Part shown: positions 1 through 64,000 of the stretch, in pieces
How positions within the stretch are numbered: the stretch's first letter is position 1
Layout: each line of letters opens with the position of its first letter
DNA from: Gossypium raimondii
Lineage: Eukaryota; Streptophyta; Magnoliopsida; Malvales; Malvaceae
Length of the DNA: 64,000 nt
Assembly: GCF_025698545.1 (NCBI RefSeq)
Contig: NC_068569.1
Location: forward strand, 2,108,001-2,172,000
Direction of reading: 5' to 3'
Made by a program: the position numbers and the translations under genes
The notes under the pieces: generated by a model
What the model saw: the letters and a program-made list of their open reading frames with translations, nothing else
Database searches by the model: none
Told to the model about the DNA's origin: nothing

Positions 1-15
1 GGTGACTAAAATAAT

Positions 16-2440
16 TTAAACTTCGGCAACTTCACTATTAAGAAAACTGAAAACTTGCTTGAGATTTCCTCTGGATGGTCGGGCCTTTATTGCAAATTTA
101 CAAACATATACAAGTCGTCGCCGCATCTCACATTTTGTGATACCAGTCTCACTGAAGAATTTGCCATCATCAAAAGACCCTAACAGAGGGGTGCAAGAAA
201 CTTGAGAAACTATCCAAGGAGTCAGCAAAGGAATGATGCTAAAAACAAGCCTTGTTGCACGGAAAGTAATTAGTTTTGGTTTCAGGGAGAAGAGATTTCA
301 TCAATTAATTTTATCTATTTTCTTAGGCATCAAGCATAAGCAAGCAAAAAGATTGACTGAATCTAATTCGATAAACATATGGTCATGTGGAAGCTAGTTA
401 TAAGATTGCATACCTTCATCGTTAAATAATGATATCAAGATAGCCAGACAAACGCATACACTAATATCTTCCCCTGATAACAAATGCAGATTCAATGCTA
501 TTAAAAACCCGAAGATGGTTTAGAAGAAAAACAGTAGTTATATTAGGAAAATGGCATGTGACATTTACCGTCGTGACAACATATAAGAAGTGTTCTCCCT
601 TTTGTAAGATTTGATTTTGCAAAGTTAACTGCAGAAGAAAGGTTATTAAACAAAGAAAACCGGTCCATCTTCGAGCTCTGGTCAGTAAAAAAAGGAGGGA
701 AAAATTAAGCAGGAAATGTTCAAAAAATGATAATTAACAAGCTAATTTTTTGGCATACACACCACAATAGGAAGATGCAAATACGCTTCGGCCTCTTGAT
801 GATGGACAGAGATTGGCCATTGATCACAATTCAATACACAGTCAACGTTAGATGAACATTCAGCCGCTGTACCACATGAGCAAAACAAAGTATAAGGCAC
901 ATGAAATTATCACACAAAGGGCTTACTGCTGTATTGTCACTGAAATATCTACTAATACATTCTAACTTGTGTCACAATCGATTTAATCCTACAGATTCGA
1001 TTGTGTGGGATTTTATAGCAGATAACATCCATCAGACATACTCCGAACCTCCAAGGAAAATTAGCAAAAAATTTATAACTAAATTAAATTAGCAATCATG
1101 AGCGTAATTTGCTAATACATCATACCGATTTGAGATGAGCCAAGAGCAAGATTAGTAGATCCTAGCCAAAATATTCCACGTTCTTCATCAGAAGAGCTAA
1201 TCGTAATGTTCGAAAGATCTGAACACAATAGAGGGTCCAAACAAGGTGAGCTCTCAGAGATTGAGGGTTTGACAGTGATCTGAGGGGCATCTTGCCCTCT
1301 TCGAGCACGATATACTCTGTCCTTCTCAACTATATCAGCAACCTTCTGGTTACATACATCAGGTCCAGTGCTAATAAGATCATAGGCATGATTCCAAAAG
1401 AGATTAGGAGACAAGCCCCTAGCCCAACTTTCTTCATCATCCCCAGCTCCAGGTATATAATTCCAACTAAACTCTGAGGTAGTCCTATGTTGAGTTACTC
1501 CGCTCGTGGAAGACGCAGAAACAAGAATTATAGGTGTGAAATCCCAAGAATCATAATCCGGTACTTCATTTATCCAGATAACAGTTTTCTGAGAAATCCA
1601 TAGAGGACGCAAAGGCTTCTTTAAGCACGATGCAAGGATCGCAATATCAGCTCCACTTGTTTCCAGGTCTTTGGTCCATCCTTCTAATCGGTCCTCAATT
1701 GCTGCCTTCTCAGTTTCGGAAACCCAAAGGGGAAGATGCAATGAACAATCCCAATCATGAGAGTTACACCCTATATTTGAATCCTGCAGAGAATAAAGCA
1801 AGTTAGAAGACAAGAACAAGAAATTTCTTCCACCAGAAAACTACCAATCATGAAAATTGGGCAAAATTAAGAAACAATGAACAAAGAACATCAGCATTTC
1901 TCACCTGCTTCACCAATGAAGCATCAGCATTAGAAAACGTGTTTAAATAATTAAAAATGGAGCGATTCAAAACACAAGTCCAAATAGGTATAGTTTTCGA
2001 CATACTATCAGGAAACCGTTTCCCCCTCCGTGTCGAATCAACTATAATACACCCTCCCTTCTGTCCTACCAATAAAAAAACCCAAAATAAAAAAAAAATC
2101 ATTTCAAATTCTATTTCAAAAAGGGAACCAAAAAAAGGAAAAAGAGAGGAAATTTACCAGCGAGAAGGGCGATGTGGAAGTTAAGACGAGAAGTATTGAA
2201 AGACCAATTATTGGTATGACCATCGGTGGATTTAAAGTAACAAGTGGAGTGAAATTTGGGATTATACCAGAGACCGCAACGGAGGTTAGCAACGAGAGGG
2301 AGTTGAGGCCATAACTGGGAGATTTCACCCACGAAGATTGAATCCTCGTAAATTGATCTAAGTGCGTTGTAGAGAGTGTTGTCTTTACGTTTTATCGTCC
2401 TTGCTGCTCTGTATATGCTTAGCTTTGTTTCGTTTTCCAT
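16..2440 (-). CDS. RIT1: tRNA A64-2'-O-ribosylphosphate transferase (initiator tRNA modification), complete
   Basis: Seven exons on the minus strand: 2440-2158, 2065-1905, 1783-1126, 866-763, 677-569, 473-414 and 179-16 (stop TAA at 18-16). All introns are GT-AG and phases match; 1539 nt give 512 aa, close to what I recall for the Arabidopsis protein. The family transfers a ribosyl-phosphate from PRPP to A64 of initiator tRNA-Met, which keeps it out of elongation. Exons 1-2 carry the conserved N-terminal core (LWPQLPLVANLRCGLWY, then CIIVDSTRRGKRFPDSMSKT). Exon 3 holds the middle region ending in FWLGSTNLALGSSQI. The C-terminal part is the phosphatase-like (DUSP-like) RIT1 domain with CCHDGEDIS around residue 435, which resembles a Cys-based P-loop without the usual Arg, followed by MRRRLVYVCKFA. 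The start is the only Met before the conserved core. The 3' UTR lies outside the window. The join of exons 5 and 6 was chosen because only that frame gives the conserved CCHDGED. Confidence 0.93.
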
Positions 2441-3048
2441 TGTTATGGAGGTTTTGTTTGCTTTAGTTTCTTCTTTTTCCTCTATCTTTTTTGTGTTTGA
2501 GGTTTTGGGGCTCCTTAGGGTTTGGGGTTTCCAGAGTTCAGACAGGACAAGATTTCGTTATTACGTTTACATTACGTGTGTTTTATGTACTTTCGGAGAT
2601 GCAATGCTAGCGGTGAAGTGATGCCAACTGAAAAACTGAATATAATCTGAAACGACTGTCGTTTGGTTTAGGGTACGTTACAGCTATGGCGAAGCCAAGC
2701 CCAAAGGCAAAGTATTTTGGACCGCTTTGATTGGGCCGATTGAGAGCAATCACCAAAACTAGCGATAAATTTATAAATGTTAACATTTATAAATATTTAA
2801 TTTACAAAATTTTAAACATCAAATAAATAAAACAGAACTAGAAATTTTATATTGTGAAAAATATGTATTTAGAATACGCATTTAAAATAATATATAATAA
2901 ATAATGAAGGTAAGATTTGAAATTGATAATAACAATACATATAATTATCAATATATGCAAAAAAAATGCTGGTGAAATAAATTGTGTAATAAAGTTTAAA
3001 TGTAGTAAAGAAAAGATTTTACAAATATAGACCGTGTGGGTTCAAAGC
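2441..3048. other. RIT1 upstream spacer
   Basis: This holds the RIT1 promoter side and AT-rich sequence. A T-rich stretch near 2441-2520 is the likely 5' UTR. I see no second gene reading away from RIT1 and no clear TATA box. The last eight bases (3041-3048) are the left target-site duplication of the element that follows. Confidence 0.4.
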
Positions 3049-3476
3049 TAGGGATGACAATTGGGTGAGATGGAGCAAGTTTTTGTGTACTCCGATCCTA
3101 GCCTAGAACTTTACCAATTCACCCTAGCCCCAACTCGATTCTTAGGAAAATAAAAACTTAATATATTTTTTAAAGCAAATAAATTACATTTTAAATTTGT
3201 TTTAGTTTTTATTTTGAAGCAAATGTGATTTTTTTTTTAGTTTTAACTTAAAACTCAATATATTTATTTATTGAAAGCAAAAACTTAATATATATATTAG
3301 GGGTATTTTGTAAATATCTCGATTCGGGGCGGATTTACTTCAAAGTCAATTCTAATCCGACTATTTTTTCTAATTTCACTTGACCCACTCTAAATTCAAT
3401 TTTCAAAAAAAAAAAAAATCTAACCCTAATAGGTTAGGTCGAAGCCCGTCAAATTCAAGTTTTATTATCATCCCTA
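3049..3476. mobile_element. hAT-type MITE, 428 bp, with 8-bp target-site duplication
   Basis: The left end begins TAGGGATGACAAT and the right end finishes ATTATCATCCCTA, its inverted partner with one mismatch. The 8-bp sequence TTCAAAGC lies immediately outside both ends (3041-3048 and 3477-3484). An 8-bp duplication with TAGGGATG-type ends is diagnostic of hAT transposons. There is no coding capacity, so this is a non-autonomous copy. The interior is AT-rich with several homopolymer runs. Confidence 0.88.
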
Positions 3477-3484
3477 TTCAAAGC

Positions 3485-4032
3485 TTAACATTTGCAATTC
3501 TTTTTATCAATTTTTTAAAATAAGAAAAATATAAAAATACCCTCATAATAATATTAAGTTATTTAAAATACATAATGATACGTTAATAATTTCATTAATA
3601 GAATTGGTGTCAAGTTGAGTTGTGATACTAATTCAACTATACTATGAACAAATAATTATTAATTAAAGTAATGAGTTATTTTTTTGGTGGGGGTGGAGCA
3701 AACGACCACGGTATATGACAGGACTGATAAATTAGAAGAGATAGAGAATGGCAAGTCAACAGAGTGGGATTAGAAGAGAACTGTGTGAATTACAGACACT
3801 AATGTTTCTCACATTTGAATATGAACGGTGTATTAAAAAGATTTATAAAATTACAGGATGAAATGAATTCAAATTACAAGGCCAGCCCAGAGATGGGTTG
3901 ATAAATTAAGAATAAATCGATTGAATTGGAGAATAAAAATGGGAGAAAAGAAAATACAATCCTAACCACTAAAAGTCAGTCAAATAAGGGAATAACCGAA
4001 TAATCAAACCTCTGTTACCTATCCTTGGAGTC
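3485..4032. other. spacer downstream of the glucosylceramide synthase
   Basis: AT-rich DNA between the hAT element and the stop codon of the minus-strand gene at 4033. The part nearest 4033 is presumably that gene's 3' UTR. I see no coding signal. Confidence 0.4.
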
Positions 4033-6551
4033 TTAGACATCATATTTTTTAGGTTGATGCCAGTGAGCCAAACTTCTCCCCAACGAGCCGAGGAGTGAGG
4101 CTTTGGGAGTGGCTGCTTTCTTTCCATATAAATGCTTCCCTCCAAGGTCTGTGAACTCTGGACCCTTGTCTTTGTTCCTTTCAATCTGCAGAGTAGCCAA
4201 ATACTGCTAAAGCTTTGAACAAATAAATGAAAAGCTTGTTATGAATAGCTAAGCCACAACTGTCATACCTTGTGTATCTTTCCATTCTTCAAGTTATATC
4301 GAATACCAGACCAATTTATAGTTTGAGAGAAATGCGACCAGAATGCAGAGATCGGGTATAGAAAATTATCAACCAGCATTGCAACAAAAATCTGCTCAAT
4401 CACAAAACAATTTGATTTATATTATCACATGCACGTAAGTATCTCTGATATCCAAGGTCTAGCTTAAATAATGACAAAGCAACGTGTTCAACTAGAAGTT
4501 TTCTTCATCACTCTGAACATATATACAGTTCTTGGGGGAACGGAAGTCTAACAACTCATTGCCATTACAGATATTAATGAGATGATAGAGGTGCTTCTTA
4601 CCATGCTCCAGTTGTAATAATCAAGTGAGAGCTTAGGTGCCTCTGGAGATAAAATGTTGCATAGTTGAACTTCAATCCTTGTTAAGTTCCACATAGAAAG
4701 TAGCTCCGTGAAGGTACATATAGCTAGCCAAATTGCCAATAACAATCCTGTGCAAACACAGTTCGGTTAGTACCAGGCGCTAAATTCAACTTTAATACCA
4801 TAGTATACTTCTCTAGCTTCCATTTTGTTGAACTGGATGCTTTACCAAATGAACTGCAACAAAATTTCTATCACGTTATGAGGTTACTGCTAGCATTTCT
4901 AGTTACAGAAGGCTAAAGAGTTATGCAACCCTGATATACAAGTATGTCTAAATTACTAAAAGTCCAATACGCAGAGGGCCAAGGGGAACTTGTAAATTAT
5001 CTGCATAACTCAGTACCGTCTCAGGCAGACAAAAAGTAAACACTTATTATACAAACACTTCCAAAACTATTATTGCCATCCAGGTAAGGACCTGAAGCAT
5101 TGGATTCATCTGAACTATTAATGCTACAACCTACCTAAAAAGGAAAAAGAGTGTGCTCACCACCAGAAGTACAGGTTGTTTCGCCATATGAATAACCTTT
5201 TATATAGATTTGTAGTGCTGCTGCAACATGAACCATAGCCATGAAGTACGGTGCAACAAATCCCCATGACAGATAGAAGTGGGTTAAAAACAGTGCTCTA
5301 TTCATTAGCCAATTAACCGTGCTTATATATGATTCCAAAACAAATGTTTGCTTCCTCAAGTAATTCCAGTACCTACTCAAGAGGTCAAAGTCAACATGGA
5401 TATAAATATAATAGAAAAGCTTAATGGTAACAACCACAAACCTTGAGAAAGTAAGATCACTTGCAATAGGATGAGGGAAAACAGCAACTGGAGGAGATGT
5501 AATAAGCCTCTTGTGGGCTCCTGAGAAGACACAATACACGAGCAGTGAGAAGGTTGCAAGTCTATGTACAAAGCTGCTATTCTAATATCAACAGAAATAT
5601 TGAATTTCTTATTGGTAAAAGATTTAGTAGAGGCTACAGTACCAGCTATAGCAGCTAGAGTCATATCATCGGAGTATCCACCATCTCGAAGTCCTGAGAC
5701 CACACCATAGTTATCATGTCTAAAATCATCAGCATGCATCTGAAAAACAATCTAGAAGAATCAGAAATAATTTTTCAACTTGGCACAGGAAGCACTGAGA
5801 AGGATAGGAAGAGCTACTTGCCATCATGCACCCTCCCCAAAGAAAAAATGTTTTCCCACCAGTAGCAAATCCCATTGAGCATGGCTGCAGAAGAGACATG
5901 CAATGAGTACATGAACTAAAGAATACAATAGTCAACTTATTTGAGAAAGATTAACATAGCACATGCAATATCAACTGCTAGACCATAGTTACGCATAAAA
6001 GCAAAAGTTTTTCCACTTATCATTTGTTTTTTTTTTTGCTGTGTGTGTGCGTTTTTTTTTTTTTTTGGGGGGGGGGGATTTGGCTTCACATCTTGGCCAA
6101 ATTCACATGATATAAACAGATGAGTATGTATAGTGCTCAAGTCTTGTTTGAACTTTCGGCTATGGAGTAAGTTAAACATGAAGCAGATATTCGCCAACTT
6201 GCTGCTGCTTTAGGATTTCAGTAAGTGTTTTCCTGTTGATTTCTGTGTGTTTAATCTTTTAGTAGGGGAACAAGGTTGTTTAGCTAGCATAATGCTTGTC
6301 TAGTAATCAACGGTTGCACCATATAACTGCATGATGGCAGATTGGGCAGTAGGACATGAATAAAACAGGGAGTCATAAACAAATGAGATATTGGAGTGCC
6401 TGACTGAAGCATTGATCAGAATTTATGTAATAATTCAACCATTAGCAAAGGGCTTACGGCAGAGTCCTAATATCTTTTGTTCTGGCTGTAGTCTTGTTCT
6501 GATAACAGGTTTTCCTCTGCTCTCTTAGATTAAAACAATGCCAGTGATCCA

Positions 6552-6609
<58 letters not shown>

Positions 6610-9314
6610 CAGTCAGGTGTCTGCAAATATCTCAGGAAGAAGACTAAGTATAGATGGCACCATACCATATGGTATTCGTAGATGCAGTAACTCCCTAAAG
6701 TTCCAGATGGTAAATCAAGAGGGTATCCAGTTTGAATAAATATCTGCATATATTGCCAATAAAATGAGAGCCTCAGAACAAATCAATAGTTTACACTCTA
6801 TACACCATAACCATAATAAGCACTCATGTAAAGGTTAAAAATCTTATTATTTTGACTGAAGGTACATGGATGAATACAAACATACCTCAGGATTCTTTTC
6901 CATTTCAGTAGTGAGGACCCCAATTGATCCTGGGTGGAACCTAACATCATCATCCAAAAATAATACGTACTTGGAATCTTTATGCATATTCTCCACCCCA
7001 ACCTTCACAAAATATACCAAAAATGTATATTGCTAAGCATGTATGGAAAACACTTCTAGCAGAGGGAACAAGGACTAATGTTAAATAATATTAATTAAAA
7101 TATATGAGGCCGGGTCATTTGCAAAATCAGTTTAACAATCTGGAAAAGTCCTTACATACCAACTGGTTATGTATTTTCTGACTACAGGTTGTTGATAAAC
7201 CAGCTACAATGACTCTTGCATCCACGTCACCCTGGTTAGAGAAACATGCAGTGAAATCAGGAAAGCAAGTACTGAAGCCACAGTGAAGGAGTTCAAATGA
7301 AGCCCTCAAACACTTGCATGAAACAAAGTGGAAGCATTTTTGGAAGTTTTGGAATAAAGGATTATCAGTAATTAACAATCCTATTATATTTTTTTTCAGA
7401 TAATATTATCAGAATGTACAATAAAGTAAATTGGTGGTATACCTTAAATTCTGTTATTAACTGAGATACAGCATGGTAAGCGGGGTCTTCAGTACTTTCA
7501 ACCACAAAAAGGAACTCAATTGGGCCACCATAAAGAGATGTGATCTGCCTCCATCAGTATTAAGTAGAAATTTCAGAAAAATACTTATTGCAAATATTAA
7601 CATTTTAAAATAATCAACTCTGGTTGAGTAATGTTAAAATATAAAATAGAACAGGTGGGATATGCCTAACACTTATTAAAGGAAATTTAATCAAAATTCC
7701 ACTTTTCTATTGAGCAAATGTGGGAAAGGAAAAGATAAATGCACACTTCTTTAGAAACCAAGAGAAGACACCACAAGAGTTGGTTAGAATTCCTAACATA
7801 AAATACTCACCTGACTCTTCCAATTGTGTAGATTATGCTCTCCAAAACCCTTTAAAGGCATCACAACCGAAACCCGTGGTAGATTGACCTGATTAGAGTG
7901 CTCAAGTTCATAAATATCATGGCATAGAAAAGCAAAGCTATTGCCACCTTTTATGCCATCTTCTATTCGATTGATCTCTCTTTTCCTGTGAAGAGCCAAA
8001 AAATGTAGGTATATATAAATATACTGAGAGTTCAAGGTAATGCTGACAACATGGAACGATCATGTCATCCTGCTGTTTAAATGCTCAGCTTTAAAGCCAT
8101 GTACCTGACATAGGCAGCAAAAGCCCACCCAATAGCAAGAGTCAAGCAGATTACACATCCCTACATTATATACAAAACATTAAGATTGTTGACCTTTTTA
8201 AATTCTAACAGGCAGAGAATGAGAGAGAAAGGTGATGATTAGTTAATAAAACACTACATTCATAAATAGATCACTGAAGTAATTCTAAAGTAGTAAAAGA
8301 AGGAAGCCATAAGTCAAAAGCAAAAGAATATCAACTAGTTGAACGGATAACATGTATTGGTCAAACATTGTAGTTCATCCAAAAATTGTAATTGGTAATG
8401 AATGTAAAAATGTAAGCATGTTTCCATAGCTTTTCTTTTGATAATCCATTTGTTTGGAGTTGACTTCATCCGCTTTTCAATGTGGCAACCTTTGTTCAAT
8501 TAATTGACATACCAGCCTTCCCTCCAACAACTCAAATAAATCAATAAACTAAACAAAAGCTCCCATTATGGAAAAATAGTATTTAGAGAAGGAGCCTTCT
8601 GTTCCGTTTTATTTTAATACTATAACAAAGATCAACTCAAAGCTTAATATTAAAACCTTACCACCTCGATACCTTCCAATGGACATGAAGCAAAATTAAG
8701 GAATTTATATCTACAAACTTCATAACCATTACAATGAAATTGAAGAGACATTGCTCACTATCATAATAACAGTCATCTTTGTGACTACATATCAGAACTT
8801 TCATCTCCACTACTTAACAGCAGTATTTTTTTTCTTTCTTCCCTTTTCCTTTTCTTTTTGTGTGTGTGTGTGTAATTAAGAAAAGGCCTTTTTTGGCTCT
8901 AAACTTAGCTATCTAGACCAAATGATAATGAAAAAACTCCATTTCCGCTTTAAAAAAAAGAAGTTATAGCTTCTTTAAAGAATAGGTCTTTAAGGTTTAG
9001 TGCGATATCCATTTAATTTCTGAGAAAAGACACAAAATAAAGTTTAGAAAAACTGAAACGAGTTCAAGAAAGCCATTCAGCTTATTTCCATACGTTAAAT
9101 CTCTCCAAACAACGAAAAAGACGAATACATACATTGTTTGGCTCTATTTACAGATAATTATGAACTCCGAACGGAAGCGGAACACAATAAAGTAAATGGA
9201 TCTAAACCAGAAAATATTAAAACACACCTGGATTTGAATAAAAACAGCAAGAGGACTACAAAATGCTCTGCTGAGAGATAAGAGAAACGAATCGGCAGAG
9301 TGCAATGCTGACAT
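4033..9314 (-). CDS. GCS: ceramide glucosyltransferase (glucosylceramide synthase, GT21), complete
   Basis: Fourteen exons: 9314-9228, 8160-8105, 7985-7811, 7544-7443, 7231-7160, 7002-6886, 6743-6666, 5884-5822, 5739-5643, 5520-5442, 5372-5161, 4747-4602, 4391-4269 and 4185-4033 (stop). The 1560 nt give 519 aa. The enzyme transfers glucose from UDP-glucose to ceramide at ER/Golgi membranes to make glucosylceramide, a major plant sphingolipid. An N-terminal hydrophobic segment (about residues 20-47) is followed by the GT-A domain: PRVSVVMPLKGFG, the first Asp in VVESTEDPAY, the LDDDVRFHP metal site, GGYSDDMTLA, and the plant form of the (Q/R)xxRW region, RYWNYLRKQTF. The C-terminal half has hydrophobic segments and a basic tail. 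Intron 8 uses a GC donor at 5821-5820. The exon 11 donor could lie three bases earlier, removing one Gly. Intron 1 is about 1.07 kb. The protein closely resembles my memory of cotton GCS. Confidence 0.95.
5740..5821 (-). other. GC-AG intron in the glucosylceramide synthase gene
   Basis: Read on the minus strand, exon 8 ends ATGATG and the intron begins GCAAGT, then ends TTTTTCAG before ATGCATGCTGAT. The resulting peptide GGCMMMHADDF is the conserved family sequence. The nearby GT (GTAGCT) would shift the frame. GCAAGT is the usual extended consensus of GC donors. Confidence 0.85.
6053..6077. repeat. T-run followed directly by G-run
   Basis: A long poly-T tract passes straight into a run of about eleven G within GCS intron 7. 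The minus (sense) strand therefore reads C-run then A-run. Such tracts are prone to slippage and to assembly error. Confidence 0.9.
6552..6608. repeat. (AAT)n microsatellite in GCS intron 7
   Basis: About 18-19 uninterrupted AAT units in the intron between exons 7 and 8. Pure runs of this length are usually polymorphic, so this is a candidate SSR marker. Confidence 0.97.
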
Positions 9315-9720
9315 TCTACCGTCTAATTTATTGTGTTCCTCTTCCCTCTCTGCGATCCTCTTCGACGGAAAGGGTTATCTTACTAGCCAAACAGAAAAAT
9401 CAATCAATTGATCGACCAAACACAGACAAACACGAGAAAAAAGAGAAATAAGCCCTAGAATTTAGCAATGGAAGCTTTCGTCTCTTTCTTCTCTCTCCCT
9501 CTCTCTCCCCTCTCTCTCTCCCCGTGTTTGAATGAAGGGCGTGTCCTGGGTTTCTGAGAGAAAGGAAAAGATCAGAAGAAGAAGAAGAAGAAGAAGAAGA
9601 CGGCGACGACGATGATGATGATGAAGGTGAAAAGGCCTGCGTAATTTTTTTAAAAAGAAACTTTTGGAATTCAATTTTAGCTGGGAAAGAAAGAAAGGTG
9701 ATTGACCACACACATCTGTA
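9315..9720 (-). promoter_or_regulatory. GCS 5' UTR / proximal promoter with CT-rich and trinucleotide repeats
   Basis: Upstream of the GCS start on the minus strand lie CT/GA-rich tracts (plus-strand CTCTCT near 9485-9520) and a compound trinucleotide repeat at about 9570-9626 (GAA units, then GAC/GAT units). Pyrimidine- or purine-rich repeats are common in plant 5' leaders. The overlapping open frames here are low-complexity Ser/Arg peptides and are not credible proteins. No clear TATA box was found. Confidence 0.5.
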
Positions 9721-12244
9721 CTTTTCTTCCCTTTTTTTAAGGAAAAATTACAGAACAGACCGACAGATTGGAAAAATAAAAACAGAAACAAACAAAATTA
9801 TAAATAAAATCTAATCAGAAAAAGAGGGAGAGACCGTTAGATGTGTTTGTTGTGTATATTGGAAGTTTCTGAAAAATATTTGTTTTATGTTTTAATTAGT
9901 TGTATATTAAAATAAAATGAAGTTAGAATTATCAATGATACTATTAGGTTAATTTGGTCGTTTTATTGAATAATAAAGAGGTGAACAGTAAAAAATGGTA
10001 GGTCAGCAGTGGTTTTCCCATAAGTTGAATCAGTAAAAAGAAAATTAGTTGTTCAAATATTGATTAGTGTAAACTAATTTTTGGGTTTTTTAAAATACAT
10101 TAAGATATTAAAATAATAAATATTTTATGAGTAAATTTATATCATAATCAAAATTTACATTAGTCAGTCCAATAATTTAATTCTTAAATACATCAACCGA
10201 CACTAAACGCGGGAATGAATTCCATCATTTTTCAAATGTTATTGTAGTTATAGTATTTGATTATGTTTAAATTTAGTTTTCTCAAAATTATGGATGTTAG
10301 GTATTATGGCAAAAAGGATAGAATTAATGGTGGAGAGTTTGATGCTTGTTTTGGGTGTGAAACAGTTTTGAAATTTATAGTCAGCATCAATCTTTAATAA
10401 GTTTATTAAAAAAAAAAAGTTACGTTTCATAACTGCTCATATTTTTAGGGATTTGTTTTTTTTATCTTAGCCAACTATTATTTTTAGATTAGTTTCTATG
10501 AATTTTTTCCAACTCCTTTATTGATTTCTCCTTTGCAATAAATATTTTATTATTTCTTTTAGAAGAGTTTCAATCTCGTTCTTTCTAAATCTATTTTATT
10601 TTCATTTTCTAATTGTTTGTTTGTTTAATTTTAAATTCAGATATCAAATAATTTTAGCAATTTGAAATCGGTCTATTTACTGCCTCATTGACAAATCAGT
10701 GCTTAGAGTTCGTCAGTTGAATTAAAAAAAACAACATAACCACCTGATAATTTGAATGAAATTTTTTAAATAATTTAATAAATATTTTATAATTAAATTT
10801 ACTAATAATTCAAATATTTATTTACATAGTAAAGTATTTTGTGTTTGCTTGCCAAAAAAGTGAGGTTGAACAAAGGTGCGCATAACTTTTATCCAACATT
10901 GCGATGCCAGCTTTGTTGTTTGAAAGATCCATGGTATTGCAACTTTTTCCTTTTTGTGGTCCACTGCTTTCGTATATTTTAATGCAAAACAATTGTCCAT
11001 CCCTGATTACCTCAGTCATGATCCACATGTTTTTAGATTGCGGAGACTATCTTAACTGACCTGTGACCAGTATCAAACAATTTCAAGTGTTAAAAAAAAA
11101 AAAGCACATGATATTTTCTTAAATTTATATAATTTATAATTGTAGTTAATTAACTATTTTTTAACAATTTTATTAAAAATATGGATTCTATTTTTTTATA
11201 CAATATTTAAAACTATTTATATATCTTCTCCAATTCATAAATAAGAGAACAATACGCTTCAACGCATTCAAATTTATGTTCTCCTGCATTGACAACAATG
11301 TACATACTAATTGAATTAAAGATTCAATCGACTTATATCAAGTAAACTTGAATCACTCACTCAAGCGAGTTTTTAAAATTTTATTTTATGATTTAAAAGC
11401 ATTAAAATCTAACCATTGTACAAATTCTGCAAGACACAAACTTTAATTTATATTATCTGTACTAAAATCATACGAAAATTCAAGCAATTCAGCAATTTGA
11501 GAAAATGCCTAAAAGGGTCCACACACAGTGACCACCGAAATTCCGAGGAAATTTGCGGATTTGTCATTTGCATTACATCATTCATTTTTCATATTCTATA
11601 CTTTATCCTATCATTATTAAAATTAAAAACTTATATATTTTTAAATATATTTAAATTTAATAAATTAATAATTCATATTAAAAATTTAAAAAATATATAT
11701 GTGTAAATTATTTTCATATAATACAAAAAGAACCTTTTCTTGGGTTGTTAGGCTGTGAATGAAAAGCCCGGATGCGGAAAACTGCCACCGTTACGGCAGC
11801 TGAGATTTTTTTTCTTTACTAAGGCAGTTTAAAATTATTAATTCCAAAATAAGGGCGTTTTTAAGATATCTTAAGCCACTCCTATTCATTTCTCTTTAGA
11901 AGCAAAATATCCTAATCACTCTTTTTCTTTGGAATCGAATTCAACCTGGAGAAATTTTTTTTGAAATTTTTTTTTTGGTTAAAATTTTAAGCTACTTTTT
12001 CATCATAATTTTATTTGAAATAATAAGTGAAATGCAGAAAAAATATACTAAAATTCAAGTAGAGCAACATAGTAAAGTCTCCTCTTTCAATTTTCAATAC
12101 TCCGTTTGGTATGTCTCGCTTTCGATTGAATTTTAATTTGAACTTTTTCCTTTTTTATGAAATAGAGTTCAACAGTTTTACTGTATTTCCTCATCTTTTC
12201 ACTAATGAAACTCTGATTTAACTTAAAAAGAAGTTAAACAGTTT
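9721..12244. other. AT-rich spacer without a recognisable gene
   Basis: Highly AT-rich DNA with short A/T homopolymers. Open frames (for example near 10248-10430, 10818-11028 and 11416-11706) are short, unlike any family I know and of low complexity. I see no tRNA, rRNA or clear transposon termini. Confidence 0.4.
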
Positions 12245-12725
12245 CAACTTTGCCTGAAATTTCTCCAAAGTGTATGGGGCAAGGGGGTTTCTCTAGGGAT
12301 TTGGTAGAGACAGACGAAGTTGCCGTCCGCCATTTAGATCCCCTCTTTACCCTTATTGGGAAATTTAATCACATGGGATTCAGTGGGAAAGGCATAGCGT
12401 CAGCCATGGTCGGATTAGTAAAAGGAATTATTTAAGCCGGCAAAGCAGGGCTCAATGTGGCCGGGTTTTTGGATGCGATATCGACGGGGCAGCTGAGCTC
12501 AAAATCGTTGGATTTGTAAGGGAACCGGATTTTAATGAGGGATTTCGAACCAGGCTTTTTCGTCAACCATTTTGTTAAGGATTTGGGGATTTGTTTAAAG
12601 GAATGTCAGATCACGGGACTTGCTTTGTAGTTCAACAGCTTTATTTGTTGCTTATGGCTCATTGAGGAAGGAATATGATAACTCAAGCTCTGATTTTGCC
12701 TCTGGACAGGCACACCTTAAAACCG
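12245..12725 (+). pseudogene. 3-hydroxyisobutyrate dehydrogenase-like pseudogene (C-terminal half)
   Basis: The plus-strand translation matches the C-terminal half of plant 3-hydroxyisobutyrate-dehydrogenase-like proteins of the At4g29120 type: DEVAVRHLDPLFTLIGK, then AGKAGLN, FLDAISTG, KSLDL, GNRIL, FVNHFVKDLGICLKECQ. It is broken by stops at 12433-12435, 12517-12519 and 12628-12630. A segment of about 12 codons seems to be missing after SGKG, and a frameshift follows GLAL, after which the +1 frame resumes as QQLYLLLMAH and TQALILPL. The N-terminal Rossmann domain is absent. There is no intron, which fits the intronless gene as I remember it in Arabidopsis, so this need not be a retrocopy. 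Family members are NAD(P)-dependent beta-hydroxyacid dehydrogenases; this copy cannot make an enzyme. Confidence 0.85.
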
Positions 12726-13334
12726 GTAAACTGCTAAATACTTATATGTTTGATAAATTTCTAGTACTCCATTAAAGTCAATATGCAATTTCATGGTAAA
12801 TTAAAATATGCAGTCTCATTGTTTGTTGCACTTCATAAAATATTCAGTTTGGTTGACATGATTTTGAAGGCCTATTAGTTATTGTCTGGCATAAACTAAC
12901 TTGCAACCTTGTGTATTTTTCTGCTACCATTAATGAAAGCTATGGTGCACGCAATGCATTTGAATGGCGTTAGAAACTTATATGTGCTCCGTTCATTCAT
13001 CATAAATGACTTGAATAGTATCTTCTGCTAGGTAGAATGTGAATGATGAATGTGCTTCATGCTATTAGACTCTATTTGTTCTCAACCCGAAATACTTGTA
13101 TGAATAGCTAAGAACATCCATATTTTGAGTGGAACTAGCATTTATGTTTGCCTCACTAGGCTTCATTTTGTTCCCAAGCAAGAGAAAAAACAATGATTAG
13201 GAGTTGGGGAATAAGAGAGCAAGACTTATACAGGCAGGGCAGTGTTATTGAACATGTTACATGATAGAAAACTCTTTTATTCCCCATCAATCTGTTAGCA
13301 TCTAATTAAATATAATAGAAAGATTAAGTAAGTG

Positions 13335-15546
13335 TGTAGCAGCCTAGCTGTATCAGCCTGAAAATCAGTGGTTTTGGAATTTCATTTTCAATGATCTGAG
13401 TCGAGGTTAGTATAAAGTTTAGTTGAAGTTTGGTCCGTTAATTTTGTCAATTGGATAGTTAATTAAGGTATAAAGACTAAATTGTAAAAGTGATAAAAGT
13501 TAACCATTATGGATTTTTAATTAATTGAATGACCAATCGAGCAATTGAACCTTTCTTAAACCACCAAATGGTGATGGATGACAACTTTCACCCATCAAAA
13601 TATGTTAATCATCATTAGCCTAAGTTAATTAAGGTTAATTAAGTTAATTATGATTTATTATATATTAATCTAAGTATAAATAAGAAAATAAAATAAAGAC
13701 ATTTTTATTCATCTTCTTCTCCAACCTCACGAACTAAGAAAGAAAAATAGGGGTTTCATGCTTTCAACAGTAGGCCCTCATATTTGGTAAGATTTCAAAT
13801 CTTTTTCTTGTAATTTTTATGTTATTAGGCCTCGAGAGCTTAATTTAACTAGCCCGTGTACCAATTTGTAAAATTGTTAAAGTTTTTAAAAGTTGTCATT
13901 ATTAAATCGTGAAGCTTTTGGTATTAAATTGTTAGATTTTTAAACTTAGAAATGAAAAAAATTGACTAATTTTGTTATTGTTATTTTGCCTGATAAGTTC
14001 ATATGGTGTGATTATATATAATAATAATGTAAATATGTTTGAATTATGAATTTGTTTGTGTGAATTGTAATTTTGAATTGATTACGATTTAATACAAAAA
14101 AGGTGAGACATTGTCTAAATTGTAAAGAAATGATACTATGTGTTATATGTGTCTGAATGGATACAAAATGTTCTATGATGGAAGAATATGTATATGATGG
14201 AGCTACAGTGATTTGAATGTTACGAATACAGTATTAATGTCCGCGTGAATTTAGTAAACGATTAGAATACGGTTGACATGCCAATAGGGTTATTTGCGTG
14301 CGTGTACGGGTTTAGTACTTCGGTGTTCTCTGTTCAACACTTAACTGCTCTCTGATCAGCATTTCAATACTTTCTGCTTAGCATTTTAGTGCTCTATGTT
14401 TAGCACTACGGTGCTTTCTGGTGTGGTGTAGTTAACCGTGAATGGAATGTTAGAAGTTTAATGTTCAAAATGGAAATTTGATGTTTTGATATCGTAAATG
14501 GAATTGAATTGTGAATTGTACTAAATTGAATAGCATATTGATGTTGAATTGCTATATGACTCGATTACGTGACGACTCAACTTATCGTTGTGAAATGTTA
14601 TGTCAAAAAAATTGTAACAAGTTAATTAGATGGTTATGTTTGATTATAAATCAAAGTATGTTATTCGTTTTAATACCTATAAATTTATTAAGCATTCGAA
14701 ATGCTTCCCTAGTTGGTTTTCCCTTTTTTGTAAATTGTTGGTTTGCGGAACTCGTCGATCAGATCAACTCGAAGCTCACACTTCACTTTGGCTAGATAGT
14801 TGTTTAAACTTGATTAATGCTTGATTTTGGAAAACTAATGTTCATATATGCAATAGTACATGTTTTAAAGATCTAAATGTGGCATTTGAAAGCCAATTTT
14901 GTTGATGAAATGGCATGATTAATGATGATATTGAAATGCTATATGGCATGGTTAATTTGATTCAACTTGATCTAGTTGAATTGTTTGGTATATTGTCAAA
15001 TTGTGGATTTGTTGGATTGAATGTATAGATTTGGATAAATGGCATATATTTGACATGTGATTGAACATTATTTTATGCAGGTTGAAGGTGCACAAAGGCA
15101 CCAAATTGTATGAAATGGTTTGGTTGATTGAAATAGGTACCAAAAGGTCTATTTTGTGCTAAAAACAAAGTCCATGTCAAGACATCAAGTGATGATCGTC
15201 ACAATGAGATTTGGGATTTTGATCACGGCGTGACAAGGAACCCCGTCGTAACAATAAGGCAAACTAGACAGTCACATTGCGACGAGTAACTTCACATCGC
15301 AATGTCGTATTGAAATTTTGAAAATGTTGCAATTTGGTTTTAATACAGTTCTGGGTTAACTTTAGAGCATTTGTAAGCTCATATAAGACCTGAGAAAATT
15401 TGTATTATGAACTCATGATCTGTAATGATTGTGTTTGCATTTTTTTATATTTTAATGTGAATGTTAATTGTCTGTAGTTGTTCCGGTAACAAGTGTAACA
15501 TTTCGTAATTCAGACTCGACGATCGGATTGGACGAAGAGTGTTACA
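13335..15546. mobile_element. Probable solo LTR of a gypsy-type retrotransposon (about 2.2 kb)
   Basis: The block begins TGTAGCAGCC and ends GAGTGTTACA, the TG...CA termini of an LTR with near-complementary ends. It contains phrases I associate with cotton gypsy LTRs, such as the 5' part around AAAATCAGTGG, degenerate repeats of AGCACTTCGGTGCT type at about 14300-14430, and CG-rich sequence at 15200-15310. No gag-pol, primer-binding site or second LTR is present. The flanking 5-mers (AAGTG on the left, CTAGC on the right) do not match, so the ends may be slightly off or one flank was rearranged. Short open frames inside are not credible genes. Confidence 0.55.
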
Positions 15547-15584
15547 CTAGCAGAGGACCATTCAACTGAAATTGTGGTGATGTA

Positions 15585-16035
15585 TTGTTCTGAGGTATAT
15601 TAAGATTCAATCTCTGGTTCATATTTCGTCGACCAATCCTTCCTAATTCACATCTTTGCTGAAAGAATTTCTTTTGTAATTCCTTACACAAGGATTCAGG
15701 AAATACCGGATCCCCGCCTACACAAGAAAATTGTTGATAAAACTCCAAAATGGCATTTTCTTTTGACCCAATTTTTTTTTCCTTATCGGTCAGGAAAGAC
15801 AAGAAAATCTCATGGTAGCAAACATTCTCTAGAATTTCTCTTAGATTCGAACCCATAGCTGATGATAGAACTAGAATAGACATTTTCTGTTTCCTACTTA
15901 CACGAGCCCATATCCTTGCTTTTCTATCAATCTCTAATTCTAACGTCCCTCCCCAATCTGATATTATGGTACCAGTATAGACCAAAATTCCGTTATGATC
16001 CAATTCTGATCGATAATAGATACCGGGGCTTTGCA
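15585..16035 (-). pseudogene. rpoB: Plastid rpoB fragment inserted in nuclear DNA (NUPT)
   Basis: The minus strand encodes about 150 uninterrupted residues of the plastid RNA polymerase beta subunit: [95 protein letters not shown]. Similarity stops abruptly after IPQNNT at one side and before LQSPG at the other, so only an internal piece of a subunit of roughly 1070 residues is present. There is no start, promoter or flanking plastid gene. The frame is intact, with scattered substitutions against my memory of the plastid protein, which suggests a fairly recent transfer. It lies about 40 bp from the end of the LTR-like block. Confidence 0.9.
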
Positions 16036-16039
16036 ATAT

Positions 16040-17640
16040 TATTCAATTATTTATTGATTGCATTATCTTGAGTGAAGACTTAAACAAAACACAAGACCAT
16101 TCCACTAAGAATGGTGGCCTAGAAAGTGTTCCATAAATCATTTAGGAGTGGAATGTTAAATTAAACTTGGTAGCAGCCTACCCTAGCAGGTCCATAGACC
16201 ATAGTGGCCATGAAAATGTTCTTTGACTGAGCTTTGAAACCAGCTCCAGAGTCTGTTCTCCATTGACATGATGTCAAACTCTGCAATTTAAAAAAATCCG
16301 ATCGATCCTACGTTTATTATGTACTGATCTGCTCGGAATGGAGACTTCTTCTTCTTTTTTTAATGAAAACAAAGTCTTCTCGTCAAAGTCTTCGGCAATA
16401 ATTTGTGTTGATCCTCATCCAAAAAGTAATATTCTTTCTTTTTCTTTTTTTTTTTTTGTGTGTGTGGGGGGCGGGGGTTCCTTTCTCTCTTTCTGTCCAC
16501 TCCCCGTCCCCAAGGCTAGCATCAGTGTTTTCCCTACCTCTTGACTCTTCCATTTAACTACCACTATACCATTTTCCAACTGATGTGGCACTTTGAACAT
16601 TTGCATAAGAAAAGTAAGAACACTAATATAAAAGACTAAAAATGGATAGGATAGGAATGTTTTGGAGATAGAACTATTATGCTACTAGTCATTAACCTAC
16701 AATAATAATCATATATCTATGTACGTTATTACACCATTGATGGGATTTTTCCTTCCAAAATTTTTAATCTACCTTTTAACTCTGCCCATCTTTATTATGC
16801 ATATATAGTTATATCAAATATATATACCCTCAAAAGTTTCTTTTTATCTAAAATACATGTCATCGGGGTATTCATCCCAAATAAACTTTTAAAAAAAAGT
16901 AACTAGTTCTGCCTTTCCTTTGTGAAAAAGAAAATTTTGGATAATTGATAGAAATGGTTGTTGTTTTCGTGGAAACAAACAACGTATTGGAAGGGTGGGA
17001 AAAATAGAAAGTAGCGCCTTTGTCCCTTTTTCTACATGTTTTTTTCCACGACTTGCACGTTGGGTTGGGACTAAAAGTACTTACGAGCCGGGTCGAATCG
17101 AGATTGACTTAAGTTTGATATTAACATATTTTATATTTATCTAAGCTTAGTTTGACTCAAAATATGAGCTTAAAATTTTTTTTATACTCTCCCATATTTG
17201 CAAAAGATTAACCTAAACTCATTTTAGGTGCCTTCAGTATTATTTTTAGAAAATATTTATCTTATATTATTTTAATATTTTTTATTTTTTTATTTATTGA
17301 AAGTTTTTATATAATCATCTTAACATTATTTTAATATTTATATTAGGGTAGTATTATATATTTAGTATAAAATTATTTTCTTAATGTGTACAATATATAA
17401 AAATAACATAATATAAAATATTATAAATTTAAAAATGAGTCGGGCTAAGCTCAGGCCTTAAATGTTCAAGCCTAAACCCGGCCTATATTTTAAACAGGGA
17501 TAATTTTTTTGCCTTAGTCCATTTTTCAAGTCTAATAGTTTTAGACAAACCCTATCGGAGTAATATAATTGGGTGAAAGATATCATTTTTCTAAAAGAAA
17601 AGTTGACCATAATGCTTAACCCCTTTGATCACTCCAATGA
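16040..17640. other. Spacer upstream of the receptor kinase
   Basis: No intact gene is seen. A pyrimidine/T-run with a G-rich tail lies at about 16436-16475. The minus strand over about 16170-16290 has a short frame with some protein-like character that I could not assign. Sequence at 17070-17500 (cues such as GAGCCGGGTCG and GAGTCGGGCTAAGC) looks like a decayed transposon, but without definable ends. Confidence 0.35.
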
Positions 17641-17641
17641 G

Positions 17642-17650
17642 TATATAAAT
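17642..17650 (+). promoter_or_regulatory. TATA box of the receptor kinase gene
   Basis: TATATAAAT lies 152-160 bp before the start codon, which places transcription initiation near 17675 and gives a leader of roughly 125 nt. Its position and match to the plant consensus support it; expression data would be needed to confirm it. Confidence 0.6.
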
Positions 17651-17801
17651 ATTCATTCCCTGCATATTTGGAAGCATAGACCTTAAAGATTCATTCTTAC
17701 ATATATCATTATTACTACCCATTTCACTTAACCTTTGACAACATAGTCCTTACAGTTTGGGATGTGATACTAATTCTCACTCACACTTCCCAATATTCCA
17801 A

Positions 17802-20800
17802 ATGTCAAAGCCAACAGCCGGTTTCCTCAAAATTCATTTCAATGCCCTCGTCCTTATTCTCCTTTTCAGCCATGCAAGTTCCCAGCCGCATGCTGCTCAA
17901 GAACAAGCTATCTTAATCAACCTAAAGCAATATTGGCAAAACCCATCCTCCATCAGCCACTGGACCCTCTCAGCAAACTCCACTAACCATTGCAGCTGGC
18001 CTGAAATCACTTGCATTAACAATTCAGTCACCGCGTTAGGCCTTCCCAACAAGAACATCAACGGTACAATCCCATCTTTCATTTGTGGCCTTCAGAACCT
18101 TGCATCCCTTGATCTCAATTATAACTACATCATAGGTGAATTTCCAAAAACTCTCTACAACTGTTCCAAACTTGAGTATTTGGACCTCTCTCAAAACTAT
18201 TTCGTTGGCCCCATCCCTCATGACATCAACACACTAGGCCGGCTCCAGTACTTGAATCTTATGGTTAATAATTTTTCAGGCGAAGTTCCTGCCGCCATTG
18301 GATCGTTGCAAGAGCTAAGTACCCTTCTGCTTGTTAAGAACCAGTTCAGCGGTCCTCTCCTGCTAGAAATTAGCAACTTATCCAAGCTTGAAATTTTGGG
18401 ATTAGCAGATAATTCAGAATTCATGCCGTCTAAGTTTCCTTCAAGTTTCACTAACTTGACGAAGCTGAAGACTTTATGGATGTCTGGAACAAATTTAACT
18501 GGTGAAATCCCTGAGATAATTGGAGATATGAAAGCTCTCGAGGCGTTGGATTTATCTAAAAATGCACTAACGGGAGAAATCCCAAAAGCATTGTTCTTGT
18601 TGAAGAATTTGAAGGTGGTATACCTTTCCAACAATAAGCTATTCGGAGAGATTCCTCAAGTGATTCAAGCTTCCAATCTGACAGGAATTGATCTTTCTCA
18701 AAACAGCCTGACTGGAAGAATCCCGAGTGATGTCGGGAAGCTAGAAAAGTTATCCAGTTTAGTTCTGTTTGACAATCAACTGTCAGGCGAAATTCCTGAA
18801 GGCCTCGGCCAAATCTCCACGTTAACAGACGTTAGATTGTTTAGCAATAGATTGTCAGGCACTCTACCTCAAGATCTCGGCCGATACTCGATGCTTGAGA
18901 GATTTGAGGTTTGTTCTAACAGGTTGACAGGGATGTTGCCTAAGCATTTATGCGATGGAGGTAAGTTGCTGGGAGTTGTAGCCTTTGACAACAATCTTAC
19001 GGGAGAATTGCCAACATCACTCGGTAACTGTGATAGCTTAGTAATGGTTGATGTCCGCCAGAATGGTCTTACTGGGAGCATTCCCAGTGGACTATGGACA
19101 TCGTTGAACTTATCAAAGTTAATGATAAGTGACAACATGTTCACTGGTGAGCTTCCCCGAAAAGTGTCGGATAATCTCTCCAGACTCGAGATGAGTAACA
19201 ACCGGTTTTTTGGAGAAATACCTGTTGACGTGAAGCTGTGGAGGAACCTTTCCGTATTTAATGCCAGTAACAACTTCTTCAGTGGTACAATTCCTGGAGA
19301 ATTAACTGCCCTTTCATCTGTACAAGTTCTTTTGCTTGACCGAAACCAACTCCATGGTTCCCTTCCATCTGATATAATCTCATGGAACTCACTCGCTACT
19401 CTAAACCTTAGCCAAAACCAACTTTCGGGACAAATTCCAGAGGCCATTGGTTTTCTACCGAGCCTAAACTTATTGGATCTGTCTAAAAACCAAATTTCAG
19501 GCCAAATTCCTCCTCAACTTGGTCAACTAAAGTCTAGTTTCATTAACCTTTCTTCCAATCATCTCGTGGGGAACATCCCAAAAGAGTTCGAAAATGGTGC
19601 GTACTCCAACAGCTTCCTAAACAATCCTGGTCTCTGTGCAGGTACTACAAATGTAAACCTCCGCATTTGTGGTTCACAAAAAAACCCGAACTTGAGTTAT
19701 CCTCGAATTCTTATTTGGATTTCGAGCACAGCAGTTCTTGTACTGTGTTTGTCAGTTTCATTCTTCCTCTCTGAAGTCTGTTGGCAGAGAAATCGCGTCT
19801 TGGATCCGGAATGGGAGCTCACCGCATTCCAAATGTTGACTTTCACGATAAAAAGCATTTTGTCAGGATTGGAAGGTCAAAAAAACAAGATTGGAGATGG
19901 GGGATCAGGAGAAGTATACCGTGTTGATATAACTGGCAATGGTGATTTCGTTGCCGTTAAGAAGATTCGGAATAAGATAAAGCTTGAGAGGGAATTGGAG
20001 AAGGAATTTCAAGCTGAAGTTATGACATTGAGCAGAATTAAGCATTTGAACATAGTGAAACTGATGGGTTGCATGTCAAGTAAGGACTCGAAACTTCTTG
20101 TTTACGAGTACATGGAGAACGGGAGCCTTGACCTATGGTTGAATAAGCACCGAACATCGGGTATCATCTTGGACTGGCCTAAGCGATTCCGAATCGCGAT
20201 CGGGGCTGCCCAAGGACTCTGCTATATGCACCACGATTGCTCCCCACCCATTATTCATCGAGATGTGAAGTCAAGCAACATCCTGTTAGATTCTGAATTC
20301 AATGCCAAAGTTGCTGATTTTGGTCTAGCTAAGATGTTGATCAAAGGAAAACCAACAACAATGTCTGCGGTGGCTGGTTCGATTGGCTACATTGCTCCTG
20401 GTGAGTTTTAGCCTTCAATATTGCATCCAATTCCACTAGCTTGATTTCTAGTTAAATATACATTATCATTGATTTCGACTTGAACTGTAGAATATGCTCA
20501 TACACGGAGAATCAACGAGAAGGTCGATGTTTTTAGCTTCGGAGTCATCCTTTTGGAGCTAACAACAGGACGAAAACCGGATCAGGGGGATGAAAACAGA
20601 TCACTTGCAGAATGGGCTCAACGTTACTATGAACAAGGCAACTCGATATTTGATGCATTAGCTGAAGGTATCAAAAAACCTTGTCACTTGAACCAAATGT
20701 GCAATGTCTTCAAACTCGGTCTCTGTTGTACAAGAACATTGCCTCCGTTAAGACCTTCCATGAGAGATGTTCTGCAAATTTTAGTCCAAAGCGCTCATCC

Positions 20801-20909
20801 TCTTGATTATCAAAGTAAGAGCGCTGAAAAGGAGTTTGATAAGGCTGTTTCGCTTCAAAAGTTGAAAGATGGACCGACCTTCGGTCCCAATAATGTTTAC
20901 TCAGTATGA
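17802..20909 (+). CDS. LRR receptor-like kinase, HAESA-LIKE 3 (At5g25930) type, complete
   Basis: Two exons, 17802-20400 and 20491-20909, joined in the APE codon of the kinase (GYIAP|EYA); 3018 nt give 1005 aa. The start at 17802 begins a good signal peptide (hydrophobic core VLILLF, cut near SSQ, residue 28); an in-frame TTG at 17757 is not needed. Next come an LRR N-terminal cap with a CSWPEITC cysteine pair, about 20 plant-type LRRs (residues about 75-600), a C-terminal LNNPGLC cap, one transmembrane helix (about 636-656) and a Ser/Thr kinase: IGDGGSGEVYR at about 697, VAVKK, HRDVKSSNILL at about 818, DFGLAK at about 839. All catalytic residues are present and it is an RD kinase. LRR and kinase sequences match the At5g25930/HSL3 lineage, whose Arabidopsis member perceives CTNIP/SCREW peptides in stress signalling at the plasma membrane. 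The ligand of this protein is inferred only. Confidence 0.93.
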
Positions 20910-21330
20910 CTTTATGGGTTGGCATTATTATTAAGACTTTGAATATGAGTAATAGCAATAGGAATTGTATAAAACTTGTCTGATTTGTATTAATAGTTAT
21001 AAGGACTTCAACTATTTTAAATTAACTTGGTCTTAGTATGTGTATAATCGAGTTGAATAAAATATTTCATCTAAATTTGCTAATAGTTACAGAATATTAA
21101 CTATTTTAGATCAACACTGGTCCCAATATCAGCATTCGCCTTAACCATTTAACTCTTTGTTACCAAGAAAAACACACACCTAGTTTTCCCCACTTGCTCT
21201 ACCATGGCAATTAAAAGTCTTTTTTGCACTCTTTTTCTTTTTCTTTTCCTTTTTCTATCACTTCTTTTGGATAGATTAAAATCCGTGAAGTTAAACTTGT
21301 AACATTTAACTTATTAAATCACCTACTCAT
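20910..21330. other. Downstream region of the receptor kinase
   Basis: Probable 3' UTR followed by AT-rich DNA. I see no gene. An AATAAA-like signal occurs at about 21056-21061. Confidence 0.35.
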
Positions 21331-21334
21331 CCTC

Positions 21335-21765
21335 TAACTTTATAAAAAATTCATTTTAGTCCTTCATTTACTTTTTATTTTTTTATTTTCAATTTTATAT
21401 TTTTGTCAAATCACCTCAAAATAATATTTTCTAACATCACGTGAATGACATGTCAACATTTAATTAATTTTTAAATTTTAAAAATTCAAAAATAATAATA
21501 TATATTTTAAAATTAAAATTATTAAAATATAAACAATATTTCTTATATTTTAAATTTTAAAATTAATTAAATCTTGGCATGTCATCCATATGGCAATCCA
21601 TGTGTATGACATGTTAATAAAGTTAACAAACATTTACTTTTCTATCAATTTTAGAGTGATTTGATTAAAAAAACAAATTCAAAGACTAAAAGAGACCAAA
21701 AATAAATAAAAAGCTAAAATAACTTTTTTTTTGTAAAATTAAAAGACCAAAAACTTCACTACGTC
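21335..21765. mobile_element. Fold-back MITE-like element
   Basis: The left arm (about 21335-21425: TTTATAAAAAATTCATTTTAG, later CAAATCACCTCAAAAT) has an approximate inverted partner in the right arm (about 21650-21760: TTTTAGAGTGATTTGATT, later CTAAAATAACTTTTTTTTTG). The arms enclose an AT-rich core with two copies of an ATGACATGT-type motif. Related sequence recurs at about 44490-44790. Exact ends and target duplication were not determined. Confidence 0.5.
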
Positions 21766-22111
21766 AATATCATATATACAACTTTAAATGATATTTTACA
21801 TGAAACTATGTAGTGAAACAGGTCAATATAATATATGGTTTAATAATGCTGAATTTATTGTGCATCTGAAATTTGATTCTTTTATTTTTAATTTCAAAAT
21901 TTTAGCTCCTCTAATCTTTTGAGGAAGTCCAATTGAATTCTGTTAAATTGATTTGGGTAGCATTCATAAAATAAATAAATAAAAATTACTCATGTGATTA
22001 ATATTATAAACATTGAAAATCAAATAATTAAATAAAAATATTGAATCTAAATTAGATTTTTTATTCTAAATATGAGGTTGGAATGTTAAGCGAAAATCAA
22101 TTTATTAAAAC

Positions 22112-22230
22112 CCATGTGATGGCCTGATAGGTTAAGGGTGTTCACCGTCTCATATGTGGTTTGGGTTTGAGTCACGTTAGTCGTGTTGGTTGTTCGAGCT
22201 TTGCCCTGTTATTCTAATTCACCAAAAAAA
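22112..22230 (+). mobile_element. tRNA-derived SINE
   Basis: The sequence carries an A box-like TGGCCTGATAGG (22120-22131) and a B box GGTTTGAGTCA (22164-22174) at the spacing expected of a tRNA-type internal Pol III promoter. A short unrelated body follows and it ends in an A-run after CTAATTCACC. This is the structure of a plant SINE. It cannot be a working tRNA gene: there is no foldable acceptor stem and the body continues past the B box. No reverse-transcriptase source is in the window. Confidence 0.7.
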
Positions 22231-22389
22231 TATAATTTTTTTGATAAAATACTTAAATAGTGAAAATTATTGTGCTACATTGAAAAATATATATTACATA
22301 GTGTAGCGTGTTTAAAAGTAATTATTGTTTTTTTCCTCTTAAATTTAGTAGAAATTACGTCTAATGTCATTAAATTATTAGTAAGTTTA

Positions 22390-22845
22390 CATTTTCATCA
22401 TTTAATTTCAAAAAGTTACAAAATAACCATTAAACTATTCTAAAGTTTTCATTTAAGTTACTAGGTTGATGAATGTATTTTTTTTTTAAATTCGACTAGC
22501 GAGCTCCAAGCGACAATTCGGCAATCAATACAGTAGATTAATACTCATTGGTAAGTAGAAGAACATACCTTAGATCTAAATCGATTTGACGGTCATTGTT
22601 TAAGATCGAAAAAGTAATCTGTTTGGGTCTTAATTCGTATATTTGTAACATTCAAAAATATCTCATAAAAAAAATTAAACTGTAGAAGAGAGGGGAAGGA
22701 GAACTTTCGATTGGCACAGGTAGTGCAAACAAAAAAGGCTATGCAATAGATATTTTAACAGTCTAGTGACTTGAATAAAAAGATTTAAACAATTTAATGA
22801 CTATTTTATAATTTTTTAAAGTTAAGCAACAAAAAAATAATTTAT
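22390..22845. mobile_element. MITE with long inverted repeats
   Basis: A left arm at about 22397-22470 (AAAATAACCATTAAACTATTC, then CATTTAAGTTACTAGG) pairs with the inverse of a right arm at about 22761-22842 (GTCTAGTGACTTGAAT, then CAATTTAATGACTATTTT). Similarity is about 75 percent over more than 55 bp by eye. The core contains CGAGCTCCAAGCGACAATTC and other non-coding sequence. There is no transposase. The terminal bases and target duplication were not resolved. Confidence 0.6.
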
Positions 22846-24470
22846 CCAAAAAAGAATATAACAATCTCCAATCTCATAATATAATAGCCCATTAGCCCTG
22901 GAAAGATGCCCTTACCGGCCCACTTGTTAACAACTGCATGAGATAGAATATAGTTAAATGCCGATCTTGCCTACCTCTCGATGCCCCATCATTACCCTAA
23001 TCTTCCCCAAGGAGCCCTTAATTCAATGATTGCAAAATATTACGTTTCGTGTTAGCTGATGATCAATGATTTAGTGTATTTACTATTGAAAGAAATAAAA
23101 CTGAATCTGCCAAACAAATACATAATTTGTGGATATAAGAGGGTTCAAGTTATTTGTTCCCGTGATTAGAATTCACTATTTCAAAAGCTTCACATGTATA
23201 TTAAATCTAATTATAGGCTAAAAGTCAAGTTGCTTGAATGTTTGATATTTATGGTGGCACAATTTGTTTAATAATATACTAGTCTCATGGCCTACAATAA
23301 TATAATAGGTGAAAGAAATAAAAATAATAATATTTTTTATATATAAACATCTTTTTATTTTATTTTTAAATTAAATTAATTTACTTATATAGCCCTTATA
23401 ATATATGATTTTTGTGTTAAATTATAGTCATTTGGTAATTTGTTAATTGAGGTTGGTGTCCGACAACATTGTTTGCATTGAACTGAACTGGTCAGTTGGA
23501 TAGATTAGACCGGGTATTAATGAAAAAAAATATCATTAGATTGATTGATTTAAAAATCGGTATGGACTGATTGAACTATTTTTTAATAATTTATTTAATT
23601 GCAACGAACTGATCGATTGAATTGATAAATTGATGGCTTGAAGTCTAATTTTATAAACCTTATTATTCGATTGATTCATGCCACCACCAAAACTACATAT
23701 TTAAATAATAGTGTTGAGGTGGAATGGTGTTAGCTTTTAACTCAAGTGGGGAAGATGGTCCAAAAGAAAGAGCATCAGGAGTTGGGAGAAAAAGACTAAA
23801 AACGTTAATACGGAGAAGGGGAGCAGGGAGCCCACAAAAACGGCACGGCAACAGCACAACACAGCACATAGACGCTAGCTCCCGTAATAGAAACACAAAC
23901 AGTGGTGCACGGGGTCGACAGCGAGTGTCAGATTCAGACTGAGGGTGGAGGCTGCCAAAATTTTGTGGGTCATATTCACTACAAAGCTTGGCTGGCTGGC
24001 TCCCTTCCCCTGTTTTTCGCTAGACAAAACGACAACAACACTCATTTATAAGCCCGACTCAACATAGACAAAGAAAGAGAGAGAATGTGAAAACACAAAT
24101 TTAAGGAAGTAAAATTTATTTGTAAAAAAATTGAAAAAGAAAAGATATGTCTCCTTTCTACTATCTGTTTGGTAAAATCCCAACGATGTCGATGATTGCC
24201 TCTGTACTTTACCTATCTATCCACCCCATCTGCCTTTTTTTATCTTACATGTGAAATGAAAGCCCTGTTATTACCGCCACCCATGATTATAACCCCTATC
24301 CCTTACATTAATTAAAAACGTGACTCACAGTAAAGTTTAGGTTAGGTTATCGCCAACTTCCCCCACACATGATAATTACATCTTTTAAATTTCTGGGTCT
24401 GCTTTTTGGCAGTAAAAAACCGAGATTAGTTTAGGGATAAGTTTTTAGGTGAACATAGAAGGGGGAACGG
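22846..24470. other. AT-rich spacer before the MATE gene promoter
   Basis: No gene is recognised. The open frame at 23724-23942 encodes a basic peptide without family resemblance or supporting exons and is not annotated. The remainder is AT-rich with short A/T runs. Confidence 0.35.
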
Positions 24471-24475
24471 CTTTG

Positions 24476-24497
24476 ATGCATGCATGCATGCATGCAC
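24476..24497. repeat. (TGCA)n tract with overlapping RY motifs, upstream of the MATE gene
   Basis: Five consecutive ATGC/TGCA units create several overlapping CATGCATG sites about 1.4 kb before the MATE start. CATGCA is the RY element bound by B3-domain seed regulators (ABI3, FUS3, LEC2). A regulatory role is only possible; a plain tetranucleotide microsatellite is equally likely. Confidence 0.6.
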
Positions 24498-24499
24498 GC

Positions 24500-25876
24500 G
24501 AGCTGGGTCCAAAATTTTGGCAGGTAGATTACAGTAGTCCAATAATAATAAAAAAAAGGATAAATGAAAATGCCAACTCTAAGTAATTAATTAACAGAGC
24601 CTGGGACTGAGACTGAGAGAGCCTTTTCCCACGGCTCTGTTTTAGTTTCAGTTTTCGTCTTGGTCTTCCATTTTGTTCGTCGTCTCTCGTAGCTTAGCCT
24701 GCTCAGTCTGTCTCTGTTCCACGGCCCCTTTTAAGGACTCTGCCAGAAACCCAGCATTGCCAAGTCTCTAACTGCACGTGTGTCCTGTCACGTGTCATTA
24801 CCTTCTCTGTTGTCTTTTGTACTTCTCTTCTTTTTCCCATTGTTTTATTTACTCACCTTCTGTTGTTTTTATTTTCCTTGCTTTAATTTTTTATCTTTTC
24901 GAAATTAAATTCAAGTTGTAAATGCAAGCGTACCGCACTGTAAATGACTCTGGGATGCGTTTAAATTCGTGGATCAAAGTAACTAATACTCTAATTAATT
25001 TGATTCTAGTTTTCTTCTTGGTAACATATGGATATAAATGCTACATGGGAAATACAAATATTTAGTATAGGTATTTTGACTACAAACAGGGAGTTGAATT
25101 ACCATGCCAGGGTAAATACTAAGAAGACGAGAACAGCGAAATACTAAAAAATTTTACGTACACATTCTCTTTACCATGTTACCGGAAGTGAAACAGAGCA
25201 GATCGGAGAACTGCCGACGGCTGGAGGATGACGCCATTCATACGAACAATAATAAAACCAGAACAACAAACTCTCGTAAAAACGCCATTTACTTCTCGGA
25301 AATTGAGCCATTCTGACAACTTCTGACGTATTTTTTAAAAACTTACCATGAATAAAAATTTAGAACTGTTTAACCATTAAAACTTCAACTAAAAAGGTTC
25401 TTTATTGGAAATGAGACTAATAAATAGTTTTTTAATTATTAGCAACTTATTTATGGATCATAACTTTGGAATTTAATCTGTTGGATTATACCATGATTTA
25501 CAAAGAAAAATAAAAATGAACAAATTTAAAGTTCAAGTGATTTATTGATATTTTATTACAAGCGAGTTAGCGACAACCCTTGAGGACAAAAACGAGAAAA
25601 GAAAATAGAAAGAAAACACGACCTCAACTCATCTATTAATATACCTAGCTATCTCAGTTGAAAATCAAACCATTCTATTCTATCTTCCTATCTTTGAAGC
25701 GAAGCTTAGTATCCATACAAAGTTAAGAGAAAGCGAAAGGAAAAGTAGAGAGAGATAGAGAGCTTCTACGAGAGTGTCTTTAGTGAGTTAAAGCGAAAAA
25801 CAACAAACAGGAGTTGCTTCATCTTTGATTCCCCTTTCTTCCTCTTCTTGCTTATCTCATCGGCGCCGTCGTCGTC
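24500..25876 (+). promoter_or_regulatory. Promoter and 5' leader of the MATE gene
   Basis: This stretch has no open gene. Purine-rich GAGAGA-type sequence just before the start (25740-25770) looks like 5' UTR. CACGTG-type G-box cores occur at 24774-24779 (GCACGTGTG) and 24790-24794 (CACGTGTC), which are possible bZIP/bHLH sites. No certain TATA box was identified. Confidence 0.4.
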
Positions 25877-27490
25877 ATGTGTAATCAAACCACCACCGCG
25901 ACCCTCCCAAACGTATCATCCACTCCATCAACCGAGAAATCATCTCAAACCCACCTTTATTTCAATGTTCTACCACTCTCCAACTCAATAAAAGATACTG
26001 AAAAGCACCAACTGCAACAACATCAAGGAAATGGATATGTATACCCTTCAGTCTCAGAGATCAGTGCAGAAGTTAAATCACTTTTCAATCTGGCTTTCCC
26101 CATAGCTCTAACCGGTCTCATTCTCTATTCTCGCTCCATCATTTCCATGTTCTTCCTTGGCCATCTCGGAGATATCCAACTTGCTGCTGGCTCTTTAGCT
26201 ATAGCTTTTGCAAACATCACGGGCTACTCGGTTCTTTCTGGCCTTGCTTTAGGTATGGAACCACTCTGTTCCCAAGCCTTTGGTTCTCAAAGACCTAAAC
26301 TTTTATCTTTAACCCTTCACCGCTACGTTATTTTCCTCTTATGCACTTCCATAATAATATCCTTTCTTTGGACAAACATGTTCAACATTTTGGTTTATTT
26401 TCACCAAGATCCTGATATCACCCACATCGGCCAGAGATACTTGCTTTTTTCCCTCCCCGACCTTTTCACCAACTCTTTCATTCACCCAATCCGCATTTAC
26501 CTTCGTGCTCAAGGTATCACTTTCCCCCTTACTTTAGCAACCCTCATCGCCACCGTCTTCCATTTACCCATCAACTTGTTACTCGTTTCCCGCTTCAACT
26601 TCGGTGTCGCCGGTGTTGCTGCCTCCGCTTCCATCTCTAACCTGTTCGTTCTCATCTGCTTGGTAGTTTACATTTGGGCTTCGGGCCTCCACGAGCCCAC
26701 ATGGGAGAAGCCGAGTTTGGAGTGTTTAACAAGCTGGAAGCAGCTGCTCAAGCTAGCCGCGCCGAGCTGCATCTCGGTGTGTTTGGAGTGGTGGTGGTAT
26801 GAGATTATGATCGTTTTGTGTGGGCTTTTGGGGAACCCAAAGGCACCGGTCGCTTCAATGGGGATATTGATCCAGACGACGTCGTTGATATACGTTTTCC
26901 CATCTTCACTGGGTTTCGCGGTTTCGATCCGTGTTGGTAACGAACTAGGTGCGAACCGTCCTTACAAAGCGAGATTATCAGCTGTGGTGGCGGTGCTTGT
27001 ATCCGGTATGATGGGCCTATCAGCTTCTACATTTGCATCGGGGATGAGGGATAAGTGGGCCCATATGTTCACCTCTGATTCCGAGATCCTACGACTCACA
27101 TCCATCGCCCTTCCCATCCTAGGGCTATGCGAGCTTGGGAATTGCCCGCAAACGGTGGGATGTGGGGTCCTAAGAGGGAGTGCCCGTCCTTCCACCGCAG
27201 CCAATGTGAACCTGGGTGCATTCTATCTGGTGGGTATGCCAGTGGCAATTGGGCTCGGATTCTATCTCGGAGTCGGGTTCCCTGGGCTTTGGTTAGGCCT
27301 ATTTTCGGCGCAAGTGTGTTGCGCTTTGCTTATGTTGTTTGTGGTGGGATCCACTGACTGGGACCTACAAGCTAGGAGGGCCCAGATGCTGACGTGTGTA
27401 GATGCAAGGCTGCCTGATAATTGTGATGATAATAATAAGAGCGACGAACATCAGCCGTTGATTTGCATTATGGTGACTTCGGCTGCTTAA
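25877..27490 (+). CDS. MATE efflux transporter of the ADS1/ABS3 (DTX51) group, complete and intronless
   Basis: A single exon encodes 537 aa starting MCNQTTTATLP; ADS1 proteins, as I recall them, also begin MCNP. After a hydrophilic N-terminus of about 65 residues come 12 predicted membrane helices. Diagnostic MATE segments are visible: LAFPIALTGLILYSRS, GLALGMEPLCSQAFG, HPIRIYLRAQGI, CLEWWWYEIMIVLCGLL, RVGNELGA, GNCPQTVGCGVLRG, ARPSTAANVNLGAFYLVGMP. These match the plant clade that includes ADS1/DTX51 and its relatives DTX48-DTX55, known as endomembrane (late endosome or Golgi) proteins that affect iron homeostasis, senescence, organ growth and disease response; their substrate is not firmly established. 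The C-terminal tail after TDWDLQARRAQ is variable. Lack of introns is usual for this clade. ADS1-like is the best call, though a paralogue within the clade cannot be excluded. Confidence 0.94.
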   Translation: MCNQTTTATLPNVSSTPSTEKSSQTHLYFNVLPLSNSIKDTEKHQLQQHQGNGYVYPSVSEISAEVKSLFNLAFPIALTGLILYSRSIISMFFLGHLGDIQLAAGSLAIAFANITGYSVLSGLALGMEPLCSQAFGSQRPKLLSLTLHRYVIFLLCTSIIISFLWTNMFNILVYFHQDPDITHIGQRYLLFSLPDLFTNSFIHPIRIYLRAQGITFPLTLATLIATVFHLPINLLLVSRFNFGVAGVAASASISNLFVLICLVVYIWASGLHEPTWEKPSLECLTSWKQLLKLAAPSCISVCLEWWWYEIMIVLCGLLGNPKAPVASMGILIQTTSLIYVFPSSLGFAVSIRVGNELGANRPYKARLSAVVAVLVSGMMGLSASTFASGMRDKWAHMFTSDSEILRLTSIALPILGLCELGNCPQTVGCGVLRGSARPSTAANVNLGAFYLVGMPVAIGLGFYLGVGFPGLWLGLFSAQVCCALLMLFVVGSTDWDLQARRAQMLTCVDARLPDNCDDNNKSDEHQPLICIMVTSAA

Positions 27491-30400
27491 ATAACCCAAG
27501 TTTAATTAGTAATAATATGTAACCTTTTCTTCTTCTTTCTTTCCTTTTTCACTTTCTCATTTGTTTATTTTGCGAATTATTTTATATATATTTTTGTGAG
27601 GAGGTGGAACAACTTAACTGAGTTAAAAAGTTTTTTTTTTCCTTTAAAAAAAAAAGTCTTGTTGGATACAGTATTTTGTGTGACTTACATTTCCCAAGGA
27701 TTTTCTCCTCTCAATATTTCAAAATGAAGAATAATTAAAAGTAATACATATTACAAATTATTATTTTAAAGATAATATATATTAAAAATTCATTTGTCTA
27801 TTTTAATATGCTTGCCTTCATGACGTAAAACCAATGTGAAGCAAAAGGATTGTAAATTTATCAATGGATAAGACAATTAAATCTAAATTTAGGGTAGATG
27901 TTGAATTAAGCAGACTAAAGAATACAAAATGAAATTTTTTTTTCGAATGACACGTACTGTAGAGACCATAAAATGCTTTAGTTGGTGTCTCTTATTTGAG
28001 ATAGTGTATAGATATTTTGAAAGCGTGAAAGGGTTAAAAACCAAACAACTCGTGAGCTGAATGAATATACATTGTAAATGCTCAAAGATTGAGACAGAGA
28101 TTGGTGAGCATCATGTAAGAGCAGACGACAGAATCATCCCAACAACCGACACATGGCAAGGTTTTTTTTGTTAGGATGAATGCATGGATTACAACCCCCC
28201 AAATCAATAAAGCATGCCAAAACAACGAAAGGGTTAAAATTCGGTTTGGGTGTTAACATCATTTGTTTTGTCCATTATCTTAGCAGCCAATACCATCTGT
28301 TTCATCATGCATTTAATTTGGAGGCTTTCCAAACCAAACCACCGTGCTGTGCTGGCTGCCGGTGATGGACCGTCAATGAAAAAACTCGAATTTATTGGTG
28401 TTAATGTGTAAATTTATGCACTATCAAATATGATTTCTTTCTGTCAGAGGAATTGAGTATGTGTTGTGTCAATTTCAATCTTTAACTTTTGGTGGGCAAG
28501 AGCGTTGGGTGACAGAGAAATGGCATTTATTTCAAAAAGTTGAGGCTACTGTATATATAATGACTCGTCAATGTAATATGTTTGTCATTTGAAAGATACA
28601 ATCTTTTGACATTTTTATTTCTATATACTTTGAACCACCGAATTTTAAACAATTATGATATGCTTTGTTACATTTTAATCATTAGTATCATTATTGTAAA
28701 TAAAATTTTAAAATCTAATCATGGACTCACTAAAGTTGACAATGATGTAGAAGCTTTGGACGGGTTTTTATTTGAATGATATTGGGTTTAATTTAGTGTT
28801 ATATAATAATTTGGTTTTTTCAGAGCTAAAGCTATTAAAAGAAAATAAAACAATTATAATTAAACTATTAAAAGAAAAAAGTAAAGAAGTAGCTATAAAT
28901 TTTATATGATACGATAAAATATAAATTTATTCGAAATTATTTAAGTTACGGTAATCTAGAATTTAGTCCCACATCAAAAACAAATTTTTATGATTTAGTA
29001 ATCATTATCAACAAATCAAGTCCATGTCAAAAGGGTCAACTGGCAATGCCACTTTATTACTATTAAATTTGATATTTGGGGAACAATAAACATGACTACA
29101 ACCCTTTAGAAAGAGTCTTCTTTTTTCCCTAAGCCACAAATTCCAATGAAAAACAAAAGAGAGGGTTGTCTGGTAGTCGGAAGTGGGCTAAAATCAAAGC
29201 TGCCGTTTTTAATTTCTGGATGCTGAGATTGCACGAGGGGGTATCAATCACCCCCATTTATTTTGTTTTTGAGAAATTTAACTATTGTTATTAATTTAAT
29301 TCTATTTTCTTTAAAATAATTAAATTTAATTATTAATCTTTTAATAAAAATTAAATTATTACTTTTCTAATATATATTAATTACAGTGTTAAAATTATAA
29401 ATATAATAATCACATGTATTTTATTTACTTACTTTTCTTTTTGTTTTTTATAATTTTTTACTATATTATATAATTATTTTGGCATGACATAAAAACAATG
29501 TCGAGGCAGGTGGATCAATTGACTACAAAAATTAAAGAACAAATAATTTATAAAAGGAATAATCTATGTGGTGAATTAACTAAAGGACCTCATAATTAAA
29601 AAATCCATTAAAACTTAAAAAAATCTTTTTTAATTTTCTTTTAACATTAATTTTCTCTTAATTCTCTCGCATACACTTTCCATAACTTTACAAAAAAGTA
29701 ATTAACATTTTAATAATTTCATGTGAGTTTCTCTAATTTGATACTAACCTTTTCCTTGAGTTTTGTTAATTAACCTCTAAAAATTAAGATTAGATTAAGA
29801 CTTTTTATACAAGATTACGTTTTTATTGATAAAATAATTTTATATGTGATTACTAATATCTTGATTGAATAATAATTTTTAGAGAACATTAATGCAAATT
29901 CTTAATGGTTTGTCCTCATAATTTTGTATTTCTTGAATATATACATATATTAAAATTAATATTTTTATTTCAAATTTATTGTTCTTAATGAGATCATTGT
30001 ATATCTTGTATATATTTTACATATTGCATTCTCATTGTAAAAAATCACTTAAATAACTTTTATTTTTGTAAAAAGAATTATATTTTATCCCTTAATCAAA
30101 TTTTTTCAATTCAGTGCATAAAAAACCAATAATTTTAGATAATGTAAAAATTATAGTCAAGTTTTGACTGAAAATAAATATACCGATAGCGAAAAGTTGG
30201 TACGTCAATATTATTAAAAGATTTATGATTTAGTCAGAAGTTCGATTACAAAAACTATTTGACTCTTTTTAAGATAAATTTAAAAAAAAATTAAATTAAA
30301 TTGACAACCTTTTATTTCATTCTTTGCTGTTGCCATTAGAATGAGGAGCAGAAAGTTCATTCCCCCCCTCCGGCCCTGTCTTTTCATCTCTTCTACATGT

Positions 30401-31780
30401 GAAAGCAAAAAGATGTTTTATATGGATATAATTAACCCCAAAGGAAGGGGCAAGGTTAGGGCAGTACAATGTCTGTGTTTTCTTTGATATGGGGGGTCCA
30501 TCCCCATCAAATCCACTACCATTATGTTTTAATGGGATATTGATTTCCACCACTTAGCTTCCTATTTGTGGTGGAAAATGTATGGGATAAAAGTTGAATC
30601 TTAAATTATAGGTACAGTTGATTACAAATTTTAAGGAAGATCCAAAATTGTACATTTATTAAGAACAACAATGGATGATAATTCATTTACAATGCTACTA
30701 AACACTTTATTAATGAGAATATGGAATGGTTGGTTTAAGTATAGATATAATATTGTATTTATATTCTAATACGTGTTAGATAAATATAGTGAGTACAAGT
30801 ATGTAAAAGAAATTTTGAAAAGCACAGATAACATACATATGGTATAATGTTTATATATATTAAAAATAGATGTGAAGGAAATTTTTGCAGAAAGTTCAAA
30901 ATGGATCAATTATTGTAACTTTCTCAAAAATAAAACCCCAATTTCTAAACATGTTCTACTCTTAATCTTTTAAATTTATTATTTCTTTGACTGTCATTTA
31001 AGAATTAATACAACATCTCCCTTCAAAATCGAATACTGCCATTTGTGTACTGGATATGCCATTTTTACTTTGTTCAGTCTATATATAGAGAGAGAGAGAT
31101 GAGAGATAGAGTATGCTTAATTAGCTGGCCCAACCAAATCTCCTTAACATAAACCACGACCTTCCAGTCCAAATCAACAAGCCAGCTGCTGCCTTTTGCA
31201 CCAGATATATGACCATAATTCCTGCAGCTGAATATCCTTAAATTTGTTTCAATATAAAATATAATGAACATGAAGAATAGGTTTATTTACGGTCCTATAT
31301 ACCTCCACAGACTCTAGTTTTATCATCAGGCTTATGCTTTCAAACTTAATTATGGTTTAAGATCTGTAACAAAATTGCTGCTGTAGTCCTAATGACTGAT
31401 AAGAAATTGGCATTTGAGGAGATCCTGTCTGGGAAAGTGAAAACTTTTTCAGGGATTAGGATCTTGGTTGGTGCAAAAGCATTTAAAAAAAGATGATATT
31501 ATTACATGCCATTTGCCTGCAGGGAGGGAGGGAGTGTTCAACACGCCGAAATGAAAAGGATGTGTCATCTCCATAAAGTAAAAAAGATTTTTTTTTCTCT
31601 CAATTTCAGTGTCTCGCCTTTCTCAAAGTCAACCCCCCCCCCCACTGTCTGTTCTCTTTTTTTTTTAGCATATGTTAAGAATCATGTACCTTCTACTTCA
31701 ACTCTTGCTTGTTCTCGTACACCACTCATTTAAGAAGCACTTTCAAAGGACTACTCGGTACAACACGTATTTTATGGGGA
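27491..31780. other. Long AT-rich spacer downstream of the MATE gene, part 1
   Basis: No credible gene is seen. Open frames at 28180-28365, 28582-28779, 30317-30553 and 31074-31271 are short, isolated and not recognised. The region at 29270-29900 is almost pure A/T and may be a decayed MITE. A C-run lies at about 31631-31642. Confidence 0.4.
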
Positions 31781-31786
31781 AAAAAT

Positions 31787-31813
31787 GTACTACTACTACT
31801 ACTACTACTACTT
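31787..31813. repeat. (ACT)n microsatellite
   Basis: Eight to nine perfect TAC/ACT units in spacer DNA; a potential SSR marker. Confidence 0.95.
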
Positions 31814-34800
31814 TATAGAATCATTCATAAGAGTGGCATTTAGCTTGTATGCAACCATTGGCAAATGAATTAAATCATGTTTTCCTAGTTGAACATAAGT
31901 AGCTAGATATAGATAGCTAACCTTCTCTTGGTTTTAGATCAACAAGCAACAGTTGGCGTAGGTAGATATTTACATATATAGCAGTCCAGTCAAGTCCCAC
32001 CATGGATGGCCTATATATCAGTTATATTAAGAGAGAAAAAAAAGGGGGTGGGGGGGGGTCATGGTTGCCATTCCTTTTATAGTAGTAAAATAAAAGATCA
32101 AGTGTTAGAAAGAGGGACAACATGATTCTAGACCATCATGCTTCTCACATGGCTACTCTTTTTGGCAACTACTCCATTTTCCATTTTTCCTTCAATATCA
32201 TACATCTCTCTCTTTGTCCCTTGGCCTTATCTAAATCTCTCTCTTTCTCTATCATGCCATACTCTTTCAAGGGCTCCAAAGGCCCCTCCATTATCACCCC
32301 CTCCCAACCAAACCCATCATGGCTGTCTCTCCATATGTATGAAACTTTATTTTTGCACCTGCTATATTTAGGACAAACTTGAAACGAGAGCATTGCAGGG
32401 CTAAGCTATATTAGGGCAAAAGCGGGTTAGGGGGTTGGCCTTTTGTCCTCCTTGTAAGCAACAACTGGCAACACAACACACAAGAAAAAAAGAAAAAGAA
32501 CACATATGAATATTCTTCCTCAGCTGCAGCATTTGGCTTTGCATTTAGTAGGGTTTGGTTTTCCATGATTTGTTCAACTATAATGTTATATTTATTCCAC
32601 AACTTGCCATGAAATGTCCCCTTCACCATCAGTCTAAACCTCCTTCTCACATGATACATTATATGTAATCCAACTTTTCTAGAGCATAGCCGGCATGTCA
32701 GGCTTCCATTACAAGTTGGGTCCACTTTAAAATGGGATGACTATAAATATATATATATATATATATCAGCTGGTATACGTTCATCAAACAGAAGCATGCA
32801 AACATGTGCTAGTGTTGTGTGTTTATCATGGTATTTATTTTGGGTGCAACTTGGATTTAGAATAAAGAATATATTGTTAAATCAAAAAAGGTGATACAGC
32901 TAGGGGATATGTAGAGCATGTCTGATATATGCTCTTTAGTTAGGTAAAATTAATGGAAGGTATGTATTGGAATCCTGTTGCTGATCTTGTGGGCGACACC
33001 ACAATCAATTTTTGAGGGATGATATATATATATATATTAGGGACCAGTTTAGGTTTAGGGTGTCCCTGAAAGCAATAGAACTCAGGGTCTTTTGTATAAC
33101 TTTGGACCTGAGTAATATTATTTTTAAGATATTTAGGACTCACTCTACACTATTGGTATCATCCTAAAAACCATTAAATAGTCTCACGTTTAGAGACAAC
33201 AATTTTATTTTACTCTCATCCATGTCTAATATCTCCTACAATTCAATTTAGCTTTAATGATTAATTAAAATTTTGAAGAAAAAAGCATTGAAACTTGTAA
33301 TTAATTGCTTTTCAGAATTTGTTCAAACTGTTAAGCTTTCATTTTTTGGGGGTCGGGATTTATTCTATAATTTTACCGTATATTAGTTTATAAATTTATA
33401 AAATTTATGAGATTTTTTTTTTTTTTTTGAATTTAGGAGCGCCAGGGCCCTTGTGTAGCCCTCTGGTCCAAAGTTATAGAAAGACCCAAATTTTTAAAAA
33501 TCAAAGTTACAAAATGGGTTAAAGTTGATGGCCTTGTAGTCGACCAAAATGACCCAACTTGGACTGCAAAGTCTGCTCCCACATCGAGCCATGGACAAAC
33601 TGTTTAAGCTTGAATTCTAGGCTAAGCCCATTTTCCAGTTTATTTCTCCCAAAAAGATGGCATCTGGCATTGATTGAGCCCATCATTTATTAAAGACAAA
33701 ATGATCAAATATCACTTTCATCAAGCATTTTATGGATTGTTAAAAGTTCTGAGAACTTATGGATTCTTTTCATTTCTCACCTAATAACAAAAGAAATTAA
33801 AGATTATGCCAGAAGTATCATACATAATTTATATTTGAAAGCCACGTTTACTGATAAACTTGTATCTACGTATTGATTTCGAGATTTATTGGGTTTTAAA
33901 CTAAAATAATTGAAGTTGAACTTTTTCTCAAATCCCACAATTTCTAATCTATTTGGTGGTGTCTGAAATCTTTTCCCAACGTGGACGTGTGAAAATTATT
34001 TGATTATAATTGCAATTTCATAAAGAGAAAATAATATTTAATTTTGAAATGACAGAGAGCAGTGGTTTAAAAAGTACATAAACATTAAACAGTAGAATGA
34101 ACTTTATTATACCATCTTTAAGCTACTGGGGTCACAGTCTGGTGCAGACCACTTTGAAAAAGGCTCTGCCACTGCCATAAAACTAAGATTATGGGAAGGG
34201 TGATTTAATTTAATAAAAGATATTTTATTTCCATTTTTCTGAAATTACAACCAAAATTTAATTGAACCAATTTGTAAATAAAATTAAAAAAATGGAAATT
34301 GCAGAATTAAATTCTGATATGTTTTTTTTCCTGCTTTCGGCAGCAATACGGAGAGAGAGGGAGAGTTGATAATCTCGAAACCCGAAATAAAAAAAGAAAG
34401 GAAAGGATGAGGGAAAGGACAGAAGTGAGGAGATAGTGGAAGTAACAGAGAGAATAAAGAAGTAAATATAGAAAGATGTGCGCTTGATTACATTACATGA
34501 CTGGCGGGTGAGCGTGAGAGAGAATGAGAGATGTACTTTAAGGGGATACAGTGACATATCATTTGTGGAGTGTTCAGAAAAGGGAACGGGGGAGCTGTAC
34601 GACCGGCCATAGGTAGGTATAGCTATGGCTATACAGACATATAGATGGTAAGCATTTTTGAGAGGGGTGATTGAGGCACAGCTGGGAAATTCTTCTTCTA
34701 TACTTTCTTTTTTAAGGGTGAGAGAGATATCATTCTTTTTCAAGCTGCTGAGCTTGACTCAGACCTGAGCCTCAGCCTGATCTTTCCTTTTCTTTCTGAA

Positions 34801-36239
34801 CAACACACCATCGTTGTACTGCAATATCAAAAAGAAGCAAAGTAATGTACATTGTGTCGTGACTGTGAGCCTGTGACCAAGAGAAATTCAGAATCTGGTT
34901 CTAGTATATAACCACAATGTATGACCCCATCTTCTTCCGTTTATTATATGATCCAATTTTTTATATTTACTTAAAAAAATAAATTTCTTTTCATTTTATC
35001 ATTTTAAAAACTCACACTGTTATTTTATTATTTTGTCCATTCAAAAATAGTAATTCTATTTTTCTTCAACAGAAAATATTTTTATTTCAATAAAAATATA
35101 TATCATATATTTACAGCAGGCCCTCAATATACTTTACAATACCCAACACGTTTAGCAATTTTTTGCTTATAAGAATTTTGCAATTATAATCACATTTATA
35201 AATTTTAAATTAATTAAAGTTAGAATTAATTCAGTACATAAAACATCATCAATGAGTAGAGTAATAAAGTATTAAAGGACTTATGCATAAATATTAATAA
35301 ATTTAATTATTTATAATTAAAATAATTTTAAATTGAGAAAAGACATCCCTAAACCCATTTTAGAGAAGATCTGCCAAGTCAAGGGAAATAGTTAAAGAAC
35401 ATAAAAATTTTAATTAATTTTATTATAATTAAATAAACTTATTTGTATTTGTTGATAAATCCTCAAATATTTTATTATCTTTAAAACATATTCGAATCTA
35501 AATCCTGAAACTAAAACCTGAAGATTTACCAGTTTAATATAAATCTTAAAATTCAAAGGACAATGCATTGCAGCCCAAACTTGAGATATTTATATAAATT
35601 TAAAACAATAATTATTTATCCATTTATTCAAATTTTATTTAATACCCAAAATGACCAGAGATCTCAACAGCGGGAGATTATTTTATTACATATATGTCCT
35701 TTGGATCGTTGTCCTTTTTAAATTTCTGATTAATCATAATTAAGTAATATTTTTAATAAAAATAATAATATAATACATTTTTTATTTTAAGAGGCTCTGA
35801 ATCTTTCAGCGGCATGCTTTTGTCATCTAATGCTGTTTCTCACGAGCCCATCAGTCTTTTTTTTATTCCCCTTTAATACCTTATTTTGAATTTCAAACAT
35901 CAAACACATTTCGTCGTCATTTCAAGGCGGTTAAATTTTGAATATTATTTCATTTTATATGTATAAATTGTGAACCTAATCCTCATATTTTAATTTTTTT
36001 ATTTTTTATTTTCAAATTTTTAAATTTTAGTTGTGATCCAATGGTTAATTATTTTTTTATAGTTAAATTCTGGTATTTCCATACAGGTAAATTTGAAGTA
36101 TAAGCCAGTTTTAAAAAAATAATTACATTTTAGATCAATTTTTGTGATATTTAGGGAAATAAGTAAATGGTGATTTACATGACAAAAATTATTTTTAAAA
36201 AATCATTCTGGTCGTCGGGTCGAATGTGTACAACAATTC
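31814..36239. other. Long AT-rich spacer, part 2
   Basis: No gene is recognised. It contains a G-run at about 32044-32059, an (AT)n run at about 32745-32766, CT-rich sequence at 32200-32260 and GA-rich sequence at 34350-34480. The largest open frame (34258-34743, minus) is low-complexity Ser/Phe/Leu sequence generated by the GA-rich tract. I checked the stretch by eye for mature miRNA families I know and found none. Confidence 0.4.
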
Positions 36240-38248
36240 AGTGGGTACCGGTTGCGAGGAGGATTTCTTCGTAGTTGGGGTTTCGATTCCTCGTCTTCTT
36301 CATCTTCACCTCGACCTCCATCTTCATCTTCTCCTCGTTTCTTCGTGCTTGATTGCCATGTTGTCCTAGGTTGTCATTGTATATCACCCGTTCAAGTAAC
36401 AAGTGGTTGCAAAGATAAGCCACATTGGTAGAACAATGACGCAGGGGTGTTTGTGACACTACCAGCGGATAAGTGTATGGTGCATATAACCCAATTGCGG
36501 ATAAAATGTCAGAATTTTCATATATGGAGGGTACATTGGTCTTGTTGGTGGCATTGATGCTTCAAATGGTGCTGAGGATGGAGGTGGTGCAAAAAATACA
36601 CCTATAGAAAATGTTGACACATGGTACGGTGGTGCATAATTTGGTGTTTGTGTACAAAAAAAACGGGGTTAGTGAAAGCACTAGAATAATATGAACCATG
36701 TTGACCAGAAGGTGGTGCAACCATCGGTGCCATGTGTGGAGTTGGAGTTGATGATGACTCCATCGAGGCATGTACTCCCGACCTAGGATTCATGCGAGGT
36801 CGTATTGGCCTCCTATGACAATGTTGTCTAATCCTTTCATCCTCTGACAGTAGATATGGCTTACCATGATGTCTAAACCATGTCATGTAATTTAGAGAGG
36901 TCGCCAATTTCAGTGCGAGAATTGGTTTGCGCATAGATATGGAATCATACATATTCTCTCAAATGTAGATATATTTGTCGTGGCGTTTCACCCAATCTTC
37001 ATCGGTTCTCTCTCGCAAGTCAACCTTATGTAATTCTTCGATATCCTAGGGTAACGACGAAATACTTTGCCTAAATCCGAACTGGCGCATCACCCAATCA
37101 GATTCATAAATCTCCACCATCACGAAAACTATCAATGGCACCTTGATGTGCCAAATATTACGATTGGTCAAAAATTCGATCGGGATGTATTCTTAAATTC
37201 TCGGATTAGCATATGATATTCATTTAATCTATAGTACAAAATTATAAATTTTATTATCTACCTAATATTAATTTCCAAATATTTATGCGGATATTATATA
37301 ATTTAAAAATTCAAAAATTAACACCAGCTTCCGATCGTTGATCTAATAGTAGTCGAATATCTTCGAGCTCATCCACTATACCCACATGACTCATCTCATT
37401 GTTCCACCTATTCAAATAACATGTTATTTCAAAAATGGCAGCCGGTACCATGCCCATGATTGCAAAAGGAGTATGCAACCACCAATTTTAATTTTTGTGG
37501 TTGCATCGCTTGGCACATCTCTCAACATAATGAGGTCAACACAGCTAATCCTTAACTAACTTGCCCCGCTTCTTTCAAGTTGATGAGTTGTAATAACCGC
37601 CTTAAATGTACAAGATTTATCGAGCATTAGAAGATTCTCAGTTAACCTCAGGATGACTACTAGGGCATATTATTCTCTTTCAACGACACTCGTGGAGTTG
37701 TTGATTTAATTGAAATTGTCTTCCTATTATTTCATCTCTATCCAGGTACCAAAAAACTTGTCTGGTACCTTGCCTAATAGTTGCTCGCGAATTGCACTCC
37801 AATCGCCAACGACCACTATCCCCGTAACGATTGGATCATCCACTGATAAACCGAGTTGTAAAGCTACGCCCTCAAGTGTTATTGTACAATCACCACACGA
37901 AAGATAGAATGTGCGTGTCTCGAGTCTCCATCTTTCCACCAAAGCGCTGATAAGTGTGGGATCCAATTTAGTTCCCCGAGCACACAAGACATGTATAAGA
38001 ATCTAGCCTCTTGCATTTCTTGTTCAATAACATGTGGTGCTCTTGCAATTAAATTGTGTATGTACGTTTCTAAAATCTAATCTTCAACCTGATTATATAA
38101 AACATTAAAAAAATATAAAATTAATAATGTTAACAAATTAATAATGAATTTAATTAAAATTAAAAAAAGTTAATAATATTTTTCTTACCATTTGCAGTTG
38201 GACGTCGGGAATGTGCTTGTCATCAAAACGAATAAGCGAAATTGTCAT
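36240..38248 (-). pseudogene. Plant mobile domain (MAIN-like / PP7L-type) pseudogene
   Basis: The minus strand starts with a small exon (38248-38189, MTISLIRFDDKHIPDVQL) ending in a good GTAAG donor. The next exon starts at 38088 after CAG, with an immediate stop (VED*ILETYI). It continues to FLYMSC, shifts frame, and proceeds as RGTKLDPTLISALVERW, FYLSCGDCTITLEGVALQLG and LLGKVPDKFF. Further down, with more stops and shifts, come QATTTKIKIGGCILLLQSW, VMRQFGFRQS, EDWVKRHDKYI, MTWFRHHGKPYLLSEDER and a Pro/Gln/His-rich tail. This order is that of plant-mobile-domain proteins, a family derived from or carried by transposons and expanded in some plants; two Arabidopsis members (MAIN, MAIL1) act in genome stability and silencing. 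This copy is dead: at least two in-frame stops and one frameshift lie in the core. Confidence 0.82.
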
Positions 38249-39030
38249 TATAAAAATCAATTAAAAACGAAGAAATTACAAAATATAAAATTAAAACAAC
38301 AGGGTTTTGAGAGAAATTGAATGAAAAATTGAGAACTAGAAAGTTGAGAGAATTTAGAGAATGAATGAATTGAGAGAATTAGGAGAATGAGATTTGAATG
38401 CAAAAGGAGGAAAATGGTTTGGGTTTATATAGCAAATAAACTAGCCATTAGAAAATATTTTACTGTTGGACTTTTTTATTATTGGGAAAAGTTACCCTTG
38501 GACGAAAGCTCTTCCAGCAGAATGCATTTTCATCTGAGTTGGTAAGAAAGGGCGTCCAACAAGACGCATTTTCTATTTATCTCTTTAAAATTGGATTATT
38601 TTTGTAAATATCCAAAAATTCGATCTAAAACCCTAATTATTTCCTAAAAGCGATATATATATCAAAATTACTCATTTTCATGCAGCACTCATAAAAAAAC
38701 CATATATTTCAATTAATGAATTTAATAATTATCATTTTAAAATTAAAGGGTAAGAAAATAAATAACATAAAATTGCATAACTTAGTGAATTCTGTTCTAA
38801 TAATTAAAGATTAAAATTGCATAACTTAGTGAATTCTGGTCTAAAGATTAAAAGAGTAAAATGAATAAATGAATTTCACTTATCAAAGTTTCCATTTTTT
38901 TTTTCTTTCTTCCACAAATATTGACGTTCCTTTAAAAAGCGTAGTTAAATAGTATTCACCACTTTTTGCAACATGGAAAAAGCTCCTATAATTGTGAGCT
39001 TTATCAGCTTTTCTAGTTTGTTAGCTTTCC
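38249..39030. other. Spacer between the mobile-domain pseudogene and the IQD gene
   Basis: AT-rich. It includes the former promoter side of the pseudogene (TATATAG near 38427) and a 44-bp tandem duplication at about 38770-38856. No gene is seen. Confidence 0.4.
38770..38856. repeat. 44-bp tandem duplication
   Basis: Two adjacent copies of a unit containing ATTGCATAACTTAGTGAATT, with period 44 bp and few differences, about 290 bp before the IQD start codon. This is probably a slippage or repair duplication. Confidence 0.85.
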
Positions 39031-39039
39031 TATAAAATA
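39031..39039 (+). promoter_or_regulatory. TATA box of the IQD gene
   Basis: TATAAAATA lies 99-107 bp before the start codon, predicting a leader of about 75 nt. Confidence 0.6.
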
Positions 39040-39137
39040 AAAAATGGGGCATTTTCAGATTTCACTTTTAAATTAAAACCCTCTTTTGAACTCTCTTTTT
39101 ACAATCTTACTCTCAGAGTTGCAGTGCCTGGAAAAAA

Positions 39138-40547
39138 ATGGGGAGAGCTTCAAGGTGGCTAAAGAGCTTGTTTGGGATAAAGAACAGTAAAAACAGCTTC
39201 AATCCCAGAGACGGGAAAGACAAGAAAAACTGCGGCATTGAACATTCAGTGGGAGATTCAAGCATTTCCCCAGAAAAGGTTGCGTGGTTAAGATCGTGCT
39301 ATAATGAAACAGAGAGGGAGCAGAACAAGCACGCCATTGCTGTGGCTGCCGCCACTGCTGCTGCGGCGGATGCAGCAGTAGCCGCCGCGCAGGCTGCAGT
39401 GGCGGTGGTGAGACTGACTAGTCATGGTAGAGGAACCATGTTTGGTGGTGTACATGAGAAGTGGGCTGCTGTCAAGATTCAAACAGTTTTTAGAGGTTAT
39501 CTGGTAAGTAAGTGGAGTTTTTATTTCTTAATTTATTTAAACTTGAGTCAAATTCATAGCTTTCATTTTTTTAAACATGAAATTTTGGGTTGAAAACAGG
39601 CTCGAAAAGCATTACGAGCTTTGAAAGGATTGGTGAAAATACAGGCACTTGTTAGAGGATATTTAGTGAGGAAACAAGCTTCAGCTACATTTCATAGCAT
39701 GCAGGCATTGATGAGAGCACAAGCCACAATTAAATCCCAGAAAGCTCGTGCAATCATTAACAATGACGCTATTAGATTTGACATCCGAGCACGAAAATCC
39801 ATGGTAAAATATTCCCTTTTTAATTCGGCTACTTCCATTTTCTTTTGATTTCCATAATTGATTCAAAAACCCATCTTGTAGGAGAGATTTGATGATACAA
39901 GAAGTGAACACACCGTTCCGATCCATAGCAGACGATTATCGGCTTCTCTCGACATCGATGGAAGTCCCAAAATTGTGGAAGTCGATACAGGCATCAAGCC
40001 TAAAGCAAGATCTCGAAGAACCAACACCAGTATATCAGATTTCATCGATGACCATACGTACCAAACACTGCCTTCACCACTTCCGTGTCGATGTCCAGCC
40101 CGATTATCAATACCAGATAGTCGGCATTATCAGGACATTGATTGGGGATTTAGTGGAGATGAATGCAGGTTCTCCACAGCTCACAGTACGCCTCGGTTCA
40201 TCAATTCTTGCGCTCCGGCTACACCGGCCAAGAGTGTGTCGGGTCACAACTTTTTCAGACCCTGTGGGGATTCTCCTAATTATATGGCTAATACACAATC
40301 ATTCAAGGCTAAATTGAGGTCGCATAGTGCTCCAAAACAAAGACCGGAAGCAGGCCCGAAAAAGCGGCTTTCCCTCAATGAAATGATGGAATCCAGAAGT
40401 AGTTTAAGTGGGGTAAAGATGCAGAGATCATGTTCACGAGCTCAAGAAGCTATTCATTTCAAGAATGCAGTAATGGGGAAGCTTGATAGGTCCTTAGAAT
40501 TTGGTAAAGATTCTGAGAGAAACCATTTGCAGATTAGAAGGTGGTGA
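39138..40547 (+). CDS. IQ67-domain calmodulin-binding protein (IQD25-like), complete
   Basis: Three exons, 39138-39503, 39600-39803 and 39882-40547 (TGA); 1236 nt give 411 aa. It begins with the family's [15 protein letters not shown] and then an Ala-rich helix ([20 protein letters not shown]). The IQ67 domain follows with [24 protein letters not shown] and [16 protein letters not shown]. The intron after GYL is at the phase-0 position conserved across IQD genes. C-terminal family motifs are also present: [50 protein letters not shown] proteins bind calmodulin and commonly associate with microtubules, plasma membrane or nucleus, shaping cell growth. The tail motifs and the adjacent ADS1-like gene both point to IQD25 (At4g29150), with IQD26 as an alternative. 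The basic protein has no membrane segment. Confidence 0.93.
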
Positions 40548-41891
40548 TTATGAAAAAAACGAAACAAGATATTTAGAAAAAAAAAAGTGTAGAATTTACA
40601 TTCAAAATGTGAATGTTATATGTGAAGGAATTTTGCCTTCTTTTCCTGTCAATGAAATGGAATCTTGGTTCTTTTTTCTTTTTCTTTTTTTTTTTGTAAA
40701 CAAATGTACTAAGTTGATTGTTGGAGGTAATGATTATTTTTGGTTAAAATATGAAATAAGGCCCTGTACTCATGGATAATTTTAGAATTTAACACTCTTA
40801 AAATTATTTTACCAAATTCAGGTTCATTATAGAATTATTTTTTAATTATATTACTACGAAGTGAGGTTTTATTATTATTTTCAAATGTCATATTAATAAT
40901 TTTAACTAAAAAAGTTAATAATGTTGAAAATTGAACTTAAACTTTGAAATCCGTAAAATACAAAGATTAAATTCTAAATTTGTTAATAATAAAAGGAGGA
41001 ATTGCATATTTCAACATTATTATTTCTAAAAATTGAGTCCAAACTTTGATGAGAAGGTAGAAGAATAAGGGGACAGAATTTGAACTATCTGATTGATTTG
41101 ATGTAAGGGTGTTTTTTAATTTTAAAATTTCTTTCTTGAATCTAATGAAACGTAGAATATTAATGTCGAAAAAAACAAGGGCATGGATGGTAGTTGATTT
41201 CGGAGTTTGAAAAAAAAATTCAAAAGTTAGAATAATTTTTTAAATAAAAATGTTGGTGGTATTGTTGATTTCAAATATTCGCTCCTTCCTTTCTTATTTT
41301 CTCATTTTGGAAGAATGCAACTCCATTTTGCTCTTGCTTTTTGTTTGGATTCCCTTTCATTGCTGATTTTATGCCAATCCACTCTCCTTTTATAGATATT
41401 TAAATTTCCAAAATCTTGATTTGGGTTCTTCAATATTTAGACGTAGATATATAATTTAATTTATAATTATATTATAATTCACTTGTAAATTTAAAAAGAA
41501 AATCAATATGAATATATATATAGTAAATTCCAATTTCCAAGCATCTGCAAATATTCCATTTTAACATGAAATAACTATTGTAAAAAGGAAAATGGAAATG
41601 ACATTTATAAGATGATTTAATTTACACATTTTTATCCTCTGGGGCATTGCAAGTTCATAATAATGACTCTGTTACTATAGTAACGAGTTGAAAAGATTTA
41701 TCAATGCTGGATTTGAATAATTAAAGCTATAATTGTTAATAAATTTTAAGAAGCAAGTAAAAGTCAAGCTAAAATATCCAACCTCTGTTTTACACGTGGC
41801 CAAGGCTTGATTAAAAAAATACCCCTAAATTATACCATGTTCCCGAAATCATACCTTTTTTTTTTTTTATCAAATGTGGTACTCAAACTTA
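40548..41891. other. IQD 3' UTR and AT-rich spacer
   Basis: Probable 3' UTR to about 40780, then AT-rich DNA without a gene. Short open frames in the UTR are not credible. Confidence 0.4.
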
Positions 41892-42489
41892 GGCCAGTTC
41901 TTCATTGCTTAAAAAAAATACTTTTGACTCCAAAAGTACTTTTGGAAAAAAAACTATGTAGAACAAGCTGCTTTTCACTGAAATTTTTAGCTTTTCAAAA
42001 GTACTTTTCAAAAGGAGAAACTAAAAATTTTAGCTTTTCCTCTCCGAAAAGCACTTTTGGTGCTTAATTATTTTTTCACCTTTCCAATAACATAGTACTT
42101 TCCTTTTTTTTCTTGGTGCTTAGTTACAAATGTGTTAAAACCATTAATTAAAAATAAAAAAATATGTTTTAAAATACTAATTACAAATATTTAATGGTTA
42201 TATTTAAATATTTAAAATATAGTTTATATATTCTAATTAAATTTTATAAATAATTAATATTTATTGCTTAAAATATTTAAAATTTATAGTTCATATATTA
42301 AAATATTAACAAGTTATAATAAATTTTTATATTCTTAAATATAATAATATTAACTAATTTAAATATTATTTAAATACATATTTGTTACTGATAATAATAT
42401 GTGTAAAATGGACATTTTATTTCTCAAAAATATTTTTGACAACAATACTAAACACTCAAATTTTAAACCAAACTTTTCAAAACTAGCCC
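41892..42489. mobile_element. MITE-like element, candidate PIF/Harbinger, with TTA flanks
   Basis: The left end GGCCAGTTCTT resembles the inverted right end GGGCTAGTTTTG, and each is flanked by TTA (41889-41891 and 42490-42492), the target duplication of PIF/Harbinger elements. Inside are a perfect 16-bp palindrome CCAAAAGTACTTTTGG (about 41931-41946) and further AAAAGTACTTTT motifs, giving strong fold-back potential. The inverted ends are imperfect, so the class is tentative. Confidence 0.5.
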
Positions 42490-43680
42490 TTAACTTTCTT
42501 TATCCATTTTATCCCAGAAAATTAACACTACTAGAATTTGAAAAGAAAAAAAATGTAATAGAAAAGTAAAAGGTAAAAAAAAAATTACCGACTCGTTTAA
42601 CTATATCACTACTCCCTCATTCAACAAAAAATGTTAAGGTAGCCCAATCACTAATTGCCACGTAAACAAGATCACATAATCACTCATATCAAATAATTCC
42701 AAAAATAAAGAAAAAAGTTTTCCTTTACCCACCCTCTCCTTCTCCCCCACCGTCCCCTCTCGACTCCCTCCCTCTCCCCCTTCCCCATCATCCCTCCTCT
42801 GAAATTCTGAAAACAAGCCCATGCAAACAAAAAAAACCAAACACATTATCAAAAAAATCCAAAGACATAATAGTACGAAACAAACATTAATTCTACCGAT
42901 TTTTGTTTTCTCTTGGATGGATGATGATGAGAGATAAATTCCACCCTGCGTCTTGCAAATTTACCATCCATTATTTAGTATTTTTTAAATGTAGGAGAAT
43001 TGGAGCTTGTGAAAGACCGGATGTGATAAAGGAACATCACTACTTTATGTAAACAATCATCTACTACTAATATTATTTTAATATTATTTAAAATTAAGCA
43101 TTTTTTAAAGGCAACTTTTAACGTTTCAATCAGTGATTTTCTTATATAAAAAAAAAAGTAACTGTTTTTTGTTGGCCTTTACACTTTACCATTAAAGGTG
43201 GTTCTTATTTAAATTTTAATTAATGTCGAAATTTGTTGGTTTTTGTTAGTTTAATCGATGGATGATTAGGGTAATTGGGTTGGATTAATTAATTTAAGTA
43301 ATAAAATATGAGTGGAATTAAAATTAAAATTTAAAAAAAAGGGTGGACAGTTTAGATAGTTGGGCAGTGTTTTATGGAGTAAAGAATATTTGAGTATATT
43401 TGGGAGAGCGCGTTGAGAAGAAGAATTTGAAGATGGGATAGTTTTGGTGTGGATTATCATTTGTTCAGTTCATGGCCGGGATTTTTTTTTACAAAAAAAA
43501 GAGTCTGCCAAAAGCTTTGAAAATCTCTGGTGACAGCTTCGACCTATCAGTAAACAAAACCATACGTAGTTGGCCAACAGCGACTAATGACTCAAACCAT
43601 TTTGATATTGAACCCAAAAAAATGACTCCAACCTTTCTGATTGTTTCATCCATGACAATGATTTTACATGTAAGATTATG
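42490..43680. other. Spacer between two MITE-like elements
   Basis: AT-rich with a pyrimidine-rich block at 42720-42800 (CTCTCC-type). No gene is seen; open frames here are short and unrecognised. Confidence 0.35.
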
Positions 43681-44256
43681 GGTGAGTTTGGATGGGCGGT
43701 GTGTTTACCTCCGGTGAGGTTAAAAATAATAGTGGCGGTGAGATTAGTTACTGTAACGGTGAGATTGGATACTGTAGCGGTGAGATTAGAAACAATGGTG
43801 GAGTGTGTGTTTGGATTCAAACGCAGCTGTAGCAATGATGTGAGAATAAAAAATGACTGACATCAGATTAGAATTGATATATAATAGAATTTTTTAAAAT
43901 TATTTTACTTTTTTAAATTATTAAAATATGTGAATTTATAAATTCATTTAATAAATATTAAAATGTATCTTTCAATATTTTAATGAATTATATAATTAAT
44001 TTAAATTATTTATTAGATAAAATGATGATTATTTTTAATTTTTATAGTTAAATATTTTTTTATAACAATGATAAATATTATTTAACTTTCAAGGATAAAA
44101 TGGTAAAATAATAAATAAAAATAATGATATTTTTGTCTGTTAAAAATACCAACAGCACCCTTAATTTTCAATTGCTGCTGAAATCTCTAGCAGAAAATCA
44201 GCTGTCTAGCGTGATGAGATTACTTCTCACTAGACTGCTCTGCTGAACCAAACACC
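43681..44256. mobile_element. MITE-like element with internal GGTGAGATTA repeats
   Basis: The left end GGTGAGTTTGGATG matches the inverse of the right end (GAACCAAACACC, inverse GGTGTTTGGTTC), with ATG flanking both sides. Near the left end four imperfect units of about 24 bp occur (GGTGAGGTTAAA, GGTGAGATTAGTTACTG, GGTGAGATTGGATACTG, GGTGAGATTAGAAAC; about 43717-43800). The core is AT-rich and there are no coding frames. Superfamily not certain. Confidence 0.5.
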
Positions 44257-47200
44257 ATGACAGTATGGTTGACACCCTCAACTGCACCTCATTAACGTGT
44301 TGAAGCAAACCAAATGAAGCCTAAGACTTAAGAGCAATCGCGGGGCTAAGCTCTTGTGAGAGACCTTTAATGTAAAAAAAAAAAGGGACAAGAGCCTGAT
44401 CTTTTGTGTTATTGAACCCATCAGAAGAAGCAATTAATTTTCACTTTATCTACCCGTTCAAGGAAAATAGATATAGTTGGTATAATAATTTATTTGATTT
44501 TTTAATTTTATAAAAAAATTATTTTAGCTCTTCATTTAATTTTATGTTTTTTTTATTTTAAACTTGAAACTTTTGTTAAATTATCCAAAAATGGATGAAA
44601 AGGTTAATGTTCTTTAATTTCACTACTGTAACACATAAATTGTCACATAGATAACATATCATTACTTAATTAACTTTTAAATTTTAAAAATAAAAAAATA
44701 TAAAAAAATATTTTTAAAATTTCATTTTTCATATTTTTAAAATTTTAAAAGAACTAATTAAATATTGAGATGTCATTCACCTAATATGATAATAATCATA
44801 TTTTTTGAGCAGCTTGTTTACCTCATTAGGCTTAGGCTCCCAATAATATGAAGTGATGAAGCACATTTATTTTTTTAACTTTCAGTGCTTCTCTCTTTTA
44901 ACCATCAACTTATCGCAAGGAAGCCAGCCGCGTGAAGGGAAAAAAAGGCAGTCCAGGTATTAAAAGAACTTTAAAAAATGAAAAAGAAGGCATGGAATGC
45001 TGTTAATTCAATCGTTTTCTATAAATACAAATCTATTTGAACTCCCTTTCTCTCTGACTTTCTCAAGCGTTTATTTCGTTCCCAGTCAAAATAGCTCACC
45101 ACGTCTATACCCTCACCTGCTGGCCACATGTTGCTAGCTTTCAAGCTAACCCTGCCCTGAAGCCTATGCCCTTTCCACACTCTCCTGCAATATGGAGACA
45201 CATTGCCTCCTATGAAACTTTACTACCCTACCCAGCTTCACGTTCATCCACTCTGACAGGTTCTCCAGAGCAACCTATAACTTTACATCTGAAGCAAAAA
45301 AAAGTACCAAGGGTAATCCCTTGCCGCCTACATTATATGAATACACCATGCAGGTTCTGTGACAGCAACGGTGATTTATGTAGACTACGGGCTAATCAGT
45401 GAACTACAAGACATTGAAAGATATGGGAGTAAGGCGAGTCGGGGGAGGAGATGTAAAGTGGCTTCCAGACAACAAATGGATGCCACCAAGCGGAGTTCAA
45501 GCAGGAACAATCTACTCGGGTAACATAACAAAACTAGATAACCTATGCTTTACATGTCTACATCAAAGTAATATATCCATTATCCTGCACAGAACAAGTG
45601 AAGATTTAAAATAAACAGCAGAAAGTTTCCAATATGTGGCATACATAAAAATCAGTAATTAAGACTAATGTAGGCAGATATGAAGATCTCGCAACTACAC
45701 GAACAATAAATATCAAACCTTGCGAACCAAGTAGCGTCTCCATTCACTGTACTGAAAGAAACAATTCATTCTATTCGCATCAGGTTGATAAAAGACAATG
45801 CCACAAGGTTAATGACAAAAGAAAATAGAACAACCGGTATTCTGATAAAGACGGTAGAACCTGAAACGATTGCCAATAAATTCAAATTTATCATCAAGAG
45901 TGACTCATGCTCCATGCATGCAGCTCATTAGACATTAATCCAACCTAGAGACCAAGGCATTCATACATGCACATAGAACTAGATTTTTTATCTGCCTCAG
46001 AACATAAATTAAACGTAACTTTATCCACTTCTCCTTGTATACACGGTAGCATCAAAACTTTTTTCCTCATCATTGATTAATATTCACACTACAATAGAAG
46101 CTTTGATAAACTGGATTTGAGTGTCAAAGATTTCGTTATCCTAGAACTTTAATAAAATGAACCTCACACAATTAAATGACAAAACGAAGTTTTATTTTTC
46201 CGGAAAATGAGATTTTAGATAAGGGCAAAACCTTTTCTCCCTTGTTCAAGTCCATCGATGAGCCATCAGAAGCAGTCACCATTCACCAAGATAAATGGCT
46301 AGAAAAATGGTAACACTATAGTTTCCATAAATCAAGTTTGCAGATGAAAAAAGTAATAATTGACAGTAGAACATGTAATGGAAGTATAATTGATGCAGGT
46401 GCTACTACTATTATGTTATTTTATTATTTCAATCTCATTTATTAATTATTAGACATATAGATCGATGGCTAAGATCATAAGATATCATTAAAGTTCAAAT
46501 CTAGGTCTCGGATTAAAGCTGTTTTTGTAACCCTACGTCCAACATGATAATTCTGGAGAATTTCTAGAGCTGTCAGGCATGCCTCCAAAGTCCTCAATGG
46601 AGAACTAACATGAATTGTGAAAGAAGGTTTTATTTTCAATTACGAACAAGCACTTCTAGCTTTGCTTATCTGCATCACCTAAACAAGTTAATTTCATTGT
46701 ACTAAGGCTTTGTTTTCGCTTAATTCAATATACAAACAAGTTAAATCTCAAAGCTCCAAGATGAAAACCTCGAAAATATATATCATCTAATCTCATAAGT
46801 ATCAATGCTGAATGGACTAAATTTTCCACTAATATAACTTGCAGATATCTTGCAATCTCAAGGAAGAATGATCGTGGATTTACATCCCGCTAAATTTCCC
46901 AAGTCTAGGTGATGCAATTGAAAATGCAAAGATCTGAAAACTGCTGAGTCAAAGCTTTTGATGCAACATGAAGTTCGCAAATCTAACACAATTACTAGAC
47001 CATGAACATGACTAAACAATCTAAAATAACGCCGTATTTTCTTTTACTAGTTCTACCTCCATTCTCATTCATACTTCCTTTTCTGATTTCATTCTTCTGG
47101 CCTTCTCAATATCCTCATTTCAGTCTAAGCTCCTTTGTAGATATCAGCTTGTAAGTGAACAAAATAGATAGGAAACAATGACAAAAGAACATGATGCATG

Positions 47201-47638
47201 ATTACGGAAGAAATCTAATTGCTTGCCAGGATAACACTTTCTGGTTCAGCATATCAAGAGTACATTAATTTATTAACTACAAACAAACTGAAGTACTGCA
47301 AAAGAAGATTGGGATTGGACATCAAAGGGGTTCAGATTTAATATCAATGAACTTTGCACATAAATGAAAATGTCTGGAGATACACGTTCTTGTCTGTTAA
47401 ACATGAATAAGACCTATGGTATTTTCCCTTTTCACTGATAAATAGGGCATGGTATTGATAATAATAATAATAATCCCATATAAACCTACACGCTTACAAA
47501 CTGTACAAAACTACAAACCAAAGGAAGTAAGTGGTTAGGCTGCAGAATTTAGGATCTGAATTTGAATGTATATCATGTACAATTTTACTACTTCTGTAAC
47601 TGAATATGTATATTAAAGCACTAAAGCTTTTGGGTTAT
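44257..47638. other. Spacer and 3' flank of VPS15
   Basis: 44490-44790 resembles part of the fold-back element at 21335-21765. The first few hundred bases below 47639 are presumably VPS15 3' UTR. The GC content is higher at 45020-45760, where the minus strand has exon-like pieces that I could not assign to a protein. The remainder holds nothing recognisable. Confidence 0.35.
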
Positions 47639-50600
47639 TCACTTCCAAACCTTAATAGCCCCATCTCTACCGCTTGAGATTAAGAGTCTCTGGTTTAATT
47701 TCACTGAAGCCAAAGAGAGGACAGAATCATGGTGGCATCCAGCAGAATCAGTGGCAGCAGCAGCAAGAACTGCTTTTGCTGTCAGCTTTGTTGTTAGAGG
47801 TCGTCTCTTTGTCTCCTGTTTATGAAAAGATAATAAATAAATATTAAAAGGGAACCCTAAATCATCAACTTTAAAAGACAAACAAAAACAGCAATAAAAG
47901 TTCCACAAGGCATGCTTGCTTTATAATATGAAAAGATAGTTGAGAGAATTTGCACAAAAAACATGATAGAAGACGAGAACAGCGATTCAAAAATGACATG
48001 GCTGACAACTTTAGCTTAGTAATTTGCCTAGTTTTCATTAAAAATTAACAGCTTTACTCCCTAAGGCTTTGCTAGGTAGAGACTAGAGAGGAAAGAAAAA
48101 TTGGAAAGATGGAAAATTCAAAGGGTAGAAAAACAGAACTTGGTAGGAAGGATGGAAAATTTGAAAGAAAAAGTTATCTTTCCATCCATTACTTGGTAGA
48201 GTTGACAAGTGAAAGGAAAGAAAATAAAACATTTGAAAATTGCATAATTTTGAACTAACATACACCTCTCCCTCATTTTCTCCCCTCTCGTCATTCCAAT
48301 TTAAAAAGATTGGTTTTTATGCATTAAGATGGAAAATAATCATCTCTCCTATTTTCTTTCCTCTCACTTTCCTTCCCTACCAAGCACAGTCAAATTTTAT
48401 TTTCTTTCCACTTTTCCATTCCTTCCTTCCTTCCGTCCCTCTACTATCCACCCAACCAAACACACCCTAAGTGACAAGTAATAAAAGCAAAATCCGTAAA
48501 TGAATATTTAAGAGAAGGAAAGGTAACTAAAAAACATAAGCCCCGGCAAAGAATAAGTTGTAAAGCAAGAAATTAAAGTTTCCCACGATAAGTTGAAGCT
48601 CTGACTAAAATAAAAAAGGATGCTTGTCTATCAGTAAGATACATTTCCATACTACTTACTACATTTGATCGAGATAGATAAATAGAAAACCGTTATCCAC
48701 AGTAACCCAACAAAAGTCTGAAAGGAAAACACATGAATGAAGTTTAACGTAAAGCTATCACTAAAAGATACCTGTACAACTTGTGCACCAAAACTTGATC
48801 TTGCTTCATAGAAATCATCATTTCCAACTCCCTTAAAATTTGGGCCACACATACAGTAACTTCTATCAGGGCTGCAATTAAAACAATGTAAATGATGAAT
48901 AAAATTCCATAAGATCACTGAACAAGGTTAGAAGAAAAAAGGAATTCGACAAAAACCTGAAATGGTCCCAGCGGCGAATTCTTAAGTCAGTGCCCCCAGT
49001 CAACAGATCACCACCAGGTAAAGGAAGTAATGAACGGATACCCGGAAGACGAGGAGGTGGTTCATTTAGTTCATCCACTCGATACCTTGGATTTGCATTC
49101 CTCCTCGGATCAGATTTAGAGCTTGTTTTAGCAGATGGCCTAGCCAATGCCCATGGTAAATCAGACATTTCTGCATCACTATCATAATTTGCAGCCCTAA
49201 ATACCTGGAGATAGAAATTGGAAGGAAAAAATTCAATCATGGTGAATGATAAGAACAAAACCAGTTTTCAATTCTCACTATAGAGAGCCAAATACAGGCT
49301 TTTTAATATCCCTTCAAATCAGTTTCCATTGTGCATAACCTCTAAAGAAGGTTTTAAAAAGATATAACTAGAACAATAATAACATCTCTTCCATTTTCTC
49401 CTAATGCAATTTGGAAGGAACCTCACTTTTCTATCCTACCAACCATGATAAAAACCCTTTTTCCACCTGCCCCTTTTCATCCTCAGAATGTTTTCTCCTA
49501 TCAAACACAGTTTTAATATAAAGCTACTGGAAAATTTTCTAATTATTGTTCCAAATACCACAATCATTTATTTCAATTATACATGCATTTAAAAATAGTA
49601 ATTCATAGAACAATAGCCTGTTTACCTGGTGGCAGGTCCCATTCTCTGCATTCCAAAGTGAGACTTCATTGCAGCCAGCAGCAACATAAATAAGAGGCCT
49701 AGCAGTTGTAGAAACTGAGACACTTGAAGGAGGGACAAAGAGACACATCTTTTCTACCGGGCATACAAGAGAATACTGCCATGAGTTCACCGGAATACGG
49801 AACCTCAAATCCCAAAGGGTAAGCACACCCCTAGAAGACCCTGAAACAAACCAGTTGCCGCAAGGGCCAGCTACCAGACACGATATATAGCCTTCCTCTG
49901 GAATTGCTTTCAGCGTCCATGCATTTGAACTTGATCTTGTATCCCAAAGATGAATACCACAATTTTGGGTGCTGTACATAAACGTTTGAATGCCACAGTT
50001 ATCTATGGGGTAGTTCAAAAGGGTAAGTATTGCACCTTCCTTCACATCCTTCTTTTTTATATCAGCGATACCTGAATACTTTTCAACAACATTTCCTAGA
50101 CCTTTAGAAATATGATCAACAGAAAACATATGTATTGTCCCATCGCAAGCTCCAACAACAACTTGGGCAGAGTTTCGGAGCATTGCAGTGCATAGTCCTC
50201 GGCTTCCTTCCAAGTGATAAGTCAGCCTCGACCTAAATGATATATCCTTCTCCAACTTTCTTGAATCCCACACTTTGACAGTGGAATCATCAGATGCACT
50301 CACAAAGAAACTGTGATCATTTGAAACTGCAATATCATTGACAGCAGATCGGTGCTCCTGCAGGTGTGCAACCAACACCCCACGAGGCCTCCAACCCGAA
50401 TCTGGAATTGATGAAGACCGAGAAAAAGAGGGTAGTCCGGTAAAATCAGTCGAAGTAGAAGCATCTTCCATTCTAACCGAACTTCCTTTCACTGTACCGG
50501 ATAATCCCATGTCTTGAAATTTACTATTAACATTGGCTATTTGATCATTTTCCCGACTTTCTGGTTCATGCACAACTCTGTAGAACTGTTTAGAACCGGC

Positions 50601-53600
50601 AGTTATACCAAAGGAGCCTGAAACAAGCTTAGGTGTTGGAACTGAACTAGCCAGGCTGAATGATTTACTAATTGGATCCATCCAAGGCAAAGGAGTATCA
50701 GAAGCTGCTGAAGGAGCTACCGTAGCTCGCTTGTCCATGCTAAAAGAGTACAAAGGTATACCTTCTGACGACTTATCACACATGAAACTATTTAAACCAT
50801 TGAGCTGCGGAGATGTTAAGCCTGAAAACTGTAACTTCTCTGAGCATAATGGATCATGCATGTCGATTGCACTAGAAGCATTACGTGTATTACACCCCAG
50901 TGCTCTCAGCTTGGCATCGTCATCAGCAACTTCTGTTAGCCCTGATTGCTGCAAGACACTATCAATAGGTCTATGACTTCCATTAGACTGTTGTTTCTCA
51001 GACCAATACTTCATTGAGTCTAATTCCCCAGTCCCTCTCTCGAGTAAATCAGCAATTTCCCATTGTTTAGATTGTGCTGATGAATTGTACCATATCTTTC
51101 TCTGTCTCTCCAACATATCAGAACTTCTAGCATTTTGTAAGACTTCATAAAATACTTCCCTTGAGACTGGTGGCTTCAGACAAGAAAGAAGAGCCTTTTC
51201 AAAGTCCAGAGATGCAGGTTGTCGACGTAGGAAAGGCTGTATAACTGGAGCAAGAAAAACGTAAGAATCTACAGCTCCCAAGCACTCACTGCTAGATGCA
51301 AGGAAAGTGACAACTGACCTCCTTACCCATTGACTAGGATAACATAGCAATGGAAAAGAACGCTCTATCATTTCAATCAATATTCTTTTCCGCAAAAAAC
51401 CACTTTTGCACAGAACGGCCAAACAATCCAGCGCATTGACAATAACAGCCTCTATTGCATCACCTAAAGCCTGCTCAATATAAGGTAAAAGATATTCCTC
51501 TACACTTCGTTGGCCCACAAAGAAGCAGACAAACACAATTTGCCCATAGAACACTGCCCTTAGCTGCTCATCTCTATCATTCAAAAAAGCTGGAAGTATG
51601 GGCAACAAAAAGTCATTGCTCTGTCGCTGGCCAAAAAAGCAGCATAAGTTGCCAATGTCCTGAAGGAGTGCTCTTCTAATGTTTGGAGTTTGCTTTTGAC
51701 CCATTACAAGTTCCTGTACTACCTCAGCAATCAACTTCCTCAATTGGCCTAACTGTGCATCACTGTTTGACCTCTGCATACGCCCAGATGACTCACCAGA
51801 TGACGCTAATGACTTCTGTGGCAAATTCGTTTCATTAAGAACCCCAGCCTCACTAAGCCTTATTGAATGAATCAAGAATCCATAAGCTGTTAGAGCCAGC
51901 TTAGCTATATTGCTTGCATAACAAATTCTCACACTTTCCTCTGGATCATCAGGAAGCATGGAAAGCATTGGAAGAATATACTCCGGAAAAATTTTGGCAT
52001 CGCTTGGAGGAAATTCTCGAACTAAGGGCAGAATGTCACACAAAGTCTCAAGGGCAGCACACCGCACAATTGCCGCTGGGTCTGAAAGCATTGCAATTAC
52101 ATACGGAAGCACTCGCTGCAAGCGATCTTCATCATCGATGTATAGTGAAGAAGTCTTCAGCAAAAGTATAGCCCCTCTCCTTAAGTGAGGCAACTTAACG
52201 TTACGTATGCAAGAACAAAGCAGAGAGGCGACTAGCACCATCCCTTCACATTTCATACTGTCTTGAGGTAAAGGCAGAAAAGGCATTCCGAACGTGTCTG
52301 ATTGACTGTCATAGTCAGACATCAATGAGTTTAAATCATCCATGGTAATCTTTTTTAAAAAAGGGTGATCATTTTTCCTAAACAAATCAGAAATATTTTG
52401 ATGAAGGACAGGAGATTGCATGCCATGTTGTTTAAAATCTTGGGAAAGTTCATATTTAGGTGCATCCCCTCTTGTTGACTTCTCCCCAAGGTAATGATTG
52501 CTCTGTTCAACATCCCCAAGTAGGGTATTAATGTTTCCAGGAAGCTTGAACTGATCCCTAATAGAAGCATTATCTATCTTTTCTCTTTTTGTCAACAAGT
52601 GATTTGCTGAGCTTAACTTTTGTTTTGGAGCAATCTCTTCTGACTGTTGTTTTGCAACAATTTCTTGCGACAAATGACCACTTAAGGTATGTGACTTGCC
52701 AAGTCCTTTTCCCATCTCATCACTTGACCTCTTGCTCATCATTTGCTTCAGCATCTCAGGGAACACTCTCTGGCACATTGCAATCTACAGTAGAATTACA
52801 GAGCAGGAATGCATATATTAGATGCAAGAAGGATAGATTTTCCAAGTTCCAAATTAAAAATATGTTTACCCTCATATCAGAATGAAGAGGATTCCAGCAA
52901 CGATAAAATCCGTGCAGAAATGGGGAGAAGTAGCTAGGAAATACAGCAGCTACATAATTCTGTAGATAACTTTCAGCAGATAGGCGAGACTCTGGTTCAA
53001 GTTGGATCATATGAAGTATCATCTTGCGTACTCCAATATCTGGGATCTGCACATGCAGTGCATATTATTAGAAAAGAAAGTTAAGTATGAATTGAATTTA
53101 ACAAGAAGAAAGTAAGAATAATTCTTACGACTAACAAGAATAGCACTGCTAGTAGTCTTGTGCAGGAAAATGAATAGCAGCAATAAGATCAAATAAAACT
53201 CAATATGAAGAAGGAAAATCAGTGGAAAGGGATAGCAAGTGCATCAGGCAGAAAGGCAGGGAAGGAAATTAGCACCTTTTCAAGATGTTGACTAGGATCA
53301 TATTGCCCTCTGCGATATGCAAGAAGCTGAGAGAGTTCAAACAGCGGCTGGCCCTCAAGGAAAAGCTCAGCAATTACACATCTAAACAGTGGCATAGCAA
53401 GTGTATATTATTATATTGTTGGACAAAAATGATATGGTATTTACATTTTGTTAAAAACTATATCGAAACCACTATTTCACATGAAAGATCAAACTATATC
53501 AAAAACACTCGCAAACCAAAAAGTAACAAAATTTCACAGCAATCACATCTGGCAGATTATCATTACTTCACTAGAAGACTGAACATCAGGCAATACCACT

Positions 53601-55271
53601 ATATGTTTTGAAGATTCAATCCTATCAGTATGTTTAAGCTAAAATCTTTAAAAGGCATAGTACAGATTGGCATATCAAGATACTATGTATGGTAATTCAC
53701 AATGTAGCACTATCTCACCAATCGGTGCCTCAAAAAATTACACTTTTAAAATGAAACTCAATTTTTGAAACCATTTATCTAGTGACATATGATTTCAGAT
53801 AAGAGACCAGAATGTCTTTGAAAAGGAAAATAATTTCAGAAGGTAGTGTAGTTTCAAAAAAAAAATGAAGCTACTAGATTAAGAAAGCTCACCCAATAGC
53901 AAAGATGTCCATAGATGGTTTCAAAGGTGCATCTTGAGCAACTTGCATTTCACCTCCATGCTCATAAAATCTCTATATAACAAAGAGGAAAAAACAGTAT
54001 CAAAACAAAGAATGCATAATAGCTATATTTTAAGGAATTTATTGACCACCGCGTAGAGAATGTATATGTCATCAATTTGCTAGTCAAAAGAACAGGGCAA
54101 ATTTGCTAGCCAAAAACGAAAGGTGCAAATACGAGAACATGTATGTCATCAATTTAGATTGCAAATCATCCTTGTATGATGCATTGATAACATGAGACTG
54201 TTCATCCAAAAATCTATCATGAGAAACAAACAAAACAATGATCGGTTCAAACCACAGCAATAAAATAAGTGAAACTAGAACCAACCTCTGGTGCAAGATA
54301 ACACAGCCTTCTTCCTCCGGTGTCAAAGAAGAAGGAGAAATCTGAAGGGTCGTCATAAGGAATATATGTGGGCTTGAATGAGGCAAAATCAGCAAGATAA
54401 ACCCAGTTCCACGAGGTAACCAACACATTCTCACATTTAATATCACCTAAAACAATTTTGAAAGTACAGCAATTAAAAACAGCATAGAACAAATGAAATC
54501 AGAAGATATAACAAATAAATTCCTCTGTAACTAACTGAACTGACCATGGCATATCCCCTTCTCGTGGCACTGCTTCGCTGCAAGAAGCAACTACAGCACC
54601 ACACACACAAAAAAAAAAAAAAAACTGAGACGAATTTTACTCTTCAAAGCCTAAGAGAGTAAGATGCAAGGAGAAAGTAATGGAAACAGACCTGAAACGC
54701 CAACCACTTCTTTTCAACGAGACTCAGAAAGGGCCGAGTACTTAATCGATCATGTAAATTATTGAAAAAGTATTGCCTTAACAAATAGGCCGCTTTGTCC
54801 GTTTCTTGCCAAAACTGTTCGAAAATCAAACATTCAGAAATTAAATTTCCAAATTTTTATCTGGTTAATCTAAATCTCAATCTCAAGAATTAGTGTCATG
54901 CAGATAGTTCGGACCATAACAGTTTTATATAATTAAACTTAGGTCTAAGTGAAATACAAATCAAACAGTAAAAAAAAAATCAAGAGACAACCGGTGACCT
55001 GGAAGGGCCAAACGTGGGGGTGTTCAAGTGAGCGAAAGATTTCTTTGATGTGAACGAGTCGACGCTCGTACTCACGGAGATCGATGGAATCGCCACGCTT
55101 GAAGTAGACCTTAACGAGGACGAGACCTTCGTCGTGCTTACATAGGATCGACTTGAAGAATCGGCCTCGACCAAGCACCTCCTTCAACACCAGATTGTAC
55201 GAAGACGGCAGGTCATGCAGGTAATACTCCGTCGCCGAGACCTGCGTCGTTCGCGCGATCTTGTTCCCCAT
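47639..55271 (-). CDS. VPS15: VPS15, regulatory pseudokinase-like subunit of class III PI3-kinase, complete
   Basis: Eleven exons: 55271-54999, 54814-54692, 54590-54545, 54446-54286, 53972-53893, 53381-53276, 53046-52870, 52784-49626, 49204-48957, 48871-48772 and 47815-47639 (TGA). All junctions are GT-AG and in phase; 4650 nt give 1549 aa. The protein is a partner of VPS34 with ATG6/Beclin in endosomal sorting, autophagy and pollen function. It begins MGNKIA, with Gly2 fit for myristoylation. The N-terminal kinase domain (about 1-320) has [37 protein letters not shown] (DFA in place of DFG, typical of VPS15) and YLAPE. HEAT repeats follow (about 500-890, for example [20 protein letters not shown]), and WD40 repeats occupy about 1125-1549 ([13 protein letters not shown], final RDGAIKVWK). 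One 3.16-kb exon encodes the middle 1053 residues. The last intron contains a Tourist-like MITE. Confidence 0.96.
48065..48467. mobile_element. Tourist-like (PIF/Harbinger) MITE in the last VPS15 intron
   Basis: The left end GGCTTTGCTAGGTAG and inverted right end GGGTGTGTTTGGTTG resemble Tourist termini, and both are bordered by TAA (48062-48064 and 48468-48470). Inside, GGAAAGAAAATAAAA (about 48216-48230) pairs with TTTTATTTTCTTTCC (about 48395-48409), so most of the 403 bp can fold back. There are no coding frames. Confidence 0.72.
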
Positions 55272-57895
55272 TTAGCATTTGAGTTTTCGCCGCAACTTTG
55301 CAAAAAAAAAAAATTTTCTTCTATAGCATCGTCTCAAAGCAAATATGGAGTATGGGCGCTTCGGATGGCAGGATTTTCTTCTCTCTTTTTTTCTTTTTCT
55401 TTGTTTAATAGATAAATAATTTAAAAGGGAAAAAAATAGTTTTCTCCTGCTGGAGTTTGGCTTCTTTTTTGGTATGGGGTTGAAAGTTTTTTTGGGTTCG
55501 GGTTTCGTGATTTTGAGATAGAGTAGGTTAGGAGTTTGGAGCTGAGATGAGTACTAAACAACGTGGCGTGAGAAGATAGGTAATCCATCTGGGGCCCATT
55601 CAGACTTTAACGGATGCGATGATCTTTGATATGAGATCTACGTAAAAACGGCTCCATTGTATGCTTGGTTGGGATCCAACTTTTATCAATTTTTTAGATT
55701 TCAGATGTTTACACATAACACGGCTAGGAAAAATTAACTTGAAAAAGATGAAAATTGTGTAAATTGAAAATCCATTCAAATTATTATTTTAATTCTTATT
55801 TTATAAATTAAATCATAGTGTAATGTCTTGAACATGGTCCAATTGTTAACTAAGAAAATAAAGTCACCTAGCACAAAACTAGTTCTTTTTGAAGGTAGCA
55901 GAAAACTTCTTTCTTTATAGAAATTAGCACAAAACTAATTATTAAAACCTCATAATTTGCTCAAAAATAATTTTAGCATTCAAAGTTTCAAATAAATTGA
56001 AAAATCCGCATGGTCAGACATATCATGCATAATAACCCTTGAGCATTAGGTATAAATATCAAATTATGATTTTTATTCTATTTATCCCGCTTTACGATTT
56101 TTTACCGTTATTAAGTCATCCTTTTCCATCTCAATTTTATTTTTATAGGTTTAAATATCAAAATACATCTTGGAATATAAGTTTTGATGCATTTAAATAA
56201 TATACTGCCTTATAAAAACGTATAAATTTTAAACTTGATCCATCTTTCTCCGAGAATTGTCTCTAATAATAAATCAACATCAAAAACATCAACACCGTTA
56301 ACATAACAAATCATTTGCATTCATATTCTTTTATATACTAATTTATAATGTCACATGCGCTATATGTGATTTTATGGGCTTGACTTTTTAATTAAATTTT
56401 AAATAATATATTTTTAATTATTTAATTACTTTTTAATTAGTTATTTTAATTGTTAAATATAATTAAAATATATTAATTTAGGTGTTGTTTAATAAACTAA
56501 AAATAAATATTGAAAATTTAAATATTAGATTTAAGTTATAATATTGTTTGATATATTACATAAAATTAATTACGGATATAATTAAATTGTTTGATAAATG
56601 TAGATTTTAAATTATAAAAATACATATTCTACAACTTATCCTTAAATTTTAAACATTTTAACTTGTTGTAAACAAAAATTAAACTTTAAACATAAATTTT
56701 TATAAGATAATATAATATTAAAATAAATAAAACAAACTTTATTTAATTAAATTTATTCTTAATTAAGTGATAAATAACTCTTTATATATTTATTGTTTTC
56801 ACACTAAAAATTCTAACAAGATTGTTTTATTTTAGATTATCAAACATGTGTAAAAAATTAAATTATTAAAAATATTAATTTTCAATTGATTTAATTTTTC
56901 AATGATCTATCCAACAAACCCTTATTTAACAATTCAAATATAATAAAACAAAATTTTCAAATATTTTGTAGATCAATAAAATTTTAATAATATTAAAAAT
57001 ATTAAAAATTAAATCATAATTAAAACATTTGTACTATTTCCGGTATACAGTATAATTTTATTTCATGTAATCATTGTTTAAAATAATAACTGATAAATAT
57101 AATTAAAATATATTAATTTTTTGATAATTCAAATATAGTACTAATAAAAATTCATATCATTAAAGTATTTGTACAATCAATAAAATTTGATTCACGTTCA
57201 ATTTTTATTTTTATTTTCTTAATAGTAAATAAATTGACTGTAATCATTTTAAAATAATATATAATTAATATATAGAAAAAAATATCAAAGTAAAAATTGT
57301 TTAAAAACTTTTTAAATAATTGTAATTGTAAAAAAATTGTGCAATTTCTATTTCGACTATACTTATTTTAACTAAAACTTTAAGTTTGTAAATTAAATTA
57401 TATATTTTTAAATGTGTAATTATCACAATTTTTATTAATTTTAAATTATTTTAAATTTATAATTATCACAAATTCTATTTTATGTCAATTTTTAATTATT
57501 AATAATTATAAATTTAATATTATTATTTTTAATTGTTAATTTAATAATATGTTATAAAAGAAAATATATTCTTGTCCATTTAAATATTTTTTGAAGCTCG
57601 TGCTTATATATTATATATTATAAATATAGATTGTAGATTGTAGATTGTAGATTGTAGATAATAACAATATAATTTGGGGTTAATTTATTGCGGTTATTTA
57701 TTGTTTTAGCAAAGCTTCAGCATATAGTTGAAGTTTTTATAACAAAAATACTAATTGGAAAACAAATTTTATTCTTTATGCAAATTATAACAGATAATTT
57801 TAACATAAATGTGGAAGGGATAATAAGCATGGCAAATCATTAGTAGTATTTTTTAAAATATTTAGCTTTCATTAAAGGAAATGGTACATGGTAGG
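55272..57895. other. VPS15 promoter side and AT-rich spacer
   Basis: 55272-55700 is the likely VPS15 promoter and 5' UTR, with no certain TATA box. From about 55700 to 57890 the DNA is extremely AT-rich, without genes or definable transposon ends. A 7-bp tandem repeat lies at 57627-57660. Confidence 0.4.
57627..57660. repeat. 7-bp tandem repeat (TAGATTG)n
   Basis: Four to five head-to-tail units of AGATTGT in AT-rich spacer. The unit has the length of the plant telomere repeat but not its sequence (TTTAGGG). Confidence 0.9.
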
Positions 57896-58334
57896 TAGAG
57901 GTGCTCATGGGCCGGGCCCAGAAAAAATTTCGGCCTGGGTCCTAGGCCCGGGCCCGGCCCGAAATATGGGCCTGGAAATTTGCCCATGCCCGGCCCGGCC
58001 CGTTTTTAAAATAAATAACAAAATTTTATTTTAAAATTTAAAACAAAAAATTAAAAAAAGTATTTTAAAAATATTTTAAAATTAAAAAAATTTAAAAAAT
58101 TAAAAAATTAAAAAAGAGTATTTTAAAAGTATTTTAAAATTAAAAAAATAAAAATATTTATTATATTCGGGCCGGGCCCGGGCCAAAAAAGTGGTGCCCG
58201 AGGCTCGGCCCGTTTTTTAATAGGGCCTCGTTTTTTTGCCCAAACCCATATTTCGAGCCTATATTTTTACCCAAACCCTCCCATATTTCGAGCGGGCCGT
58301 CGGACCGGGCCGCCCCGGCCCATGAGCACCTCTA
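57896..58334. mobile_element. hAT-type MITE, 439 bp, GC-rich inverted ends, 8-bp target-site duplication
   Basis: The left end TAGAGGTGCTCATGGGCCGG has an exact inverse at the right end (CCGGCCCATGAGCACCTCTA). ATGGTAGG directly flanks both sides (57888-57895 and 58335-58342). Outer arms of about 100 bp are very GC-rich with nested GGGCCCGGGCC-type palindromes, around an almost pure A/T core. It has no coding capacity. An 8-bp duplication with a TA-start terminus places it in the hAT superfamily. Exact ends and duplication indicate a comparatively young insertion. Confidence 0.93.
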
Positions 58335-58419
58335 ATGGTAGGTTGGAGGTCCAAAAAATATTAAACTCAAAAGCTTATATATAAAGAGTCACAATTTTTA
58401 ACTTAACCCAATGAGAACT

Positions 58420-58946
58420 TGTTATATATTGGTAATTGCCGACTTGAATCCTAGAAATAATTTAGGCCTCTGACCCACAACTTGAACGAGTCTCACAACA
58501 AAGTGAGTTCATAAGTACAGTTCGCTAGGAGAGCTCACAAATACAGTTCTCTAGAGGATCCGCAGGAACAGCTTGGAATATAGGGTCGCAAATCAAGCTT
58601 GCAAGAATCCAAAAAAGGCCATGGTTTCAGTTCCATACATCCAAGGGACTCGCAGACAATGCCACTTGCCCTACAGGCCACCATGACATGTGTCCAGTAA
58701 GTATGGAGCCTACCCAGGGTATTAGCCCCAGGAGTAAAAAAGATTGTGTGCTTCGTAAACATGTGTCCAACAGGCCTGGAGCTCGCAAAATGTCAATACC
58801 AGGAGCAGGGAATGTCAGCGCTGGAGGCCATAGAGCCAAGACAAAGTAGGTGGTCCTTGTTATGAGCTGTAATAGTATTAGCGACAACATGCATAAATAC
58901 CACGACATTCCTATCAATAAAAATACGAGCAAAATATTACTCAACA
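58420..58946. repeat. Left LTR of the miniature element
   Basis: A 527-bp direct repeat partner of 58993-59520. Shared landmarks include CATGGTTTCAGTTC, CAGGAGCAGGGAATGTCAGC, GTTATGAGCTGTAATAGTA and CCTATCAATAAAAATA. The last, an AATAAA near the end, is a plausible retroelement polyadenylation signal. Confidence 0.88.
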
Positions 58947-58992
58947 ATTGGTGTGGTAATACTCAATAGGCCCACTAAGAGGGGGACTAGAT

Positions 58993-59520
58993 TGTTATAC
59001 ATTAGTATTCGCTAACCCGAATCCTATAAAGGATTTAGGCCTTCGACCTACAACCCGAACGAGTCCCGCAGCAAGGCAAGTTCGCAAGTGCAGTTCACAA
59101 TGAGAGCTCACAGATACAAATCGCTGAGGGGTTTACGAAAACAGCTTGGAAGATAAGGTCACTGATCTAGCTCGCAAGAATCCAGATAAGACCATGGTTT
59201 CAGTTCGCGTACGTCCAAGGGACTTGTAGACAGGACCACTAGCCCTACAACCCACCATGACGCATGTCCAACAAGTACAGAGCCCACCCAAGGTATCAGC
59301 CCCATGAGCATAAAAGACTGCGTGCTCCGTAGACACGTGTTCAATAGGCTTGGAGCTCATAGAATGTCAAAACCAGGAGCAGGGAATGTCAGCGCAGGAG
59401 ACAATTGAGCCAAGACAAAGTAGGTGACCACTGTTATGAGCTGTAATAGTACCAGTGACAACATATATAAATACCTCGACCTTCCTATCAATAAAAATAT
59501 GAGCAAAATATTACTCAACA
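58993..59520. repeat. Right LTR of the miniature element
   Basis: A 528-bp copy of the left LTR, with substitutions and small indels scattered evenly along its length. Confidence 0.88.
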
Positions 59521-59525
59521 GAACT

Positions 59526-60791
59526 CAAAGTAAATAGGGAATCCTAAATCATAGAAACAAACCAACAAGAGTTAAGAGTTGCCATCACCATTGTTGGAAT
59601 CACCAAAATGCACGCCTCCAACTTAGGAAATCATATCATGGCAAATGAAGCATTGAAACCGCTATGGACTAATTGAAAGAAAGACAGTATTTGGAGCCAA
59701 GTCTTCTAACTTGGCTTTAGCTACCAGGAGGAGGAGAAAAACAAATTGGGGGTGAAGTTAAAAATTATTTTGGGGCCAAAATTAAATTGTATATTTTTAT
59801 AATAGTAAAAATATAAATTTATCATTTTTTGAGGGTAAAATACAATTCTACTATTTCTAATTTAAAACTTTAAAAATTATAAATGGATTTAAATACAAAA
59901 TTTTCTATTTTAGAGGGGGGAATCCCTACCAGCCCCATTGACTTCACTGCTAAGAACAAGTGAATGAGAAGAGAAAAGGGGAAAAGTAGGTGGAAATGAG
60001 AAAATAGAGGAAATAAGCGGCTGATCCGACAAAAAAACAAAAGGTGGTTTCAATATGAGAGAGGACAAAACTTTTTAACATTTTAATTTAATCATCCTTC
60101 GTGTTCGGACTACATTATAACCGTGACAAGCACTTAAAATATCAAGGAGAGCATAGCTAATATGTTTTTTTTTTGTTTATCAATCACGAATGCTCAATGG
60201 CATAAGTATGGAATGCATTAAGATTTATCAAGGGGACGGGCTCCTTTTAAGAGAAAATTGTGAAATGTTGTTGGATAAGATCGATATATATCTTAATGGA
60301 TTACCAACAATATAATAAAAATATAATTAAACATCATGATACCTTCATAATTAGTTTAAAAGATCCAAATTTCTGATTTTCGTAAAATATAGTACTTTTG
60401 TTTCATTCCCTGCGAAATGCAAACATTACAGATTAAACCCTAACCTAAAAAATTGTAATTTGTTTTATAAAAAAGTTTTAAACCTTAACCTAAAAATATC
60501 ATAAAAGGTTTAGTTGTATTAAAGAATGTCTCATACATGTTTAGTTTTTTGTTTAAAAAAATTTATCAGTGGGTCCAGCCTTTAATAACTGACGTGGCAC
60601 GATCTTATTGGCAAACTCACTGATAAAGAAAATATCCTAAAAAAAATAGGCAACCAAAAAAAAAAAAAAACCCTAAAAACAGAAAAAGCATGGAAAGAAG
60701 CAGCAGGAGAAAAGAGGGAAAAGAATCGAAGGGTTTTTTGGGGTTAGCATAATCAAAATATATTGAAACTATAAAGGAAAGAGAAAAAGAT
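59526..60791. other. Spacer and promoter of arginyl-tRNA synthetase
   Basis: AT-rich DNA with no gene. The last 150 bp before 60792 is A/G-rich and probably contains the 5' UTR. No clear TATA box is seen, as is common for housekeeping genes. Confidence 0.4.
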
Positions 60792-63636
<2,845 letters not shown>

Positions 63637-63642
63637 GTAAGT

Positions 63643-63671
63643 AATGTCAAATGTCAAATGTCAAATGTCAA
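63643..63671. repeat. 7-bp tandem repeat (ATGTCAA)n after exon 9 of arginyl-tRNA synthetase
   Basis: Four head-to-tail ATGTCAA units begin within seven bases of the 5' splice site of the intron following exon 9. Confidence 0.92.
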
Positions 63672-64000
63672 TCTCTATGTATTGTTATATTTTGGTCAGC
63701 TTAGGTAATTTTCAGGTGCACTTCTACATAAAAACTTCTCTATGACATTCAGGGATCATTGCAAAACTCCTGTTTTTATGATTTACTTTCGATTTTTTCT
63801 TTATATCTTGGACCTATTTATATAATTATCTTTAATCTTGTACAAACCGTAAATATTGTGTTTATTGATTTTAACATTTATATAATTGCCAGAGGTCTTG
63901 CATATGTGCAATTGTACACGATTATGCTACTTTGACATATTCCACCAAGCTAGTCAAGTTTTCTACAACCTCATTTTAGAATGTTTTGTCCCTAGTGCAA
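63672..64000 (+). other. Intron of arginyl-tRNA synthetase running to the window end
   Basis: T-rich intronic sequence. The next expected exon (encoding roughly GESFYNPxI in the family) is not seen before 64000. Confidence 0.7.

Follow-up and report, generated by a model that had tools for sequence, protein, structure and literature searches.

The LTR pair described here is very probably the internally deleted remnant of one old Ty3/gypsy insertion that was primed by tRNA-Phe and that lost its interior after insertion. It lies in a window of 64,000 nucleotides (C5:2108001-2172000), the whole stretch of DNA that was analysed, and the genome searched was the 750.8-Mb assembly of 281 contigs. 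Of the two readings offered in the original prediction, the internal-deletion product was supported, as the interior consists of fused family ends; the distinct miniature family was not, as the genome searches found the junction a single time. Rather than a complete family member, the element is a deletion derivative, an ordinary piece of genome decay. It neatly illustrates how an old LTR retrotransposon that has been deleted internally can come to look like a miniature element, and it warns that an LTR pair, a duplication and a tiny interior are insufficient for calling a TRIM family.

Anatomy of the element and composition of its interior

The two LTRs (527 bp for LTR1 and 528 bp for LTR2) both have TG...CA ends and are separated by 46 bp, and the whole element, with its two LTRs included, measures 1,101 bp (Table 1). 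The coordinates, the LTR lengths and ends, the 46-bp interior, the GAACT on both flanks and the purine tract had all been predicted and were confirmed on the sequence. With the local composition, the chance of a 5-bp flank match is about 0.002. LTR1 and LTR2 are 80.5% identical over 527 aligned columns, with 80 transitions, 23 transversions and 1 gap column (K2P 0.236; BLAST E = 1.5e-138 within the window), and in a window-wide blastn search (E up to 0.1) each LTR matched only itself and its partner. Conservation is better in the 3' part of the LTRs, a weak trend (dispersion permutation p 0.034). No gag-pol can fit the 46-bp interior. As the element has two LTRs, it is not a solo LTR; a tRNA gene inside it was ruled out by the count of 0 tRNA genes in the window, and a known structured RNA in the LTRs by an Rfam gathering search of the whole window that gave 0 matches.

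Table 1. Positions of the parts of the element in the window, and of the related copies elsewhere in the genome.
Feature	Position and length	Strand	Evidence
Target-site duplication, left copy GAACT	58415..58419	+	5/5 identical to right copy
5' LTR (LTR1), TG...CA	58420..58946, 527 bp	+	80.5% identity to LTR2; the two LTRs group as sisters, 93/84
Primer-site-end stump: AT and first 11 nt of the 18-nt tRNA-Phe primer-binding site	58947..58959	+	9/11 match; family-end alignments
Deletion junction, TAA common to both ends	58957..58959	+	End alignments; partial matches from either side
3' interior-end stump: polypurine tract AAGAGGGGGA, then CTAGAT	58960..58992	+	Same kind of end in 11/26 relatives
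3' LTR (LTR2), TG...CA	58993..59520, 528 bp	+	Alignment to LTR1; LTR tree
Target-site duplication, right copy GAACT	59521..59525	+	Directly outside LTR2
C9 copy, both LTRs	11,963 bp		Flanks 4/5 alike
C1 copy, both LTRs	C1:13393879-13407266, 13,388 bp		Flanks 5/5 alike, match inside TA repeat
C3 copy, both LTRs	18,368 bp		Flanks 4/5 alike
C13 copy, both LTRs	C13:17181261-17191054, 9,794 bp		Flanks 5/5 alike
Apparently split subfamily LTR, C13	L038:3057-3344 and L040:1866-2130		Insertion ends TATTGGGAAA...TTTCCCAACA; duplication CATGA

To determine the origin of the interior, ATTGGTGTGGTAATACTCAATAGGCCCACTAAGAGGGGGACTAGAT, its two ends were compared with those of genome relatives. The whole-element search gave at least 45 matches, with 40 of 220 candidates scored; the 44 non-focal ones, of which five are apparently second pieces of other matches in the set, yielded 29 loci that were cut out and compared; some elements are represented among these loci by both of their LTRs. 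Two bases past the LTR (these bases are mostly AT), 12 of the 29 relatives carry TGGTGCGGTGAGCGTGGA, with agreement at 14-18 of its 18 positions. This sequence is the complement of the tRNA-Phe 3' end, which was tested against the genome: the 20-nt genomic form of the tRNA end occurs at 19 genome places (0 for the reversed-pattern control), and ARAGORN placed a tRNA-Phe(GAA) gene at 11 of the 15 fetched loci with that tRNA end and at none of the other 4. The primer of the family is tRNA-Phe(GAA). The LTR end together with the primer site was found at 115 genome places within 3 mismatches, these being places and not proven family members, and the reversed-pattern control gave 0. The element had been described as having no recognisable tRNA primer site, which is wrong in detail: the site is cut short, with the first 11 nt of 18 left, 9 of them matching, and the remaining 7 lost. 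A limited literature search for a plant Ty3 element primed by tRNA-Phe turned up only work on mammalian endogenous retroviruses; we claim no novelty. One of the tRNA loci, L062 (near C5:53686800), carries seven tRNA-Phe(GAA) genes within one 3-kb stretch, mostly 141 bp apart.

At the other end, the purine tract AAGAGGGGGA stops 6 nt upstream of LTR2. A common kind of polypurine end precedes the LTR start in 11 of 26 relatives, as judged by eye from the alignment listing (CACTTTGTAACACTCCTTAGGCACACTAGGAGGGGGACTAGAT in L028 is an example). The 3' comparison comprises 26 relatives because the LTR start was not located in L004, L018 and L021; LTR starts were placed by a motif list and a few (e.g. 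that of L016) may be off.

The interior agrees with the 5' ends of 12 relatives at 9-13 of 13 positions per relative (13/13 for L021), and at interior positions 14-16 with 0/12 of them. From about position 13 on it follows the family 3' end, with a local score of 49, where none of 500 shuffles exceeded 23. The 13 nt of the 5' side are assigned by their fixed place beside the LTR, as their local score (26, against a shuffled maximum of 25) is by itself not beyond the shuffles. The two agreements meet at position 13, and the alignments show the interior, at the level of sequence, to be the family primer-site end (13 nt) fused to the polypurine end (33 nt). The join has a microhomology of 3-4 nt: TAA or TRA is common to both ends, and GTAA when L021 and L028 are compared.

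LTR tree, age and parent family

A maximum-likelihood tree was built from 29 LTR rows, with L018 and L021 left out and L004 and L028 entered as part LTRs. LTR1 and LTR2 are sisters in it (support 93/84) and form one group in 92% of 200 bootstrap trees; together they sit in a small subfamily with L002, L003, L004 and L028 (100/100). Four other LTR pairs served as a yardstick, of which L005/L022 and L006/L019 are sisters and L008/L010 and L017/L026 fall in unresolved forks of the same clade. Because LTR1 and LTR2 group together in the tree, the pair is most simply read as one insertion.

This grouping also bears on the weakest alternative, in which a tandem or segmental duplication, or recombination between two different insertions, would mimic an LTR pair. 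The distance between LTR1 and LTR2 (K2P 0.236) is about as large as that to L002 and L003 of the same subfamily (0.239-0.280), as such an origin would allow; it is nevertheless barely credible, the recombinant being rejected on the LTR tree and the tandem duplication on the primer stump and polypurine tract standing in their right places. The GAACT at both flanks also speaks against this alternative.

The presence of 1 gap against 103 substitutions between the LTRs was dropped as an oddity. Four other LTR pairs of the family, which are of similar age (K2P 0.171-0.230), have 0-1 gap events each against 81-104 substitutions, which makes a low indel count normal in this family. The LTR alignment that had been proposed for dating the insertion gave the K2P of 0.236 reported above. 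At a substitution rate of 7e-9, this distance corresponds to an age of 16.9 My, and at the slowest rate tried, 3.5e-9, to 33.7 My. At an assumed 1.3e-8, given in an excerpt of PMC7251063 as the rate quoted for grasses, the age is 9.1 My. Under the assumed rates, the insertion would be about 9-17 My old.

The LTRs of the element are assigned by their sequence relationships to an old Ty3/gypsy family. Its four copies that keep both LTRs are 9.8-18.4 kb long (Table 1), and some of these lengths probably include later insertions. Their open frames were scanned separately. The C1 copy has, in element order, gag (E 0.005), RT pieces, RNase H, an integrase zinc domain and SH3 (E 0.00016), the gag and SH3 matches being weak and below the Pfam cut-off. 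RT before integrase is the Ty3/gypsy order. RT pieces were also found in the C13 copy, and the C3 copy contains an aspartyl-protease frame and an integrase zinc piece that may come from a nested element. Many other kin frames that were scanned, including every scanned frame of the C9 copy, gave no match.

The expectation that copies with gag-pol interiors would identify the parent held in part: such copies were found and give the family, but they belong to other subfamilies and are not the direct parent. The 5' LTR of the C9 copy (L005) lies at K2P 0.42-0.43 from the focal LTRs, and the other copies fall in the same outside groups of the tree, so that the kin identify the family and not the direct parent. 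Among the genome relatives compared, we found none that belongs to the immediate subfamily and also has a coding interior. Of that subfamily, L002 (C8) looks like a solo LTR, with flanks 4/5 alike, and L004 and L028 appear to be the two parts of a single LTR interrupted by a 17.9-kb insertion that is flanked by CATGA. Within this insertion, L039:8199-9511 (-) holds two open frames matching viral movement protein (PF01107) and DUF7588, which resemble endogenous caulimovirus-type material.

A further relative, at C4:41061969-41064052 (L074:470-2553), consists of a 473-bp 5' LTR, about 1.46 kb of interior and a 3' LTR reduced to its final ~145 bp (93% identical); its flanks, AGATT/AAATT, are 4/5 alike. 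This C4 copy is another deletion derivative, in a form not expected from transposition. Two other arrangements were seen in the fetched loci. In the C9 copy, a 60-nt LTR-start fragment (L033:4249-4308, minus strand), seen in L005, L033 and L051, follows a family polypurine end; it lies 1.07 kb past the 5' LTR in the same orientation and is possibly a second, broken 3' end. At L075:3144-3680 (-) and 4314-4734 (+), two family LTRs, 83% alike, stand 633 bp apart in opposite orientation.

Deletion of the interior and alternative origins

To determine whether the junction occurs elsewhere, the genome was searched with the LTR and with the interior, as had been suggested, and no second junction copy was found. 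All 11 matches of a 106-bp query across the interior were scored, and one, the element itself, spans the join; nine cover the 3' side alone, starting at interior positions 10-22, and one (C10) covers the 5' side alone, stopping at interior position 11. The pattern ACTCAACAATTGGTN{10,40}TGTTAT occurs once genome-wide, as the element itself, and a second pattern, for a short interior with an unchanged primer site, has 0 occurrences; both allow no mismatch, so that degraded instances of the junction may have escaped them. A search with the first 271 bp of LTR1 gave at least four genome places, namely both own LTRs and two on C13, a lower bound since this search missed the related solo LTR L002.

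As the anatomy shows, a Ty3/gypsy member primed by tRNA-Phe inserted at this site and gave the 5-bp duplication GAACT. We propose that a deletion then took the interior from position 13 to 33 bp upstream of the 3' LTR, joining the primer-site stump to the polypurine-tract stump at the 3-4 nt of microhomology; we infer both its timing and the repair pathway. It probably arose by illegitimate recombination, through error-prone repair of a break. The LTRs of the remnant have decayed to about 80% identity. We infer that the deletion took place after integration rather than before it, because the searches found a single instance of the junction, part of the primer site is gone, and the C4 copy lost its interior and most of its 3' LTR.

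Devos et al. 2002 reportedly described internally deleted LTR retrotransposons arising through illegitimate recombination in plants. In PMC1940013 and PMC12557855, illegitimate recombination at microhomologies is described for plants. The truncated plant LTR-retrotransposon copies treated there and in a portion of PMC7251063 resemble the element in junction microhomology, lost interior, old age and a junction found once. Unlike them, the element has kept two complete LTRs, and its deletion extends almost exactly from the primer site to the polypurine tract, so that the remnant imitates a tiny whole element.

A deletion during reverse transcription is the alternative that survives best, and we hold it to be rather unlikely. 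A jump of the polymerase between the primer-site end and the polypurine end would have given a 1.1-kb cDNA, which would have integrated unchanged with a full-length element helping in trans. The perfect LTR ends, the matching duplication and the kept primer stump and polypurine tract are compatible with these steps, and the 3-4 nt microhomology also fits a template switch. The available text of PMC1940013 points in both directions: in two rice families, truncated copies sharing a deletion seem to have been amplified, but the insertion of truncated copies is, to the knowledge of its authors, undescribed. Against a reverse-transcription origin also stand the failure of the 106-bp query and the two patterns to find another copy with the junction, the loss of 7 of the 18 primer-site bases and of any packaging signal outside the LTRs, and the C4 copy, which lost its interior and part of an LTR, so that post-insertion deletion probably occurs in this family. 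If the deletion did precede integration, the element would help to define the smallest interior compatible with integration. It is unlikely that the 1.1-kb element itself moved, its RNA or cDNA, already deleted internally and left with only 11 nt of primer site plus the polypurine tract, being reverse-transcribed and integrated with help in trans; if true, this would show how little interior Ty3/gypsy needs.

The anatomy observed here, with two LTRs, a duplication and almost no interior, would fit a mobile TRIM-like family of miniature elements that combine long LTRs with a 46-bp interior. We find such a family very improbable and rejected it on the junction being found once, by the query and by the first pattern, and at no place by the second. 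Among 58 fetched loci (five being the focal place again and some others overlapping), same-orientation neighbouring LTR pieces elsewhere occur only in the C9 fragment and the C4 copy (L014, interior 1.46 kb), and the junction of the element is absent from both.

Resemblance to miniature elements, and neighbouring features

TRIMs and SMARTs, as presented in portions of PMC4717578 and PMC3281118, are like the element in having LTRs, a 5-bp duplication, no retrotransposon genes and a size of about 1 kb. The criteria given in an excerpt of PMC4717578 are a TSD of 4-6 bp, small size and no retrotransposon proteins, with >77% of TRIMs being <1,000 bp; the element has a 5-bp TSD, no coding interior and a total of 1,101 bp. 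TRIMs are families of copies, whereas here one copy was found, with LTRs of 527 bp and an interior of 46 bp, and the LTR length of 100-250 bp given for TRIMs in the original prediction contrasts with 527/528 bp. The same paper lists three TRIM families for Gossypium raimondii. Other counterparts are the Ty3/gypsy copies on C13 and C1 of the same genome, which have LTRs, the start of a tRNA-Phe primer site, a polypurine end and 5-bp duplications in common with it. They differ in their size (9.8 and 13.4 kb), in the decayed gag-pol pieces that they kept and in belonging to other subfamilies.

Other features were noted in the window. A 1081-aa open frame at 49539-52784 (-) matches VPS15-like helical and WD40 domains, and none of the seven minus-strand frames scanned from 52.7 to 55.6 kb has a Pfam match. 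At 62144-62280, a 68-bp unit in two perfect tandem copies lies just upstream of a frame (62335-62619) matching an arginyl-type class I tRNA synthetase. Finally, a 439-bp element at 57896-58334, 80 bp upstream of the left GAACT, has perfect inverted ends of 21 bp, TAGAGGTGCTCATGGGCCGGG, and is flanked by an 8-bp duplication, ATGGTAGG; from these inverted ends and the 8-bp duplication it is presumably a hAT-type MITE.
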